From Aurantiochytrium sp. KH105 (Eukaryota > Sar > Bigyra > Thraustochytrida > Thraustochytriidae), in the NCBI GenBank assembly GCA_003116975.1, contig BGKB01000145.1:1-64000 (forward strand): a stretch of DNA of 64,000 bases. Reading direction: 5' to 3'. Below the pieces are notes generated by a model, which saw only the letters and a program-made list of their open reading frames with translations, ran no database searches and had not been told where the DNA came from. Below, piece after piece: positions 1-64,000 of the stretch. The translations under genes and the position numbers were made by a program. Numbering within the stretch: the stretch's first letter is position 1; each line of letters starts with the position of its first letter.

Positions 1-126
1 ATATCTCATCTTGCCAGCGCAAAAGCGTCGCGCGAAAAGAGCAACGCAAACCTCGACGCGGCGGCGCACGTGGCAGACCGTCATCGGCGCGGACGTTCTT
101 TCTTGAGCCGGCGCGGCGCCGGCAGC

Positions 127-2208
127 ATGGCGGCAGCCCTGCGCGTGCGCGCGGAGGAGGGGCCGGAGGCGGCGGCGGCGGAGGCGGAGGCGAAAGATGG
201 CGAGGCCGCAGGCTTCCTTGCGAGCGCCATCGGGCGGCTCGGCATGGGCGAGCTCAACGCGGAGCCGCGGCGCCTCCAGGCGTCGATCGAGGCCATCGAC
301 GCGGAGATGAAGAGCCTGTCGGTGAAGCACTACGGCGTGCACATTCAGAGCGCCAAGGGCGTCGCCGCCGTGGCGAACGGCTGCAAGCGCACCGCAGGGA
401 ATGCCGCCAGGATACAGGAGAGCCTTGGCCAGCTGTCCACCTCTCTCGAGCAATTCCGGAGCATCGGCCAACGTGTCGCTGATGCGCACGCCCGTAATCG
501 GCAAACGCTCGACAAGCACGTGCAGTTGCTCGAGTTGCTGCAGATCCCGCAGCTCATGGATACCTGTTCGCGCAACAATCTCTTTGACGAGGCCCTGGAT
601 CTCGCCTCATTTGCCAATACCCTCCAGTGGCGACACCGTGCCCTCGCCACAACACATGCTGGGCCCGAAGCCGACCCGGACCCTGCAGCACAGAGATTTG
701 CTAGCGGTGATGTGAATGCAAGCGCACGGCAGTCGAAGCGCGAGGCGCCCTTTTCCGGAGGAACGGCCATCATCGACATGATTGCGGGCGATGTAAATGC
801 CTCGGCGCAGCACATGCGCAAGCAAATGCTGCAGCAATTGCGCCAGCAAATCAATCTGCCCACCTGTCTGCGCATTATCTCTTTGCTCAAGCGCCTCGAC
901 GCGCAAGAACGCGTGCGCCGCAACGCGGCCCAGAATCAAGTTTCCGAAGGTCCGGCGGCGACAGTGGCAGGGGCCACTGCTGCTAGCACTAGCACTACTG
1001 GTAGCGGCAATGGTGAGTCAGCACACACAACCCGCCCCGGCGCTTCGGCGCAAGCAGACGAGATCCACCTCCGCTTTGAATTTCTCGATTGTCGTGACGC
1101 CTACATTCGTTCGCTCGCCACAGAAGACATGGCGGCGTACACGAGCCGACCTTATCAGAGCTCACTCAAGCTCATCGAGCGCTGTCGCGTCAACTGGTTC
1201 GATGTTATTACCCAATACAAGGCCATTTTCGCAACGGGAGACAACATTCTGCAAGAACTTGAGGAGGATGGCGGTATTCTCGCACGTTGGGTGTCCGGCA
1301 AGATGACGGACTTTTTGTTGATTCTCGAGAGCGCGATAAGCAACATTGAGGACTTTGGCTCTTTGGCTAATGTACTCGAGCAGGCCATGAAGTTTGGGCT
1401 GAGTCTCGCGCGCGTAGGCGCGGACTTTCGACCTCTTCTCATGGAGCCTTTTAAGCGTCGTATCTTTGATCTCATGATTAACTATTGGCAGCAAGCTCTG
1501 GAGCGCGCTGTTCCTCTCCTCGAATCAGGCGACTGGGGCAAGCCTCTCCCCCTGCCTCGAGCGAATGCTGCAACTTTCAATGGCGTCGCGGGTGATGCAC
1601 GCAAGCAAAAGCTTAGTAGCGATCAAGGTGATGAGCGCGACCAAACGAACGGCCCTGGCAGTGAACTCGAGGAGAATGCTGATGGCGCAGAAGTTGAACT
1701 TTCGCTGACCCCTCCGCATGACCTGCTCGAGTTCCCCGTTGCCGCAGAAGCCATGAACATTTTTCTCACGTCGTTTAACGAGCTTCGTCAGTGCGCAACT
1801 CCCGTCGTAGCTGTGGATCTCGGTCGAACGCTCGCGGAGCAGCTCGCCAAGCTAGCAGATGCTACTCAAAAGTTCCACGACGAAAATACCGCGCGCTTGG
1901 CGGAAGACGCCGAGCTACAGGAGCGATTCAACCGTCTCTGCGAAGTGATGGGCCGAACTTTTATGGCCCACATTCAAAGGTGCTTTGATGCTGTTTTTGA
2001 CCGGGCCAAACTCACACGCTCAATTCGGACGTTTGTATCCATTTCCGAGACGCGCGACGCCTTTCTCGCCCTCAAGCTTGCTCCGTCTGTGCCGCAACAA
2101 TCGACAAAGTTTTCAGGGCTCGCGCCTCCGCGTTCTGAAAGCCAACAGCGGCAACACCCAGGCCAAGACCTTGACATGGAGGAGCAAGTCCAGACTAAGC
2201 CTACCGAC

Positions 2209-2241
<33 letters not shown>

Positions 2242-2520
2242 TCGACAGACCGCAATGGTATTGCTGACCATGGCGAAACTCACGGGCTAGATCATGAGGC
2301 GGAAGAGGGTGAGGGGAAGGAAGAGAAAGAAGATGCAAGTGAAGATGCCGATCTAGAAGAGGACGACGACGATGATGAAGAAGAGGCTGAAAATGACAGC
2401 GAAGGCCACGGGGAAGATGATGATCAAGAGGCGGAGGAGGACGCGGACGATGATGAGGATGAAGATGAGGATGAAGATGATGATGGTGACGATGATGATG
2501 ATGAGGGCGATGAAGTATAA
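127..2520 (+). CDS. COG8: Conserved oligomeric Golgi complex subunit 8 (Dor1 family)
   Basis: COG8 is a lobe-B subunit of the COG tethering complex, which acts in retrograde vesicle traffic at the Golgi. The family signature is clear around residues 60-190, with the run LLQIPQLMDTCSRNNLFDEA followed by LDLASFANTL, typical of the Dor1 N-terminal helical region. Similarity in style continues through the helical middle (DAYIRSLATEDMAAYTSRPY and the RCRVNWFDVITQYKAIF segment). The protein is 797 residues from the first ATG; an open frame to position 70 relies on a GTG. It is longer than typical COG8 (about 600) because of an inserted low-complexity stretch and a C-terminal tail of about 110 residues holding a polyalanine run and then almost pure Asp/Glu. 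The gene converges on PMS2 with only 67 bp between the two stop codons. Confidence 0.9.
2209..2241 (+). repeat. (GCA)n microsatellite encoding polyalanine in COG8
   Basis: About eleven uninterrupted GCA triplets encode an alanine run just before the acidic tail of COG8. The same triplet class recurs in PMS2, so length polymorphism is likely. Confidence 0.9.
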
Positions 2521-2587
2521 TTTAGTTTGTTACCAAACAAATCAAAACACATTTTTCCATTTTGCTTGTTGTGCTCATCTATAGAAG

Positions 2588-4455
2588 TTAGTGTGAGAAC
2601 GACGTGTACGTGTTCGCTGGTTGCGCATCACGATTGACGTAGAGTTCACCGAGATCGCTCATGTAGCGCATGGTGGGCCGGCCATGCGGGCAGTTCCAAG
2701 GTTGCTTGAGCTGAGGCATGTTCCGCAAGACCTTGTACATTTTCGTGCGATCCAAGTCGGTCCCAATCATGATGGCGCGGCGACAGGCTCGACTCGCAAA
2801 CATGGCCCGGGTGCGCGGCAGCTGAGGAGGCACATACTTGAGCTGGTCGCGCATGTCTTTTGGAGGCGGAGGATTCTCGCGCAAAACCGAGGCCAACTCT
2901 CGCACGTCCTCTGGTCCGAACTCCGTCTTGAGGCTGTGAGGGATGCCCACAAGCCGCAAGCGCTGCGTGGCAGGAGTCACGACATCATCATCACCGTCCG
3001 TATTCGCGTGGTCGCTGGACTCGCCCGTCGCCGCATCCAAAGCAATCGCTTCTGGCGCGAAGCGGAACCCATTGTACTCGAAGATGTCGAGGTTGTCTCG
3101 AACAACTTGGGCGTCCGTGGCGCTAAGCTCGACTGGAAACGGCCGCATGAGTGGCTGGTGCTGGATCTTGGTGGTGATCTGAAGAGTCTCAAAAAGATAC
3201 TTTTCATCGCACGCATGCTGGTCAAAAATGAAGAGGTCTCTGTTGCATCGACCGATAATGAAGCCCTTATTGAATTGACCAATCACCTCAACCTTGGCAA
3301 AGTCCCGCTTGCCAAACACGCGCTCGCTCCCTCGGCCTTCCTGGCCTTGCTTTCCGCCTCTAGATGCTGCTGCTCCTGCTGTTGCTACTGCTGCACCAGT
3401 GGCGCTCGCGGTTGCCCTAGATGCCTCGAATTCCTCATCGACGCCAATATCGTCGTCGAGCCCGGGAACAGCGCGACGACGACCGCTACTAAGACTTCCC
3501 TGTGTGCTGGTTTCAATGTCAGCACTCCTTTTGTCGATAATGCTCGCACTGTCACTTTCACCAGTGCGACTGCTTGCTCCGTCGGCAGGTTCCACGTCGA
3601 TGCCCCGAAGAAAAGGGGCCATCTTGGCCTCGTCTTGAAGCTGAGCAGCAATACGAGTCATTGAGCTGGTGCGCATGGCCACGTAGTCGGTGCGGAAGCG
3701 CTTGAGGTTCGGTAGCTCAATCACATTGTCATCGCCGTGCGTCAAATCGAGGAGCGTACCATCCTCGAGATGCTGCTGCGGGGACGCCGCCGTGACTCGT
3801 TTCCTCGGACGGGATCTCGGTGGTGGCATGGACCGGTCCACACGCGGAGAACTCGACGCGCGTTTGGCCTTTTTCCCCGGCGAGGATGGCGATCCCGGTG
3901 GTGGCGTCGCTTGCGGCGTCCGAACACGCTTCCTGCCTTGCGGAATGTGCGGGCTTTCCTCGGTGTCAGATTCGATACCGAGTGCATCTTCGTCGTGACC
4001 ACTCCGTTCGTGTCCAACTGCGCGTGTCACGGCGCTCTTGCCTTTCGCTCGGGGTATCGGCCGAACTCCCTGTTTGCGTGCTTGGGCTTGTGCTCCTGCT
4101 TGTTTTCGCACATTCGCCTCGGAACCATCCATGGCCTCATCATTGGCATCGTTTTGCTCGCTTTTATCATCATCGTCGTCGTCGTCGTCGTCGCCGCCGC
4201 CGCTTTCGTTGTCTTCGCCTTGACCTCCATCAATCGCAACTTCGTTGTCATCCTCATCTTGATCGTCGCCAACAAGCGCGCGAATACGTTCGATGCGGTT
4301 TCGCGATGTCGAGTTTCCAAACAGTTCGCGATCTAAACTGCCAAGTGAACCTGTGGAATGCTGCTGACTTTCGGGTCCCCCCGATGCAACGGATGTTCGT
4401 TTCTTGTGGCTCTTGTTGCCGGCACTGTCGTTGTCGACATCTCCTTCGCCGACGG

Positions 4456-4531
<76 letters not shown>

Positions 4532-6568
4532 GGCATTATCATCACCCTTCTCTCCACGATGATCTAAAGTGGCGCTTGTGCTTGCGTTGACATTGCGATC
4601 TCTTGCAGGTAAAGCATCCATTTGGCTTGCAGAGACAAGCATCTCCTCCTCGTCGCTAATATCGCCAGAACGATGGCCACTTGTTTCGCCGCCGCGCTGG
4701 GCACTTCCTGCGCCTGCACGGATAGATAGACCGCCTGTAGAGGCAGGCGTTGGCGGAGGAGCCGCTGGTAATTTTGACTCTGTAACCTCTGATGCAAAGG
4801 CCTGCGACGACAATTTCTGCTTTGCTGGAGTACCAAGACCAGACGCGAGGTTGCCGCCAAATGCGGCAGCGGCAGCTGCAGCTGAAGTAGAAGCGGAAGA
4901 GGTGTTCCACAAGTCGCGCACGGTCTGCGACTGAGTCATGATGTTATCGTCCCGCTTCCACAAGTCTTCAAATTGTGTTTTGAGCTGCGCAAGAAGAACC
5001 TCCTCGCCGACGAGAAAGACTTCGCGCTTGTCCGGCGTCACATTGATGTCATACGATCCGGGTGGGACGATCCAATTGAGGAAAATTGCAGGTTTGTGTT
5101 TCATCTCGTGCTGTCTGTACACACTGTTGATGATGCGCGATCCTTTGGAAAAGTCAACAGGCCGCCCATTAATGTACCAGAATTGGCGGTCACTGCTCCC
5201 GAGGCCAATGCCTCCCCCAACTTTGGAAACGAACCCTTGAAGCTTGATATGGTTCGAAGAAGCACCGTTGCCCATGTCGTTCTTATCGTTGTCATCGTCG
5301 TCGTCGTCGTCATCATCGTTCTCGCCTTTAGCATCGATCGCGATCCTTTTACCAGTCGCTCTTTTCTTGACGTTGTCGCCATCGCCATCGCCATCGCCGT
5401 CACTATCGTCGTCTTCTGCCCCCACAGCGTCTGGGTCGAAGCCCGCCTGTGCAAAAGGACGTGCCTTTGGCCGTTTGCCTATGCGTGAATCCGTTGTTCT
5501 TGGCTGCTTCCCCGCGGCAGTTCTGAGCGCGTCCTCCGACTGGAGTTGCATGTCAATGGGCTCGAGACTGTTTGCAAGGCTCACACCGAAAAGGGAAGTG
5601 ATACTCGCCTTGATTGTCTTGGCCCCGGTGGTCTGTAACATGATCTTTTTGTTGGTTGCAGAGGTGTGATGTGTGCAAGAGATGCGCACTCCTGAGCACA
5701 TGACGGCGTACGCCTGGAGCAAGAGCAGCATGCGAGAAAATTGCGTTTTGATTGTCCGTTGAAATTCGCGACGACGTACAGGCAAGGTGCTAAAGAGCTC
5801 GCTGATTGTGATTTGCGTGCCGACCGTTCGCTGCTGCGGCGATTCGTCGAGCAGGGTGCCGTCGCGTCGAAAGGACGCACGCAGGCCAGCAATGTCATTT
5901 TCGGTGCGCGTAAAGACCTCAATGCCACCTTCGGGGCAAAGGTCGCACAAAGACGAGAGGGCCTCGCCACGGAAACCAAACGAGCGCACGCCCGCAAGAT
6001 CGTCAAAAGACGATATCTTGGATGTCCAGTGTTTTTGCATCATCTTCTCAAGGTTATCGCGCGACACTCCTGACCCATTGTCGGACACAGAAAATTTGGC
6101 AAGACCTTGTTTCCAAAGCGCGACCTCGATGCGCGTCGCCCCGGCGTCGAGGGCATTTTCCACGAGTTCCTTGACGGCTGTCGCAAGATTCGTGACGACC
6201 TGGCCCGAGCACATGCGCCGCACCACGGTCGCATCCAACGAGCCAATTTGTCGACCAGGAAGCTGCGATTCGTCGACAGTCTCTTGCCCGTTGCTTTCTT
6301 CGATGTCGTCCGCGTCCCCGTCCTCCTGTGGCTTGCTCTTGTTGTTCGCTTCATTGTGGTCGTTAGACGCAGAGGCTGTCGGTGGTGGAACAGCAGCGCT
6401 ATCGTCAACAATGTCTTTGGACTTGAGATGGACGTCCGTACGACTCGAGACGCCGCGGCCCGATTCGCGCTCCCCGGCGACTTCACTAGCTTTCCCATCC
6501 TCCGCGCCCGCAAGGTCGTCGCTAGCGTTGGCGGCGTGCTCGCCACGTTTTGCGGTTCCGCCGACCAT
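2588..6568 (-). CDS. PMS2: DNA mismatch repair endonuclease PMS2 (MutL homologue; yeast Pms1 type)
   Basis: This is the MutL-alpha subunit that nicks the daughter strand after MutS recognition of a mismatch. Residue numbers count from the ATG at 6568; the frame extends three codons further only through a TTG. A charged 105-residue leader precedes the GHKL ATPase domain, which has [15 protein letters not shown], the DNGSG box and [12 protein letters not shown]. The transducer domain (about 322-537) ends with [11 protein letters not shown] and [10 protein letters not shown]. It is interrupted by an acidic insertion of about 95 residues with polyaspartate. A disordered linker of about 550 residues with polyalanine and polyaspartate follows. 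The C-terminal endonuclease domain has [12 protein letters not shown] near 1116, an ACR motif near 1262 and CPHGRPT near 1293, all metal-site motifs of active PMS2. Total length 1326 exceeds human PMS2 (862), mostly through the linker. Confidence 0.96.
4457..4527 (-). repeat. Trinucleotide runs (TCA)n then (CAG)n inside PMS2
   Basis: On the plus strand a short TCA run passes into about eighteen CAG units. On the coding strand these specify polyalanine followed by polyaspartate in the disordered PMS2 linker. Further GTC/ATC runs near 4160-4200 and 5290-5320 give more Asp runs. Confidence 0.9.
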
Positions 6569-7528
6569 GACAGCCAAATGCGCGATGCCTCGCGCAGCCG
6601 AAGGCGTCTTCGTTCTCCTCTATTTTCTTTGTTTCTCCTCCTGCGCGTACTTGCTGCCTCAGCGCGCCTGCGCGTGGAGCAGCAGCAGCGGCTTCTGCGC
6701 CGCCTGGAGGCCCCGCAACGCGCTCTGCCCCGACGTCAGCTTGATCAAAATCTGAAGCGCGATTTTGCTCTGCTCGTTTTGGGCAGAACAAAAGCCGAGA
6801 TTTCATTTCTCGAGCACAAGCGCTAAACTTTGTAGGCCAGCCCCCTTTCGAGGTTGTTCACCACCGGAGTCGCTCGAGGGAAGTCGTCCCCATGTACGTA
6901 TACTGAAGAAGAGGAGAGGGTGAGTTTGCGCGTGACGAGACCTTTGATGTGCCGGGTGCTGGAACGAGCAAACTGCACTGCATATGCGCCCCCAAAAAAG
7001 TCCCAACCCGTTTCCCGTGTTTTTCGTAGAGGACTCATCGGGAGGCAATGGCCTTCTTGAAGATTGCGTAGCGAGCGAGAATAAGAGTTCTACTTTGTAG
7101 CGACTTACGCTGGCTGCGCCAATCTGTGACGTGAAGAGAGGCGAGAGAATGATCATATCATCGCAGAGGGCTGAGGGACAAAGTAAAGTTCGTGTCTTTG
7201 CTACAGGAGGAAAAGCCTGATGCCATTTGCCAAGCTCTGTGCATGTCTCTCTTTCTCTTTTTCTTTTCCAAATGATTGTTTTACCTTTTAGGTCGAAGCC
7301 CAAGCGAGGCCAGAAAAGGCCAAGGCCCGTGCGAACGCAAAAGAGTGTGCTTCCATCCATGCATCCATCAATCCATCCATCCATCCATCCATCCATCCAT
7401 CCATCCATCCATTCATTCATTCATTCATTCATTCATCGGAAACCTTGTAAAAGCCTAGATCTCATCGAAATGTGTTTGCGCACGAGGCACGCAAACTGCT
7501 CGATCGTGAAAAGTCCTCGCAACCGTCG
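6569..7528. other. Intergenic spacer between ClC-1 and PMS2
   Basis: This is the upstream region of PMS2 and the downstream region of the first ClC gene. No coding region could be supported. The only clear structure is a CCAT/CATT microsatellite at 7351-7436. Confidence 0.6.
7351..7436. repeat. (CCAT)n to (CATT)n compound tetranucleotide microsatellite
   Basis: Perfect CCAT units switch to CATT units. The short reading frames that cross it give only Ile-His-Pro-Ser or Phe-Ile-His-Ser repeats and are not taken as genes. Confidence 0.95.
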
Positions 7529-9688
7529 TCAATTTGATGAAGGTGGTTTTTGCCGCAGCGCCGCAAGCGCACGGAGGCCAAAGGCGAGACCGCAGGATGT
7601 GAGATGTGCCGTGATGCAGGCCATGAAAATTGGCGTAGCCTGCGAAGGACCAAGATTGAAGGAAAAGGCGATCATGAGCAAAAAGGTGAGCGGAACAGGA
7701 GCAACCGCAGCTGGCACGGCAGCCGTGAAGCAGGTGTCGGCCAACAAGAGCGGGAGAATATCTTGATCATCGATGACTCGCGCAAACCCGAGACCTACCG
7801 AGGATCCAATGAAAATGAGCGGAAATATAGCGCCGCCGACGAATCCAGAAGCGTTCGAGACGCCAAAGGCAAGTGACTTGAGAATTGCAGAGACAAAAAG
7901 CGTCTCGGGGTCGATGAGATGGACCGCTGCGAGCTTAGAGAGACCGGCCGTTTGTGTGCTGCCACTGCCGATGGTGAGAGGCGCAGCAATGGCAAGAAGA
8001 CCAACGAGTGTACCTCCTAGTACAGGAAGAATGACGTTTGCTGTGCGCGGATTCCGAATCACCTTGGTCTCGAGAAGCCCAAAGCATAATTTGGGGATTC
8101 CAGCGAGGAAAATGACATGGACAAAACCCACAACGCCAGCCACGATGCCGATGATGGCGCCTCGGAATTGATCGCCAACTTCGAACTGATGGGAGAGCTC
8201 GAGCGGATTTAAGGGAAGATAGGTCTTTCGAGCTAGGGCAAAAAAGACAGCAAAGGAAGTCGAAGCAGCAACTGTCATCATGCAGACTGCGCGCATGTAC
8301 CGCAAGTGCATTGTCTCCATGCGGCCGACTTCGAGCATGGCGACTACCGAAATGATCGGACTCGGAAAGAGCCCGCCCATTGCTCCAGCCATGCCATTGA
8401 CGACATTTTGTTGAGTCATTTCGGACGAGAGGCCGCGATATTCGGACCACGCCTGACCGAGGCCGCCCCCAAGAGATCCCATGGCCGCTTCGGGCCCCAA
8501 TGAAACTCCGCCGCAAAGAGATAGGAAAGACACGAGGACAACTTTTGCCGCCTCTTTGGGATCCACATGCTGCGCCTTGACCTCAGCGAAAAATCCACTC
8601 GTCTCGGCAGGAAAGTTGACGCCCAGCCGTACAAGGCCAACAACAAGTCCCATGCCCGAAGTGAAGGCCAGCCAGAACCACTCGCCCGTTCCGAGCCCAA
8701 CGGCCTCGGCCTCCGTAATTGAGGGGACGATCACATCTTCCCCAAATACGGCTGCTTGTAACTTTTCGATGGCCGTCAAGTACGCGTAGGCAATCAGGCC
8801 CATGACGGCACCAATGATGAGGCAAAGGCCAACGTGCTTCCAAAACGATGCTTCACCTGCGTACTTGGGAAACAGATTATCAAGCGGACGTTCTTTCGGA
8901 GCGTTGGACTCGTCTGCACCTGCCTCTGCAGGTCCCCCTGAACGTGAACTAGTTGCTTTTGCGCGATCTTCGTGATGATTCCCAGCATCGACGATGACCA
9001 TGTGTGTATCATCGATCGAACGGACGAGAACGCCGCTCGTGTCTGTGCTTGGCAGCGTCTGGGAGAAAATGCTTCTATCACTCGCTGGTGAAAGGTGCAC
9101 TTCTTCATTGTCTATCATTTGCCGCGGTGTATTGTCCAAAGGTTGCCCCTGCGATAAAGTATGCGCGTCTTTCGCCTCGACTGAATGCGAATCCTGCGCC
9201 GCAGCCCAATGGGTCTCAAGATGTTTCTCGATTTGTTTGGAGAGGGCGATCTGCCCCTCCTCAGAGTTGATGATGTCTTCCTTGCGATCCTCAGGAATGT
9301 CGAGGCTAAGGAAATATGTAGGCTCGCGCGCGTCTTTGACGAAGGCAGCGTTTTGACGTTGGTGCACTTCGTGGAGAAGACGTGAAGCGTGGCCCAGGCT
9401 CTCTTGACGACCATTCACATACCAAAACTGCGCGGCTCTCTCTGGTTCGTCTTTGGAGCCGCTGTGGCTCTCTGACTCTTTGGCAGCGGAAGAAACGAAG
9501 CCTCCAAGTTTGACCTCGCATGGATGTCCTGTTTTTCGAAGGTCAACCTGAAGAGTCGCCTTGACGGGCGTCAGCTTGTGTGCCTGCTCCAAAAGGTTTG
9601 CGACTGCTCCTGTATCTGTGTCTTTGGGTGTCTTTTGCAGGGGCGATGCCAGGTCGCCAACGCTGCTTGTGCGCGTCTTCGTCGGCAT
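7529..9688 (-). CDS. ClC-family chloride channel/transporter with N-terminal MutL-like domain (ClC-1)
   Basis: The protein is 719 residues from the ATG at 9688; a TTG would add 29. Residues about 275-719 form a complete ClC membrane domain: the SLGPEAAMGSLGGG helix near 396, the GAMGGLFPSPIISVVAMLE segment, and the late GGAIFPLIF motif near 619 matching GGxFxP. There is no CBS domain, unlike most eukaryotic ClCs. The gating-Glu motif GREGP reads VSLGP here, so the usual Glu is Leu. Residues about 27-161 are not ClC. They resemble the MutL transducer domain, with KLGGFVS, QFWYVNGRQE and a SRLLHEVHQRQ helix that align with the PMS2 encoded next door. The frame is continuous between the two parts. 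The gene is a tandem paralogue of the ClC gene just upstream. Ion selectivity and membrane cannot be told from sequence. Confidence 0.9.
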   Translation of the reverse strand: MPTKTRTSSVGDLASPLQKTPKDTDTGAVANLLEQAHKLTPVKATLQVDLRKTGHPCEVKLGGFVSSAAKESESHSGSKDEPERAAQFWYVNGRQESLGHASRLLHEVHQRQNAAFVKDAREPTYFLSLDIPEDRKEDIINSEEGQIALSKQIEKHLETHWAAAQDSHSVEAKDAHTLSQGQPLDNTPRQMIDNEEVHLSPASDRSIFSQTLPSTDTSGVLVRSIDDTHMVIVDAGNHHEDRAKATSSRSGGPAEAGADESNAPKERPLDNLFPKYAGEASFWKHVGLCLIIGAVMGLIAYAYLTAIEKLQAAVFGEDVIVPSITEAEAVGLGTGEWFWLAFTSGMGLVVGLVRLGVNFPAETSGFFAEVKAQHVDPKEAAKVVLVSFLSLCGGVSLGPEAAMGSLGGGLGQAWSEYRGLSSEMTQQNVVNGMAGAMGGLFPSPIISVVAMLEVGRMETMHLRYMRAVCMMTVAASTSFAVFFALARKTYLPLNPLELSHQFEVGDQFRGAIIGIVAGVVGFVHVIFLAGIPKLCFGLLETKVIRNPRTANVILPVLGGTLVGLLAIAAPLTIGSGSTQTAGLSKLAAVHLIDPETLFVSAILKSLAFGVSNASGFVGGAIFPLIFIGSSVGLGFARVIDDQDILPLLLADTCFTAAVPAAVAPVPLTFLLMIAFSFNLGPSQATPIFMACITAHLTSCGLAFGLRALAALRQKPPSSN
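9206..9610 (-). other. MutL transducer-like (S5 fold) segment inside ClC-1
   Basis: This segment encodes residues about 27-161 of ClC-1. Landmarks in order match PMS2 residues about 327-537: a leading helix (VANLLEQAHKL against [11 protein letters not shown]), the strand LGGFVS against LQGFVS, QFWYVNGR against [15 protein letters not shown] against SRIINSV, and a strand before IPEDRKEDI where PMS2 has the conserved INVTPDKRE. The ATPase domain is absent and the TPDK box is degraded, so no repair activity is expected. The similarity was read by eye. Confidence 0.75.
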
Positions 9689-10294
9689 TTGTCTGTCTCT
9701 GACGTAGAAGCGACTGCGACGAGGCCGGGTCTTGCTTGCGCGCGTCCGGCGTCCGGCGTCCTTATCACGTGCCAAAACGATCGATTCGGCTTTTGCTTCG
9801 TCTCGCGCACGGAGAAGAAGGAGAGAAGAAAGAGGGCGAGCGAGGGAAAGCGTCGGGCCGTGTCCACAGCCGCGCGCAGCCAGCTGCAGGCAGAGAGCGA
9901 TGGCGCGCTGAAAGGCGGCGGTGATTGCAACGCCCTCACCTGCGCGTTCGACTCGCTTTTGCGTCGCGCTGGATCTGGGACATCACACCTTCACCTTGCA
10001 AGCATCATACAGTAGGCAAAAAGAGTCAGCGAGTGCTGAAAAGATGGCAAGTCTGTACGTAGTATAGCTCCCACCCACTGTCGGCCAAGCGCGTGTGATA
10101 CTACTAACGAGCTCCGAGTCATCACTGTTTGTTTGTGAAAAAAACACCGCAAGAGAGGTTGCATCCCATTCTCACAGTCGACGTCAGGATGTTGCGAAAA
10201 TGTGCTCCCCCCCCCCGCCCCGCCCCGGAAAAAAAATTTGTCAACAGACAAGCGCTTTTGTTTGATTTTGATTTCGACAACCTTTACCACGAGC
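9689..10294. other. Intergenic spacer between the two ClC genes
   Basis: About 600 bp upstream of ClC-1 with a short poly-C/poly-A patch near 10207-10240. I see no recognisable coding remnant, including no trace of a MutL ATPase domain. Confidence 0.5.
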
Positions 10295-11746
10295 CTATCG
10301 ACGCGAACGTGCAGTGACGCCTAAAAGACTGAGCACCAGCCCAAATCCACAGGTGACAAGGTGCGAAGCAATGCAGGCGACAAAAATAGGCGTAGCTTGC
10401 GATGCTCCGAGATTGAAGGTGAAAGCAATCATGAGTAAGAAAGACACCGGCATTGGGGCCACTGCAGATGGCACTGCAGCTGTAAAACAGGCGTCCGCCA
10501 AAACAAGCGGGAGCTTATCGTGATCATTGATCAGGCGAGCAAAGCCGATGCCGGTGGCCGATCCGACGAAAATCAAGGGGAAAATGGCGCCTCCTACGAA
10601 GCCACTCGCTTTGGCGATGCCAAACGCAAGCGACTTGGCGAAAGCAGAGGCAAAGAGTGTTGACGAATCTATTTCGCGAGCGGCTGCAAGACGCACGATA
10701 CTGGCAGTCTGCAAACTGCCACTACCCACGCAGAGCGGTGACCACACGAGAATGCATCCGGTGATGAGCCCACCGAGCAATGGAGATGCCACAGTGGCAA
10801 GTCGCGAGCGACCACGAAGGATACGTGCTTCGAACACGACAAAGATTCGTTTGCAGATACCCGCAATGATAATGTGGCACAATCCCAAAAGACCCGACAA
10901 AAGACCAATGGCAAGACCCTTGATCTGATCTCCCGAGTGAAATTGGTACGTGAGAGTGAGCGGGTTCAAAGGCAGGTAAGACCCTCCTTTGATGGCAAAA
11001 AATACGCCAAAGGAAGTGGAAGCCGCGACCGTCATCATGGCTACTGCCCGCATGTAGTTGTGATGCATCGTTTCGACGCGCCCAATCTCGGTCATGGTTG
11101 TCACAGCAATGACAGGGCTAGGGAAAATCCCTCCCATGGCGCCAGCCATGGCATTGACGACATTCTGCTGGGTTGCCTCCTTGTCGAGACCTCGGAAGGC
11201 CGACCACGCCTGCGCCAGGCCTCCGCCAAGCGAGCCCATGGCGGCTTCAGGTCCGAGAGAGAAGCCGCCACAAAGAGAGAGCAAGGACACGAGCACGATC
11301 TTTGGTGCATCGACGGGATTGACGTGTTGGGCGCGAACCTCGGCTAAGAAGCCTCGAACGTTGCGAGGAAAGCGCAGCGCGAGCTTGACGAGGCCTACCA
11401 CGAGACCCGCGCCTGCAGTAAAGACGACCCAGATCCACTCGCCGTGACCTAGTGCGATGATTTTCTTGCCTTCCGCGCCCAAACTAGGACGAAGGACGTC
11501 TTCACCAAAGACTGCCGTCTGTACGCGCTCGATGGTCTCGAGGTATACATAGGCGACGGCGCCCATGAAGGCGCCGAGGGCAAGGCATACGAGAATGTGC
11601 CTCCAGAAGGAAAGCTCTCTTGCGTACGCCGGGCCCGTGGGGATTTGCGCCGCCATTCCCCCCTCGTCTTCCTCCACGAGGTCTGTCTCCTCGTCGAAAT
11701 ACGTGTCCTCTTCGTCCGCATCGCGCAGTTCCGCGTACACGTCCAT
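10295..11746 (-). CDS. ClC-family chloride channel/transporter (ClC-2)
   Basis: This is a 483-residue ClC protein from the ATG at 11746 (MDVYAELRD); the upstream frame reaches only a GTG. A short acidic N-terminus of about 55 residues precedes the membrane domain. It shares with ClC-1 the blocks SLGPEAAMGSLGGG near 163, the MTVAAST helix, KASGFVGGAIFPLIF near 386, and the ending with NLGASQATPIF. It lacks CBS domains and has Leu at the gating-Glu position, as ClC-1 does. It has no MutL-like segment, so that part of ClC-1 is an acquisition. Its stop is about 600 bp upstream of the ClC-1 start in the same orientation, which indicates tandem duplication. Likely role is anion homeostasis in a plasma or organelle membrane. 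Confidence 0.92.
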   Translation of the reverse strand: MDVYAELRDADEEDTYFDEETDLVEEDEGGMAAQIPTGPAYARELSFWRHILVCLALGAFMGAVAYVYLETIERVQTAVFGEDVLRPSLGAEGKKIIALGHGEWIWVVFTAGAGLVVGLVKLALRFPRNVRGFLAEVRAQHVNPVDAPKIVLVSLLSLCGGFSLGPEAAMGSLGGGLAQAWSAFRGLDKEATQQNVVNAMAGAMGGIFPSPVIAVTTMTEIGRVETMHHNYMRAVAMMTVAASTSFGVFFAIKGGSYLPLNPLTLTYQFHSGDQIKGLAIGLLSGLLGLCHIIIAGICKRIFVVFEARILRGRSRLATVASPLLGGLITGCILVWSPLCVGSGSLQTASIVRLAAAREIDSSTLFASAFAKSLAFGIAKASGFVGGAIFPLIFVGSATGIGFARLINDHDKLPLVLADACFTAAVPSAVAPMPVSFLLMIAFTFNLGASQATPIFVACIASHLVTCGFGLVLSLLGVTARSRR

Positions 11747-12494
11747 CACGAGTGCTTGGGTTCGCTTCCTTCTACGGACTTCGTTCGCGCAGGCCCTTCG
11801 CGAGACCGACCTGGAGCGGATGGGCGCTGCGCGTCGGCTATGCGCAATCGCAGCCGCGCCCTTGCGCGCGTGCTGCTGACGGGCTCCTTGCACGCTTCGC
11901 TTTCCTCTGCTCCCTCAATTCCGGTCTGGGTTCACGAGGCGGAATCTGTGCTCGCCGGTCTCTCAAAGGTGGTGCTCTCGAACTTGGGCCGGTCGGACGA
12001 AACCCACCAACTCGCACCGAGTCGTCCCCAAGGACGAGGTGTCCGATGCGTAATTCGACGAGCTTGCAAACGTCTCGGCTCGACTTGGGAAGACGCTCGG
12101 TCGTGATAAATCTATCGCTGCGACGCGATACATTGGGCCCGAGATCGATCGAGAAGCAACGATGGAGCAAACGTATTTCTCATGCGTTGGTGGTGGCTGG
12201 CCAAAATACAGTGGAGCGAAAGAAGGGGAACACCAGACTTGCTCACTTTGTGCATGGATTCAGATTGCCAGCCTCTTTTGTTTCCGAACGTTGACCTAAA
12301 ATTTAGCAAACAGCGAAGTGAACTATGGTCGTGCATGATCGAGTGCTGGACCCTATCGCATGTTTCGATTCCCCAACAACACGAAAAGATCAAGTCATGT
12401 CGAGCCGGGCTTTACGTGGAAGCGACCAAGAGGAGAAGAAACAAGAAAATGATCTCTGTAAGAAAGAAAGGAGAAAGGGGAAAGTTAGGTTTGA
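11747..12494. other. Intergenic spacer between the Na+/H+ exchanger and ClC-2
   Basis: Upstream region of ClC-2 and downstream region of the exchanger. No coding region, RNA gene or repeat could be supported. Confidence 0.5.
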
Positions 12495-14960
12495 TCAGAC
12501 TTCGGACTCGTCGGTAGCATCAGCAGAGTCAACGGAAGCAACTTGCGTGGATATGGCTTTGTGCGAGCTGCTCACGACCGCAATCTGGTGGAAGCCTTTG
12601 CGGCGTGACGCAGCAATGTTACTTTGCTTCTCGCGGATCTTTTCCATGCACTCCTCCTGGAATTTGGCGTCAATAATGCCCTGATCAGCCAGATCTTGAA
12701 TGTAGCGAACTTCACTCTCTACAACGGCATTTGCGACTTTGATTACGTGAATATGCCCGACAAGCTCCTCGTTGTCCCTGACAGCGTAAGTAAGAAGATC
12801 TTTGGCCTTCTCACGAAGATTCATGCTTTCCTGAATTACAGTTGCTTCCTCGGGGGTATCCACCTTTGCCGAATCACCGAGGTACTCTGCGAGCTTTAGC
12901 TCTGCCGCAGCGTGGGCTTCCATGTAGCAAGTCGCCATGTAGACGGCCTCTTCGCGACGCGCGTTGATGAGTCGATTTTGCAAGTAGTTGTCGAAAACGA
13001 TGCATTCAGGAAGACAGGCATCGATCACATCGAGAAGTCTTTCCAAGAAAGGACTTGCGCTTAGGCGATTCTCCAGTCGGAGCGGCGAGAGGTCGTCGAG
13101 CTTAACCCTGACATCATCGCCAGCGATGTCGACCGCGTCGAGCAGAATGACCGCAGCCTCGCTCTTGCGCGGAAGTCTTCCGCCCTTGATTTGTTCCCAG
13201 TATTGTGCGCGAACAAGGTCGAGGAACATCGTGCGTACGCTGTAGAGAAGTTCCTTGTTGTTGCAAGCTTCACTAGCGTATTCTTCCACGTCCTTTTTGA
13301 AAGCCTCGTAAGACTCGTCCTTGTCGGGGCTGTGCGGCGAACTCACAGGGCCTCCGCGACGCTCTTCGTCCGTGAGGTCTTCAATTTGCACGAGATCTGC
13401 CACATCTTCGAGCCTGACTTTCCGGTACGTTGGATCTTCTTTCATTGTCTTGACAACGGCGATGGCATTCGCTCTCACGCGTTTTTCCACATACTTATGA
13501 AGCGTTTCCTGAGCTTCCGTGTTGGTTGTGAGCTTGAGGAATTTCAAAAGGTGAACAAAGATGATCTGATTGACTGTGATCGTGAGCAGGACGATGCAGC
13601 CCACGACGAAGAAGAACTTGGACAGTGCAGCCTCATAATCGGAGCCGAAATGAATGGTGAGCTCGTCCTCATAGTCGGTATTATCAGTAGAGTTGAGTAC
13701 GACAATGGCGAGGGTGATCGTGACGGCGCCCCGAACACCGCCAGCAATCGTCGCTGCCGCATCCTGCCAAGTAAAATTCTTTTTGGTGGCCCACTTGAGA
13801 AGAGGAAAGAGGACAATGACGACAACAAAACGCGATAAGAAGAGGAGAAACCACATGATGAAGACGTTGGCAAAGTCCCTCCCCGTGAGATTGCTGGCCT
13901 CGAGGGCATTGTAGGTGTTGCCGCCAAGGATGAGACCGGCGAGAAGGAAGATGAGCGTGTTGCCAATGTACTCGATGGCAGACCAGACGTTTTCCATAGT
14001 CTCGCGCTGAGCGAACTTTGGCCAGGCATACTTGGCGAAGACGGCGGCGGCAAAGACGCTGGCAATAATGCCGTTGCTCCCAAAGTTGTGTTCCGAGACG
14101 AGAAAGGACAAGTAGGCAGTGACGATGGTAATCGTAATTTGCGTCATGACGTCGCTACTGCGAGTCGGCGAGACGCTCTGCTTGATGGCAAAGTAGCCCA
14201 CGAGCCCAAAGACGATGCCGACGAGAGGAGCCACAAAGAGGAGCTTCGAGACGTACTTTGCGATTTTGTTGGGTTTGGACAAAAAGTACGATCCATCGGT
14301 GACTATCTTGAGAAAGACATTGAAGATTGCTAGCACGCTGAGGTCAGCCAGGTGACTCTCGGAGCTCATGAGCAATGTCAGGCGTGAGGGCGCTCCGGAG
14401 CTCTCCAGGAGAGCGACGATGCTGACTGGATCCGTGGCGCCCATGACTGTGCCAAAGAGAAAGCAAGCGTACCAGTCCCACTCGTAGCCGAGAGTCAAGT
14501 TTGCCGCAACGCCCATGAGACACCCAGAGATGACGACGCCGACGACGGCGAGAATGCATGCCGGCAAAAAGGCCGTGGTCAGAAACTGGTGCATGTTGAT
14601 GCGCATGACGTCAGAAAAAATGAGGCTGGGAAGGAAGACGGCCATGAGCAAGAAGGGATCGATTGTGATCCAGGACTCGATCGACGTGCTGAGCTCACCG
14701 AGGCCAACGGCGTAGTGCAAGACCCCCAGGGCAATACCCTCGAGGAACATGGCTGCGTTGTAGGGAAACCACGGCACGAATTTGAAGTGTCCCCAGAGCG
14801 AGAGCGCCCCCATGAGCAGGCCCACAAAGAGGAAGTACAAGGGCATGTAGGCCACCTCGCCGCTCCCCGCGAGCGCGCGGCCCTCCCCCGCGACGACGCT
14901 GGCGAGCATCTCCACGTCCTTGTCCACCGCAAGCGAGCTTACCAGCGACGACGCAGACAT
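12495..14960 (-). CDS. Na+/H+ exchanger, CPA1 family, SOS1/NHX7-like
   Basis: This is an 821-residue protein with about twelve membrane segments in residues 40-470 and a soluble C-terminus of about 350 residues. SOS1-type landmarks are DPFLLMAVFLPSLIFSD near 101-117, YEWDW near 159-163, ATDPVSIVALL at 175-185 and GGVRGAVTITLA near 400 (the family's GGLRGA helix). Known members exchange Na+ (or K+) for H+ at the plasma membrane and are central to salt tolerance. The transport-site motif ESLxND reads ESHLAD here: the Asp is kept but the Asn is Ala. The C-terminus lacks a recognisable cyclic-nucleotide-binding domain and is mostly charged helix. It lies next to two ClC genes, which suggests a salt-handling neighbourhood. 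Transcription diverges from the STAND gene. Confidence 0.92.
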   Translation of the reverse strand: MSASSLVSSLAVDKDVEMLASVVAGEGRALAGSGEVAYMPLYFLFVGLLMGALSLWGHFKFVPWFPYNAAMFLEGIALGVLHYAVGLGELSTSIESWITIDPFLLMAVFLPSLIFSDVMRINMHQFLTTAFLPACILAVVGVVISGCLMGVAANLTLGYEWDWYACFLFGTVMGATDPVSIVALLESSGAPSRLTLLMSSESHLADLSVLAIFNVFLKIVTDGSYFLSKPNKIAKYVSKLLFVAPLVGIVFGLVGYFAIKQSVSPTRSSDVMTQITITIVTAYLSFLVSEHNFGSNGIIASVFAAAVFAKYAWPKFAQRETMENVWSAIEYIGNTLIFLLAGLILGGNTYNALEASNLTGRDFANVFIMWFLLFLSRFVVVIVLFPLLKWATKKNFTWQDAAATIAGGVRGAVTITLAIVVLNSTDNTDYEDELTIHFGSDYEAALSKFFFVVGCIVLLTITVNQIIFVHLLKFLKLTTNTEAQETLHKYVEKRVRANAIAVVKTMKEDPTYRKVRLEDVADLVQIEDLTDEERRGGPVSSPHSPDKDESYEAFKKDVEEYASEACNNKELLYSVRTMFLDLVRAQYWEQIKGGRLPRKSEAAVILLDAVDIAGDDVRVKLDDLSPLRLENRLSASPFLERLLDVIDACLPECIVFDNYLQNRLINARREEAVYMATCYMEAHAAAELKLAEYLGDSAKVDTPEEATVIQESMNLREKAKDLLTYAVRDNEELVGHIHVIKVANAVVESEVRYIQDLADQGIIDAKFQEECMEKIREKQSNIAASRRKGFHQIAVVSSSHKAISTQVASVDSADATDESEV

Positions 14961-16229
14961 CGCGCCGACCCGGCGAGGCTCGCCGCTCTCCGTCGGCCGG
15001 CCGGCCGGGCGGTCCCCCGAGTTGTGCTCGCCACTTTCCCCTCCCCCTTCGCCTGCGTCTCGGCCGCCCTCGCGTCGCGCTCCTCGATGCGCGTCCTGCC
15101 GCCTGTCTCGCGTTCACGTTCTGCTGCTCGATCGATTCATTTTTTCTTTTATCGACGTGCACGTGCCGCTGGTTTCTTTCTCGCGCCCCCCCCACTTCAA
15201 GTTCTCCGGCCTTCGACTCCGCTCCCGCTGCGGCGTCGCCTTGGCCATCGCGCGGCAGGCAGGCAGGCAGGCAGGCAGGGCGGCGAGCGCGGCCGGCGGG
15301 AGGGGGAGGGAGCGAGGCAGGGGAGGAGGGCGGGCCGCCTGCGTCGGAGTCGTGGAGGGTGCCCAGCGCGCTGGACTCTTCTCCTCTTGCTTTTGGGCTA
15401 ACTACTAACTGGTCTGCGTGGTCTGCGTGGGTGGTAGTGTATGCGGTAGGAAAGGTGTAGGAGTGGGAGCGGTACAAGTGGGTGGGTGTGCACCAACCGG
15501 CACGCGACGTAAGTTTGATTTGCAGTTGCAGAGACGATCACGAGCGATCAATGCAACGAGCGTAACGAGGGGAGCATTGGCATTGCACGATGACCATCAA
15601 CCACTCGTTCAAGATAAAGAAGGCACGTAGTACGTAGACTCGCTGTCAAAGTGGACTGCCGATGGAGAGCCTGGGCCGTGCTATCCTTCTTTTGTTATGC
15701 TTGGGGCGGGGGGGGGGGCGCCACGCGATGGACTCAACGAGGAGTGTGCAGGAGATCAACTAAAAGGGCCCAAAGGTGAAGCGGCGATGGCATCATAAAG
15801 TAAAATGAAAGCTAAGCTAGGCCTACTGCTGAGATGTCGCATCTCCTGGCAGAGTCTAATAAGGGAGTCCCTCGCAACCACCATGGCCTGTCTGCCTCTC
15901 TGCCACGCGATTTATCCTCTCCGCGCGCCAGACTGGACAGAGCCAGTGCCTGTGCAAGTGCCATCATGTCATGTCCCGGCGGGCCTAGCTAGGCCTAGGC
16001 CCACTACCTTCTACTTCATCTTCTCGTCTCGCGTCTCCGGCGGGTCGGTTCTTCTTGCACGCGCCGGGGCAAAGCAAAGCAACGCAAGGCAAAGCAAAGC
16101 AAAGCAAAGCAAAAAGCAACTCAAAAAGCAACACAGAGCAAGCGCTGCCGGCGGTGTCGTAGAACCTGAACTCCCGCGCCGGCGACGTTGGCCTCGCAGC
16201 ACTCTCTGCTCGGCAGCACCTCTGCGCAG
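14961..16229. promoter_or_regulatory. Divergent intergenic region with GGCA and GCAAA arrays
   Basis: The region lies between oppositely transcribed genes, so it must hold both promoters. It contains a GGCA tetranucleotide run (15254-15279), a G-run near 15707-15717 and a GCAAA pentanucleotide array (about 16070-16115) just upstream of the STAND start. No individual promoter element is claimed. Confidence 0.5.
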
Positions 16230-19200
16230 ATGATGTTCTCGCGCGCGCGGGAGGACCGCGAGGAGTGGCGCGAGGCGCTCGAGTCGGGCGGCGGCATCGA
16301 CGAGGAGAAGGATGGAGACGGGCGGCGGCGGTCCGCGGCGACAAGGGCCGACGCCGCGGAGAAAGAGCGCGCGGCGAGCGCTCTTGCGCAAGGCGTCGGG
16401 CTGACAGCCGAGGGCGCAGGCGCGTCGAGCAAAGCGCAGCGTCCTGCCCTGAGCGCGTTTCTGTCCTCGACGTTCACGGACACCGAGGTGGAGCGCAACC
16501 TGCTCATTGCCGACGTGTACCCGTACTTGAAAAAGTTTGGGCGCCGCGTGGGCGTCGAGTTCCTCCAGCCGAGCGAGATGCGATGGGGCATTCGCTCCTC
16601 TGCAGCAGACGAGCACGCGACCGCAGAGATTTGCATGGCCGAAGTCGCACGCTGCCGCACCTTGTCCTCTGGAATCTCGTACGTGCTCATTCTTGGCGAC
16701 AAGTTCGGCTTTGCTCGCGTCCCGGCCGCCATTGAGGCCACTGAGCTCGACGAGCTCGCTGCTCATATCGCCATGAGCGATTCAAGCAGCGCCGCACTCA
16801 TCGAAGAGTGGTTTCGTCTCGACACCAATGCGGTCCCGCCCACTTATCTGATGCGGGAGCTGCGCGCGAACGACGACCGCGGCGACTTTTGGGGACGTGT
16901 GTACCCGGGATTGCGCACGGCGTTGCGCGCGGCTGCCGACAAGGTTTTAAAGGATGACGAAGTACGCCGCGACTTTTACTACCTTTCCGTGACCGAAGAG
17001 GAAATCCACCATGGACTCTTGGATGTGCCGCCCACAGAACGCCCGGAGCAGGCATTTATCTTCCACCGTGAAATCTCCGACATTGACGACGTTGCCGCCG
17101 ACGACGGCCCTGAGGGCGTGAGTCGCCGTCTATTGGGAAACTTTGTGGACCTTGACGCTGACGGCAACCACATCAACGAAGAGGCGCGCGAAAGGCTCGT
17201 CGACGTGGTCACGCAAACAGTTCTGGCCGAGATTCCGTCCACCTCGGTCAAAGAGTATCACGTCAACTTTGATCCTGCGTCAGGCATCTCTACGGCAAAG
17301 CATGCAGAGTACCTCAAGCAATTTGCAGACGATTTCTGCCGCGTCATGATGTCATCCATGACATCGATTGCTCGGTCTGCCCGTGCAGCCGCTTCGGCGC
17401 AGGATCCCTTGCTGCGTGAAATTTCTTCGCATGCAGTGTACGCAAGATCTCGCGCTCAGGTCTTTACGTTGACCTCCGGAAGCGAAGCGGTGCTGGATGG
17501 CGCGCACACGTATCTCTCATCAGAGGAAAGCCAGACGCCGCCTTTTGCCGTCGTTGGCGAATCCGGTAGCGGAAAGACCTCGGTTATGGCCCAAATTATG
17601 GTGACCGCCAAGCAAGAGTATCCGGACGCCGTGGTGGTGGCCCGTTTCGTTGGAACGACCGCGTCGTCCTCGACAGGTCGGCTTTTGCTTGAAAGTCTGT
17701 GCGACCAAATTGTTTTGGGTTGTGGGCTCGACGAGGAAGAGGGCGACGGCGAGGAAAAGCAGGGCCGAGGAGCGGCGAGCTTTGCTGATGTCGTTGCGCG
17801 TTTCTTGGCGCTTTTGGCGCGAGTTGCAGCCGATGAGAACAAAGCTTCGCCAGCGTCAGATACCGCGTCGCCTCGTCTCATCCTCATTCTTGATGCGCTC
17901 GATCAGCTGTCGAACGACGACAACGCGCGCGAGAGTCTCGCCTGGCTTCCTCGACTGCTTCCGTCGCCAGCGGTGAAGATCATTGTCAGCACGCTCCCCG
18001 ATGACCCGAAACGCAATTTAGGTGTGGTCTCGGCATTGCACAAGCGTGGCATCGACGATCTCGTCAAAGTATCCAAGCTCGACGAAAAGTCTGCGCGGGA
18101 TCTGCTTCGCGGGTGGCTCAAGCATGTCGGACGTACTTGCACTGCAGAACAGGAAGCGCTCGTTGTGGACCGCACCATGGCAGGCGGTGCCAAGACGAGG
18201 ACGCCACTCTTTATGAACATCGCTTTCAACTTGGTGCGCCGCTGGCATTCGTTCACAGAGACATCAGCCGTCGAGCACACGATGCGACCCACAGTCCAGG
18301 AAATGATTAAGGCGCTTTTCCAGCGTGTCCGTCTCTACAACGGAGATGCCTTGGTCGATCATGCCCTTGCCTTTGTGACGCTGGCGCGCGACGGCTTGTC
18401 GACCAACGACCTCGAGGACCTGATTTCCATGGACGATCACGTGCTGGACCAGGTGTTTGAATGGTGGACCCCGCCCGTGAAGCGACTTCCGCCGCTCTTG
18501 TGGACTCGAATTACCGACGATCTGTCCGGATATCTTGTTTCCCGAGGCACAGACGACGGAACGACGGTCTTGGCGTGGTTTCATCGCCAATTTCGCGAAT
18601 CGCAAGAGGCCAGTCTCGAGACCCAGCCAGAACTCGTGCAAACTGCGCATGAAGCCCTCGCCGCCTACTTTGACTCGTACGAGGCAACAGCAAGCCGTGC
18701 TGCGGTTGCAAAGGAGCGCAAGGTCCAGGAGCAACCCCTTTATCTTGAGGATGGTCGCATTAATTCGCGCAAGGTGCGGATGCTGCCGTACCACCTACAA
18801 AAGGCGGGCCACATTGCGCGGCTTCGCGAGGTTCTGGTGGACCTCGACTTTGCTGCCGCTGCTTTGGCGCTGGACTTGGGCTTTGAGATTGTTGCATATT
18901 GGCGCGACCTGGAAGGCGGCCTTGGCGAAGCAGAGCGTGCGTATCAAGCTGCCTTGGAGCAACGTCGGGTCAACGGGGATCTTGACTCCGCACAGCTGCG
19001 GACTGTGGCTCAGCTCATGAAGCAGATGGGCTTGTATGGATCGGCGGCTGGAGCCTTGAAGGAATCGGTGAACCTGCTTCAAGATGAAGCGAGCCATTCA
19101 AGTCACGACGACAGGGGGCAAGTAGTGCGTCAGGCGCGCGAAGTCGAGCTAGGGGAAACTCTTCTTGCCTTGGCCGACGTTCTCAACCTGAGTTCCGAGT

Positions 19201-20111
19201 ACGATTCCGCGGAAGTGGCTTATCGCGAAGCTAGGGAAAAGCTCGAGGACCAGCACAAGAACGAGATTCCAGCGCTCGTAGGTCTGGGCGAAATGTTCGT
19301 TCACATGGGACGCTACGAAGAGGCTCGCGAGCTCTTTGAGACAGCTCTGCCACGCGCCGAGGAGCGTTTTGGGCCTGAAAGTCTTGTTGTCGCCCGGGTT
19401 TGTGACAAGCTGTCAAGTCTTTTGCGCACGCGCGCGCGCTTCGATAAGAACGCCGACCCTGAAAGCGAGCTGACAGAAGGCTTTGCGCGACGTGGTCTCG
19501 ATATTCGCGAAAAGGTGCTCGGACGCGACCATATTGACTATGCGGACTCGTGCATGAACATGGCTCGATTTCTGCTCGGAGTGCCTGACGCGGATGAACG
19601 TATTGAGGAGACGCGCGAGTTCTTTGCCGAGGCCAAGCGAGTGAAAGGGGCTCTTTTAGGCCCGGACCACCCCGATTTCTCTCAGGTTTTGTATAACCTC
19701 GCCAAGGTCGAAGGGCGTCTCGGCAACTTCGAGGAAGCTGAGCATTTGTATGATCAAGCACTCGCAGGCTGGCGGAAATCGCTGGGCGATGACCATCCAT
19801 TTATTGCGACTGGACAAGAGGCGAAGGCGTTCTTGCTTATTGACCTAGGCCGTTACGAGGAGGCGCGGCGTTGTCTCGAGGAGTGCATCGCTGTCCGCAA
19901 GGCCAAGTTTGGCGACCAGCACCCTCGATACATTGCCGCGGTTGAGACACTGCGCGACCTTGACAAAAAGGATGGCGGTGAGGGCGACAATGCCGCCAAC
20001 GCCGCGGATAACATCGGTGACGCGGATGTCGATGTCGCGTCTCCTAGCAACGCGCCAGAACCGCGACAACGTTTGAGACGCCGCACAACAAAAGCCTGCG
20101 TGGTCATGTAG
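16230..20111 (+). CDS. DUF4062-NACHT-TPR STAND protein with C-terminal CAAX box
   Basis: This is a 1293-residue protein from the first ATG; the frame extends to a TTG at 16188. Residues about 70-250 match the DUF4062 pattern (FLSSTFTDTEVERNLL, then EMRWGI), as seen at the N-terminus of NWD1, TEP1-type and nephrocystin-3-like proteins. A NACHT-type NTPase follows, with P-loop GESGSGKT at 443-450 and Walker B LILILDALDQL. Residues about 900-1250 hold kinesin-light-chain/NPHP3-type TPRs, such as YNLAKVEGRLGNFEEAEHLY and FLLIDLGRYEEARRCLEE with GDDHP and GDQHP turns. The last residues are basic and end in CVVM, a CAAX prenylation box. The layout suggests a signal-responsive oligomerising scaffold tethered to a membrane. 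Ciliary (NPHP3-like) or innate-sensing roles are both possible; the function is not known. Confidence 0.88.
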   Translation: MMFSRAREDREEWREALESGGGIDEEKDGDGRRRSAATRADAAEKERAASALAQGVGLTAEGAGASSKAQRPALSAFLSSTFTDTEVERNLLIADVYPYLKKFGRRVGVEFLQPSEMRWGIRSSAADEHATAEICMAEVARCRTLSSGISYVLILGDKFGFARVPAAIEATELDELAAHIAMSDSSSAALIEEWFRLDTNAVPPTYLMRELRANDDRGDFWGRVYPGLRTALRAAADKVLKDDEVRRDFYYLSVTEEEIHHGLLDVPPTERPEQAFIFHREISDIDDVAADDGPEGVSRRLLGNFVDLDADGNHINEEARERLVDVVTQTVLAEIPSTSVKEYHVNFDPASGISTAKHAEYLKQFADDFCRVMMSSMTSIARSARAAASAQDPLLREISSHAVYARSRAQVFTLTSGSEAVLDGAHTYLSSEESQTPPFAVVGESGSGKTSVMAQIMVTAKQEYPDAVVVARFVGTTASSSTGRLLLESLCDQIVLGCGLDEEEGDGEEKQGRGAASFADVVARFLALLARVAADENKASPASDTASPRLILILDALDQLSNDDNARESLAWLPRLLPSPAVKIIVSTLPDDPKRNLGVVSALHKRGIDDLVKVSKLDEKSARDLLRGWLKHVGRTCTAEQEALVVDRTMAGGAKTRTPLFMNIAFNLVRRWHSFTETSAVEHTMRPTVQEMIKALFQRVRLYNGDALVDHALAFVTLARDGLSTNDLEDLISMDDHVLDQVFEWWTPPVKRLPPLLWTRITDDLSGYLVSRGTDDGTTVLAWFHRQFRESQEASLETQPELVQTAHEALAAYFDSYEATASRAAVAKERKVQEQPLYLEDGRINSRKVRMLPYHLQKAGHIARLREVLVDLDFAAAALALDLGFEIVAYWRDLEGGLGEAERAYQAALEQRRVNGDLDSAQLRTVAQLMKQMGLYGSAAGALKESVNLLQDEASHSSHDDRGQVVRQAREVELGETLLALADVLNLSSEYDSAEVAYREAREKLEDQHKNEIPALVGLGEMFVHMGRYEEARELFETALPRAEERFGPESLVVARVCDKLSSLLRTRARFDKNADPESELTEGFARRGLDIREKVLGRDHIDYADSCMNMARFLLGVPDADERIEETREFFAEAKRVKGALLGPDHPDFSQVLYNLAKVEGRLGNFEEAEHLYDQALAGWRKSLGDDHPFIATGQEAKAFLLIDLGRYEEARRCLEECIAVRKAKFGDQHPRYIAAVETLRDLDKKDGGEGDNAANAADNIGDADVDVASPSNAPEPRQRLRRRTTKACVVM

Positions 20112-20121
20112 TAGTCAAGCT

Positions 20122-20147
20122 GAGTCGAGTCGAGTCGAGTCGAGTCG
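20122..20147. repeat. (GAGTC)n pentanucleotide repeat
   Basis: About five GAGTC units lie just after the STAND stop codon. Confidence 0.9.
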
Positions 20148-20887
20148 GATAGTTCCAGCGAGCGAGAGAGCGAGTGCCTCGTTTGCTATAATGTAGTAAG
20201 TGGTTGAACAAATTTGTTTGCGGAATCCGTAGCTGTCGTCGTTGCCATGCCAGCGGTAGCAACACGCGTGCAACTTTTATCGCGATTGATCGACAAACAG
20301 AGAAGACCAAAAGTACTTTTAGCTGGCCGCAGCTGCTTTCAGTCTCATACCCCATCGCCGACACCAACTCCTGTCGTTCGTGCCCGAAGATCGCGCCGCA
20401 GCCGCAGCCGCAGCCGTTGCCCTGGCTCCATGATTACAAAGCTAGGTGCGCTTCGCCTCCGGTTTGCCAGCCGAATGGTGTCCCTTGCTATCAACCAAGC
20501 CCCTGTGTTGCTTGCTCTAAAGGACGATGAGCAACAGCACTGGTAGCATCCAGACGCACGACAGCGGCACGGAGGGTCGACCCCTTCCTCTTCGGCGGAG
20601 ATAATCGTGAGCAGCGCTCTCGCAACGCCGCGAGAGGTGATCTGACCTCGCCGCAGCTGCTGCTCCGCTGCAACTGGCGGCACGGCCCCTGCTCTCTGTC
20701 GTCTGCGTCTCGCAGCCGCCGTCGCGGCTGCGGTCGCTGCCGGCAGCGGCACCCATCTTGCGCTTCTGGACGGCGCGGCGATGCGGGGCGCAGCGCAGCG
20801 GTTGCAGATCTCGGTGAACACGACCACTGAACCGGCGCAGCCTGTCGTGTGCGAGTCAAGGAAGAGCCGCGGCGCACCAGAGCAAGG

Positions 20888-20921
20888 CAGAGCAGAGCAG
20901 AGCAGAGCAGAGCAGAGCAGA
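20888..20921. repeat. (AGAGC)n pentanucleotide repeat
   Basis: About seven AGAGC units. Short versions of the same unit recur near 23406, 23965 and 51605. Confidence 0.9.
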
Positions 20922-21960
20922 GGCCGTCGGTCGTGATCACCATCGCGATCGTCAACGTCTTCTTCTTCTTTTTCTTCTTCGTCGTCACCGTCCGCAAGAG
21001 CCGACCGTCGATGATGAAGTTTTTCTGGCGTGTGGTAGGATGCATGGCTACGGATTCTCACTGCATGCCGTGTGCTCTCCAGCGTCGAGCGCGAAGATTG
21101 AGGCGACGGCGACAGCGACCACGACGACGCCAACGACAGCGACGGCGACAGCGGCTCGCTCGCGACGGTCGCTGCGGCGATGCGCCAGTGTCCGACGGTC
21201 TGGCGCACGCAACGACGGCGGACCCAGCGCGGCGGTCGGAGGCAGCGGGAGCGCCTCGACGGGCAAGATTAGCAGCGCAGCGATAACGAACGAAGGAACG
21301 AGGGCAGGAAGGAGCGCGCGGAGATCGGAAGCGCGAGGAGTGCGAGGGATCGCACCTAACCTACATCAGCATCAGCAGCATCAGTAGCAGCAGGTGCTGC
21401 ATCCGCCGCCGGGCTCACGATACGAGATCAACCTCTCGCTCGATCGCTTGCTGGCTGCTCTGCTCTGCTCAGCTCTGCGTGGCAGCAGACTTGCGCGCTC
21501 GCTCGCTCGCTCGCTCCCTCACTCGCGTGGATGGATGGATGGATCAAGCGAGGCAGGGAGGACAGAGAGAGTCCTTTCCTTCCGCCATGGGTTGCAGCTC
21601 CGCGGCGCGGGCTTCCTGGAATCCCCGATCCGGCGGCCACCTGGAATTCCCGCCGCCCCACACCTGCCCACAGTGACCCCTGGGACGGCACGGACGGGGA
21701 CCGGGTTTGCTATTCGCTGTGACTTGTTAGGAAGGGCCGCTGCGCTACAGATTAGAGGCCGCGCGAGGCGTGGCGATTCGGCGAGGCTCGCGCCGTCTGA
21801 CGGGGCCGGGGCGGGCGCAGGAGGGAGGGGCGGCGACTTCTCCGCCCGCCGCATCGCATCGCATCGCAGGCTCGCCGCGCGGGACGGGGCGAGAGTTGAA
21901 CGTACGCACGCACGGAGGGATGACAGATGCACGGCCAGAATTGGAGCGCTTCTTAAAGAC

Positions 21961-22006
21961 GAAATGGAATGAAATGAAATGAAATGAAATGTTATGTTAT
22001 GTAATG
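21961..22006. repeat. (GAAAT)n grading into (GTTAT)n pentanucleotide repeat
   Basis: GAAAT units pass into GTTAT/GTAAT variants, an AT-rich array inside a GC-rich spacer. Confidence 0.88.
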
Positions 22007-23250
22007 AGAGGGGGATAAGTGCGTGCGTGCCTGCGTGTCATTGCCGAGCGGTGCGGAGCGTGTCGCGTAGCAGGAAGGCAGGTGCAGAACTTGGCTGGCT
22101 GGATGGATCGCCGTCCGTGCGAACGAAAAGTAGTCGTCGAGAGCGGCTCTGTGCTCGAAAATTTCACTTGCTTGCTTGCGTGCTTTAGATTCGATTGGTT
22201 GTTTTTCACCGCGCTTTGGAATCCGCGCGAGTCGCATTGCTCGGCGGCAGCTGCAGCGGCAGGATGCTCGACGTGGGTGGGTGGCTAACGAAAGAAGAAG
22301 AAAGAACGTCCCGCGGCCGTGGGCTGTCGTTCTAGCTCATGGCATGTGACTGTGGCTGGCCAGCGTGCGTGGCGAGGTGCAAGGAGCAGACGGAGGCCAG
22401 CAGCGGCAGCGGCCGCGGCAGCGGCAGCAAGGCGAGCAGACAGGCGTCTCTTTGTCAGCTTATCCACTTGTTGCAGCAGCAGCAGCAGCACGCGCAGCAG
22501 CACGCGCAGCAGCACACGCAGGCAAGCTGCGGAGCTCGTTATTTGATACGCTGCGCCCAGCGGCATCCCCGTCACCGAATTCCGATCGACACTGGCGGGT
22601 GACGGCCGTGCAGGTGGGGATGCCTGCGGCGCCCGTGCCAGCTGCGGCCCCTTCTCGCACCGTTCAAAGCAATCGTCTGCACTTTGTGCGCGTGCGCTTC
22701 CCCGCATGACAACGGCAGAGAGGCGTGCATTGCATCGCGCTCCTTCCCCGTTCACTCAACCCGCCCCCGACGAACGCGGTCCTCGCGAGCCCAGGGATCC
22801 ATTCACTGTCATTCATTCCAATGCGTGTCGCCCCTTGCATAATACGGCTTTACGGCCTGCTGCATGTTTGTTTGTTTTAGTCGAGTCGCGTTGCGGCGCC
22901 GCTGCCTGCCAGGTGCTCGAGGGATTCAGCTCCTGCGACCTCGAGGTCCCAGGACCTCTCTCCTGCCGCCGCTGAATCGCCCAGGCTCCACCCGCGCGCT
23001 TCCTGCCCGCTCCCGCGCCCTCGCCGCCCCGCCCGCCTCGCCTCGCCGCGCCGCGCCGCGCTGGGCTGGCTTGGCTTGGCCTGGCCTGGCTCGGCCTGGC
23101 CTGGCTTGGCTTGGGTTTGCTCGTGGTCTGCCGCCGGCTGCGGTTTGCACAGTCTTCCTCCGTGCAGTGCTGATGTCTTCGAGGCCGGACCGGCGGGGCT
23201 CCTCCTCCTTCTCATGGGCCACTGCTGCGGCGGAAGAGTGGAGCCGCTTC

Positions 23251-23306
23251 GTCTCGTCTCGTCTCGTCTCGTCTCGTCTCGTCTCGTCTCGTCTCGTCTT
23301 GTCTCG
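23251..23306. repeat. (GTCTC)n pentanucleotide repeat
   Basis: About ten near-perfect GTCTC units. Crossing frames give only Arg/Ser/Leu/Val repeats. Confidence 0.93.
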
Positions 23307-24524
23307 CTCGTCTCGATTCGACCCTGGCGAGTGCTCTTCTCTCTCGCGACGCGAGAGCAGCTTCTGCGAGGGCAGCTTCTGCGAGGCCGGCAGGAGCGCG
23401 GTGTAGAGCAGAGCAGAGGGGTGCGTGGTTTTTTTTTGCGGCTGCCGAACGCGGGGGCGAGGATACGGCCGTCGAGGCGCGAACGAACGCATCTTGGAAA
23501 GCTCTGGCGGCGGCGCGCGAGTCGAATTCGCCCCCGAGTCCGGACGCATGCCGCGCGCGAGGACGGCGAGGAAGAAGATCAGCGCAGCGAGAAGCGCGAG
23601 CGTGAGCGGCAGCGCTGCAGGAGCGCGCTCGCCCGCCCGGTGAGCGACAGTAGCAGGACACCGGTCCAGGGGAGGCCAGCCGCAACCGGGATGCGCGTTA
23701 AGCGAGATCTTCCGAGCACGGGCGACGCAGCCTCCGCCTCGCACTCGCTCGACAGGCGCAAGCGAAGCCAAGTCAAGTCGAGTCAAGCCGAGCCAAGCGA
23801 AACTCTATCAAGCCAGAATGCGACGGTTCCCCGGGCCGGGGCGGCGGCGTCTGAGAATCGAAGCCGCCCGGGCCTCCACTGGCAGAAACGAGGAGCTGGG
23901 ATGCTGGCCTCGGAGGCGATGGGGTCCGACACCGCTACCGCCCACGTACGCACGGGCCGCGCTTGAGCAGAGCAGTCCAAATCCAGACGCACCCCGTAGC
24001 TTGCCCGCTTTCTCAGCGCAGCGCGGCTGGCTCGAGGCATCCTTTTCATGCGTGCGTGCGTGTGTGTGATCGAGCTTGCTTGCTTGCTTGCCATAGGCCT
24101 ACTTTTGCCAGCTTTTTTTTAATGTCCAACCCGCTTCCTCCTCCTGTGCTTGCTTCCTTTCGACAGCCAGCCAGCGTATCATGCGAGGGCACCCCGCGGG
24201 AGGGTAGGAGGCGGGGGAGGAGGGAGAGAGGAAGCCCTCCTTCCTTTGCGCATCGTGACAACTTGGAGCACGCAAACGGGAGTGACCCGGGCCGACCTGA
24301 TAAAAAGTAAGCGCAGCCGCAGCCGGGCGGCTCCAAAAGCGAGCGCGCGGCTGCCGACCAAGACAAGCAAACCCGAAACGCGATCACAAAGCTCGAGCGA
24401 ACCTAAAGCAAGACAACCCAAGAAGAAAAAGAAGGAGAAGACCCAAGCGACCTCGCAACGACTTGAAAAGAAGCCAATTTGAAGAGCGAGCACGCTAGCA
24501 GCGCGCACGGTAACAGCAAGAAAG

Positions 24525-25526
24525 ATGGTTCCCGATGTCGAGGAAGCGTCGAGCAAGGTGGTCCAGGAAGAGCCCGGTGAGGACCACAACCAGAGCGTGC
24601 AGTTCAACAGGTCGAGCAGCGACTCGGGTCCTCGAAGCCTCAAGAACCGCCAAGTCGAACTGATGCAGAAGCTCCGCGGCAACCCGACCGTCTCTGTTGA
24701 GACCATGCGTTCCCCGTCGCTCTGGCAGCAGCTGCTGGCCGAGATCGTCGGCACCACCATCTATGTTGCCTTCGGTCTGAGCGCAGTTTCTGCAGCGACC
24801 GTGGCCGGTGCGCTCGACGGAATGTGGCAGGTCCTTGTCATTTGGGCCATCTCCATTGCTATGGGTATCATTTCGTCCATCAGCATCTCGGGTGGTCACC
24901 TCAACCCGGCCATCTCCTTCACATTTGCACTCCTACGACCGGAATTGTTCCCCTGGTGGAAGGTGGTCCCGTACTGGATTGCTCAGCTCATCGGCGGCAT
25001 GCTGGGTGGTGGTATGAACTACCTGGCCTACGGAACCGCCATTACGGCCGTGGAAAAGTCCTATGGTATTGTGCGCGGCCAGCCCGGCAGTGAGCTTACC
25101 GCCTCGCTCTTCCATGGTCTGTACCCGAGCCCGGCTTCGCTTCTCAACACTGAGCTCGGATGGTCGGAGAACACAGTCACTGCAGGCGGTGCCTTTGGTG
25201 TCGAATTCTTTGGAAGCGCCTTCTTGGTTTTCATCGTCTTCACCCTTATGGATCCGCGCAACCACCTGCACCTGAGCGGCGGTTGTATTGCGTTTACGAT
25301 TGGTCTTTCTGTCGCTGTGTTGGGATGCATCTACGCGCCTCTCGAGGGTCTCGGCATCAACCCGGCACGGGATCTTGGCCCTCGCATCGTTGCTTATTCG
25401 CTCGGCTGGGGCGAGATTGCCATTCCTGGCCCGAACAACAGCATGTGGATCTGGATCATTGCGCCGATGCTTGGCGGCCCCGTCGGTGGCATCTTTTACG
25501 ACTGGATCTACACGCACGGCCTGTAA
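24525..25526 (+). CDS. Aquaglyceroporin-like MIP channel 1 (subgroup A)
   Basis: This is a 333-residue major intrinsic protein. Both pore loops are intact: GGHLNPAIS in the first half and GLGINPARDLGPR in the second. The Asp right after NPAR is typical of the glycerol-conducting (GlpF-like) branch. About 65 polar residues precede the first membrane helix, starting MVPDVEE, which may be a regulatory tail. By eye alignment to E. coli GlpF the selectivity filter is W, G, L, R. It is the first of five tandem MIP genes on this strand and pairs with the next by its PDxEE start, the VRGQPGSELTA loop and the GWGEIAxPGPNNS loop. Likely substrates are water and glycerol or other small neutral solutes, but the sequence does not settle this. 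Confidence 0.95.
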   Translation: MVPDVEEASSKVVQEEPGEDHNQSVQFNRSSSDSGPRSLKNRQVELMQKLRGNPTVSVETMRSPSLWQQLLAEIVGTTIYVAFGLSAVSAATVAGALDGMWQVLVIWAISIAMGIISSISISGGHLNPAISFTFALLRPELFPWWKVVPYWIAQLIGGMLGGGMNYLAYGTAITAVEKSYGIVRGQPGSELTASLFHGLYPSPASLLNTELGWSENTVTAGGAFGVEFFGSAFLVFIVFTLMDPRNHLHLSGGCIAFTIGLSVAVLGCIYAPLEGLGINPARDLGPRIVAYSLGWGEIAIPGPNNSMWIWIIAPMLGGPVGGIFYDWIYTHGL

Positions 25527-25796
25527 GAAGCGCTGCAACGTCGTTGCAAACGAACGTCGACAAGAGCTTGACCGCATCGGGTCAGGCGTGTCGCACCCCG
25601 TTTTATTTTATTCCATTTTCTCCTAAATTGTAATGCAATCTCGTATTCAGCATTTTCGCCTTGGCTTCTTTGCTCTCCATGGAATGGAATACTCGTTCTG
25701 AAGAAAGAGAAGAAAGCAGGCGTTGTTTCGTTCAAAGATTGTGGCGAGCGAGATGAGATACCGTTCTCTTTTGGGGAGAGAGCGATGCATGAAATC

Positions 25797-26064
25797 GACA
25801 GTAATGCGTCAGACAACTGCGGAAAGTACGCAGTTCAAGAACATAAAACGCACAGTGATGTGTCGAACAATTTCGGAAAATGTACCATTGCAGAAACGAA
25901 AATGCACAGTGATGTGTCGAACAACTGTGTAAAGTTCGCAATTGCAGAAAAGAAAATGCACAGTGATGTGCCACAAGTGCGGGAAATGCACGATTGCAGA
26001 CAACAAAATGCGCAGTGCTGCGTCACAACTGCAAGATGTCGCAGTTGGAACAAGAAGCGCTGTG
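25797..26064. repeat. 54-bp minisatellite, about five imperfect units
   Basis: The anchor CAGT(G/A)ATG recurs at 25799, 25853, 25907 and 25961, an exact spacing of 54, with a degenerate fifth copy at 26013 (spacing 52). Each unit carries variants of GTGTCGAACAACTG and ATTGCAGAAA. Because 54 is a multiple of three, several frames stay open across the array. There are no unique spacers, so it is not a CRISPR array. Confidence 0.88.
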
Positions 26065-28045
26065 CTGCCGCAAAGCCGGGAGGAACCATTGACGAGATTT
26101 CTCTATCGCAAATTTGGGAACTTTCGCTGCCGCAAAGTTGGGATCATAGAAGAGTTTTTTCTGTCGCATCGCGCGACAAATACTGGAGACTTGTGTCTCA
26201 GATGTAGTCGACGAATTGAAGTTGCAATTCAAGGCATAGGTGCAATGCTGCTGCCAATGCAATGCAACCCCAATGAAAGCGAATAATGACGGAGAGGGAG
26301 AGACTTGGCGCCATATATCCTCCTCGTCAAAGCGATTATCCCATGCTTCTTCACGCGCGTCAAGACCCTCTCCAAACCATCACCCCTACATTCAACCTGT
26401 GCTGCGTTGCGCTGCGCCTCTCAAAATTGCTCACCACGCTGCTGCTGCTCGCAAACCACCGAGCTCCTATACCTCCTGACGCGGCCTTCTCGAGATCTGA
26501 TTTGCCTGTCTCCGCCGCTCTTCACCCCCTTCGCCCCGCGCCGCCTCCGCCAAGCCCGGCGTGCGTGCGCAGAACGCGGTCGCCGCGCCGGTCCGGGCCC
26601 AGGTCCAGGGCCCCGGCGCTCCCATTGCCCTGCTGAAACGAGCGTCGGAGCGGCCAGCGGACCGGCGGCGGAAATTGCGTTGCGCAGACCGGGGTGTGAG
26701 CCCGCCGGTCCGTCCGGGGTGACCTAACGGCGGCGCAAGGGGGTTTTGGCGGCGCGCGCAAGTGGGCTATGGCGGCGCGCAAGTGGAGCTTTGCGGATGG
26801 AAGGGGTGTTTGTGCGTGTGTCGCGGGCAGTGGCGGCAGGAGCGAAGCGAAAACGAAGCCATGCTGAGCCGAGCCAACGCGACGAACTTGCGGCGAGCGG
26901 CGCGATGCCGAGCCGCGCGAAAGGCGCTGTCGCGGGGACAAGCTGGTGCGCGCGTGCGTGCATTGGCGGCGGGCAGGGACGAGCGGCGGGCCTCCGACGA
27001 CGCCGCGGAGGCACCGCGCGCCGGTCCCCAGGCGTCTAGGTCCGGTGACCTCAAGATTCCGAGGGAAAAAAGGTTAAAGAGGGAAAGATCAACAACTTGC
27101 GAAGAGAGAGAGAGAGAGAGAGAGAAGAGTGCCGCCGCCTCAAGGTTGGTTGCTCGCGCCATCGTCTCGCCCCGTCTCGGCCGATTGGACGCCGCCTGCA
27201 AGCGCGGTCTGCTCCGGCGCCGCCGCGGCAGCGGTACACGCGCTCTCGCGGCCGGCCTGGAGGGCGCGCCGCGACGCCGTGGTGGCCAACGATCGTCCAT
27301 GCTGCCATGCCGTGCCAACCCTCCCATCACATCTCGCGCCCAGCGCGCGAGCTCGACGCTGGCACGGGGGGGAGAGAGCGAAGGAGGGAGGGAGGGAGGC
27401 AGCGGCATCGGACCGGCGCGCTTTGGACCGCGGGCGCGTCTCGGACGGCGCCGCGGGGCCTCCCGCCCGAGGGTGCGTGCTTGTTCTCCTCTCGCGTGCA
27501 CCTGTGACAAGTGTTCGCAGGGGCGCCCAGGATACCGCTATTTTCGTCCCCGTCCCGCGCCGGTCCACGCCCCTCCCGAGCGACCTCGGCGCGAGGCAAG
27601 GCGGCGCGAGGCGAGGCGGCGCGAGGCGAGGCGGCGCGAGGCGGGCGAGTTGCTGCTGCTCGGGAGCGCCTGGACCGTCGGCAGGTGGGTTGGCCGGTCG
27701 AGGGAGGATGGATGATGAGCCCGGCGGGGCGGTTTGCTTGGTTTGTTTTCTGATCTCCTCGCTCGTCGTCATCATCGTCCGCCAGCGCAGAACTCTCGCG
27801 CCACGAACCCGACGCAGCTGACGCCGCGCGGACGTGCTCGCGCCCGCCCGCCCGCCCTCCGCCCGGAGAGCGAGAGAGAGCCCAGCCAAGCCTCGCTCCT
27901 GTCGAGCCCGCGCGTCTCGTGTCGCACGCCCCGGCGCGGCTGCGAGCGGCAACCAGCGCGCGATCTCTTTGCAAACAAACAGACGCAGCCAGACCGAAGC
28001 CCGAGCGCACGTGTGCGCCGCGGCGGGTGGCAAACCCCTCCTCGT

Positions 28046-28078
28046 AATGCGATGCGATGCGATGCGATGCAATGCGAT
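28046..28078. repeat. (GATGC)n pentanucleotide repeat
   Basis: About six GATGC/AATGC units lie about 770 bp upstream of MIP-2. Confidence 0.9.
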
Positions 28079-28846
28079 ACGAGAGCCGTCGACACGCCAC
28101 CGCGGGCGGCGGCGCGCACGCAAACAGCGCCAGCCCCCACCCGCGGCGGGAGCAGGATCGCGGGAGAGGCTGGTTTCTGTCGCCGTTGTTGCTGTTGTTG
28201 CTGCTGTTGCTGCTGTTGCGGTCTCGGGCCAGATGCTGCTTGCTGCGTTGGGTGTTAGTGGCCAGGGCCAAGTCGACCGGGCTGGCTGAAAGTGAGATGC
28301 CAGGTAGGCCGCGCGAGGAGGGAGGGAGAGGACTTGCGCGCGACTTGCGGACTGGAGATCGCTCGTTTCAGCTGGTCGGCAGGCACGCATAGGTGCGATC
28401 GATCGATGGATCGATCCCAGGCAGACGGGTCGTCGATCTGTGCTGATTGATCTGGCCCGAGAGAGGAGCAGCGGTGCGGCTGGCTGGCTGGCTCGCTTGG
28501 GCGGGCTGTTCAGAGAGTTGGCTGCAGGGCTTGATGCCTCGGGGAAGAGAGAACCTTGGCTGACAGAGGACGCGGTGTAGTTCCCCAATCAAGCACGTAC
28601 AGCCAGCAAGCCGAGCAGGCAGCCAGCCGAGCAGGCAGTTGATTGCCCCTCCCGGCGCAGCGAAGCAGCAAAGCAAAGCAAACCCGAAACGCAAAGCCCC
28701 CCGCACAAGGCCACACGCGAGGCAGCGAAGGTCGCACGTACACACGTATACGAACGTGAAGCAGAGAAGAAGAACAGCGAGCTAAGCCAGCAAGCCAGTC
28801 AGCCAGCCAGCTAGCTCGAGCTCTTGCAGCACCCCAGCACCCCAGC

Positions 28847-29854
28847 ATGATGCCCGACATGGAAGAAGGCAATGGTAAGGTCAGCCAGGCCGAGGAGGCC
28901 GAGACCCCTTCCGGCTCGGCGACCTCTTCGAGGCCCAGTGTCGACAAGGACGAGCAGCCCAAGACGCCATGGCAAAAGTATACGGCCATGGTATACCAGG
29001 CGCGCGGCAACCCGAGCGTGTCCCCCGACAGCATTCGCCCACCCTCGCTGGCTCAGCAGCTCTTTGCCGAAGTCCTTGGCACTGGCATCTACATGTTCTT
29101 TGGTCTCGCAGCAACGGCAGCAGCAACCACGGCCGGCTCGTCCTCGGGCGTGATCCAGGTCGTTTTCGTCTGGGCCATCGCTATCACCATGGGCGTCATG
29201 GTCGCCATCAGTGTCTCTGGCGCCCACTTGAACCCGGCCATCACATTTACCTTTATGCTCCTCCGCCCCGAGCTCTTCGCGCCATGGAAGGCGCCCCTTT
29301 ACATGGTCGCGCAGATTCTTGGCGCCATGCTGGGCGCTGTTGGAACATGGATCATTTTTGAGAACCCCATCAACAACTTCGAGAGAACCAACGGCATCGT
29401 GCGCGGTCAGCCCGGCAGTGAACTCACCGCCGCCATCTTTTGCGACTTTTACCCGAGCCCTAGCTCATTGGCCAACCCGGCCTTGGGCTGGACTCCGGAC
29501 ACCGTGTCTCGCGGCGGTGCCTTCGGTATGGAGGTCTTCGGCTGCGCGTACCTCGTTTTCATCGTTTTTGCAGTGATGGACCCTCGCAACCAGCTTCGTC
29601 TCGGCGGCGCCGCCATCGCCTACTCCATCGGCCTCGCAGTGCTCATCCTCGGCTGCATCGCTGGCCCGATCACGGGCTTGAGCATTAACCCGGCTCGAGA
29701 CCTTGGCCCCCGCATTGTCGCTTATGCTGCAGGTTGGGGCGAGATTGCCTTCCCTGGCCCCAACAACAGCTGGTGGGTCTGGACCATCGCTCCCTTCTTT
29801 GGCGGCCCCATCGGCGGCCTCGTCTACGACATGCTTCTCATGCGCGGCATTTAG
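28847..29854 (+). CDS. Aquaglyceroporin-like MIP channel 2 (subgroup A)
   Basis: This 335-residue protein is closest to MIP-1. It starts MMPDMEEGNGKVSQ, has GAHLNPAIT and GLSINPARDLGPR as its two NPA boxes, and shares the VRGQPGSELTA and GWGEIAFPGPNNS loops. The filter residues inferred by eye are again W, G, L, R. The N-terminal tail of about 60 residues is rich in Ser, Thr and acidic residues and is a candidate regulatory region. The same orientation and loop sequences argue for a tandem duplication shared with MIP-1 that is separate from the three downstream genes. Confidence 0.95.
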   Translation: MMPDMEEGNGKVSQAEEAETPSGSATSSRPSVDKDEQPKTPWQKYTAMVYQARGNPSVSPDSIRPPSLAQQLFAEVLGTGIYMFFGLAATAAATTAGSSSGVIQVVFVWAIAITMGVMVAISVSGAHLNPAITFTFMLLRPELFAPWKAPLYMVAQILGAMLGAVGTWIIFENPINNFERTNGIVRGQPGSELTAAIFCDFYPSPSSLANPALGWTPDTVSRGGAFGMEVFGCAYLVFIVFAVMDPRNQLRLGGAAIAYSIGLAVLILGCIAGPITGLSINPARDLGPRIVAYAAGWGEIAFPGPNNSWWVWTIAPFFGGPIGGLVYDMLLMRGI

Positions 29855-31295
29855 GAGCAGTTGCCGCCTTGCCGCAGCCATGCTATGCTATTCTATGCTT
29901 GCAATTGCTCAGAGCCCGTCAGTCAGTCAGTCAGCCAGGCAAACAAACGCGCAGATCACTCGTCTCGAGAAACTGCTTGTTTCGTTAGACGCACGCACGC
30001 ACGCACGCCAGGATTGGGAAAGTCGCCTCGCTCCGTCCATGATTACCCTTGCCTGCCCGCCTTCCTCCGAGGCGACCGCGGCGCCGAAGTAGCAAACGCA
30101 AAGCCAAAGCAAAAGCCAGAGGGAAAGAGTCTCCTCATCCCTTCCTGCGCCCTGTCTTTTTACTATCCACTTTCAATTATTTTGCCCCAATCGCCATTCT
30201 CCTTTTGTCTCCCACGATTTCTAGTCCAGACCGGTTCAAACGATTTCTCGCTGCCGCTGCTCCTCGCTTTATCCCTATTCCCATCTCCATCTCCACCATC
30301 ATGGCCTCCATCTCCATCGTTTTCACCTCGACATTACCCACACCCACACTCGGAGTCACTGTCACTGTCACTCTCGCCGTCGCTTCGGCCTTCCTTCCTC
30401 GCAGTCATCGTGCGTGCGATCCCCATGCGCGCCAGGCCGGCGGAGAAACGCCGCCATTGCGCTGCGCTTCTCGCCGCGCGCCGCCGCGCCTGGGGGCAGG
30501 AACGCCTGCGCGTACATGCCGCCGGTGTCTTTGACTCTCACGGCGGAGTTCTGGATCAGAAGGGGCGCGTCTGAGGCCGGCACGCACGGCCGTTCGCGCT
30601 CTGTGCTGCTGCGGGGCTTCACTTCGCTGGCAGGGCTGGGACGATTGGGGCCGCGTCCCACCCACCCGGACCGGCCACTAATTAATTATGTGTCAAAGCG
30701 GAGATGGTTGCCTTGGGCTGGCTGGCTGCGGCTGCGGCTGCGGCTGAGCAGAGAATGCTGGCTCGAAAGCGCGGTTGTTGGCGGTGCAGATGCGTGCGAG
30801 AGCGGTCAAAATCAGCAGCCACAGCTGCTGCTGCACAGCGAGCAAGGCCTCGGGCGGGTCGAAAAGGCGGCGGGAAGGCGAGTGACAGTGGCCGGACGTT
30901 CGCCCCGAGGTGCTGGTTGAGGCAGGGAGAAAGGGAGGCAGAAAAGGAAGGAGTTTTGGCCCCGCCTCAATACGTACTGCGTTGCATCGCAATTGCCTCG
31001 CTTCCCTCTCTGGTCCGTGGGAGTCAGTCAGTTCGTTGCGTGCAGAGCTGCAACACCACTGCAAGCAAAAAAAGCAGGCGAGCCATCGCTCGCTCGATCA
31101 AACGAACAACGCAACAAACACCAATCGGTCTTCAGTCCCGGGCGCCAGCCGCGTTTGCTTCGTCTTCCACGACTACCTTCTCTAATCGTCGTCGCTCTCG
31201 CCGTGAACGGAGAACGGCAGCAAGTTGACCAATTTGATTGCTCATTGGTTGCCCGACTGCTGGAGTTGAACACAAACCAGCTGGAAGAAAAGACC
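29855..31295. other. Intergenic region upstream of MIP-3
   Basis: About 1.4 kb with short CAGT (about 29919-29935) and ACGC (about 29988-30010) tetranucleotide runs. The MIP-3 frame is open back to 30993 but has no ATG before 31296, so this is treated as a 5' flank. Confidence 0.6.
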
Positions 31296-32321
31296 ATGGC
31301 GCTGGAATCGACTTCGCAGGATGAGCTCAACGTACTCAATGAAAAGGACGAAGAGGTGCGTAAACTCGAGGCCAAGGCCATCGGCCGGCCCGAGGCCGGC
31401 CAGAGCGTCGAGGAAGACTTTGATGACGGAATCCCAGCGATGCATCGCAGATACATCGCATGGACGCAGAGAATGCGTGGCCATCCCACAGAGACTGCCG
31501 ATGAAATGCGCCCACCGAACTTGTGGCAGCAGCTCCTCGCTGAGGCGATTGGCACTGGGATTGTATGCCTCTTTGGCCTCGGCATAAACTGCGCGGCAAT
31601 CATTTGTGGCGCATACGCTGGACTCTTTCCTGTCGGTGCGCTCTGGGGCATGGTCGTTACGCTTGCAGTGCTGTCCACCGCAAGCGTGTCCGGCGCCCAT
31701 CTCAACCCTGCCATCTCGTTAGCCTTTGCCATTCTCCGCCCGGAGCACTTCCCCATCTGGAAGCTCGTGCCCTTCTGGGTTGCACAGCTGGCAGGCGCAA
31801 TCGTGGGCTCCGGCATCTGCTACGGCTGTTTCGCCAATATGATCGCCATCAAGGAAGAAGCCGACGGCCTGGTCCGTGGCGAGCTGGGCAGCGAACTCAC
31901 GTCGTCTCCCTTCAATTCATACTTTCCGAACCCGAGCTTTGTCACATCCGAAACGCGTTGGACATATGCGACAGTATCTCCCGCAGGGGCCTTTGGCATC
32001 GAAGCGCTCGGCACGGGCTTTCTCATGTTCGTTGTCCTTTGCCTCACAGACGGCCGCCATCAGCTCCGCATCAGCGGCGGCACCGTCGCTATTGGCATTG
32101 GAGTCACCGTCTGCGTTATCGTTTCCGTCTTTGCGCCTATTGACCAGACTAGCATCAATCCTGCTCGTGATCTCGGGCCGCGCATCGTCACATACGCCCT
32201 TGGCTGGGACTCCATCTCCATCCCGGGCCCGCAAAGTGGCATGTGGACCTACATCATTGGGCCCTGTATCGGAACTCCCATTGGCGGACTCCTGCATGAT
32301 CTTCTCATGTACGGTCTGTAA
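31296..32321 (+). CDS. Aquaglyceroporin-like MIP channel 3 (subgroup B)
   Basis: This is a 341-residue MIP from the ATG at 31296, chosen because it lines up with the starts of MIP-4 and MIP-5 (MALES then ELNVLN). The NPA boxes are GAHLNPAIS and TSINPARDLGPR. Subgroup B differs from subgroup A at two selectivity-filter positions: Val replaces Gly in helix 5 and Thr replaces Leu three residues before the second NPA (by eye against GlpF). It also has the loop SPFNSYFPNP where subgroup A has a longer variant. The tail before the first helix is about 75 residues. The altered filter suggests a solute range different from MIP-1 and MIP-2. Confidence 0.95.
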   Translation: MALESTSQDELNVLNEKDEEVRKLEAKAIGRPEAGQSVEEDFDDGIPAMHRRYIAWTQRMRGHPTETADEMRPPNLWQQLLAEAIGTGIVCLFGLGINCAAIICGAYAGLFPVGALWGMVVTLAVLSTASVSGAHLNPAISLAFAILRPEHFPIWKLVPFWVAQLAGAIVGSGICYGCFANMIAIKEEADGLVRGELGSELTSSPFNSYFPNPSFVTSETRWTYATVSPAGAFGIEALGTGFLMFVVLCLTDGRHQLRISGGTVAIGIGVTVCVIVSVFAPIDQTSINPARDLGPRIVTYALGWDSISIPGPQSGMWTYIIGPCIGTPIGGLLHDLLMYGL

Positions 32322-33667
32322 ACACGTATAAGTTAAACTATTTACTCCATTCCACCATTGTCGTCATCGTTGCCGTCATCATCTCATCCAGTACATGACC
32401 GAGATCATTAATGAGGGCTTCGACTTCATCTCATGCCCAGTGATGCTTCTCGTCTTGCAGTGTCATCTACGACAGTCCCGAGGCCGTCCCTGGATGTTCA
32501 CTACCCTGGTGGCGCGAGATCTCGCGCCGCAGCAAGGCCTCTCGTCCACGCGTCCGTGCGTCCACGCGCCCTTGCCTTGCGTCCACGCCGCAGCCGACGA
32601 TAATAAAGGCGAATTTGGTCTGCAGCTGCTTGGTCTCGCCTCCGCCACCGCAGCGCCCCAGCTGCTTGCTGCTTTTGTCCTGTCGGTCCGATCAACCCGG
32701 CCAAGGCGATAGCGCGCACTGACTGAGACTGTCATTGGTGAGTAAGCGACTGCCACGGCCGACAAATGACGCCGCGAGAGACCCCGGCGGTGGATGCCGC
32801 CGAATCCGCCTTTGTGGGGCCATCAAGCCACAGTGCAGAGCAGAAGGCGACGAGGATGCGTGGCTGATGACGGCGGCTGACCGAGAGTCACCGAGGAATC
32901 GAGCAAGTGAGCGAGCGAGCGAGCGAGCGAGCGAGCGAGTGCAAATGCGGCCGGCCGAGTAAAGTCGGATGTGTCTGGGTATACCCCCTTGAATGAGATG
33001 AGAGTGAAGAAGGACGGCCTTTGCCGACTGGTAGGTAGTAATCATTGTCAGTGAAAGGAGGTGACGATAAATGAGGACGACAGTTGCTGACTGCGAGTGC
33101 AGTGCAGCAGCTGCCCTGACGTTTACTGGTCAGCTCGGCATCTGCACGAATCGAAAGCTCGCGCTGGTGGACGCAAACAAGACCTTTGAAACGCAACCGC
33201 CGAACGGGATTCATTCATCATATCGCAACAACGAGCAATCGTCAGGCAATGAATTCAGATGGACTGCGAAAATATAGTTGAGTTTATAAGAACGAGACTC
33301 CAACGCATCGTTGCCAAAGATGCACACGTTGGACAAAGATCGAGAGGTAATACAATGCAAAGCTCCTGCGGACTCGTCCTTCTCGGATATGCTCTAAAAA
33401 GACGCCTCTTCGAAACAACCTCTGAGTTTGCTGACAATGATTTGGACTGTCTGCCTCAGCAGCATCTTCGAGGCAAGCCACCATCGTCAAGCGTCACGCG
33501 ACGAAGAAAGGCGAAACGAAATTGAACAGTAAACCCGTAATCTGTCTCTTGCACCTACGCGCATCATCCTCAAGAATCCTTCGGACACGATAAAAACAAC
33601 ATCAGGCCAGAAGAAGGGCACGACAAGAAATCGTCTGCATACCTGCCGAGACGAGGTCCTTTCGAGC
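32322..33667. other. Intergenic region between MIP-3 and MIP-4
   Basis: About 1.3 kb with a GAGC tetranucleotide run at about 32909-32939. The 400 bp before MIP-4 is more AT-rich than other spacers here. No gene could be supported. Confidence 0.55.
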
Positions 33668-34675
33668 ATGGCTCTTGAGTCGCCGTCGCAAGATGATCTC
33701 AACGTGCTCAACAATCAAGATGAGCTTGTTCGCAAGAGAGAAGAAGCGCTCGATTCTCTGGAAAATGATGGCGACCTCGCACGCATTGAGCGCATCCATC
33801 GTCAATACACGGCATGGACACACAAGACGCGCGGTTTTCCCACCGAGTCTGCCGACGAGATGCGTCCGCCAACCCTCCTTCAACAGATGCTTGCCGAGTT
33901 TCTGGGGACTGGGGTCGTCTGCCTTTTCGGTCTTGGTGTGAACTGCGCGTCTATTATTTGCGCTGCCTATGCAGGTCTTTTCCCCGTCGGCGCGCTCTGG
34001 GGCATCACCGTCACTCTGGCAGTTCTCACCACGGCCAGCGTATCTGGAGCACATCTCAATCCTGCCGTAACGTGGGCCTTTGCGCTCTTCCGGCCCGAGC
34101 ACTTCCCCGTCTGGAAAGTGCTGCCCTATATGGCCGCGCAGCTCGCGGGATCGATCATCGGCTCGGCAATTTGCTATGGTTGCTTTTCCAACATGATTGT
34201 CATCAAGGAGGACGCCGAAGGCATCATCCGTGGCAAGCTTGGCTCGCAAGTCACGTCGTCGCCCTTCAATTCGTATTTTCCCAATCCTGGCTTTGTCGGC
34301 GAGGACTCAGGATGGACGATGCAAACAGTTTCACCAGCCGGGGCTTTTGGCGTCGAGGCGCTGGGCACTGGATTTCTCATGTTTGTCGTGCTCTGCCTCA
34401 CCGATGCCCGCCACCAGCTTCGCATCAGTGGCGGCACGGTCGCAACGGGCATCGGCCTAACCATCACGATTGTCGTCTCCGTTTTTGCGCCTCTCGATCA
34501 GACCAGTATAAATCCTGCGCGCGACTTTGGCCCGCGCCTCGTTACCTACGCGCTTGGCTGGGATGCTATTTCCATTCCAGGACCGCAGAGCGGCATGTGG
34601 ACCTATCTCGTCGGACCCTTTGTTGGCAGCACCTTTGCAGGCTTGCTGCACGACGCCATGATGTACGGTCTTTAG
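33668..34675 (+). CDS. Aquaglyceroporin-like MIP channel 4 (subgroup B)
   Basis: This 335-residue MIP begins MALESPSQDDLNVLN, the subgroup B signature. The NPA boxes are GAHLNPAVT and TSINPARDFGPR. Two stretches are nearly identical to MIP-5: the TESADEMRPPTL segment before helix 1 and the GPQSGMWTY segment near the C-terminus. The filter is inferred to be W, V, T, R. The strong similarity to MIP-5 suggests recent duplication or gene conversion. Confidence 0.95.
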   Translation: MALESPSQDDLNVLNNQDELVRKREEALDSLENDGDLARIERIHRQYTAWTHKTRGFPTESADEMRPPTLLQQMLAEFLGTGVVCLFGLGVNCASIICAAYAGLFPVGALWGITVTLAVLTTASVSGAHLNPAVTWAFALFRPEHFPVWKVLPYMAAQLAGSIIGSAICYGCFSNMIVIKEDAEGIIRGKLGSQVTSSPFNSYFPNPGFVGEDSGWTMQTVSPAGAFGVEALGTGFLMFVVLCLTDARHQLRISGGTVATGIGLTITIVVSVFAPLDQTSINPARDFGPRLVTYALGWDAISIPGPQSGMWTYLVGPFVGSTFAGLLHDAMMYGL

Positions 34676-36947
34676 CAAATTTCCCGGGGCTTGACCCGCG
34701 TCTTGTGCGTGCAAAATGACCATGCCATCCTTCGCACCAGCACCGGCAGCTTTCGCAACCGTTTTTGACAAATCCTTGCGTGTTAATCACCTATTTTATT
34801 GCTATTTAGCCTATACACAATGTTTTGACTGATCTTGATTCCACGCGTGTCAAAAAATGCAGACGATGCGGCATCGGCGGCACTTGAAATGCGACCTGTT
34901 GCCGCGATACCGCCGCGGTTCTATGCATGCTGTTGCTTGCATTTGAACCTGTCGCAGCCGGCGGCATGGCGCGACCTCCTCCTTCCTTTACCTTCTTGCC
35001 TGCAGCTACTCGCTGCTGCTGCTTGCTTGCCCGCCTTCGCTCGCTTGCCCGCCTCCGCTCGTCGGTTCGGAGCCGAAAGTTGCTGTGGGGAAATCCCCCG
35101 CAGCTGGTTCATCCCGGCCTCTGAATGCACAATCCCGGAAGCTGCATCTATCGATCGCGACGGACTCACTCTATTGCCGTGCCGCCAGAGCTACGGGCCG
35201 CATCCCTCGCCCACGCCGCGAGGCGAGGCGACGCGACGCGACAGGGACGAGCTCCGGGCACCGTCTGCGCGGGTTTGTCGGCCGCGGAAACCGCATCCTG
35301 CGCGGGCTGCGGCTGCGGCTACGGTCCGCCGGGGTATCCGCGAACCGGCCGCCATGCCATGTAATGCTGTGTAATGCCATGTAATGTCAGCAGCAGAGGT
35401 AGACAGTGAGATTCATAATAATGTCGTCGTAGCGCCTGGCCGGCGCCACCGCCAGTGCTTCAAATCATGCATGCGTGAACAAAGCCCAGTAGCTGAGCAG
35501 TGCAGCTCCAAAAAACCGCATCGCCGATGCATCGCCCGCTTGTGTGCGGCTGCAGCTCCGAATTAATAACCCGCCTGCGCAGGACAGAGAACTCACACCC
35601 GCCCAGGCGGCGCAGAAACCCGACGCCATCCATGCATCCACCCGCCCACCCATCCGTGCCGCTCGGACGTGCTCGCCGGCCAAGCCCATCCTGGTAAGTC
35701 TGGCTTCGCCCGCGCGGGGAGACTCCAGCGCAGAGGATACTGCTGCGATCCAGAAGTCGCTGTCGCGCCGCGGCACCGTCAACGGCTGCGGGGCGGCCGG
35801 TTCGTCGGCCCACGCGTTTGTGCGCCCGCCAGCGTTGAGAGGCTGGCGAGCGGAGGATGGCGCGGAGACGGAGGCGCTGCGTCGGACGGCGCCGCCCCGC
35901 AACGCTCCCGGCTGAAATCTCGTGGGAGCGAGCGCAGCCCGGCCGACGGACGCGGCGGACGCAGCAGCAGCGGACGCGGGGAGCGACACGAGGAGGATGC
36001 GCGGGCGAGGCCAGAACCGGCTTTGGCGGTGCAGAAATTTGGCGCAGCGGCAGGAGCGGCGGAGGTGTAGGATTAGGTTTTCGTGGACGGGTGAGAGGAA
36101 TGGGAGTGATGGTGCAAGGTGAAGGTTAAATCGTGGCGCGTACGCATCGGCGTCCCATCGTTGGTTTATTATACACGCACACACGAAGAGCAGTGTATAG
36201 GTGCTCGGCGTCATGGGTTTCCTGGAGTGCGTGCGTGCGCAAGTTCATGGCGTACGAGAGCGACTACGACTGCTACAGCGACAGCGAGCCGCGGCAGGAA
36301 GCCCGGTCTCCTGGCGCTCACGCGAAGCGGAAGATCGCGCACCGAAACGGGGCGAGCGTAGCGGTCGAGCTCAGGGGGGGGGGGCTCGGCCCGCGTCCGC
36401 GGCGATGGATTGCCGCCCGGATGAGCGGAGGACCCTTTCGGACGCCGTAAGAAGCAGCAGCAGCGAAGCTCGTCGAAGCGTGCTCAAAACATGCCTAAGA
36501 CCGCCCGCGGTCGACGGAGCCCCGTCGCGGCGCACACGCGAGCAATTCAGAATCCCCGCGGCGATCATCAGATCTGCCTTCCATGACAACGCGTGCTGTT
36601 GCTGCTACGAATTCGGCAAGGCCGAGCCAGATTCAAGACCGCCGATGTGATGCGCACGGGGAATAGGTAAGAGAGCCTCGACCGCTCACGCCCCCACGCA
36701 CCCAACAGCGCCTGACAGCGACCGACAACGACAAGCCGGCCGTCAACGAGCCTGTGCGTGCAGAAAGTAGAAGCTTCGGCAGGCGCGCGAGCCGCGACGG
36801 CGAAGAAAGCAAACCTCGAACGAGCGCGCAAGACCGAAAGCAAAGCTCGAAAACCACTCAAAAAAAGCAGGCAAAGAAGCACGCACGCAAGCAGGCAAGC
36901 AAGCAGGCAAGCAAGCAGGCAAAGACAAGAGGGAGAAGAAGTCAAAG
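34676..36947. other. Intergenic region upstream of MIP-5
   Basis: About 2.3 kb of GC-rich spacer. A GCAA/GCAG tetranucleotide run (about 36886-36923) ends about 25 bp before the MIP-5 start. Frames up to about 250 codons exist in the middle (35465-36214) but are Ala/Arg/Ser/Pro-rich with no recognisable motif. Confidence 0.55.
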
Positions 36948-37982
36948 ATGGCTCTGGAGAGCACGTCGCGGGACGAGCTCAATGTGCTTAATGTTCAAGA
37001 TGAGCAGCTGCGCAAGGTCCATGTTCAAGACGAGGAGCATGTGCCCCAGCAAAAGGAGAACTCCAGCAGCATTGATAGCGATGTCAATGGAATCGTAAGC
37101 ATGCATCGCAAGTACACGGCGTGGACGCACAAGGCTCGCGGCTTCCCCACCGAGTCCGCTGACGAGATGCGCCCACCTACGCTCTTTCAGCAAATGCTCG
37201 CCGAGTTCATCGGTACTGGAATTATTTGTCTCTTTGGCCTTGGTGTCAACTGCGCCTCCATCATCTGTGGAGCTTACGCCGGACTCTTCCCTGTCGGTGC
37301 CCTCTGGGGCATCACCGTCACTTTGGCTGTTCTCACCACCGCAAGCGTCTCGGGTGCGCACCTCAACCCGGCCGTCTCCGTGGCCTTTGCGGTCTTGCGC
37401 CCCGAGCATTTTCCAATCTGGAAGCTCGGACCCTTTTGCTTGGCTCAATTCCTCGGCGCAATCATTGGCTCTGCCATCTGCTACGGCTGCTTTGCCAACA
37501 TGATTGCCATCAAGGAGGAAATGGAGGGCATCGTTCGCGGCGAACTCGGCTCGCAGGTGACATCCTCGCCCTTCAACTCGTATTTCCCCAACCCTGGGTT
37601 CGTCGGCGACACGACCGGATGGACCATGACGACTGTCTCGGCTGCGGGGTCCTTTGGCATTGAAGCCCTGGGCACGGGCTTTCTCATGTTTGCGGTGCTC
37701 TGCCTCACGGACGCGCGCCACCAGCTGCGCATTAGCGGTGGCACTGTGGCAATTGGCATCGGCCTCACCATCACGATTGTTGTCTCTGTTTTCGCGCCCA
37801 TCGACCAGACCAGCATCAACCCAGCGCGTGACTTTGGCCCTCGTCTCGTCACGTACGCCCTCGGCTGGGACACCATTTCCATTCCGGGGCCGCAAAGCGG
37901 CATGTGGACCTACATCATTGGTCCCGTCGTTGGCACTGTCATCGGCGGCGCCCTTCATGATCTCATGATGTATGGTCTGTAG
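36948..37982 (+). CDS. Aquaglyceroporin-like MIP channel 5 (subgroup B)
   Basis: This 344-residue MIP starts MALESTSRDELNVLN, with a tail before helix 1 about nine residues longer than in MIP-4. NPA boxes are GAHLNPAVS and TSINPARDFGPR. The filter is inferred to be W, V, T, R, as in MIP-3 and MIP-4. It is the last of the tandem array. The conserved acidic/Asn-rich tail shared by the three B members is probably a functional trafficking or regulatory element, because it is kept while the spacers have diverged. Confidence 0.95.
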   Translation: MALESTSRDELNVLNVQDEQLRKVHVQDEEHVPQQKENSSSIDSDVNGIVSMHRKYTAWTHKARGFPTESADEMRPPTLFQQMLAEFIGTGIICLFGLGVNCASIICGAYAGLFPVGALWGITVTLAVLTTASVSGAHLNPAVSVAFAVLRPEHFPIWKLGPFCLAQFLGAIIGSAICYGCFANMIAIKEEMEGIVRGELGSQVTSSPFNSYFPNPGFVGDTTGWTMTTVSAAGSFGIEALGTGFLMFAVLCLTDARHQLRISGGTVAIGIGLTITIVVSVFAPIDQTSINPARDFGPRLVTYALGWDTISIPGPQSGMWTYIIGPVVGTVIGGALHDLMMYGL

Positions 37983-38233
37983 TTGCGATGGCGCTTACTG
38001 CATATATGATCATCTACTATTCTCTAACTTATACCGTCTTCTTCTTATTCCACTTTTTATACTTCTTTGCAAGGGCAGGGCTTGGTCTCCGGCGCATCCT
38101 TCTTCGCGCTGTCGGTGCTTGCTCGCAACCTTGACTTGGTACTTGCAAAACTAGGCCTACGGCTACTATACCTTGGGCGCAAATTTGAAACGCAAAAGTA
38201 AACACCAAGGCCCGATATTGCCAGAGCCAGGGG

Positions 38234-38857
38234 ATGCGCCTAGTCAGCGCGTGCGATCTGCATGTGCAAGTTTGGCTCGCCGCCGAAAGGACGCGCAATG
38301 GACCGATACTGGAGAAAGATCACGCGCAAGTGCTCACGCCTGCGCGCAAGAAAGAGTCTCGCGTTCGGGAAGTGACTTTTGTTCTCGGCTGCCCTGGCGC
38401 GTTGAGCCCCGCGGTGGTGCGTGACGCGGGACGTGGATACGCGGCGCTGTCATTAACGTGGCCAGCTGATGATGGCTGTGATGGTGTCGAACGCTGCCAG
38501 GTTTTCGCCGAGCAGACCAACGAAAAGATTGACAACGGGGACTTCCTCACGTGCTGGATGTCGAAACTCGATCGGCAAGACGAGACCAGTTTCGTTGGCG
38601 TTGTTCTTTGCCAGCGAATCCGCTCGCCCCTCGCTGCACTGCAGCCCCTCGCTCTCTTCATGGCAACCATCTTTGTCCTCATCGTTCTCTGTATCCGTGC
38701 GAAAGGCCGCAAAGACCGAGTCTCGCCTTTGCTCAATCGTGGCACGGAAAAACACAGCCTGGAGCACCAAAGACCGCGCGAATCTATGGACGAGAAAGAC
38801 GAGCACGTGAGTGCGGCCAAACATGATGCGCTCTTTGATGAGGCCTTTTGGGCCTGA
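38234..38857 (+). CDS. Hypothetical single-pass membrane protein
   Basis: I do not recognise this protein. It is 207 residues with one strong hydrophobic helix near 138-156 (LALFMATIFVLIVLCI) followed directly by the basic stop-transfer patch RAKGRK and a charged tail of about 45 residues. The N-terminal part has four spaced cysteines (LGCPG, DGCDG, ERCQV, LTCWM) that could form disulphides in a lumenal domain. There is no obvious signal peptide, so an upstream exon may be missing or it may insert through its single helix. Its stop lies 140 bp from the stop of the convergent 1227-residue gene, the compact tail-to-tail spacing seen elsewhere here. Confidence 0.5.
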   Translation: MRLVSACDLHVQVWLAAERTRNGPILEKDHAQVLTPARKKESRVREVTFVLGCPGALSPAVVRDAGRGYAALSLTWPADDGCDGVERCQVFAEQTNEKIDNGDFLTCWMSKLDRQDETSFVGVVLCQRIRSPLAALQPLALFMATIFVLIVLCIRAKGRKDRVSPLLNRGTEKHSLEHQRPRESMDEKDEHVSAAKHDALFDEAFWA

Positions 38858-38997
38858 GCTCCGAGTCTGCAAGATGGATTTGAAAATTGCCTCCTCTTTT
38901 TCATCTTCTTTACTTCTTTGATCCATCCACGCAGACACGTCAAGAGAAAATCTTGCAATGTGGCCATCCACTTTTAGTGTGTGATATGCGGGACGAC

Positions 38998-41900
38998 TCA
39001 CCAAAAGTAGCCCATCTCCTCGACAGTACCGCTGGATTCGTACATGCTGCGCATCGTGTTAACAGCATCAGCACAGAGCTCGAGCAAATTAATGGGGGAT
39101 TCAATCACCGATGCCGAGGCGCCGGCGGCCAGATGTCGCCCGGCCGCGGCGCCCTGCAAGAGCGATCCGACCAAATGACCTTTGCGCGTGCCACCGTAAA
39201 CCTGAAAGGTAAAGGAGAACTTGACCTCGGGATTATCAATGTACTTGACCATGAGATCGGCACATCGTGCCAAGCCAGGGTGCTGCGCGTCCGTGCGTTC
39301 CACATCGCCCTCACCGGCGTGTTCTCTTTTGGCTTGCTCTTGAATGTACGTTAGCCAACCGCGTATGTAGGCCACAACACCCGCGACACTCCCCGAGACC
39401 TCCACGTGATCGGCACCCGCTTTCAGAATGCTCAGTTCGTGCGTGTCAACGCGAAACGCGAAGCGAGGACCTTTGTCACTTTGGTCGTGTGAAAATTTTG
39501 CTTGCATCACCTCGAGACCAGCCTTGTCCTTGATTTCGCCGCGAGCAGTGAGTTGGCTGGAAAAGTGATGCAGAAATCGATCCATTGACCCTTCTGCAAG
39601 AGCGCTTTGTGCATACGCGTGATTCGTCGCGGCGTCATCCGCCTCGCGGCTATCTTTGGCGCCGAGAAACTCATCGTCCAGTGAATCTTGTGCACCGCCC
39701 AAGGAGAGCTCGAATTCGCGAAGAGCTTCCTTTTCCAGCATGCTCGGGTCAAAATCCTTGTCCGTAAAAGCATCTTCTGCTGCTGCTCTCTCGTACTCGT
39801 CCTCGTCGTCGAGGTCGGTGCTATTGGTGCCATCTTTCGTGCCATCCAAGCTCAGCCAGGCAGAGTCTGTCGTGGTTGCAGACGACCGACGCGGAGCACC
39901 TGTGCGTTGTGGTCTTGTTGCGGCGCCTGGCATTGTACTTGTGCTTGCGAACTTGAGATCGCTGCTCGAGTCATCCTCATTATCGCTGTCTTGGCTATCA
40001 AAGATGGTCGACGTCGAAACGTCCGAGACGCGTCGTTGCGCCATTTGCTTCAAGGGCTCTTCCCCCTCGTCGTCGTCGCTGTCCTCGTCCTCGTATGCGT
40101 TACTTGTCTCTGTGTCTGAAACGTGGTCAGCGTCCCCTTGGACCTCGCCATTTGCTGCAGTGGGAGTTGTGGTCGGTTTTACTGACGTAGTCGTACCTTC
40201 CGCTGCAGTGTTTTGGCTCTCGGCAGTCAGTTCCATGTTTTTAAATTCGAGCATGCGCGACGCAAGATATGCATTAACGTCGAAGAAAACTCCCGAATAA
40301 AGCCGGACGAGCGAAAGCTCAAGAACGGGGCCCTTAACGGTCTCATTTGGGTCCAAAAATGGCGCCAAGGTGAGAGCCACGCTAAAGGCACCCTGATCCT
40401 CGTTGACAGCAGTACGAACCGCAAAATGAGTTGGGGGGTACAACATTGGTTCGAAGGGCACACCAAAATTGGCTGGGCCCTCAAACGAGATTTCCTCTCC
40501 GGAAAAGCTAAAATCTCCGCCGGCGCCCTGGCCCTGGACGGACAAGGAAACTGCGTGCAGGCTTTGCTTGATGAGCTGAATTGGATGCATAGCTTCGCGA
40601 AACCAGACTTGAATATCTTGCATGCATCGCTCCAGCGACTTTTTAAGGTGCACGCGGCGCTTGAGGCTCTCCTTGTACATTTCTTGCGTCTGGCGTTCCA
40701 TGATACGCCGAAGCATCAGCACGGTAGCATCGACGGACCCTCGAAGACGCACGTTGCTGAGTTCAATGTGCGTACGCATTGGCTTGAGCGTCAATCTACG
40801 CACACGAGCAAAGAGTTTGTAAATGTCCACGCGCGCCGTGTCGAAAAAGGAAGAATATTTGTCGACTAGCTGTTGCCACGTGCTCAGAATAACCTCCCAA
40901 ATCTCCTTGGGTGGCGTTCCGGGGTCTTCGCCGCGCGCCACGCGCGCTCGATTCTCTCGCCACTGGTGCGCTGCAAAGCTTGCCTCGCTGAATCGCATGA
41001 AAAATTGTACGAGGTCCGTTGCCGTCACCAGTGGACCAGGCCAGCATGCCATCGATTCCGATTTGGGAGTGTTTGTTCCCTTGGCGCCGTTTCCCACCAT
41101 GCGTCCCTCATTCATGGAGGAGGTACGATGCCCTGACGCAGGACCCTGACTCGATCTTTTGCGATACACGAGATCGAGCTCGTGTTGCAAAGCAACAAAG
41201 GTAGCTGCTTCTTCTGCTGAGAGTCCGAGCATTTCTCGCGTTCGTTTCGCAGCTTGAATATGGTGCGCGGGTGCAGGTGCGCCTGCTGCTGATGAGGCCC
41301 CGGCAGATTGCTGAGGCACCAGACTCATATTTGCATCCAAGGCTGTGAGATCGCCTCCATCGCCAATGACATTGACATCAAGGTCCAGATGCATGGGCGG
41401 TTCCTGGTTTGCGGGCCGCTGGCGGCCTTTTCCAAGGCCTGACGCGCCCGTGGTCTTGCCCAGCGATTCGTAGTGCGTGCAAAGGTAGTGGCCGAGCTCG
41501 ACGGGAATTGCAGCAACAATGGCCTTTTTGATAATGCTCGGAAGCACGCGATTGAGGACCATGCGAAGCAGCGAGCGCGGCAAGTAAATAGACCCTTTGA
41601 TCTTGCGCTCGATGCGCAGAATCTTGAAGGCAAAGCCAGAAGTAGCTTTCCAAGAGTTTGTCTTTGAAGAAAACTGCACGGGAACCGTCAGCGTAAACTC
41701 AACAAGAAGTCGAAGCTGATCTGGACGCATCGATGGAATCTTCGTTCCCTTTTCGCCATACAAGCCACATTTGTCGAGACGAAATGAAACCACGCCGCCG
41801 CGAATTGTCGGTGCACTCGCGCTTGCGTCTGGGCTATCCTTGCCGGCATTCGAGTACCGAGCTACAATCTTGCGTACGTGTTCGGATCCGGGTGCACGTG

Positions 41901-42681
41901 AGCCGCCGGCAACGACGAGAATACCGGGTGTATTGGTTCGATCCATGACGGAGATCGACAGGCGCATGGACAACGCTTCCAGCCAAAAGTCGTTCATGGC
42001 AACATAAACGCCATCAAACCCTTGCTTGAAACGCCATCCCTCGGCGCGCGGAAAGTATAATTCGCGTTTGACTCGTTCGAATTCCTCGTTCGAACGTAAA
42101 ACCAGCTCCTCGACTTGAGCGACTTGATCCCACACGGCGTCGCGGTCTTTATTGAGCCTTTGAAGTTCCTCGTCCTGTCCCCCGCTTTTGGCTTCCGCCG
42201 TGGGAAGGACGCCAGCTTGCACGAGTGGTACCGCGTCGACTTCGATGCCATACCTTTCCTTGATCTTGTCAAGAATCTCATATTCCCGCCCTCGGTAGTA
42301 GTTGAGCAGTCCGTCCAGCATTTGAAGCTTTTCAGGGTTGTTAATGAGGTAGAAAGAATGCAGCACCTTGCGGTAAGCGGCCTGCACGAAGGCAGAGCGT
42401 TCTTGATGCTTGCGGTCGAGACCTGCAATTTTACTCTGCAGATCGGAGACCTCCTTTTCTAAGATCTCGAGCTGTTGTTCCATGGTCCATTTTTTTTGTT
42501 CAAGAAGAGCGCGCGAGTCCTCCCATTCTTGCTTGACGCTCATCTCGCGTTTTGCAACCATCTCATACAGCTCTTTGAGCACGTCCACCAGGACGGCTTC
42601 TCCGACCTGCAACGCCTCATGACGCGCACGAACATCTTCGTCATCGAGCGTCTCGTCGTCAACATGCATTCGCGGCTTCAT
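38998..42681 (-). CDS. Large conserved-looking protein of unknown function (1227 aa)
   Basis: I do not recognise the family. An N-terminal coiled coil lies at about 45-115. Globular blocks then include an amphipathic region with IKGSIYLPRSLLRMVLNRVL and IIKKAIVAAIPVELG near 370-400, which looks like a lipid- or membrane-contacting helix pair. Further on is a helical block near 640-720 (LKPMRTHIELSNVRLRGSVD). An acidic, Ser-rich disordered segment at about 840-1010 precedes a last folded domain (FAFRVDTHELSILKAGADHV). No signal peptide or transmembrane helix is evident. It shares a 673-bp divergent region with CEP120. A membrane-lipid role is only a guess from the amphipathic helices. Confidence 0.8.
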   Translation of the reverse strand: MKPRMHVDDETLDDEDVRARHEALQVGEAVLVDVLKELYEMVAKREMSVKQEWEDSRALLEQKKWTMEQQLEILEKEVSDLQSKIAGLDRKHQERSAFVQAAYRKVLHSFYLINNPEKLQMLDGLLNYYRGREYEILDKIKERYGIEVDAVPLVQAGVLPTAEAKSGGQDEELQRLNKDRDAVWDQVAQVEELVLRSNEEFERVKRELYFPRAEGWRFKQGFDGVYVAMNDFWLEALSMRLSISVMDRTNTPGILVVAGGSRAPGSEHVRKIVARYSNAGKDSPDASASAPTIRGGVVSFRLDKCGLYGEKGTKIPSMRPDQLRLLVEFTLTVPVQFSSKTNSWKATSGFAFKILRIERKIKGSIYLPRSLLRMVLNRVLPSIIKKAIVAAIPVELGHYLCTHYESLGKTTGASGLGKGRQRPANQEPPMHLDLDVNVIGDGGDLTALDANMSLVPQQSAGASSAAGAPAPAHHIQAAKRTREMLGLSAEEAATFVALQHELDLVYRKRSSQGPASGHRTSSMNEGRMVGNGAKGTNTPKSESMACWPGPLVTATDLVQFFMRFSEASFAAHQWRENRARVARGEDPGTPPKEIWEVILSTWQQLVDKYSSFFDTARVDIYKLFARVRRLTLKPMRTHIELSNVRLRGSVDATVLMLRRIMERQTQEMYKESLKRRVHLKKSLERCMQDIQVWFREAMHPIQLIKQSLHAVSLSVQGQGAGGDFSFSGEEISFEGPANFGVPFEPMLYPPTHFAVRTAVNEDQGAFSVALTLAPFLDPNETVKGPVLELSLVRLYSGVFFDVNAYLASRMLEFKNMELTAESQNTAAEGTTTSVKPTTTPTAANGEVQGDADHVSDTETSNAYEDEDSDDDEGEEPLKQMAQRRVSDVSTSTIFDSQDSDNEDDSSSDLKFASTSTMPGAATRPQRTGAPRRSSATTTDSAWLSLDGTKDGTNSTDLDDEDEYERAAAEDAFTDKDFDPSMLEKEALREFELSLGGAQDSLDDEFLGAKDSREADDAATNHAYAQSALAEGSMDRFLHHFSSQLTARGEIKDKAGLEVMQAKFSHDQSDKGPRFAFRVDTHELSILKAGADHVEVSGSVAGVVAYIRGWLTYIQEQAKREHAGEGDVERTDAQHPGLARCADLMVKYIDNPEVKFSFTFQVYGGTRKGHLVGSLLQGAAAGRHLAAGASASVIESPINLLELCADAVNTMRSMYESSGTVEEMGYFW

Positions 42682-43354
42682 GAGCTCAACGGTTCAAGTC
42701 GGAACCGTGGCGTTTGCCTGATGCAATGGCGTTTTGGCGCCTCGTTCTGCTTTGCTTTGTGGTGTATAGTACGTGGCGACGTTGAGCTTGGTGAACGAGC
42801 CTGGCTGGCTGGCTGGCTGGGTGCAAAACGAGGTTGAGGTCAAGATCCGCTTTGCCTATCCCCGCGACGCGACGAGGACTTGACAGCGAGGGCCCGTCTC
42901 TTTGCAGGGCGAGCAGTCCAGCCTGCGCGCCCAGCCTCGACGTTTTGCCCGCCAAGACAGAGCCACCCTCTCTCTGCCAAACGCGATTCCTTGCCTGGTG
43001 CGAACTTGTGTTGCAGACTGCCAGCCTGAGAGGTGCGCGACCACGAGGCCGAGGCGCCGAAATTGGATTATCTGCGCAACCCTTTTTATTTCTCGAATGA
43101 CGTTCCGCGTTTGATCCGTGGTGGTTCCATCAGACCAGAGCAAGCAAACGATACCTGGTGCAAACGAAGCAAACCAAAGCGCGTGAGAGCGAGCGAACGA
43201 AAGGCAAGCGAGCGCGCGTGAGAACCCGAGCTCGGGCCGGCGTGGGGGAAGCGACTACGCTTGGGGCCTCTCCTTCTTCCCTGCCCGCACTTCGTCGCCC
43301 GTGCCGCGCGAGGGCACGTAAAAAAAGGGGAGCGAGAACGGTCGAAGCAGGGGC
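42682..43354. promoter_or_regulatory. Divergent intergenic region before CEP120
   Basis: 673 bp between two head-to-head genes, so it must contain both promoters. A short GGCT run lies near 42800-42820. No specific element is claimed. Confidence 0.5.
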
Positions 43355-46300
43355 ATGGAAAAAAACGGGCGGCCAGACAACAACCACGAGAACGAGAACA
43401 TGGCGCAGGCGCTCGCGCACGAAGGCAGAGGACGACGCGGCCGCAAGTTCTTTGAAGTCCGCGTGCTCGAGGTCCAAGGTGTGCCCACGCCGGCGCCGGG
43501 CGAAACTTGTATCGTGCAAGTTGTCGTGGATGGCCTCCGAGCACGGTCAGGCCCAGGCACGTCAACCCGGTCAAATGCTTATGCTTGGCGCGTCGAGGAA
43601 GACACGGGTCTCCTTCAATGGGCATTCCGCGAAGCTGATCTCACACGTCTTCAGGTTCATGAACCAAGAGTCCGCGTCGAGGTATTCTTTGGCGAAAGCT
43701 CAATTGGGTCTTCGCAGTTTGACCTGAGAGATCTGAACTTTCGTCGCGATTCGTGCAGTCAACTTCGCAAGAATCTCGAGCTTGCCTCTGCATATGGACA
43801 GCAGCAGGCCAACATTCTTTTTGAAGTTGGCATTCGCACACCCACCGAGGCCGACGCGATGGCAAGCTCTCGCGTAAGCGTGGAGGCCAGCGCCAGGCCA
43901 CGCGTAGGAAGCGGCCTCGGAGGATGGGACGACTTTGGCGATGAAGATGATGCACCCCTCGGCATGGCACTTGGCGAGGAACATGTTCTTATCGGATCGT
44001 CAGGTAGCCTGAATATGACCCTGTATATTACATTGATGGGCTTGAGCGGTACGCAAGCTCTTCTTCGCGCAACGCAGGCCACACTCGAGGGGGTGAGTCG
44101 CTTTTGGATCGAGTACCACATTTTCGGCGTTCAAGTCGAGACGGAGGCGTTCCCGTCGCTCAAGTACGCCCGATTCGCGCCTATTCGTGATTCATTTCAA
44201 ATTCGTAGTTCGCGTGAAGACGTGGCGCGCTTCTTGTGTTCGACGCCCATTCGTGTCTATCTTTGTTGCGCAGGCGAGGATATCAAACGAAAGCGCTCAC
44301 GTCGGCTCGTGTTGGCGAGCACATTACTTCGATTTAATCCTCTCTTTACGAGTGGAACGAACTTTGTTCAGGCCACGAGCAATTGCGCCTTCAGTCTTGA
44401 GGCCCATGCTCCCTATGAAATGCAATTGCGGCCCGGTGAATCGTATCCGTCCATGGCCGTCTCGCTCGAATTGCACGTCGAAGGCAAAGTGCCCAAAGTC
44501 GTGCTTCAGGACGAGGCGACAGAAACGGCGCACACACCCTCGAAGCGTCAAGACGAGGCCATTCAAACGGATCAGGTCGCCACGCCCCATCGTATGTCGG
44601 CACGTGATCACTTTGAACTCGAGGTTTTGAGTTTCGATCTCGACCCCAACGGGGGCGCCTTTGACGAGGATGGTGAAGCCGACACCGTCGCCCAAAAAGA
44701 GGAAACGGACGTTGATGTTCGTCTTGTCCTCCATGTACCCGGGACCTCTCAGCGTGCTGTGAGTTCGGCAACGTTCCACATGGACGAGTACGGCCAGATC
44801 GAGCCGGCCAAGGTAGATGGAGTCCGTATGCACGTGCTTCGTGGGCAGCTGTCAGAAGCCGTGCTAGAGTGCCACCTCGCGGAAGGGAGCATTGTCATTG
44901 CGCATGGAGAGTTTGCAGAGAGCGCAGAGATGGCAGATCCAAGCAGAGGCGGCACCGTTGCCGAAAGGGACGAGGAATTTGCGACCCTGCGGCTTTTTGA
45001 TCGCACAGGTATGGCTCGCGGTTCGGCACAGGTCCGGCGACGAGCGCTGCGGCCAAGGGAAACCCCGGGAAACATCCCAGTACCCGTGTCCCCGATGGCC
45101 CCCATTTCGCAGGACACGACCGTGTATCACTATCGCATGACGATTGATTTGCGCTCGATCAAAGGCCTCGAGCAGGCTTACAACGTTTACTTGCAGTACA
45201 TGTACCCTTTGTTTGGCATGACGCACTCTATTCAAACGCGACCTCCCATTCTCGTGGACCGCTTTTCGGAGCGTATTGTGCCGCATGGTCTGAATCTCTT
45301 CCAATTCAAGGTCTCCCGTGCTGCGCTCGAAAGGTCGGCGCGCTCGGAACCGCTCGTTGTTGAAATGTGGAATCGCGACCAGTACGCCGCTGACACGAGG
45401 CTTGGCTTTTGCGCGCTACCCTTGCGCAAACTGCTTGAAGCCAGGCCTTACTTTCAGTGGTCCGGGCAAACATTTGCGACCTTGAGCGAACTCGAACGCT
45501 ACCGGGAGCGTTTTCTCGGCTCGCGGGCCCCAAAGGAAGCCACAAGAGCGCGAGACGCGGAGCGCACGCGCAAACAGCTCGACGTTCCACCGTTGCACGT
45601 CCAAGTCCTCGAGACAGATCTTATGATTTGTGCCTTTGAGCAACACGAAGATGGCGCCACTTCCTCGGGAGTAAAGCGAATCGCCACGGTTCGCTGTACG
45701 TGCACTTTGGAGAACCTGGGCGAGGTCGAACAGGAGAAAATGCCTCGTCATCCTCGTAGCAGAGCTTCCTCTCGGGCTGAGCAACAAATGCAACAAAGAG
45801 AAAAGACTGAGGAGAAGCAGCAACAGCATGTTGGGAACCGAGTTAGTACGGCAAGCAGCAAGCAGAGCGAGCTCAGTCAGGATGAGGAGGAGATACTCTC
45901 TGCTGCCGAAGAAGAAGCTGGAGATGACGCCAACAATGCCTCGCCAGCTACGAGCCCGGCTCGAAGTGGGCAATCCACACGACGCAATGTCTCCGAGCGC
46001 GAAGCTGCTGAGTTGGCGGCGCGGCGAGCGGATCTCGAGGCACGCGAGGCGCAAATTTTGGCTCAGGAAGAAGAAGCTGCGCAGGTCTTTGAGCAATGGA
46101 AGCAAGACGCGACGAAGCGTTGGGAGGCCGAAATGCGAAACCGCGAGTCAGCACGCATGTCGTCCCTCGAGCAAGAGTGGGCGTTGCGCGAGCACGAGCG
46201 AGCCAAGACCATCAAGGTCGCTCAGGAAGAATACAAGCAACTGGAAGTGCGTATGCATCGCGCCATTACGGATGCAGAACGCCGTGAACGCGCCGTGGCC

Positions 46301-47158
46301 AGACTTGAGACCGAATTGCAACGCGCCGCAGACCAAAGACTTGCCGATCTTGAAGTCATGCACCGACGTGCTCGCGAGGAAAGCCAGCACAAGGTGAATC
46401 TGCACAAAGAGCGCGTCTCAGCCCTCGAAGATGAGGTCAAACGTGTGCGTGCTGCGCTAGGCAAGACGGAAAAGCGTCTGAACAAGGTCGAGAACGAATA
46501 CGCTGATTTCCGTGAAAAGACGCGACAATCGCCTGAAGCCAGCTTGCAAAAGGAGATTGCTGTTCTGCAGGGCCAGAACGCAGACTTGCATGCCCGGCTC
46601 GAGCAAGAAAAGGAGCGAACAGCTGCGGAAGCTCTGGAAAAGGAAACCATCAAGGCCCAGCTTGTGCAAGTGGCCCGCGAGCTGCAAAGGCAAATGCACG
46701 CCAATAGTTCGAGGGCCGAGCGCGAACTTGACAATTTGCGGCTCGAGTACTTGGCGCGTGAAGAACGCTTTGTCTTGGACGGCGATCGCAAGCAGCTCAT
46801 GGATCTTCGTCAAGAGCTCAACGAGCTTCGCGCCGCAACTTTGCGAGGTCCCGTCTCCTCATCGGCCGTCGAAAACCTGCCTGCAGCGACACGTTCCCGC
46901 TGGCCCCAGGATCCGCCAACTCCGCCGTCAGTAAGCGCATCTTCACGCGCATCGGGACGTGAAGGGCCTCGACGCCGGCAGGCGGTGGTGGTCAACTCGA
47001 GTGATCAAGAGGCCGAGAGGAGCCGTCAGGACACCTTGGAGCGTCTTTTACAAGAACGAGACGATCTCTTGCGCACGGGTGTTTACGATCGCAATCATCC
47101 CCTCGTTGTGCAGCTTGAGGAGCACATTGAAATGGCGCGAAATGCGTCATTTGCCTGA
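43355..47158 (+). CDS. CEP120: Centrosomal protein of 120 kDa-like (C2 domains plus coiled coil)
   Basis: CEP120 promotes centriole elongation and appendage assembly. The protein here is 1267 residues. An N-terminal C2 domain covers about 28-150 and a second about 215-345. A third C2-like unit near 590-720 carries the best family landmarks: TIDLRSIKGLEQ, LQYMYPLFG, PPILVDRFSERIVPHG and PLVVEMWNRDQYAADTRLGF, which match the order and spacing in animal CEP120. A long coiled coil runs from about 880 to 1150. The C-terminus has LLRTGVYDRNHPLVVQLEEH, a motif style common in centriolar and ciliary proteins. The start at 43355 is the first ATG; another ATG lies 15 codons in. Presence of this gene implies a centriole- or flagellum-bearing stage. 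Confidence 0.82.
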   Translation: MEKNGRPDNNHENENMAQALAHEGRGRRGRKFFEVRVLEVQGVPTPAPGETCIVQVVVDGLRARSGPGTSTRSNAYAWRVEEDTGLLQWAFREADLTRLQVHEPRVRVEVFFGESSIGSSQFDLRDLNFRRDSCSQLRKNLELASAYGQQQANILFEVGIRTPTEADAMASSRVSVEASARPRVGSGLGGWDDFGDEDDAPLGMALGEEHVLIGSSGSLNMTLYITLMGLSGTQALLRATQATLEGVSRFWIEYHIFGVQVETEAFPSLKYARFAPIRDSFQIRSSREDVARFLCSTPIRVYLCCAGEDIKRKRSRRLVLASTLLRFNPLFTSGTNFVQATSNCAFSLEAHAPYEMQLRPGESYPSMAVSLELHVEGKVPKVVLQDEATETAHTPSKRQDEAIQTDQVATPHRMSARDHFELEVLSFDLDPNGGAFDEDGEADTVAQKEETDVDVRLVLHVPGTSQRAVSSATFHMDEYGQIEPAKVDGVRMHVLRGQLSEAVLECHLAEGSIVIAHGEFAESAEMADPSRGGTVAERDEEFATLRLFDRTGMARGSAQVRRRALRPRETPGNIPVPVSPMAPISQDTTVYHYRMTIDLRSIKGLEQAYNVYLQYMYPLFGMTHSIQTRPPILVDRFSERIVPHGLNLFQFKVSRAALERSARSEPLVVEMWNRDQYAADTRLGFCALPLRKLLEARPYFQWSGQTFATLSELERYRERFLGSRAPKEATRARDAERTRKQLDVPPLHVQVLETDLMICAFEQHEDGATSSGVKRIATVRCTCTLENLGEVEQEKMPRHPRSRASSRAEQQMQQREKTEEKQQQHVGNRVSTASSKQSELSQDEEEILSAAEEEAGDDANNASPATSPARSGQSTRRNVSEREAAELAARRADLEAREAQILAQEEEAAQVFEQWKQDATKRWEAEMRNRESARMSSLEQEWALREHERAKTIKVAQEEYKQLEVRMHRAITDAERRERAVARLETELQRAADQRLADLEVMHRRAREESQHKVNLHKERVSALEDEVKRVRAALGKTEKRLNKVENEYADFREKTRQSPEASLQKEIAVLQGQNADLHARLEQEKERTAAEALEKETIKAQLVQVARELQRQMHANSSRAERELDNLRLEYLAREERFVLDGDRKQLMDLRQELNELRAATLRGPVSSSAVENLPAATRSRWPQDPPTPPSVSASSRASGREGPRRRQAVVVNSSDQEAERSRQDTLERLLQERDDLLRTGVYDRNHPLVVQLEEHIEMARNASFA

Positions 47159-47445
47159 TGTGAAGAATGATGAGGAAACAAAGCACGATCTTTTCGCTGA
47201 CGAGCAAAACGAGGGGCTCGCGCATGTCTTTTTATTGCAACTTGGAAAAGAAAATAATTTTCTTGATTCACAAAAGAGAAAACCATGATCGGTTGATGGA
47301 TGCAAAAGCAAGATTTGTGTTGGTTTGAGTTGGACTTTTTCCTTTTTATTTCCAATTTTTCAAACAAAAAGAGAGTGATACAGTTCGTAGCGCGCAGCGA
47401 ATGGGACAAGGAGAAGAGCAGAAAGAATCGTGAAGACGCAGTGGC

Positions 47446-48144
47446 TCACGTCTGGGCGCCGACCTTGTCGCGCACGCCCAGATAGACGCCAAGCCCACAA
47501 AAGGCGAGGATAATGAGCACAACAAAGATGATGATGAGCTTGTCGGTCATGACGCGTTTGACAAAACTCGTCATGATCGCCTTTGCGAGGTCGAGCTCTG
47601 TTTGGACCTGAATGAGACCCTCATTGATGTTGTGAAGCTGCTCCTTTTGCTGCGCCAGATTCTCGGTAATGTTGTCTGCGGTCTCATTCATTTCGCCCGC
47701 AGTTTTCTTGATGCGGTCGAGCGCGCGACCCGTCTCGTCCTGAGTGTCATGCGCGGCCCTAAGCATGTCGTCGCGGCTGATCTCTGGGGGCGCGTTGGCC
47801 TCGCCGCGTTCCGCGCGGTCCGCACGATCTCCAAAGAGCGCTGCGCGAGCTTCGGACCCCTCCGCATCTTTGCGCGCCCACTTGAGCTCTGTTTTCACCG
47901 CCTCGAGCTGACGATCGTACGCGTCTAATTTCACCTGGTAAGGTCGCGTCGCATCGCCTTCGAGGGATCGCAAGGCCATCATGTACAACCTTCGACTTGC
48001 GTTCACACCTTTGACCATGCCTTCAAGTCGCTGCACCTCGCGTAACTTCTGGTCCCCACTCATGGTCTTGAGACCGCTGAGGCCATCTTCCAGCTCTCGC
48101 AGGTTGCTGGAGAGGTCCTCATCGGCGTACTCGATATCGTCCAT
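47446..48144 (-). CDS. Qb-SNARE, NPSN-like
   Basis: This is a 232-residue tail-anchored SNARE. An N-terminal helical region (about 1-110) has the NPSN/Vti1-type coiled style. The SNARE motif lies at about 125-195 (RALDRIKKTAGEMNETADNI, then a central AQQKEQL carrying the zero-layer Gln). A single C-terminal membrane helix follows (LIIIFVVLIILAFCGLGVYL) with a short lumenal tail. Order and spacing fit plant NPSN11-type Qb-SNAREs better than Vti1 or membrin; NPSN proteins are known from plants and several protist groups and act at the plasma membrane or cell plate. Paralogue assignment is by eye. Confidence 0.82.
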   Translation of the reverse strand: MDDIEYADEDLSSNLRELEDGLSGLKTMSGDQKLREVQRLEGMVKGVNASRRLYMMALRSLEGDATRPYQVKLDAYDRQLEAVKTELKWARKDAEGSEARAALFGDRADRAERGEANAPPEISRDDMLRAAHDTQDETGRALDRIKKTAGEMNETADNITENLAQQKEQLHNINEGLIQVQTELDLAKAIMTSFVKRVMTDKLIIIFVVLIILAFCGLGVYLGVRDKVGAQT

Positions 48145-48845
48145 CCTTGCGCCCTGCGGCTCGACAAGGTCCGCGTCTTGGTGTCTTTCTGGTCGCCTTT
48201 GGCGAGTCGGAGCTCGGTTCTAGTCGCCAGCCGGCAGCTTTGCCGGTTCGCGTTGCTGGTCTGGTCTGGTCTGTCGAAGCCTTGATCAGCCGGACGCGCG
48301 AGGCGGCGTGAGGTTGTCCGGCTCGATGGCCGCCCGCCGGCCCCGTGCGCGCGTCTGGGTCCCCGCGCAGGCAAGCGGCGTCGCGCTCTTGGCCGCCCCG
48401 GCAAGATGAACCCCCTCTGCTCAGCGGCTTGCTCTGCCGGCCTGCGTGGCTCGCTCGCGCGCGTCTCGCCCGCCGTCGGAGGGCGCACGCGTGGCGGAGG
48501 ACCGCGGACGACGCAGCAAGCGCGGCTCTGGTCGCCCGGCCGCTCGCCCGCCCGCTGGAGCGTCGGCGTTGCACGATGGCGGATACGATCGAGGTCTGGT
48601 GGTCGGGTTTCACCAGAACAGCAACTGCAAGTTGAACTGCCGCTGGGGGCGGCGAAGCGGACGTCAAGCCCGGGCTCGAGCGCGAGCCCGAGCCGGGCTG
48701 GCGGTGCGATAGCATCTGGACGGACGAGCCTTGGGGGTTCTCGCCGGGTGTCTGTGTCCCATTGGATTCTTGCGATAGTAGAGGGAAGTCGGTAAACAAG
48801 CGCCTCGGCCTGGGCAGAGAGAAGGAGACCCAAAACCAGCAGAAG
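48145..48845. promoter_or_regulatory. Divergent intergenic region between SNARE and FG-GAP genes
   Basis: About 700 bp, GC-rich, between head-to-head genes. Reading frames on both strands here are low complexity and not called. No specific regulatory element could be identified. Confidence 0.45.
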
Positions 48846-50177
48846 ATGAGGGGCAGAGGAGGCCTTTTGCTGCGACTGCTGCAATCGCTTTTGGTTCTGC
48901 AGGCGATGGTGGCAATGGAAAGTCAGGAAACGCTTTTGAAAGTAGCGGCAAGATCAGCCATTAAAGGGAAAAGGGAGCGCGATCAAGAGCTCGATATTGG
49001 AAAAGTTCAAGCCGACGTCGTCAAGATACTGGCACCGAAACCTGAACGAAATGGACTTTTTGGACGTGCAGTGGCCATGGCGAATGGGGTTTTGGCCGTC
49101 GGGGCCTTTCAAGATGGGGGCATCGTCAACGTCTTTGAAATGACGCACGATGCTCGCCCGCCAATGTCACGATCAAGATTACTTGCTTCCTTGCCACCTA
49201 AGGCGCCAGAGGCGCTGCCCTCGTGGCGGCTTGCCACAACGCTTTTGCCAGATGGCGATGCGCGTGATTTTGGGAGAACATTAGCAATAGGGCCCTTGGG
49301 AGACCGCATTGTTGTGGGCGCCCCAGGAAATTCGCGAGGAACGCGGTCCTCGGTGTTTGTCTTCGAGCGTTGTCGTTCCGAGAGCAACTCGACCTGGGAG
49401 CTTGCGTGGACACTTGCACCGGCTGATCCGTCAACGGAGTCGTTTTTTGGAAGCTCTCTTTCCCTTGGTACAAACGTGCTTGCGGTAGCATCTGTCCGCG
49501 ACGACGACCTGATCGTGTACATGTACGAGTTCGCCAAGGGCAACCTGGTCCAGTTAGGTGAGCTGAAGCCGACGCAGCCCGTCTTGCACAGCGACCAAGA
49601 TGTTGTGGTTGCACGTGACGACGAAATGGTGCTAGTGGGTGCCCCTGCGCGACAGCCTGGCGATGGCGCCGTTCTCATCTTTGTTCGTCAGCACGGGGCT
49701 GCTCACTTTACGGAGCACGCAGTTTTGGAGAATCCCAAGCCGAGTGAGTTGCGGTTCGGCGCAACACTCGATATTGGACCGCAACTCATTGCTGCAAGTG
49801 CAGTCGACTTTGACGTCTGGCGCAAGGATCAGGGCGCGGTCATCGTCTTTGGACGCGACGACCTCGCGGTTCGCAGCACGCCAAGGATTCCACAAGCTCC
49901 GCAAGACAAGTTCGGTTTCAAGCCTCTGCTGCTCTCCACGCCAGGGCAAGCGGGAGAGAAGAATGACACGCTCGTGGTGTCTGCGCCTGTTGGGACAAAT
50001 CACTCAGATTCGGTGTTGTTCTATGGTGCAAAAGATGGTACCCTCCGCGGTCTTATTCCCTTGGGAAGCGATGTTTGGGCGGGACCTGTGGTCACTGGTT
50101 CGGGTGACCTTGTGGTTGTAGGCTCGCCTTTCGATGGTCTCAACTGGACAGGCGCCGTCTTCACCACTAACATCTGA
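48846..50177 (+). CDS. Secreted FG-GAP (integrin-alpha-like) beta-propeller protein
   Basis: This is a 443-residue protein from the ATG at 48846, chosen because it gives a clean signal peptide (basic start, then LLLRLLQSLLVLQAMVA). An upstream in-frame ATG at 48762 would bury the signal. At least five FG-GAP-style repeats follow, each with FG near the start and a VVGAP/AVGA-like strand: GLFGRAVAMANGVLAVGAF, DFGRTLAIG then IVVGAPGNSRG, FFGSSLSLGTNVLAVAS, VLVGAPARQPGDG and LRFGATLDIG. No transmembrane helix is seen, so the protein is probably secreted. The family is adhesive or ligand-binding in other eukaryotes; the ligand here is unknown. Confidence 0.78.
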   Translation: MRGRGGLLLRLLQSLLVLQAMVAMESQETLLKVAARSAIKGKRERDQELDIGKVQADVVKILAPKPERNGLFGRAVAMANGVLAVGAFQDGGIVNVFEMTHDARPPMSRSRLLASLPPKAPEALPSWRLATTLLPDGDARDFGRTLAIGPLGDRIVVGAPGNSRGTRSSVFVFERCRSESNSTWELAWTLAPADPSTESFFGSSLSLGTNVLAVASVRDDDLIVYMYEFAKGNLVQLGELKPTQPVLHSDQDVVVARDDEMVLVGAPARQPGDGAVLIFVRQHGAAHFTEHAVLENPKPSELRFGATLDIGPQLIAASAVDFDVWRKDQGAVIVFGRDDLAVRSTPRIPQAPQDKFGFKPLLLSTPGQAGEKNDTLVVSAPVGTNHSDSVLFYGAKDGTLRGLIPLGSDVWAGPVVTGSGDLVVVGSPFDGLNWTGAVFTTNI

Positions 50178-50577
50178 CCCGCTGGCTCGCTCGCTGTAAT
50201 ACATCATCTATCTACCTATCTATCTCGAGCGAACCTTTCGGGGAGGGGGGCGTGGGCCAAGTAAGTAACAACATCGCTTTTCCAATGTCCCGTTGGTGCA
50301 TGCAGTGGATACTTTTTAACTAATTCGGCGGCCGCCAACTTGCCCCATCGTGCGTCGGGCATCGATCGGTCTTCTCCGCCCAAGTAAATTCTCTAACGAA
50401 TTATTCAACCACCCCCGACCCCCGACCACCCCGTTTCCCCGCCCTTCCATCTTTTATGACTTTCTGCGTTGTCTGGTGTGGCGTCCTACCCGGGCAGCTC
50501 GCCGCGTCCAGCCAACCCCAGTCGGTCAGACAGGCAGCCATTCTCTTGACAAGCAAGCCATGCGACGCAGATTCTAC

Positions 50578-50645
50578 GCACAACACAACACAACGCAACA
50601 CAACACAACACAGCGCATCGCAGCGCGGCGCAACGCAACGCATCG
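50578..50645. repeat. (CAACA)n-type pentanucleotide array
   Basis: Imperfect CAACA/CAACG/CAGCG units over about 68 bp. Confidence 0.85.
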
Positions 50646-51907
50646 AAACGCAACGCACACACACACGCGCGCACACACGCCCGATGGCACGGTCAAGGAA
50701 ATTGCCGCAACGGCCTCGATGTTGACCCAACGAATGAATGGATGAACGAATGAACGAACGAACGAACGAACGAGTAGAGAAAGGCCTGTCTTTGGATTGT
50801 TGATCTGTCTTTGGCCCCCGCCCGGCTGCCGCGACGGACGCTCTCGCGCGCGCGCGCTCGCCAGCTCGCTCGGCCGACGGCGAGGGGGGCGAATCTCCGC
50901 CCGCGCGGCCTCGACGCGGCTCGCTGCGGCCCGGCGCGGCTCGGCCGCCCAAGGTCGCGCGGCGTCGCGGCGGCGTCGGAGCGCTCTCGGCCTCCCCGCG
51001 TTGGAGGAAGCAGCGCGGGAGGAAACGGCGCGAGCGGGCGAAACAGCCGCAGCCGCTCGCGGCCTGCGGCCAGCCAGGCAGGCGAGAGCGCCCAGCAGAG
51101 GGAGGGAGGGCGGGACAGCTCGCAGGCTCCGCGCGCGCGTGGCGGCGGCGGGCGGGGGGCGAGCGGAGCGAGGGCGCCGAAAGGAAGGAAAGCCAGGCGA
51201 AGCAGGGGAAAGCGAGGGAAAGCAGAGCCGCCGCGCAGTGCACCCAGCAGCCCAACGGACATTTTCAACGGCTCAATGGGGGGTGCTAGGCGGGGCGGTA
51301 GGTGGGGCCTAGGGGGGCGCGGCGCGGAGGGCGTGCAAATGGAGGCGGCAAAACGAAGGGAGGCGCGGGCGCTGCGGAGGCAGGCGAGCAAGCGCGCAAG
51401 CTAGCTCGCAAGCGCTCTGCAAGCGGGCATCGAGAGCAGAGCTCGCGGCGGCGGAGGTCTCGCGGCAGGAGGGAGAGCAGTGCAGCAGCGCAGCGCAGCG
51501 CAGACGTGCAGTCGGGGAGAAGAAGTAAGTGAGCGCGGCGCAGCGCGGGCGAGCAGGCGGCAAACAAACAGCAAGTTGCGCAGAGTGCGTGAGAGCAGGG
51601 AAGGCGAGCAGCGCAGAGCAGCGCAGAGCAGAGCGGAGCAGAGCGGAGCGGAAGAGCAAGAGCGCGAAAGCAGACGAGGCAGGCAGGGTCGGCAAAAGTC
51701 CGTGCAGAGCGACAAAGCGCAGAAGGTTGGTGCGTCGAGAACGCGGAGGGAGGCGAGGGTCGGTTCGCGCGCGCGGCGAGCGCAGCGGGACCTGCGAGGC
51801 GTCCAGCCAGCCAGCCGGGCAGGCCCGAGGCGCGGCGGAGCGGTGCAGAGTAGAATAGAATAGAGCCAGGCGGCGAGCGAGGCGGGCAAGGTACGGCAAG
51901 GCGAGGC

Positions 51908-51942
51908 CAGGCAAGGCAAGGCAAGGCAAGGCAAGGCAAGGC
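51908..51942. repeat. (GGCAA)n pentanucleotide array
   Basis: About seven near-perfect GGCAA units. Confidence 0.92.
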
Positions 51943-52531
51943 CGCGTCCAGACGAGCAATTGGGAGCTGCAACGTGCTCGACGAGACGCCGCCCCGGCCA
52001 GCGCAGAATCTCCCGCGTGCGTGGCCGAAGGCGCGCTCGGAGACAGCGCTCGCGGGCTGCGCAGGCAGACGCAAGCAGTCCTGGACGCGCGCAAGCGCGC
52101 CAAAACGAGCCTTCTCCACGTGTGCTAGCTAGCTAGGTACGCTGCAAAAAGGTGGAAAGCGCGTTGAGAGCACACTTGAAAGACAGCGCGGAGGGGGTGT
52201 CGAACCGGAAGAGGTTCGCGAAAGCGGCGCGCGCAAGGCAGGCAGCAGCGGGAGCAAGGCGGCCTCGTTCAAGGAGCAAGAAAGGAGGAGGAGGAGGAGG
52301 AGGAGGAGGAATAAGGAAGGGCGCAAGACGGGAAAGCAAAGTCACCGTCTGTGTGTGTGTGTTGTGAATAAAAGCGATTGGTCGAACAAAAAAAAAAGAC
52401 TAACGAACAAGATTGACCGCCTTCGGGCAAATCGCGCTTGAACTACAACTACAGACTAGCAAAACCCAGCGAATATCCCGCCAGGGCATTCGCGTGCGTG
52501 AAGCAGTCAACAGGTGCAACAAACGAGCACC

Positions 52532-53816
52532 ATGGGCGACAAGGACGGCAAGGCGAAGCTTCAAGCGCTTCGCGAGGAGCTGCAGAGCCTCAAGGAAAAG
52601 GGTCACAATGGCACCATGGAGACGCAGAGCATCTCGCCGCTCCCGAACTCGACTTTTAAGGCTCGCCGCCAGCTGAAGGGCCACTTTGGCAAGGTAAGTA
52701 ACACCGCTATCATGATTCTAAAAAGCAAGAGGGGAGAATAGAGAAAGAACGAGAAAGTGATAGCGAAAGCGAAAGCGAAAGCTCCCGGAACATGATGAGG
52801 TGAACAGAAAGACTAACGAAAGTGCATCGCACACTTACACATACGCATTGTCTTCGTCTTCTTCTTCTTCTTTTTCTTCTTTGTACTTTGCTGTTGTCTG
52901 TCTGTGAATCTCTTTTATCGTACAAACCTAGGTTTACGCAATGCACTGGGCTGGCAAGTCGAGCGCCGAGGAACTCGTCAGTGCCTCGCAGGACGGAAAG
53001 CTCATCGTGTGGAACGCACAGACCACCTTCAAGAAGCAGGCTATTCCTCTCCGGTCTTCGTGGGTGATGACCTGCGCATTTGAACAGGACACGAACCAGA
53101 TGGTCGCCTGCGGTGGTCTGGATAACCTGTGCTCGATTTACAAGGTTGATGGCGAGACCACTACGACCTCGCGCGCCACAAAGGAGCTCCAGGCCCACGA
53201 CGGCTACCTCTCGTGCTGCCGCTTCATCGGCAGCCAGAACATTCTCACGTCTTCGGGCGACTCGACGTGCATCTACTGGGACATTGAGCGTGGCGAGCCG
53301 CTTAGCTCGTTCACCGACCACAATGGTGACGTAATGAGTGTGGCCGTCCACCCCACGGACCGTAACCTCTTTGTTTCTGGTTCGTGCGACGCCACATCCA
53401 AGCTCTTTGACATTCGCCAGCAGGGATGCGTCGCCACCTTCAATGGCCACGAGTCCGATATCAATGCTGTCAACTTCTTCCCCAACGGCATGTGCTTTGG
53501 CACGGGCAGCGACGACTCGAGCTGCCGCATGTTCGACCTGCGCTGCTACCAGGAGGTGAACACCTTCATGAGCGATCGCATCCTCTGCGGTATCACCTCG
53601 GTGGCCTTTTCGCAGTCTGGTCGCTTGCTGCTGGCTGGCTACGACGACTACATGACGCACGTCTGGGATGCGCTCAAGCCCAACGCTTCGAGCCCGGCCT
53701 TTTCCACTGACAAGAACCAGGGTCACGAGAACCGTGTTTCTTGCCTTGGCGTGTCGTCTGACGGGGGTGCTCTCTGCACGGGATCCTGGGACACCCTCCT
53801 CAAGGTCTACGCCTAA
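52532..53816 (+). CDS. Heterotrimeric G-protein beta subunit (two exons)
   Basis: Two exons, 52532-52693 and 52932-53816, encode 348 residues. Exon 1 gives the N-terminal helix and ends in [10 protein letters not shown]; exon 2 resumes [10 protein letters not shown], restoring the G-beta run around LKGHxxKVYAMHW. The joined protein has the [14 protein letters not shown] blade and [13 protein letters not shown], and ends [11 protein letters not shown]. These are hallmark G-beta sequences rather than other WD40 proteins. The length is close to the usual 340. It forms the beta-gamma dimer that anchors and signals with G-alpha at the membrane. The intron begins GTAAGT, ends in CTAG and has a long pyrimidine tract. 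This is one of only two clear introns in the window. Confidence 0.95.
52694..52931 (+). other. Intron in the G-beta gene
   Basis: 238 bp, donor GTAAGT, acceptor AG at 52930-52931 after a CTT/TTC-rich pyrimidine tract. Removal gives the exact G-beta junction GK then VYAMHW. Confidence 0.93.
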
Positions 53817-54368
53817 GTGCCGCCGCTGTCGCAGCCCTTGTCGACGCCGTCTTCGTCTTTTTCGGCGCCCAACCAAGTGTACCCGGGCAGAACAACCTTC
53901 TTGCCACTTTGCGCGCGGCCAAATATGCACGCACGCAGCTTTGTGCGCGTAATCGCGCCCCGACCTTTCGACGAGAGCTCATAACTAATCAAACAAAGAA
54001 CTTTTGCTTACGTACGAATCAATCCAAATCGATGTACAAGGCTCTTGCTGTCCAGTCCAGCTTTGGCTTACCTGATCAAATCGCTCAGCGGTCGGTCGAC
54101 GTCCGTCAGTATTTGTAAATGCAAACAAGCAGCCTGAAGATGTGTCGAATGTCAGAGAAAAACACCAAATAATGTTATAAAACAACTCTTCGTATGCGAA
54201 TTTGCAGTGCAACCTCAAATATTTCCTTTCTGTAGGCCGATCACGGGCGATTTGCTTGTTGTGTCTTTTTTTGGAAGATAAAAAACAATGGCGAGCCATG
54301 CCGTAGAGACCGCATAGCACTTTCCAATCTCAACGATGAAAAGAAAAAAAAAACAAGTGCTTATACCA
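53817..54368. other. Convergent 3' intergenic region
   Basis: About 550 bp between the tails of the G-beta and SelW-like genes, more AT-rich than the coding flanks. No gene is seen. Confidence 0.5.
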
Positions 54369-55096
54369 TTATGACTCCTTTTCGTGGAGCTCCTCGAGGG
54401 CAACGTCGATCGCAGCAAAAATGGCCTTTTGGCGCGCAGGCTGGTTGTGCACGAAACCTTGTCGTTTTGTTCGCATTGAGTGCGCGAGATAATCGTTCAC
54501 GGTCACCTCAAAATTACCCGTAACGTCTGCATCTCGCCTGGAAATAATGCGTACCTTGCGCGGGTACTTTTCTGTCAAGAGCTTTTCCGTCGCTTCGTAC
54601 TGCACGAGAGGAACGAAGTAAGATAAAAGTGTAGAGGCGAAAGGAGTATGCGTTAGTTGTCATCGCCCCAAGCTTGCTCTGTTGCTCGCATACGCGCAAA
54701 CAAGCTTCCTGTTCTACTTCTTCTCATTGTTTCCCTCTCTTTTATCTAGTTTTCTCCTTTTTTTTTTTTTTGAACTGCTGTGACGAGACAGAAACGTACC
54801 GCGTCCTGGAATCCACAACCTCCGCACCACTGGATGGTGACGTCGACAGCCTCTTCATTGGCATCAACTTCATGCACGATACGCTCTTCAAAGGGACCTT
54901 TGCCGAACCTGCGGATTTGCTGGACGAGCAAAGCGAGACTCACCAGGAACAAAAAGCCAACCTGCAGGATGACCTTGGCCCAATCTCCCGCTGACTGCTT
55001 GTTGAGCTGGTCGCCAAGGATTGACACGTTGTACGACAGCAGCAAGTCCGCGACGGTGTCAATGACCTTATCCCTCGCGAAGGCCACGTGCTCCAT
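54369..55096 (-). CDS. SelW/Rdx-family thioredoxin-like protein with N-terminal membrane helix (two exons)
   Basis: Exon 1 is 55096-54800 and exon 2 is 54599-54369, together 175 residues. The C-terminal 90 residues match the Rdx family (SelW, Rdx12): VTIQWCGGCGFQDA joins YEATEKLLTEKYP across the intron, then ADVTGNFEVTVNDYLAHS and GFVHNQPARQKAIFAAIDVA, the GxFEVxVN and HSK-like landmarks of SelW. The redox site is CGGC, with Cys at the position where selenoproteins have Sec. Unlike classical SelW (about 90 residues), about 85 residues come first, with a membrane helix (VILQVGFLFLVSLALLV) and a basic patch. This suggests a membrane-tethered redox protein. SelT differs because its helices lie inside the fold. 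The start is the only ATG that leaves a sensible N-terminus. Confidence 0.85.
54600..54799 (-). other. Intron in the SelW-like gene
   Basis: 200 bp on the minus strand with donor GTACGT and acceptor GTGCAG after a pyrimidine-rich stretch. Splicing joins GFQDA to YEATEK in frame and restores the Rdx helix after the CGGC site. Confidence 0.88.
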
Positions 55097-55623
55097 GGTG
55101 CTCGTCAAAAGAAGCGGGCGTCTCTGCGAGGAGAAATGTGTGCGTATGTATGTGCGCGCGCGCAAGGCTGAGGTCTCGTGCAGCGTTGGTCTGCTCCGCG
55201 CGCGCCCGAGGCGAGTCGCTCGCTCTTTACACAGAGGAAAGAAGAATAGGCTAGCGGCGACTTCGGCCCAGCATCACAATACCGTACTTCGCAACCCAAG
55301 ATTTGGTACGATAGTGTGCAACGGCTACAAACACAGACGCGGTGTGCTCTGCAGTGCTATACTTTTTGTTTTGTCCTTTTCTTGGACGGCAGCAAGGGGT
55401 GAAAACTGTCGGCGACGCGCCGCAGCAATCCGGGAGCGGTCAGACCCTTGTCGTCGCGCGAAGTCTGCTTCAACGGGCGTCGCTTCGCTCTCGGCTCTGC
55501 TTTCTACCAACGCTGCGTCTCGGGAGAGCTCGTGGCGACGCGTTGCTTTGCGCCGCTTTGTGTCGCTTTGCGTGGCCTTGCACTTTGTCCCTCGAACGCA
55601 TAGAGAGGGACAAATAAGGCCCG
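55097..55623. promoter_or_regulatory. Divergent intergenic region between SelW-like and AIDA genes
   Basis: 527 bp between head-to-head genes, so both promoters must lie here. No specific element is recognised. Confidence 0.5.
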
Positions 55624-56541
55624 ATGGCTGCCATGGTTGACAGCGAGAACGTCGCGGCTTCTCAGGACATGGACCCGCGCAAGCTGCACGAGAAATGGAC
55701 CAAGGCTCTGGTCAAGAGTGTCAAGGCCGACGTTTGGGGCCAGGTGATTGAGGCCGTCGATGAGTATACGGCACTCTCGAATGACATTGTCGCGCAGGCT
55801 GCACGCTTGCAGATGACTGAAAACGACAATGTTCTTCTTCATCGCGTGGTGTGCGCACTCAAGGCCCGATGCGACTGTGCAACGGCCACTGACGGCGCGA
55901 CCACAACGCCGACGGCGGACGACATGAAAAAAATTGTGCCTGCGTTTGAGGAGCTCTTTGCTGGTGAAAAGACAGAATATGCTCCTTTTCCCCTAGCCCT
56001 TGAGCAGCTGGAAAAGTATATCGCGGAATCCTTTTGGCTGGACGAAACTTCGCGAAAGCTGCAAGAGTCTGTCAAGCCGGGCGGTGTGCTTGTTCCGGCA
56101 TCTGAGATTTCCTCAACGGGCTCGCACGTCTCGCTCGAGCTCATCGACGTTGGCATCAAGGATGCCGAAAGCTTTCATAATCCTTTTATCCGTGTCACGG
56201 TCATGGACCGAAAAGGGCATCTTCTCGAGCACAAACAGGAGACACCAGTCGCTGATCGTCAGCATCGCTATCAAATCGACATCAATACTATCGTGCATAT
56301 CCAGACATCTGTGGAAGAGCTCCGTGAGAAAGACGCGGCGATATTTCTAGAGCTTGTTCACTACAAGCCTCTCAAGCACAAGCACTCCACGAAAGCCTGG
56401 TCCGTATTGGAAATGGACGAGCTCACTTCGGACCTCAAGGTCCTGGAGATTTATAAGAAGCCTGTACAGCCATCTCGCAAGAAGTTCAAGCTCCTGACGA
56501 CCAAGAAGCTTTTTCTGCAAGTGCGCGTCCACGTCAAATGA
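55624..56541 (+). CDS. AIDA: Axin interactor, dorsalization-associated (AIDA) homologue
   Basis: This is a 305-residue protein, matching the usual AIDA length. The N-terminal helical domain (about 20-110) has KLHEKWTKALVKSVKADVWG, then EAVDEYTALS. The C-terminal AIDA-type C2 domain (about 150-305) shows VSLELIDVGIKDAESFHNPF, RVTVMDRKG, TPVADR, AAIFLELVHYKPLKHKHSTK, EMDELTSD and the final LLTTKKLFLQVRVH, which follow animal AIDA almost segment by segment. In vertebrates AIDA binds Axin and also acts in ER-associated degradation of lipid-synthesis enzymes through its membrane-binding C2. In a protist the latter or another membrane role is more plausible. The start is the first ATG, with MDPRKL soon after. 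Confidence 0.93.
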   Translation: MAAMVDSENVAASQDMDPRKLHEKWTKALVKSVKADVWGQVIEAVDEYTALSNDIVAQAARLQMTENDNVLLHRVVCALKARCDCATATDGATTTPTADDMKKIVPAFEELFAGEKTEYAPFPLALEQLEKYIAESFWLDETSRKLQESVKPGGVLVPASEISSTGSHVSLELIDVGIKDAESFHNPFIRVTVMDRKGHLLEHKQETPVADRQHRYQIDINTIVHIQTSVEELREKDAAIFLELVHYKPLKHKHSTKAWSVLEMDELTSDLKVLEIYKKPVQPSRKKFKLLTTKKLFLQVRVHVK

Positions 56542-56737
56542 ATGCGCACTTTGGGGACGTAACGATTCGTGCGCGTCCTTGTCCTTTTCTCTCTTTCTTC
56601 ACACCCAGCTCTTGAAACAATTTTTTTTTCCGGATTTTTGGTATACAATACTTGCACAATGGTTTGTGTAAAAAGGACTCGCGGACGAATGAGCGAAAGA
56701 GAACGAGCGAGAGAGAGAGAGAATAAGTAGAATAAGT

Positions 56738-58024
56738 TTAGAGACACCAGTCGACATCAGCAAAGGTAGTTTCGTCCCAGATCGGATCGGATAATGGTTC
56801 ATTTGTGTGTGAAAAGCCGTTCATGCAATCTTCGACATCGCTGGCATCGTAGTTCAAAAAGGCGTCGACATCTGCGAGCGTCAAGGGCACAGGTGTGACT
56901 GAATCGAGCGGGGCCCATGGATCTGAGCTGTAGAATGACACCGTCTTGTGCTGGTGCTCACACTCGTGCCGCGTTTCGCTGGCAACCTTTAATTTTTTCA
57001 CAGGAGGTGCTTGTTCGCACTGTCTTTTACTCGCCATGGTACTGGCGTGTGTGGAAGCAGCGGGAGTCGAAGCGGCAGGGGGGGGAGGAACGGAGGCAGA
57101 GTCAAAGGCAGAGGCTGGCGTCGCAGCGGCGCGTTTCGTGCCGACTGACTTAATGGTAGCCTTGGGAGCCTTGGAAGCAGATGCCGCTGCGTGGCTCGCA
57201 CAGGGCTTTGGCCGGGTCGGGTTCGCCGACATATTCGGCGAAAGCGTAGGGGCCAGCGGAGCGCTTGGCTGAAGGGCGAACCTTCGACGACGGCGACAGA
57301 ACATGACAAAGGAGGGCGAGCACACGACGCCGACGCACTCGAGGCGTTCGTCATTCAAGTGGCGAAATGCATAGACTTTGAAGTGATGTGCAGTGTCGCA
57401 CGAGTGTTTGCTGGCGGTCCAGCCGTAGTGCCAGGCCTTGGGGTTTTGGTTGACCTCGAAGTCGCCACCGCCCTGGCCAACCGCGGGCGTTGCAGCGAGG
57501 AGAGGGAGCTGCATGTTCGTCTTTGTGCGTTCTTTGGCATCGACGTCCTTGGCGTCCACGACATCGCCGACATCCGGGTCAAAGTCGACCTGCTCGCGCA
57601 GGGCCGGCACAAACTGGCCCCAGCACGAGACCTTGACCTCGCCCTCTTGGTCGTCGCCCTCCGCGCCGCTCTTATCCGCGGGCTGGGGCGCGATCTTGAC
57701 GTTGACGCCGACGCTGCGGCCGCAGAAGCCGCGTTGCCTGTGGAAATCGGCGCAGGTCGGGAAGCAGCGCAGGTTCTTGAGCCCCCCGCTCTTGTTGTTG
57801 CGCTGGTAGACGGCCTTGAAGTCTGCGGACTGTGCAAAGGCGAGACTCACGCCGGCCTTGGTCTTGGTCCAGCCGGGCTGCTGCTTGCGCCGCAGCACGG
57901 GCGCCGCCGTGGGCGACCCCGCGGCCGCGGTCACGGGCGTCGGCGCCGCCGCGCAGCCCGAGGGCCGCGGTCTGTTGGCCGCGCCCTCGCAGCCTCGCGC
58001 GCTTTGTGCCTGGAGCGGCGCCAT
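56738..58024 (-). CDS. Unknown protein with Cys-containing core and acidic C-terminus (428 aa)
   Basis: I do not recognise this protein. The start is the first ATG; a GTG lies 18 codons earlier. The likely folded core spans about 50-245. It includes KTKAGVSLAFAQSADFKAVY, CFPTCADFHRQRGFCGRS, KVSCWGQFVP and NPKAWHYGWTASKHSCD with HHFKVYAFRHL, then SPSFVMFCRRRRRF. The basic run could be a nuclear localisation signal and the layout recalls a beta-rich DNA-binding domain, but no named family is claimed. A Pro/Ala/Ser linker follows, then a C-terminal segment with PLTLADVDAFLNYDASDVED, acidic and hydrophobic like a transcription activation region. A transcription regulator is a weak inference. Confidence 0.7.
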   Translation of the reverse strand: MAPLQAQSARGCEGAANRPRPSGCAAAPTPVTAAAGSPTAAPVLRRKQQPGWTKTKAGVSLAFAQSADFKAVYQRNNKSGGLKNLRCFPTCADFHRQRGFCGRSVGVNVKIAPQPADKSGAEGDDQEGEVKVSCWGQFVPALREQVDFDPDVGDVVDAKDVDAKERTKTNMQLPLLAATPAVGQGGGDFEVNQNPKAWHYGWTASKHSCDTAHHFKVYAFRHLNDERLECVGVVCSPSFVMFCRRRRRFALQPSAPLAPTLSPNMSANPTRPKPCASHAAASASKAPKATIKSVGTKRAAATPASAFDSASVPPPPAASTPAASTHASTMASKRQCEQAPPVKKLKVASETRHECEHQHKTVSFYSSDPWAPLDSVTPVPLTLADVDAFLNYDASDVEDCMNGFSHTNEPLSDPIWDETTFADVDWCL

Positions 58025-59261
58025 CGGACTTACAGCAAGCAAGCTCGGGCAGGGCTCGCTCGACCCTTGCGCGCGCACGCACTCACGGCTCGAGCTCGCG
58101 CCGGAGCTCGCCCCGCCTCGCCTCGCCTCGCCTCGCGTTGCTTCGCCAGGCTCGCGCCCTGCTCCGCTCTTCGCCGAGCGCGGGGAGCGAGACGGCGCGG
58201 TTCGCGGGCTGGCTGGCTGGGATGGGCGGCGTCTGTCGCGTGGCTGGGGTCGGGTCGGTCCTCCTCTCGCGCGCGTCCCAGCTTCGCGTCCTCGCTCGAG
58301 CGCTCAAGCCCAGAGCTCGCTGCGCGGCGCCACCGAAGACAAGCCTCGCGCGGCCGCGGCCCAGACGCGACGCGACGCTGCGCTGCGCTACGCGACGCTA
58401 CACTACGCTCGCCGTCGGTTGCGGGTTTGCGGGCGCAGGCGAGGTTTTGCGCAAAAGGGGTCTGCCGCTGCCTGCACCTTTACGCAGTATCTACGCGTCT
58501 ATCCATCCTCTTACCACCCACCTAGGGGCGCAGCTACGAGTGCGTACGGCGCTGCTCGATTTCTGGTGCCGTGGCTGGAAGACGCGCGGCCCCTGGAAGC
58601 GCGCGACGTAGGTAGTAGCCGAGCGGCGGCTGGCTGGCGGCGGCAGGTATGCGCATCCGTCCTCCCCGGCGGCGCCCTGGCCGAGGCCAGCCGGCCGCGG
58701 GGGCGGACTTCGGCCGCGGCGTGCAGGGGAATGAGCCATGCACGACAGTCTGCCTGCCGGCCTGCCTGCTGCCCGCCCGCCTGCCCGAGCCGCAGACGCC
58801 CGCCTCGCGCCCGCTCGCGCGGCGCGAAGGCAGGCGCGCCCCGGAGGTGCACGGCGCGGCGCAGCGCGGCGCAGCGCGCGCGCGGGTGGCCGGTGGCGAT
58901 CGCGACGGCTGCCGCGAGCGTGTGGCGGGAAGAGTGCGCCGCGAGCCCCAAAACGCGGGAGGCGGGGTGTGCGCCTGGGAACGCGGCCGCGAAGAGCGGA
59001 CAATGGCGCGGGAACGCGGCGCACACCCCCGCTGCGAGCCGCCTGCGAGCCGCGAATCCGAGGCGGCCATCGGACATGACGTGACGGGGCAGGACATGAC
59101 ATGACATGACATGACACGACACGACACATTCGCCTGCCAGGACGCGCTGCCTCGGCCTCGCGCGCTGCGCTCCTGGCGCCCTCCTCGCCCCCCTCGCTCC
59201 GACGTCGCCGCGCCGGCCGCGGCCGCGACGGTCTGCGCAGCGCGAGCGGAGAAGGAGACTG
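58025..59261. promoter_or_regulatory. GC-rich divergent intergenic region with ACATG array
   Basis: About 1.2 kb between head-to-head genes. Overlapping long frames in five or six frames are expected at this GC content and are not called. An ACATG/ACACG pentanucleotide array lies at about 59092-59127. Confidence 0.55.
59092..59127. repeat. (ACATG)n to (ACACG)n pentanucleotide array
   Basis: About seven units, with ACATG passing into ACACG. Confidence 0.9.
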
Positions 59262-59599
59262 ATGGCGGCCGCGGGCAGCGGCAACGGCGGCATGCACGTG
59301 CTCGTGCTCGGCGAGGCGCGCCATCTGGCGGAAAACTGGGCGCGCGAGGCCGTGGCGCGGCTGCTGGCGCCGCGGCGGGGCGAGCCCGCGGGCCCCGGCG
59401 CGGCGCGCGTGAGCGTGGTGGCGCGCGTGCGGCCGGCCCCCGCGCGGGAGCGGGAGCGGCGGGCGCTGGAGCTGCAGCTGGCCAAGCTCGCGCATGACGC
59501 GGCCGGGCGGCTGCGCGTGGAGCTCGCAGACGACGACGAGCGGACAGAGCGGGCGGTCCAGGAGGCGGCAGAAGAGCGGACAATCTGCGTCGCGGTGGG

Positions 59600-59631
<32 letters not shown>

Positions 59632-60284
59632 ATGGCGGCCTGGGCCCGCTGCTGCGGCTGCCGTTCGCGCCGGGAAGAAGGCTCGTGCTCGTGCTGGCCG
59701 GCGCCGCGGCGCGCAGGGCGCAGTCCGTCACCGCGGCGCTGGAGGCGCTGCGGACGAGCCGCGGCCTGGACTTCGCGGTGGTGCGCGCGGCCGCCGTCGT
59801 GAACGGGGCCGAGACGACGCGGCTCGGCGTCGCGGCGAGCGCTGCCACGTGGCCGCCGTCGCGCGTCGCGCCGCAGCGCTGCGTCACGCACGCGGACCTC
59901 GCGCGCGTGGTCGTCGCGTGCTGCAGGAGGGACGGCGCCCGCAGCGGCGCCGCCCGCGAAGATACCATGCACCGCCTCTGCCGCACCCCGCGAGTGCACC
60001 TGGACGTGTACTCGTATGGCATCTCGCCCGAGACGGCCCAGACCGTAAAGTATGATCCAAGAATGTCCCGCATGCGCGAGACCTACGGCGCTGTGCTCCT
60101 CAAGGCGCCCTTCTCGCGCTGGGGAGGCCTCAAGGCCGCGGAAGCTCGTACCAGCGCCGCGAGCTTCGCGCGGCGGGACCAGCGCCAGCCGTCTCACGCC
60201 CTCGTGCGCCCTCTTGGCAATCTCATGCCGCTGGACCTCAAGCAGGAGAACCACCGTGAGAATCTTCTCGGCAAAATACAGTAG
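59262..60284 (+). CDS. Putative atypical short-chain dehydrogenase-like protein
   Basis: A 340-residue protein, very GC-rich at the 5' end. A starting beta strand (MHVLVLGEARHLAENWAREA) and later LDFAVVRAAAVVNGAETTRL and CVTHADLARVVVACC follow the order seen in atypical SDR/NmrA-like Rossmann proteins, where a VRPG-like strand and a SRxDVA helix occur at these places. The normal GxxGxxG cofactor loop is not visible, so cofactor binding is doubtful. A Gly-Asp dipeptide run interrupts the middle. The C-terminal 90 residues (HLDVYSYGISPETAQTVKYD) have a less biased composition and look the most constrained. Its end is 184 bp from the end of the convergent helicase gene. Existence of the gene is more certain than its function. 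Confidence 0.5.
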
Positions 60285-60468
60285 TCAGGTCTCGCTTGGT
60301 CACTAGAGTGACTCGACCAGTGAGCGGCCAGCCAGCCTCTTCAGCCAGCCCTTTCTCAGCCTCTTCAGCCAGGCAGCCAGAGTTTCCTGGTTGCTTTCTT
60401 GAAACACTTTTTCTTTTTCACGGCCAATGAGGCGGCTCCAACTACTACTACTACTACTACTACCGTTG

Positions 60469-63400
60469 TTAGTTGAAAAAGACATCATCGAAATCTGCGG
60501 CAGGCGCCCCATCTTCGAACGCGGGCGCAAGCGCTGCCTGGTCCGCATGAACAGCGACCACAGATGCTGTATCAGGACTGGCAGATGGCGCTGAGGCTGG
60601 AGACCTACCGCGAAGACTGGATCTTGGACCGGTGCAAGGCTTCGTGTGGTGAACAGTAGACCTTGAATCAAGGCTACCGCTGGTCAACTTCGCTACTGCA
60701 CTCGTTTCATAGTGAGCACTGGAGCTTGATTGAAAGCCACTCTTTGCTGCCCCAGCTGGGTGTGAATCACGGGACACAGAGGAACCTGGACGAAAGCCAG
60801 CACCAGCACCAGCACTAGCACCAGCTCCAGCACCAGCACCAGCACCAGCTCCAGCACCAGCGCTGGCCCTAGTCGACTCAGGACGAGTCGTTGAACTCGG
60901 GTCGAAGCTGGTGATCTTCGCAACTGAGATAGGGCGTGCCCGCGCAGCCTTGAGCTGGCGCTCAAGTGGAGCAAGCTCTCGCTTAGCGCCCTTGACAATT
61001 GCTTTTGCGTTGTGCGCGTACCCCTTGGCGGAGTGCATTTTTGCTTCCTCATCCTTGAGCAGACTCGACTGAGGCTTGAGCACGCTCGACTTGGGATTGC
61101 CAACTTCAATCGGTCCCGACCTCTCCCTGACCGGCGCAGCGCTACCGTTCACAGTTGCTTTCGCGTCCTTTTCGATCAAAAATTCTGACCTCTTCACGCG
61201 TCGTGGGCTCCTGAACGCTCGGGACGGTCGCTTTGATGCCGACTGGAAGTCACACGCCGACCGAGACGGCTCTGAGGGCGTAGCCGGCATTGCGACTGCG
61301 GAAGGCGGCGATCGCATCTCTGGAACAAGTGCATGCTCTCTTTTCGGCATGGTCGAAGATGACGTTCGATCATCGATCCTTGCTTGCAACATAATTTGCG
61401 AGCAGGTTGTGCCTGCTGGACCCATTGAGCTTGCGACGGCAAGCAGAGCTGACGCGGTCTGCAAAGACCGCTTTGTTGGTGCCATTCGTGCTTCTGTCAC
61501 GTTCGGCAAAGCATTTTTGGCTCCCGATGGCACGGCAGACAACGTTTTCACCTTGGATGTTGGCTTTGCCTTTTGTGATCCGTTTGTGGCCACGTGCGAC
61601 GGAAGCCCCGAGGAGGTCTGCGCAGCAAACGAAGCGGATCTGCTTGTGCCTTGTGGGCTTTGCGCACTGTGTGCATTGAAGCTTGCTTTTGTGGGTCGCG
61701 TTGGCGATGCCGTCGACGATGACGTTGACTCTGTTGTAACCAAATAATGATCAAGCGGCCCTTGTTGGTTTGTAGCGGACATTGGCGAAGAAAGCATCGG
61801 CGCGGGAGACACCGACGGTTGCTTTGCCATAAGAGAGGTCATCTTCTGAAGTATATCCAGTCCGTGCAACTTCGGGTGCACGGCAAAGAGAGCTAGAGAT
61901 GTTTGAGGCGGGGCGACAAATGAGAGGGGCCGCGATCCCGCATGAATGTAGCCATGAGCCAGAAGTTTTACGTGGGAAGCGACATAGACCTGAAAGCCAG
62001 CTACGGAGACCTGCCCGGCCGCAAGTCGTACAAAGTGTTTGCCGTTTTGAAGAGTTACCACGAAGCTGCACTGACTTTGAGCAAGACGTTCTGCACCGCT
62101 CATGATCTTTGCAGCGCGTGTTCTCCCGAGTTCCGTACGAAACGTTTCGGGCATTGCACGACCGATACGTACAAGATCACGAAGTGAATCAATACCGAGC
62201 TGTCGCAGCTTTGTCAGGAGCTTGGGTCCAACAAAGGGGAGCTGCAGAAGCTCGCCATCGTGTGGCCACGCACGGGTTTCCAGCGAGCGAAGCACAAGCT
62301 GAACGCTCGCAGCAACCACAGAATTATAGAGTTCTGTTGCACAGGTGATGAGACTACGTGCAAGTCGAGCACCCTCCCCTACGACAAAGTCAAGCTCATC
62401 GCGCAGCACTTTGTCCGGCGGTTGCGGCCGTTCGCTCGCCATGGCTGCCTGGAGCAGCTGAAAGACTTTTTCTTGGACCGTCGATACACGGTCGACATTT
62501 TTCTGTCCCCGGAATCGTCCCTGGTTCCAGCCTACTTCGTTGAGCCATCGCTTCTGGTCACGTCGGAGAATGAGATGATTGAATTCTTCAGCGCGTGAGA
62601 TGAGGTCAACAATAAAGCGCGTGATCTCATCGTTATCAACTTCAAAGGACCGCGGCATTTCACTCGCGTCGAGGGAAGGGGCGTCGCCCGGAAAGACCTC
62701 CAGAAAAGTTCCGAGTCCATCGTAAAAGGCAAGACCGGTCGCTAGACAAAGACTGCTTTCGCAAATCCACGCCCCGAGCTCAGAGACGCAAAGTGTTCGG
62801 TCAGGGAGAAGTCGAATGCACTGACTTGCTCTCATGGCCTTGAGGTGCGTCGCGACGACAGCTTTGAGTCTCGCTTTAGCCTGTGTGGACGTCCCACGCT
62901 CACAAAAGAAAAAGGTCGTCTCGAGCCAAGCATATGCTTCCACAAAGGAGCGAATGGCCCCGAGGTGAATCTCGTGAAGCAAGACCTCGCGCAAACTTGA
63001 CTCCAGCGCGCTTTTGACGCGCTCTGCGCCCGAAAGAATGCGCTCAAACTTGTGCTCCTCGCCACGACGAACCATAATGACTGCGCATCCAGAGGAGTCC
63101 ATGCCAAAGCGCCCTGCGCGGCCGACCATTTGCAGAATTGAAGACATCGTAAGATCTTCCATGCCTCGTTTGGTGCCGCGATACGCCTGCGTGCCTTTGA
63201 TCACGACGAGATGCGCGGGTAGATTCATTCCCTGCGCAAGTGTCGAGGTCGCCACCAAAACAGAGAGTAAGCCATCGCGAAAGAGCCTTTCGACGATTTC
63301 CTGGTCGTTGGCGGAAACCTCGCCCGTGTGCCACGCGACGCCCGCGCGCTCAATGCAGAGTTCAAGAGCAGGATCGCCAGAGATTGCGCGAGCTCTCGTG

Positions 63401-64000
63401 CTGCGTTCTGCAATCTGGTCCGCACGCAGCGGCATTCTGTCGCGTCGAATCTCTGAAAGTCTTTCCGCGAGCCTTTTGGCACTTTTCCGACTTGTGCAAA
63501 AGACAAGGCTTGCTTTCTGTTCGGCGAAGCGAGCGAGGAGTCTGCCTACATGTTGGTCCATTTCGCGTTCTAAAAGGTATTCGTTTTGGCGCGAAGAGCC
63601 AAATGCTTCGACATGGGTCACGAGCGGGCAGGGACGAAATTCGGGACCAAAAACGAGAAGGCCTCGCGGAATCGGCGCTCCGAGCCATCGTGCAAGGTCG
63701 CTAGCGTTTGGAATTGTCCCTGAAACAGCTGCGAAGCGAAGGATTCCACTTTGCGGCAAGCGACCCTTGACAAATTGAAGTCGCGAAATGAGCGTCTCGA
63801 GGACTGCGCCTCGCCTCCCTTCGGACACGAGGTGCACTTCGTCGAGCAGGACGAGGCCAAGCGATTCGAACAGCACTTTGTGGTTGAACCACTTGCGCGT
63901 TAGATGCTCGAGTTTTTCCGGTGTGAAGAAGATCACATTGGCATCCGCGAGGATGCGTTCGTGGACCTTTTTCCCACTCGTGATTTCGATACACTTGATT
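60469..64000 (-). CDS. HFM1: MER3/HFM1-type meiotic DNA helicase (N-terminus beyond window)
   Basis: The reading frame is open through the window end, so the gene is truncated at its 5' end. Visible SF2 (Ski2-like) motifs include VIFFTPEKLEHLTRKW, the DEVH Walker B box LVLLDEVHLVSEGRRG, FAAVSGTIPNASDLARWLG (motif III as SGT rather than SAT), STLAQGMNLPAHLVVIKGT and SSILQMVGRAGRFG. A Sec63-like region with helix-hairpin-helix LPFVGPKLLTKLRQLGIDSL follows. The order and the IPNASDLARWLG and NLPAHLVVIK runs point to MER3/HFM1 rather than HELQ or POLQ. In known organisms this helicase promotes crossover formation in meiosis. The last 450 residues are disordered and Ser/Ala-rich, with a Gly-Ala repeat encoded at about 60790-60870. 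Confidence 0.88.
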   Translation of the reverse strand, partial: IKCIEITSGKKVHERILADANVIFFTPEKLEHLTRKWFNHKVLFESLGLVLLDEVHLVSEGRRGAVLETLISRLQFVKGRLPQSGILRFAAVSGTIPNASDLARWLGAPIPRGLLVFGPEFRPCPLVTHVEAFGSSRQNEYLLEREMDQHVGRLLARFAEQKASLVFCTSRKSAKRLAERLSEIRRDRMPLRADQIAERSTRARAISGDPALELCIERAGVAWHTGEVSANDQEIVERLFRDGLLSVLVATSTLAQGMNLPAHLVVIKGTQAYRGTKRGMEDLTMSSILQMVGRAGRFGMDSSGCAVIMVRRGEEHKFERILSGAERVKSALESSLREVLLHEIHLGAIRSFVEAYAWLETTFFFCERGTSTQAKARLKAVVATHLKAMRASQCIRLLPDRTLCVSELGAWICESSLCLATGLAFYDGLGTFLEVFPGDAPSLDASEMPRSFEVDNDEITRFIVDLISRAEEFNHLILRRDQKRWLNEVGWNQGRFRGQKNVDRVSTVQEKVFQLLQAAMASERPQPPDKVLRDELDFVVGEGARLARSLITCATELYNSVVAASVQLVLRSLETRAWPHDGELLQLPFVGPKLLTKLRQLGIDSLRDLVRIGRAMPETFRTELGRTRAAKIMSGAERLAQSQCSFVVTLQNGKHFVRLAAGQVSVAGFQVYVASHVKLLAHGYIHAGSRPLSFVAPPQTSLALFAVHPKLHGLDILQKMTSLMAKQPSVSPAPMLSSPMSATNQQGPLDHYLVTTESTSSSTASPTRPTKASFNAHSAQSPQGTSRSASFAAQTSSGLPSHVATNGSQKAKPTSKVKTLSAVPSGAKNALPNVTEARMAPTKRSLQTASALLAVASSMGPAGTTCSQIMLQARIDDRTSSSTMPKREHALVPEMRSPPSAVAMPATPSEPSRSACDFQSASKRPSRAFRSPRRVKRSEFLIEKDAKATVNGSAAPVRERSGPIEVGNPKSSVLKPQSSLLKDEEAKMHSAKGYAHNAKAIVKGAKRELAPLERQLKAARARPISVAKITSFDPSSTTRPESTRASAGAGAGAGAGAGAGASAGAGAGFRPGSSVSRDSHPAGAAKSGFQSSSSAHYETSAVAKLTSGSLDSRSTVHHTKPCTGPRSSLRGRSPASAPSASPDTASVVAVHADQAALAPAFEDGAPAADFDDVFFN
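60790..60870 (-). repeat. Short GC-rich coding repeat (Gly-Ala run) in the helicase tail
   Basis: Repeated CCAGCACCAG(C/T) units encode alternating Ala and Gly over about 25 residues. This region is in the disordered C-terminal tail and is likely variable in length. Confidence 0.85.

Follow-up and report, generated by a model that had tools for sequence, protein, structure and literature searches.

Three genes on the minus strand are considered here, within a window that comprises the whole analysed stretch of 64,000 nucleotides of Aurantiochytrium sp. KH105 DNA (contig BGKB01000145.1, positions 1 to 64,000): two ClC genes, ClC-1 and ClC-2, arranged head to tail, and a PMS2 gene downstream of them (Table 1). 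The ClC body of ClC-1 scores above the curated cut-off of PF00654 (24.8), and ClC-1 is most likely a ClC anion transporter; a CBS family is not listed for it in the Pfam scan. Each gene of the locus is found on two contigs of the genome, which appears to hold two diverged haplotypes. In the other haplotype (contig C67), the same ClC-1 gene is open, 96% identical, and carries a two-residue in-frame insertion.

Several neighbouring features deserve mention. A gene for a Na+/H+ exchanger (12495-14960, PF00999, 121 bits) lies directly upstream of both ClC genes on the same strand, and the exchanger and the two ClC genes possibly form an ion-homeostasis neighbourhood. The spacer between ClC-1 and PMS2 contains a tetranucleotide repeat of ATGG and ATGA units (about 7360-7435), and the transducer of PMS2 itself is interrupted by an acidic insert about 94 residues long (residues 346-439, positions 5261-5542 of the minus strand; dN/dS 0.32 between the haplotypes).

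Table 1. Features of the ClC-1 locus (positions of the window)
Feature	Positions	Strand	Basis or remark
ClC-1	7529..9688	minus	one 719-aa open reading frame, ATG 9688, stop 7529-7531; PF00654, 102 bits
ClC-1 residues 27-161, degenerate, likely PMS2-type MutL transducer domain	9206..9610	minus	sequence comparison; alignment-biased structure model
ClC-1 residues 162-272, variable linker	8873..9205	minus	dN/dS 0.85
ClC-1 residues 273-719, ClC transmembrane body	7532..8872	minus	dN/dS 0.17
ClC-2, tandem paralogue of ClC-1 lacking the transducer segment	10295..11746	minus	about 61% identity to ClC-1 over the ClC part
PMS2, MutL homologue: GHKL ATPase, transducer and MutL C-terminal domain	2588..6577	minus	open reading frame opens with TTG; first in-frame ATG 6568
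PMS2 residues 440-545, the bulk of the PMS2 transducer, resembling the ClC-1 segment	4943..5260	minus	
Upstream part of the Hondaea AUGUSTUS model, projected onto the window	9616..9983	minus	inferred by comparison of P0020 with the DNA

ClC-1 among its relatives

A tree of 14 ClC proteins unites ClC-1 with ClC-2, to the exclusion of P0003, P0004 and the outgroups, at a moderate ultrafast-bootstrap support of 81. ClC-2, its Hondaea counterpart P0002, P0003 and P0004 share the same full ClC body with ClC-1 (54-61% identity), whereas their residues 26, 27, 30 and 1, respectively, align with ClC-1 positions between residues 256 and 299; hence, ClC-1 is longer at its N-terminus by more than 200 residues, which include a foreign domain. 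For ClC-2, the alignment starts at residue 26 (of the 482 given), opposite ClC-1 residue 259, and at E <= 10 its Pfam scan does not include PF01119, the family of the MutL transducer, in agreement with the initial sequence-only reading, which had described the paralogue as devoid of this part.

A protein search with the ClC body, in which 7996 candidates were scored, yielded 17 relatives, 16 of them 413-488 amino acids long; the longest, P0018 (677 aa), has a ClC body and a weak CBS match, PF01119 being absent, and among the others P0002, P0003 and P0004 were inspected. With ClC-1 residues 1-270 as the query, none of 3293 candidates scored at E <= 10, the candidates being of 0.55-1.75 times the query length, a range that excludes P0020, the Hondaea protein considered below. 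No ClC-1 orthologue outside Hondaea and the present genome was found in these protein searches. A third ClC gene of the genome (L005, C240:46585-47853; L006, C213:18434-19702), with a 561-aa frame 31% identical to ClC-1, is not listed in the genome search with PF01119.

Relationship of the N-terminal segment to MutL transducers

In MutL proteins, the transducer domain relays the ATP-driven movement of the GHKL domain to the rest of the protein. The sequence-only reading had assigned residues 27-161 of ClC-1 to a degenerate domain of this kind; the four motifs it quoted are all present there, and these residues correspond to 9206-9610 exactly. A BLASTP comparison of ClC-1 residues 1-270 with the PMS2 of the window places residues 59-161 on PMS2 residues 444-540 with 28% identity (42.7 bits, E 2e-8 as a single comparison). 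The segment was further compared with 23 MutL proteins, namely 21 PMS2s (that of the window, P0021-P0039 and the PMS2 part of P0020), the genome's own MLH1-like protein (L007) and the genome's third MutL (L011). Residues 1-272 match 19 of the 21 PMS2s at E <= 0.01, always at the transducer, the two missed at this threshold being P0039 (E 0.15) and P0024 (no match). The MLH1-like protein gave 20.8 bits (E 2.2) and the third MutL no match, so that an origin of the segment from either of these two genes is rejected.

Profile searches gave a concordant picture. Three hidden Markov models of PMS2 transducers were built, from all 21 sequences, from 19 (without the window PMS2 and P0020) and from 17 (also without P0021 and P0022), the four sequences left out of the last profile being the closest ones (the transducers of P0020, P0021 and P0022 are 98, 67 and 69% identical to that of the window). 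The whole segment of the window haplotype scored 38.4, 39.2 and 38.4 bits, respectively, the best domain spanning residues 34-165 or 35-164, and that of the other haplotype 36.5, 37.4 and 36.0 bits. The proposed profile check came out positive with the PMS2-specific models and below the cut-off with the general one: PF01119 is the best Pfam family for the segment, yet stays under its cut-off of 26 bits, with 12.8 bits (E 0.091) for 270 residues, 14.7 bits (E 0.023) for 147 residues and 20.3 bits (E 4.3e-4) for the other haplotype. In the scan of the whole 719-residue ClC-1, PF01119 is not listed at E <= 10; phmmer of the segment against the PDB sequences gave nothing at E <= 10, and the NCBIfam scan of the segment returned no family.

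The low PF01119 score and the missing PDB match are what would be expected if the resemblance to MutL had arisen by chance in an N-terminus under low constraint. We consider this extremely improbable, given that the maximum score over 20,000 shuffles of the segment was 9.7 bits with the three profiles (9.3 bits with the 17-row one) versus 38 bits for the real segment, that 19 of the 21 PMS2s match at the same place, and that the segment is the sole non-MutL match listed genome-wide with PF01119. The latter search covered 76 Mb in 367 contigs, with seven first-look candidates scored, and listed seven matches at E <= 10. Six of them are the three MutL genes, each found on two contigs, and the seventh is the ClC-1 segment on C67 (E 0.023); the copy in the window was absent from the candidates. 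Accordingly, the homology of the segment to PMS2-type MutL transducers is significant and, as far as sequence comparison goes, well supported by the 38-bit profile match, by both haplotypes and by Hondaea, as is its descent from a transducer of this type. The label "PMS2-type" itself is likely to be correct, considering that the comparison included only two MutLs other than PMS2 and that the 20 relatives were gathered with a PMS2 query.

The third MutL is a divergent gene (L011, C191:78810-79178; L012, C239:47908-48276) with a 738-aa open frame and a PF01119 score of 47.8 bits; it may be of the MLH3 or the PMS1 type.

The segment deserves to be called degenerate, as it was at the outset: 15 of the 37 near-invariant PMS2 columns are retained, among them the motifs G63, S66, Q87 and N92-G93-R94. 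The ATP-contact loop DxNxxPxKR has decayed. Its D, N, P and K are present in all 18 PMS2 rows of the alignment, whereas ClC-1 has S128, D130 and E133 at the D, N and P columns and R135 at the column of the ATP-contacting lysine. The surroundings differ as well. Unlike the PF01119 transducer of known MutL structure (PDB 1EA6, residues 234-364), the ClC-1 copy has no GHKL ATPase before it and no MutL C-terminal domain after it, and precedes a membrane transporter instead; neither the GHKL ATPase family nor the MutL C-terminal dimerisation domain is listed for ClC-1 at E <= 10, and in the spacer upstream of ClC-1 the 23 MutL proteins gave no tblastn match of the GHKL type at E <= 0.01. With the GHKL domain absent and the ATP loop decayed, a role in relaying ATP-driven movement is not possible for ClC-1 alone. 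A structure predicted with the 18 PMS2 rows, an alignment that biases the model, has a pLDDT of 70.4 and a pTM of 0.60 and matches MLH1, PMS2 and MutL best; the prediction made without the PMS2 rows has a mean pLDDT of 39.5.

Gene models and translation of the segment

The same transducer-ClC sequence is found in Hondaea fermentalgiana, where it is contained in P0020, a protein of 2012 amino acids named "DNA mismatch repair protein PMS1", and is followed by PMS2. Over 690 residues, P0020 is 95% identical to the window copy of ClC-1 and 98% identical to the C67 copy. The possibility of an assembly chimera was considered and ruled out, since the two haplotypes and the independent Hondaea assembly agree. 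P0020 and P0002 are both listed with a contig of 473,675 bases and so probably share one record. P0020 corresponds to window positions 2588-9983, with the ClC stop codon skipped in the model; its projection onto the window starts at ATG 9983, with a short exon (9953-9983) and a predicted GT-AG intron (9616-9952) that joins within ClC-1 codon 25.

P0020 joins all three parts, and could be taken literally, i.e. transducer, ClC and PMS2 would make up one giant protein as in the Hondaea database entry. We deem this very improbable. The Hondaea genes were predicted by AUGUSTUS, with RNA not mentioned in the genome paper (PMC5854782), so that neither the merged model nor the codon-25 intron amounts to transcript evidence. 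A single protein would also require splicing out of the ClC stop codon together with the spacer, in which the haplotypes diverge by 7.2% and are set apart by indels of 52, 17, 8 and 7 nucleotides, and P0021 (976 aa, a transcript product whose transducer is 67% identical) encodes PMS2 alone, which argues that the merge in P0020 is wrong.

A more serious question is whether the segment is translated in ClC-1 itself. Besides Met 1, the only in-frame methionines ahead of the ClC body are Met 191 (ATG 9118) and Met 230 (ATG 9001), which are possible alternative starts. Should one of them be the real start, ClC-1 would be a transporter of ClC-2-like length, 490 residues with Met 230, and the segment would be an untranslated, decaying fossil in the 5' leader. 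The substitutions between the haplotypes fit such a fossil in so far as dN/dS of residues 1-272 is 0.59, not significantly below 1 (P 0.13), and their ratio of nonsynonymous to synonymous differences, 20:10, exceeds that of the ClC body, 9:18 (Fisher P 0.017). The codon usage of the segment is weak, too: in the ClC-1 frame, it yields 0.01-0.08 nats per codon, compared with 0.07-0.11 for the upstream spacer together with the start (240-base steps) and with 0.13-0.25 for the ClC bodies, which, however, are part of the training set.

The indels, in contrast, speak for translation, as judged from the sequence. All 272 codons are open in both haplotypes, and these 816 nucleotides contain a single 6-nucleotide indel and no frame-breaking one; judging by the three flanking spacers, where 17 indels, 13 of them frame-breaking, are found in 2,266 aligned nucleotides, 4.7 would have been expected (P 0.009), although the 87 nucleotides upstream of the ClC-1 ATG (9689-9775) are free of frame-breaking indels as well. 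The same frame is kept in Hondaea, and a non-coding relic at 28% identity would be expected to carry stop codons by now. In residues 41-161, the haplotypes differ at 2.75% of bases, as compared with 4.0-7.2% in the three spacers. In view of both lines of evidence, we regard the untranslated fossil as a real possibility but not as the likely state of affairs.

Within the segment proper, dN/dS is 0.49 for residues 27-161 (7 nonsynonymous and 4 synonymous differences in 134 of the 135 codons), not significantly below 1 (P 0.21), and 0.65 for residues 41-161 (7 and 3, respectively). The segment evolves faster than the ClC body with its 0.17; the PMS2 transducer has 0.18 and the PMS2 linker 0.96. 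This substitution pattern allows for a slowly decaying appendage.

Origin and possible role of the appendage

The whole course of events that we favour, with a probability of about one half, can be envisaged as follows. In the lineage of Hondaea, a ClC gene beside PMS2 would have been duplicated in tandem, so that a piece of PMS2 ended up between the two ClC copies. Everything of this piece except the transducer domain would have been lost, and the remnant would have become the in-frame 5' end of ClC-1. Translation would then give a ClC anion transporter whose N-terminus is an S5-like domain in the cytosol, followed by a loose linker. Lacking a GHKL ATPase and having a decayed ATP-contact loop, this domain would be unable to transduce ATP binding; it may survive as an appendage that is folded for the most part and weakly selected. 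Any effect of it would be on the assembly, trafficking or gating of ClC-1 rather than on repair. The data show the homology, the single open frame in both haplotypes and in an independent assembly, the head-to-tail order of the two ClC genes, and an evolution of the segment that is relaxed yet keeps the frame; that the segment is translated, lies in the cytosol, arose by duplication and has a function is what we infer.

The grouping of the two ClCs and their head-to-tail order with PMS2 mean that the remnant sits where a duplicated ClC-PMS2 unit would place a copy of PMS2. Between ClC-2 and the ClC-1 body, tblastn detected no part of PMS2 besides the transducer at E <= 0.01, and no similarity to PMS2 is seen in this interval at the DNA level, which makes the case for the duplication route circumstantial; the few tblastn matches in other frames there (E 0.04-0.63) look like chance ones. 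A recent copy of the neighbouring PMS2 was also considered as the source and is ruled out by the lack of a DNA-level match. A tree comprising the 21 PMS2s and both segment copies has the segment on a branch of length 3.09, next to a node with a support of 46; in this tree, confined to PMS2s and the segment, the latter is not placed near its own PMS2, and a source PMS2 is not indicated. Descent from the neighbouring PMS2 by duplication is a proposal drawn from the gene order and from the grouping of the two ClCs.

The domain might, alternatively, have been put to use. It is tempting to suggest, quite tentatively, that exaptation turned the transducer into a functioning regulatory domain in the cytosol, which would have kept its S5-like fold and lost its ATP coupling, and would control the assembly, location or gating of ClC-1, possibly via a MutL-type partner. 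In the related form of recruitment for regulation or docking, e.g. through dimer contacts or partner binding, the idea seems doubtful to us. Whereas the ATP loop has decayed, the fold has retained its core motifs, and the dN/dS of residues 27-161 lies between that of the ClC body and those of the two linkers; with 11 differences available, however, this constraint is not statistically significant, no partner is known, and the distribution of ClC-1 is confined, in our searches, to Hondaea and the present genome. Provided that the domain has a function, ClC-1 would contain a MutL transducer that operates apart from an ATPase, and we know of no other such case.

Under the duplication scenario, the locus would illustrate how a new multidomain protein can emerge from the neighbourhood of a repair gene, an ion transporter having apparently acquired a MutL domain through an event beside PMS2, and ClC-1 would display an intermediate state, with weak constraint, the ATP loop gone and the structural core kept. 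The initial suggestion that such a fusion is undescribed holds to the extent that no description of a ClC-MutL fusion was found in the portions available of the best-ranked matches listed from the literature on ClC architectures, labyrinthulomycete ClCs and MutL fusions; it has to be amended in that the sequence was already public, unrecognised, in P0020, whose name reveals neither the ClC nor the extra transducer and which, as opposed to ClC-1, is predicted as one gene with PMS2. A merged public gene model of this kind would mislead inventories of both repair genes and transporters. Another join of a membrane protein with PMS2 is seen in P0025 of Achlya hypogyna (1224 aa), a PMS2 model that ends in an EamA transporter domain (PF00892) and is perhaps a merged gene model as well.
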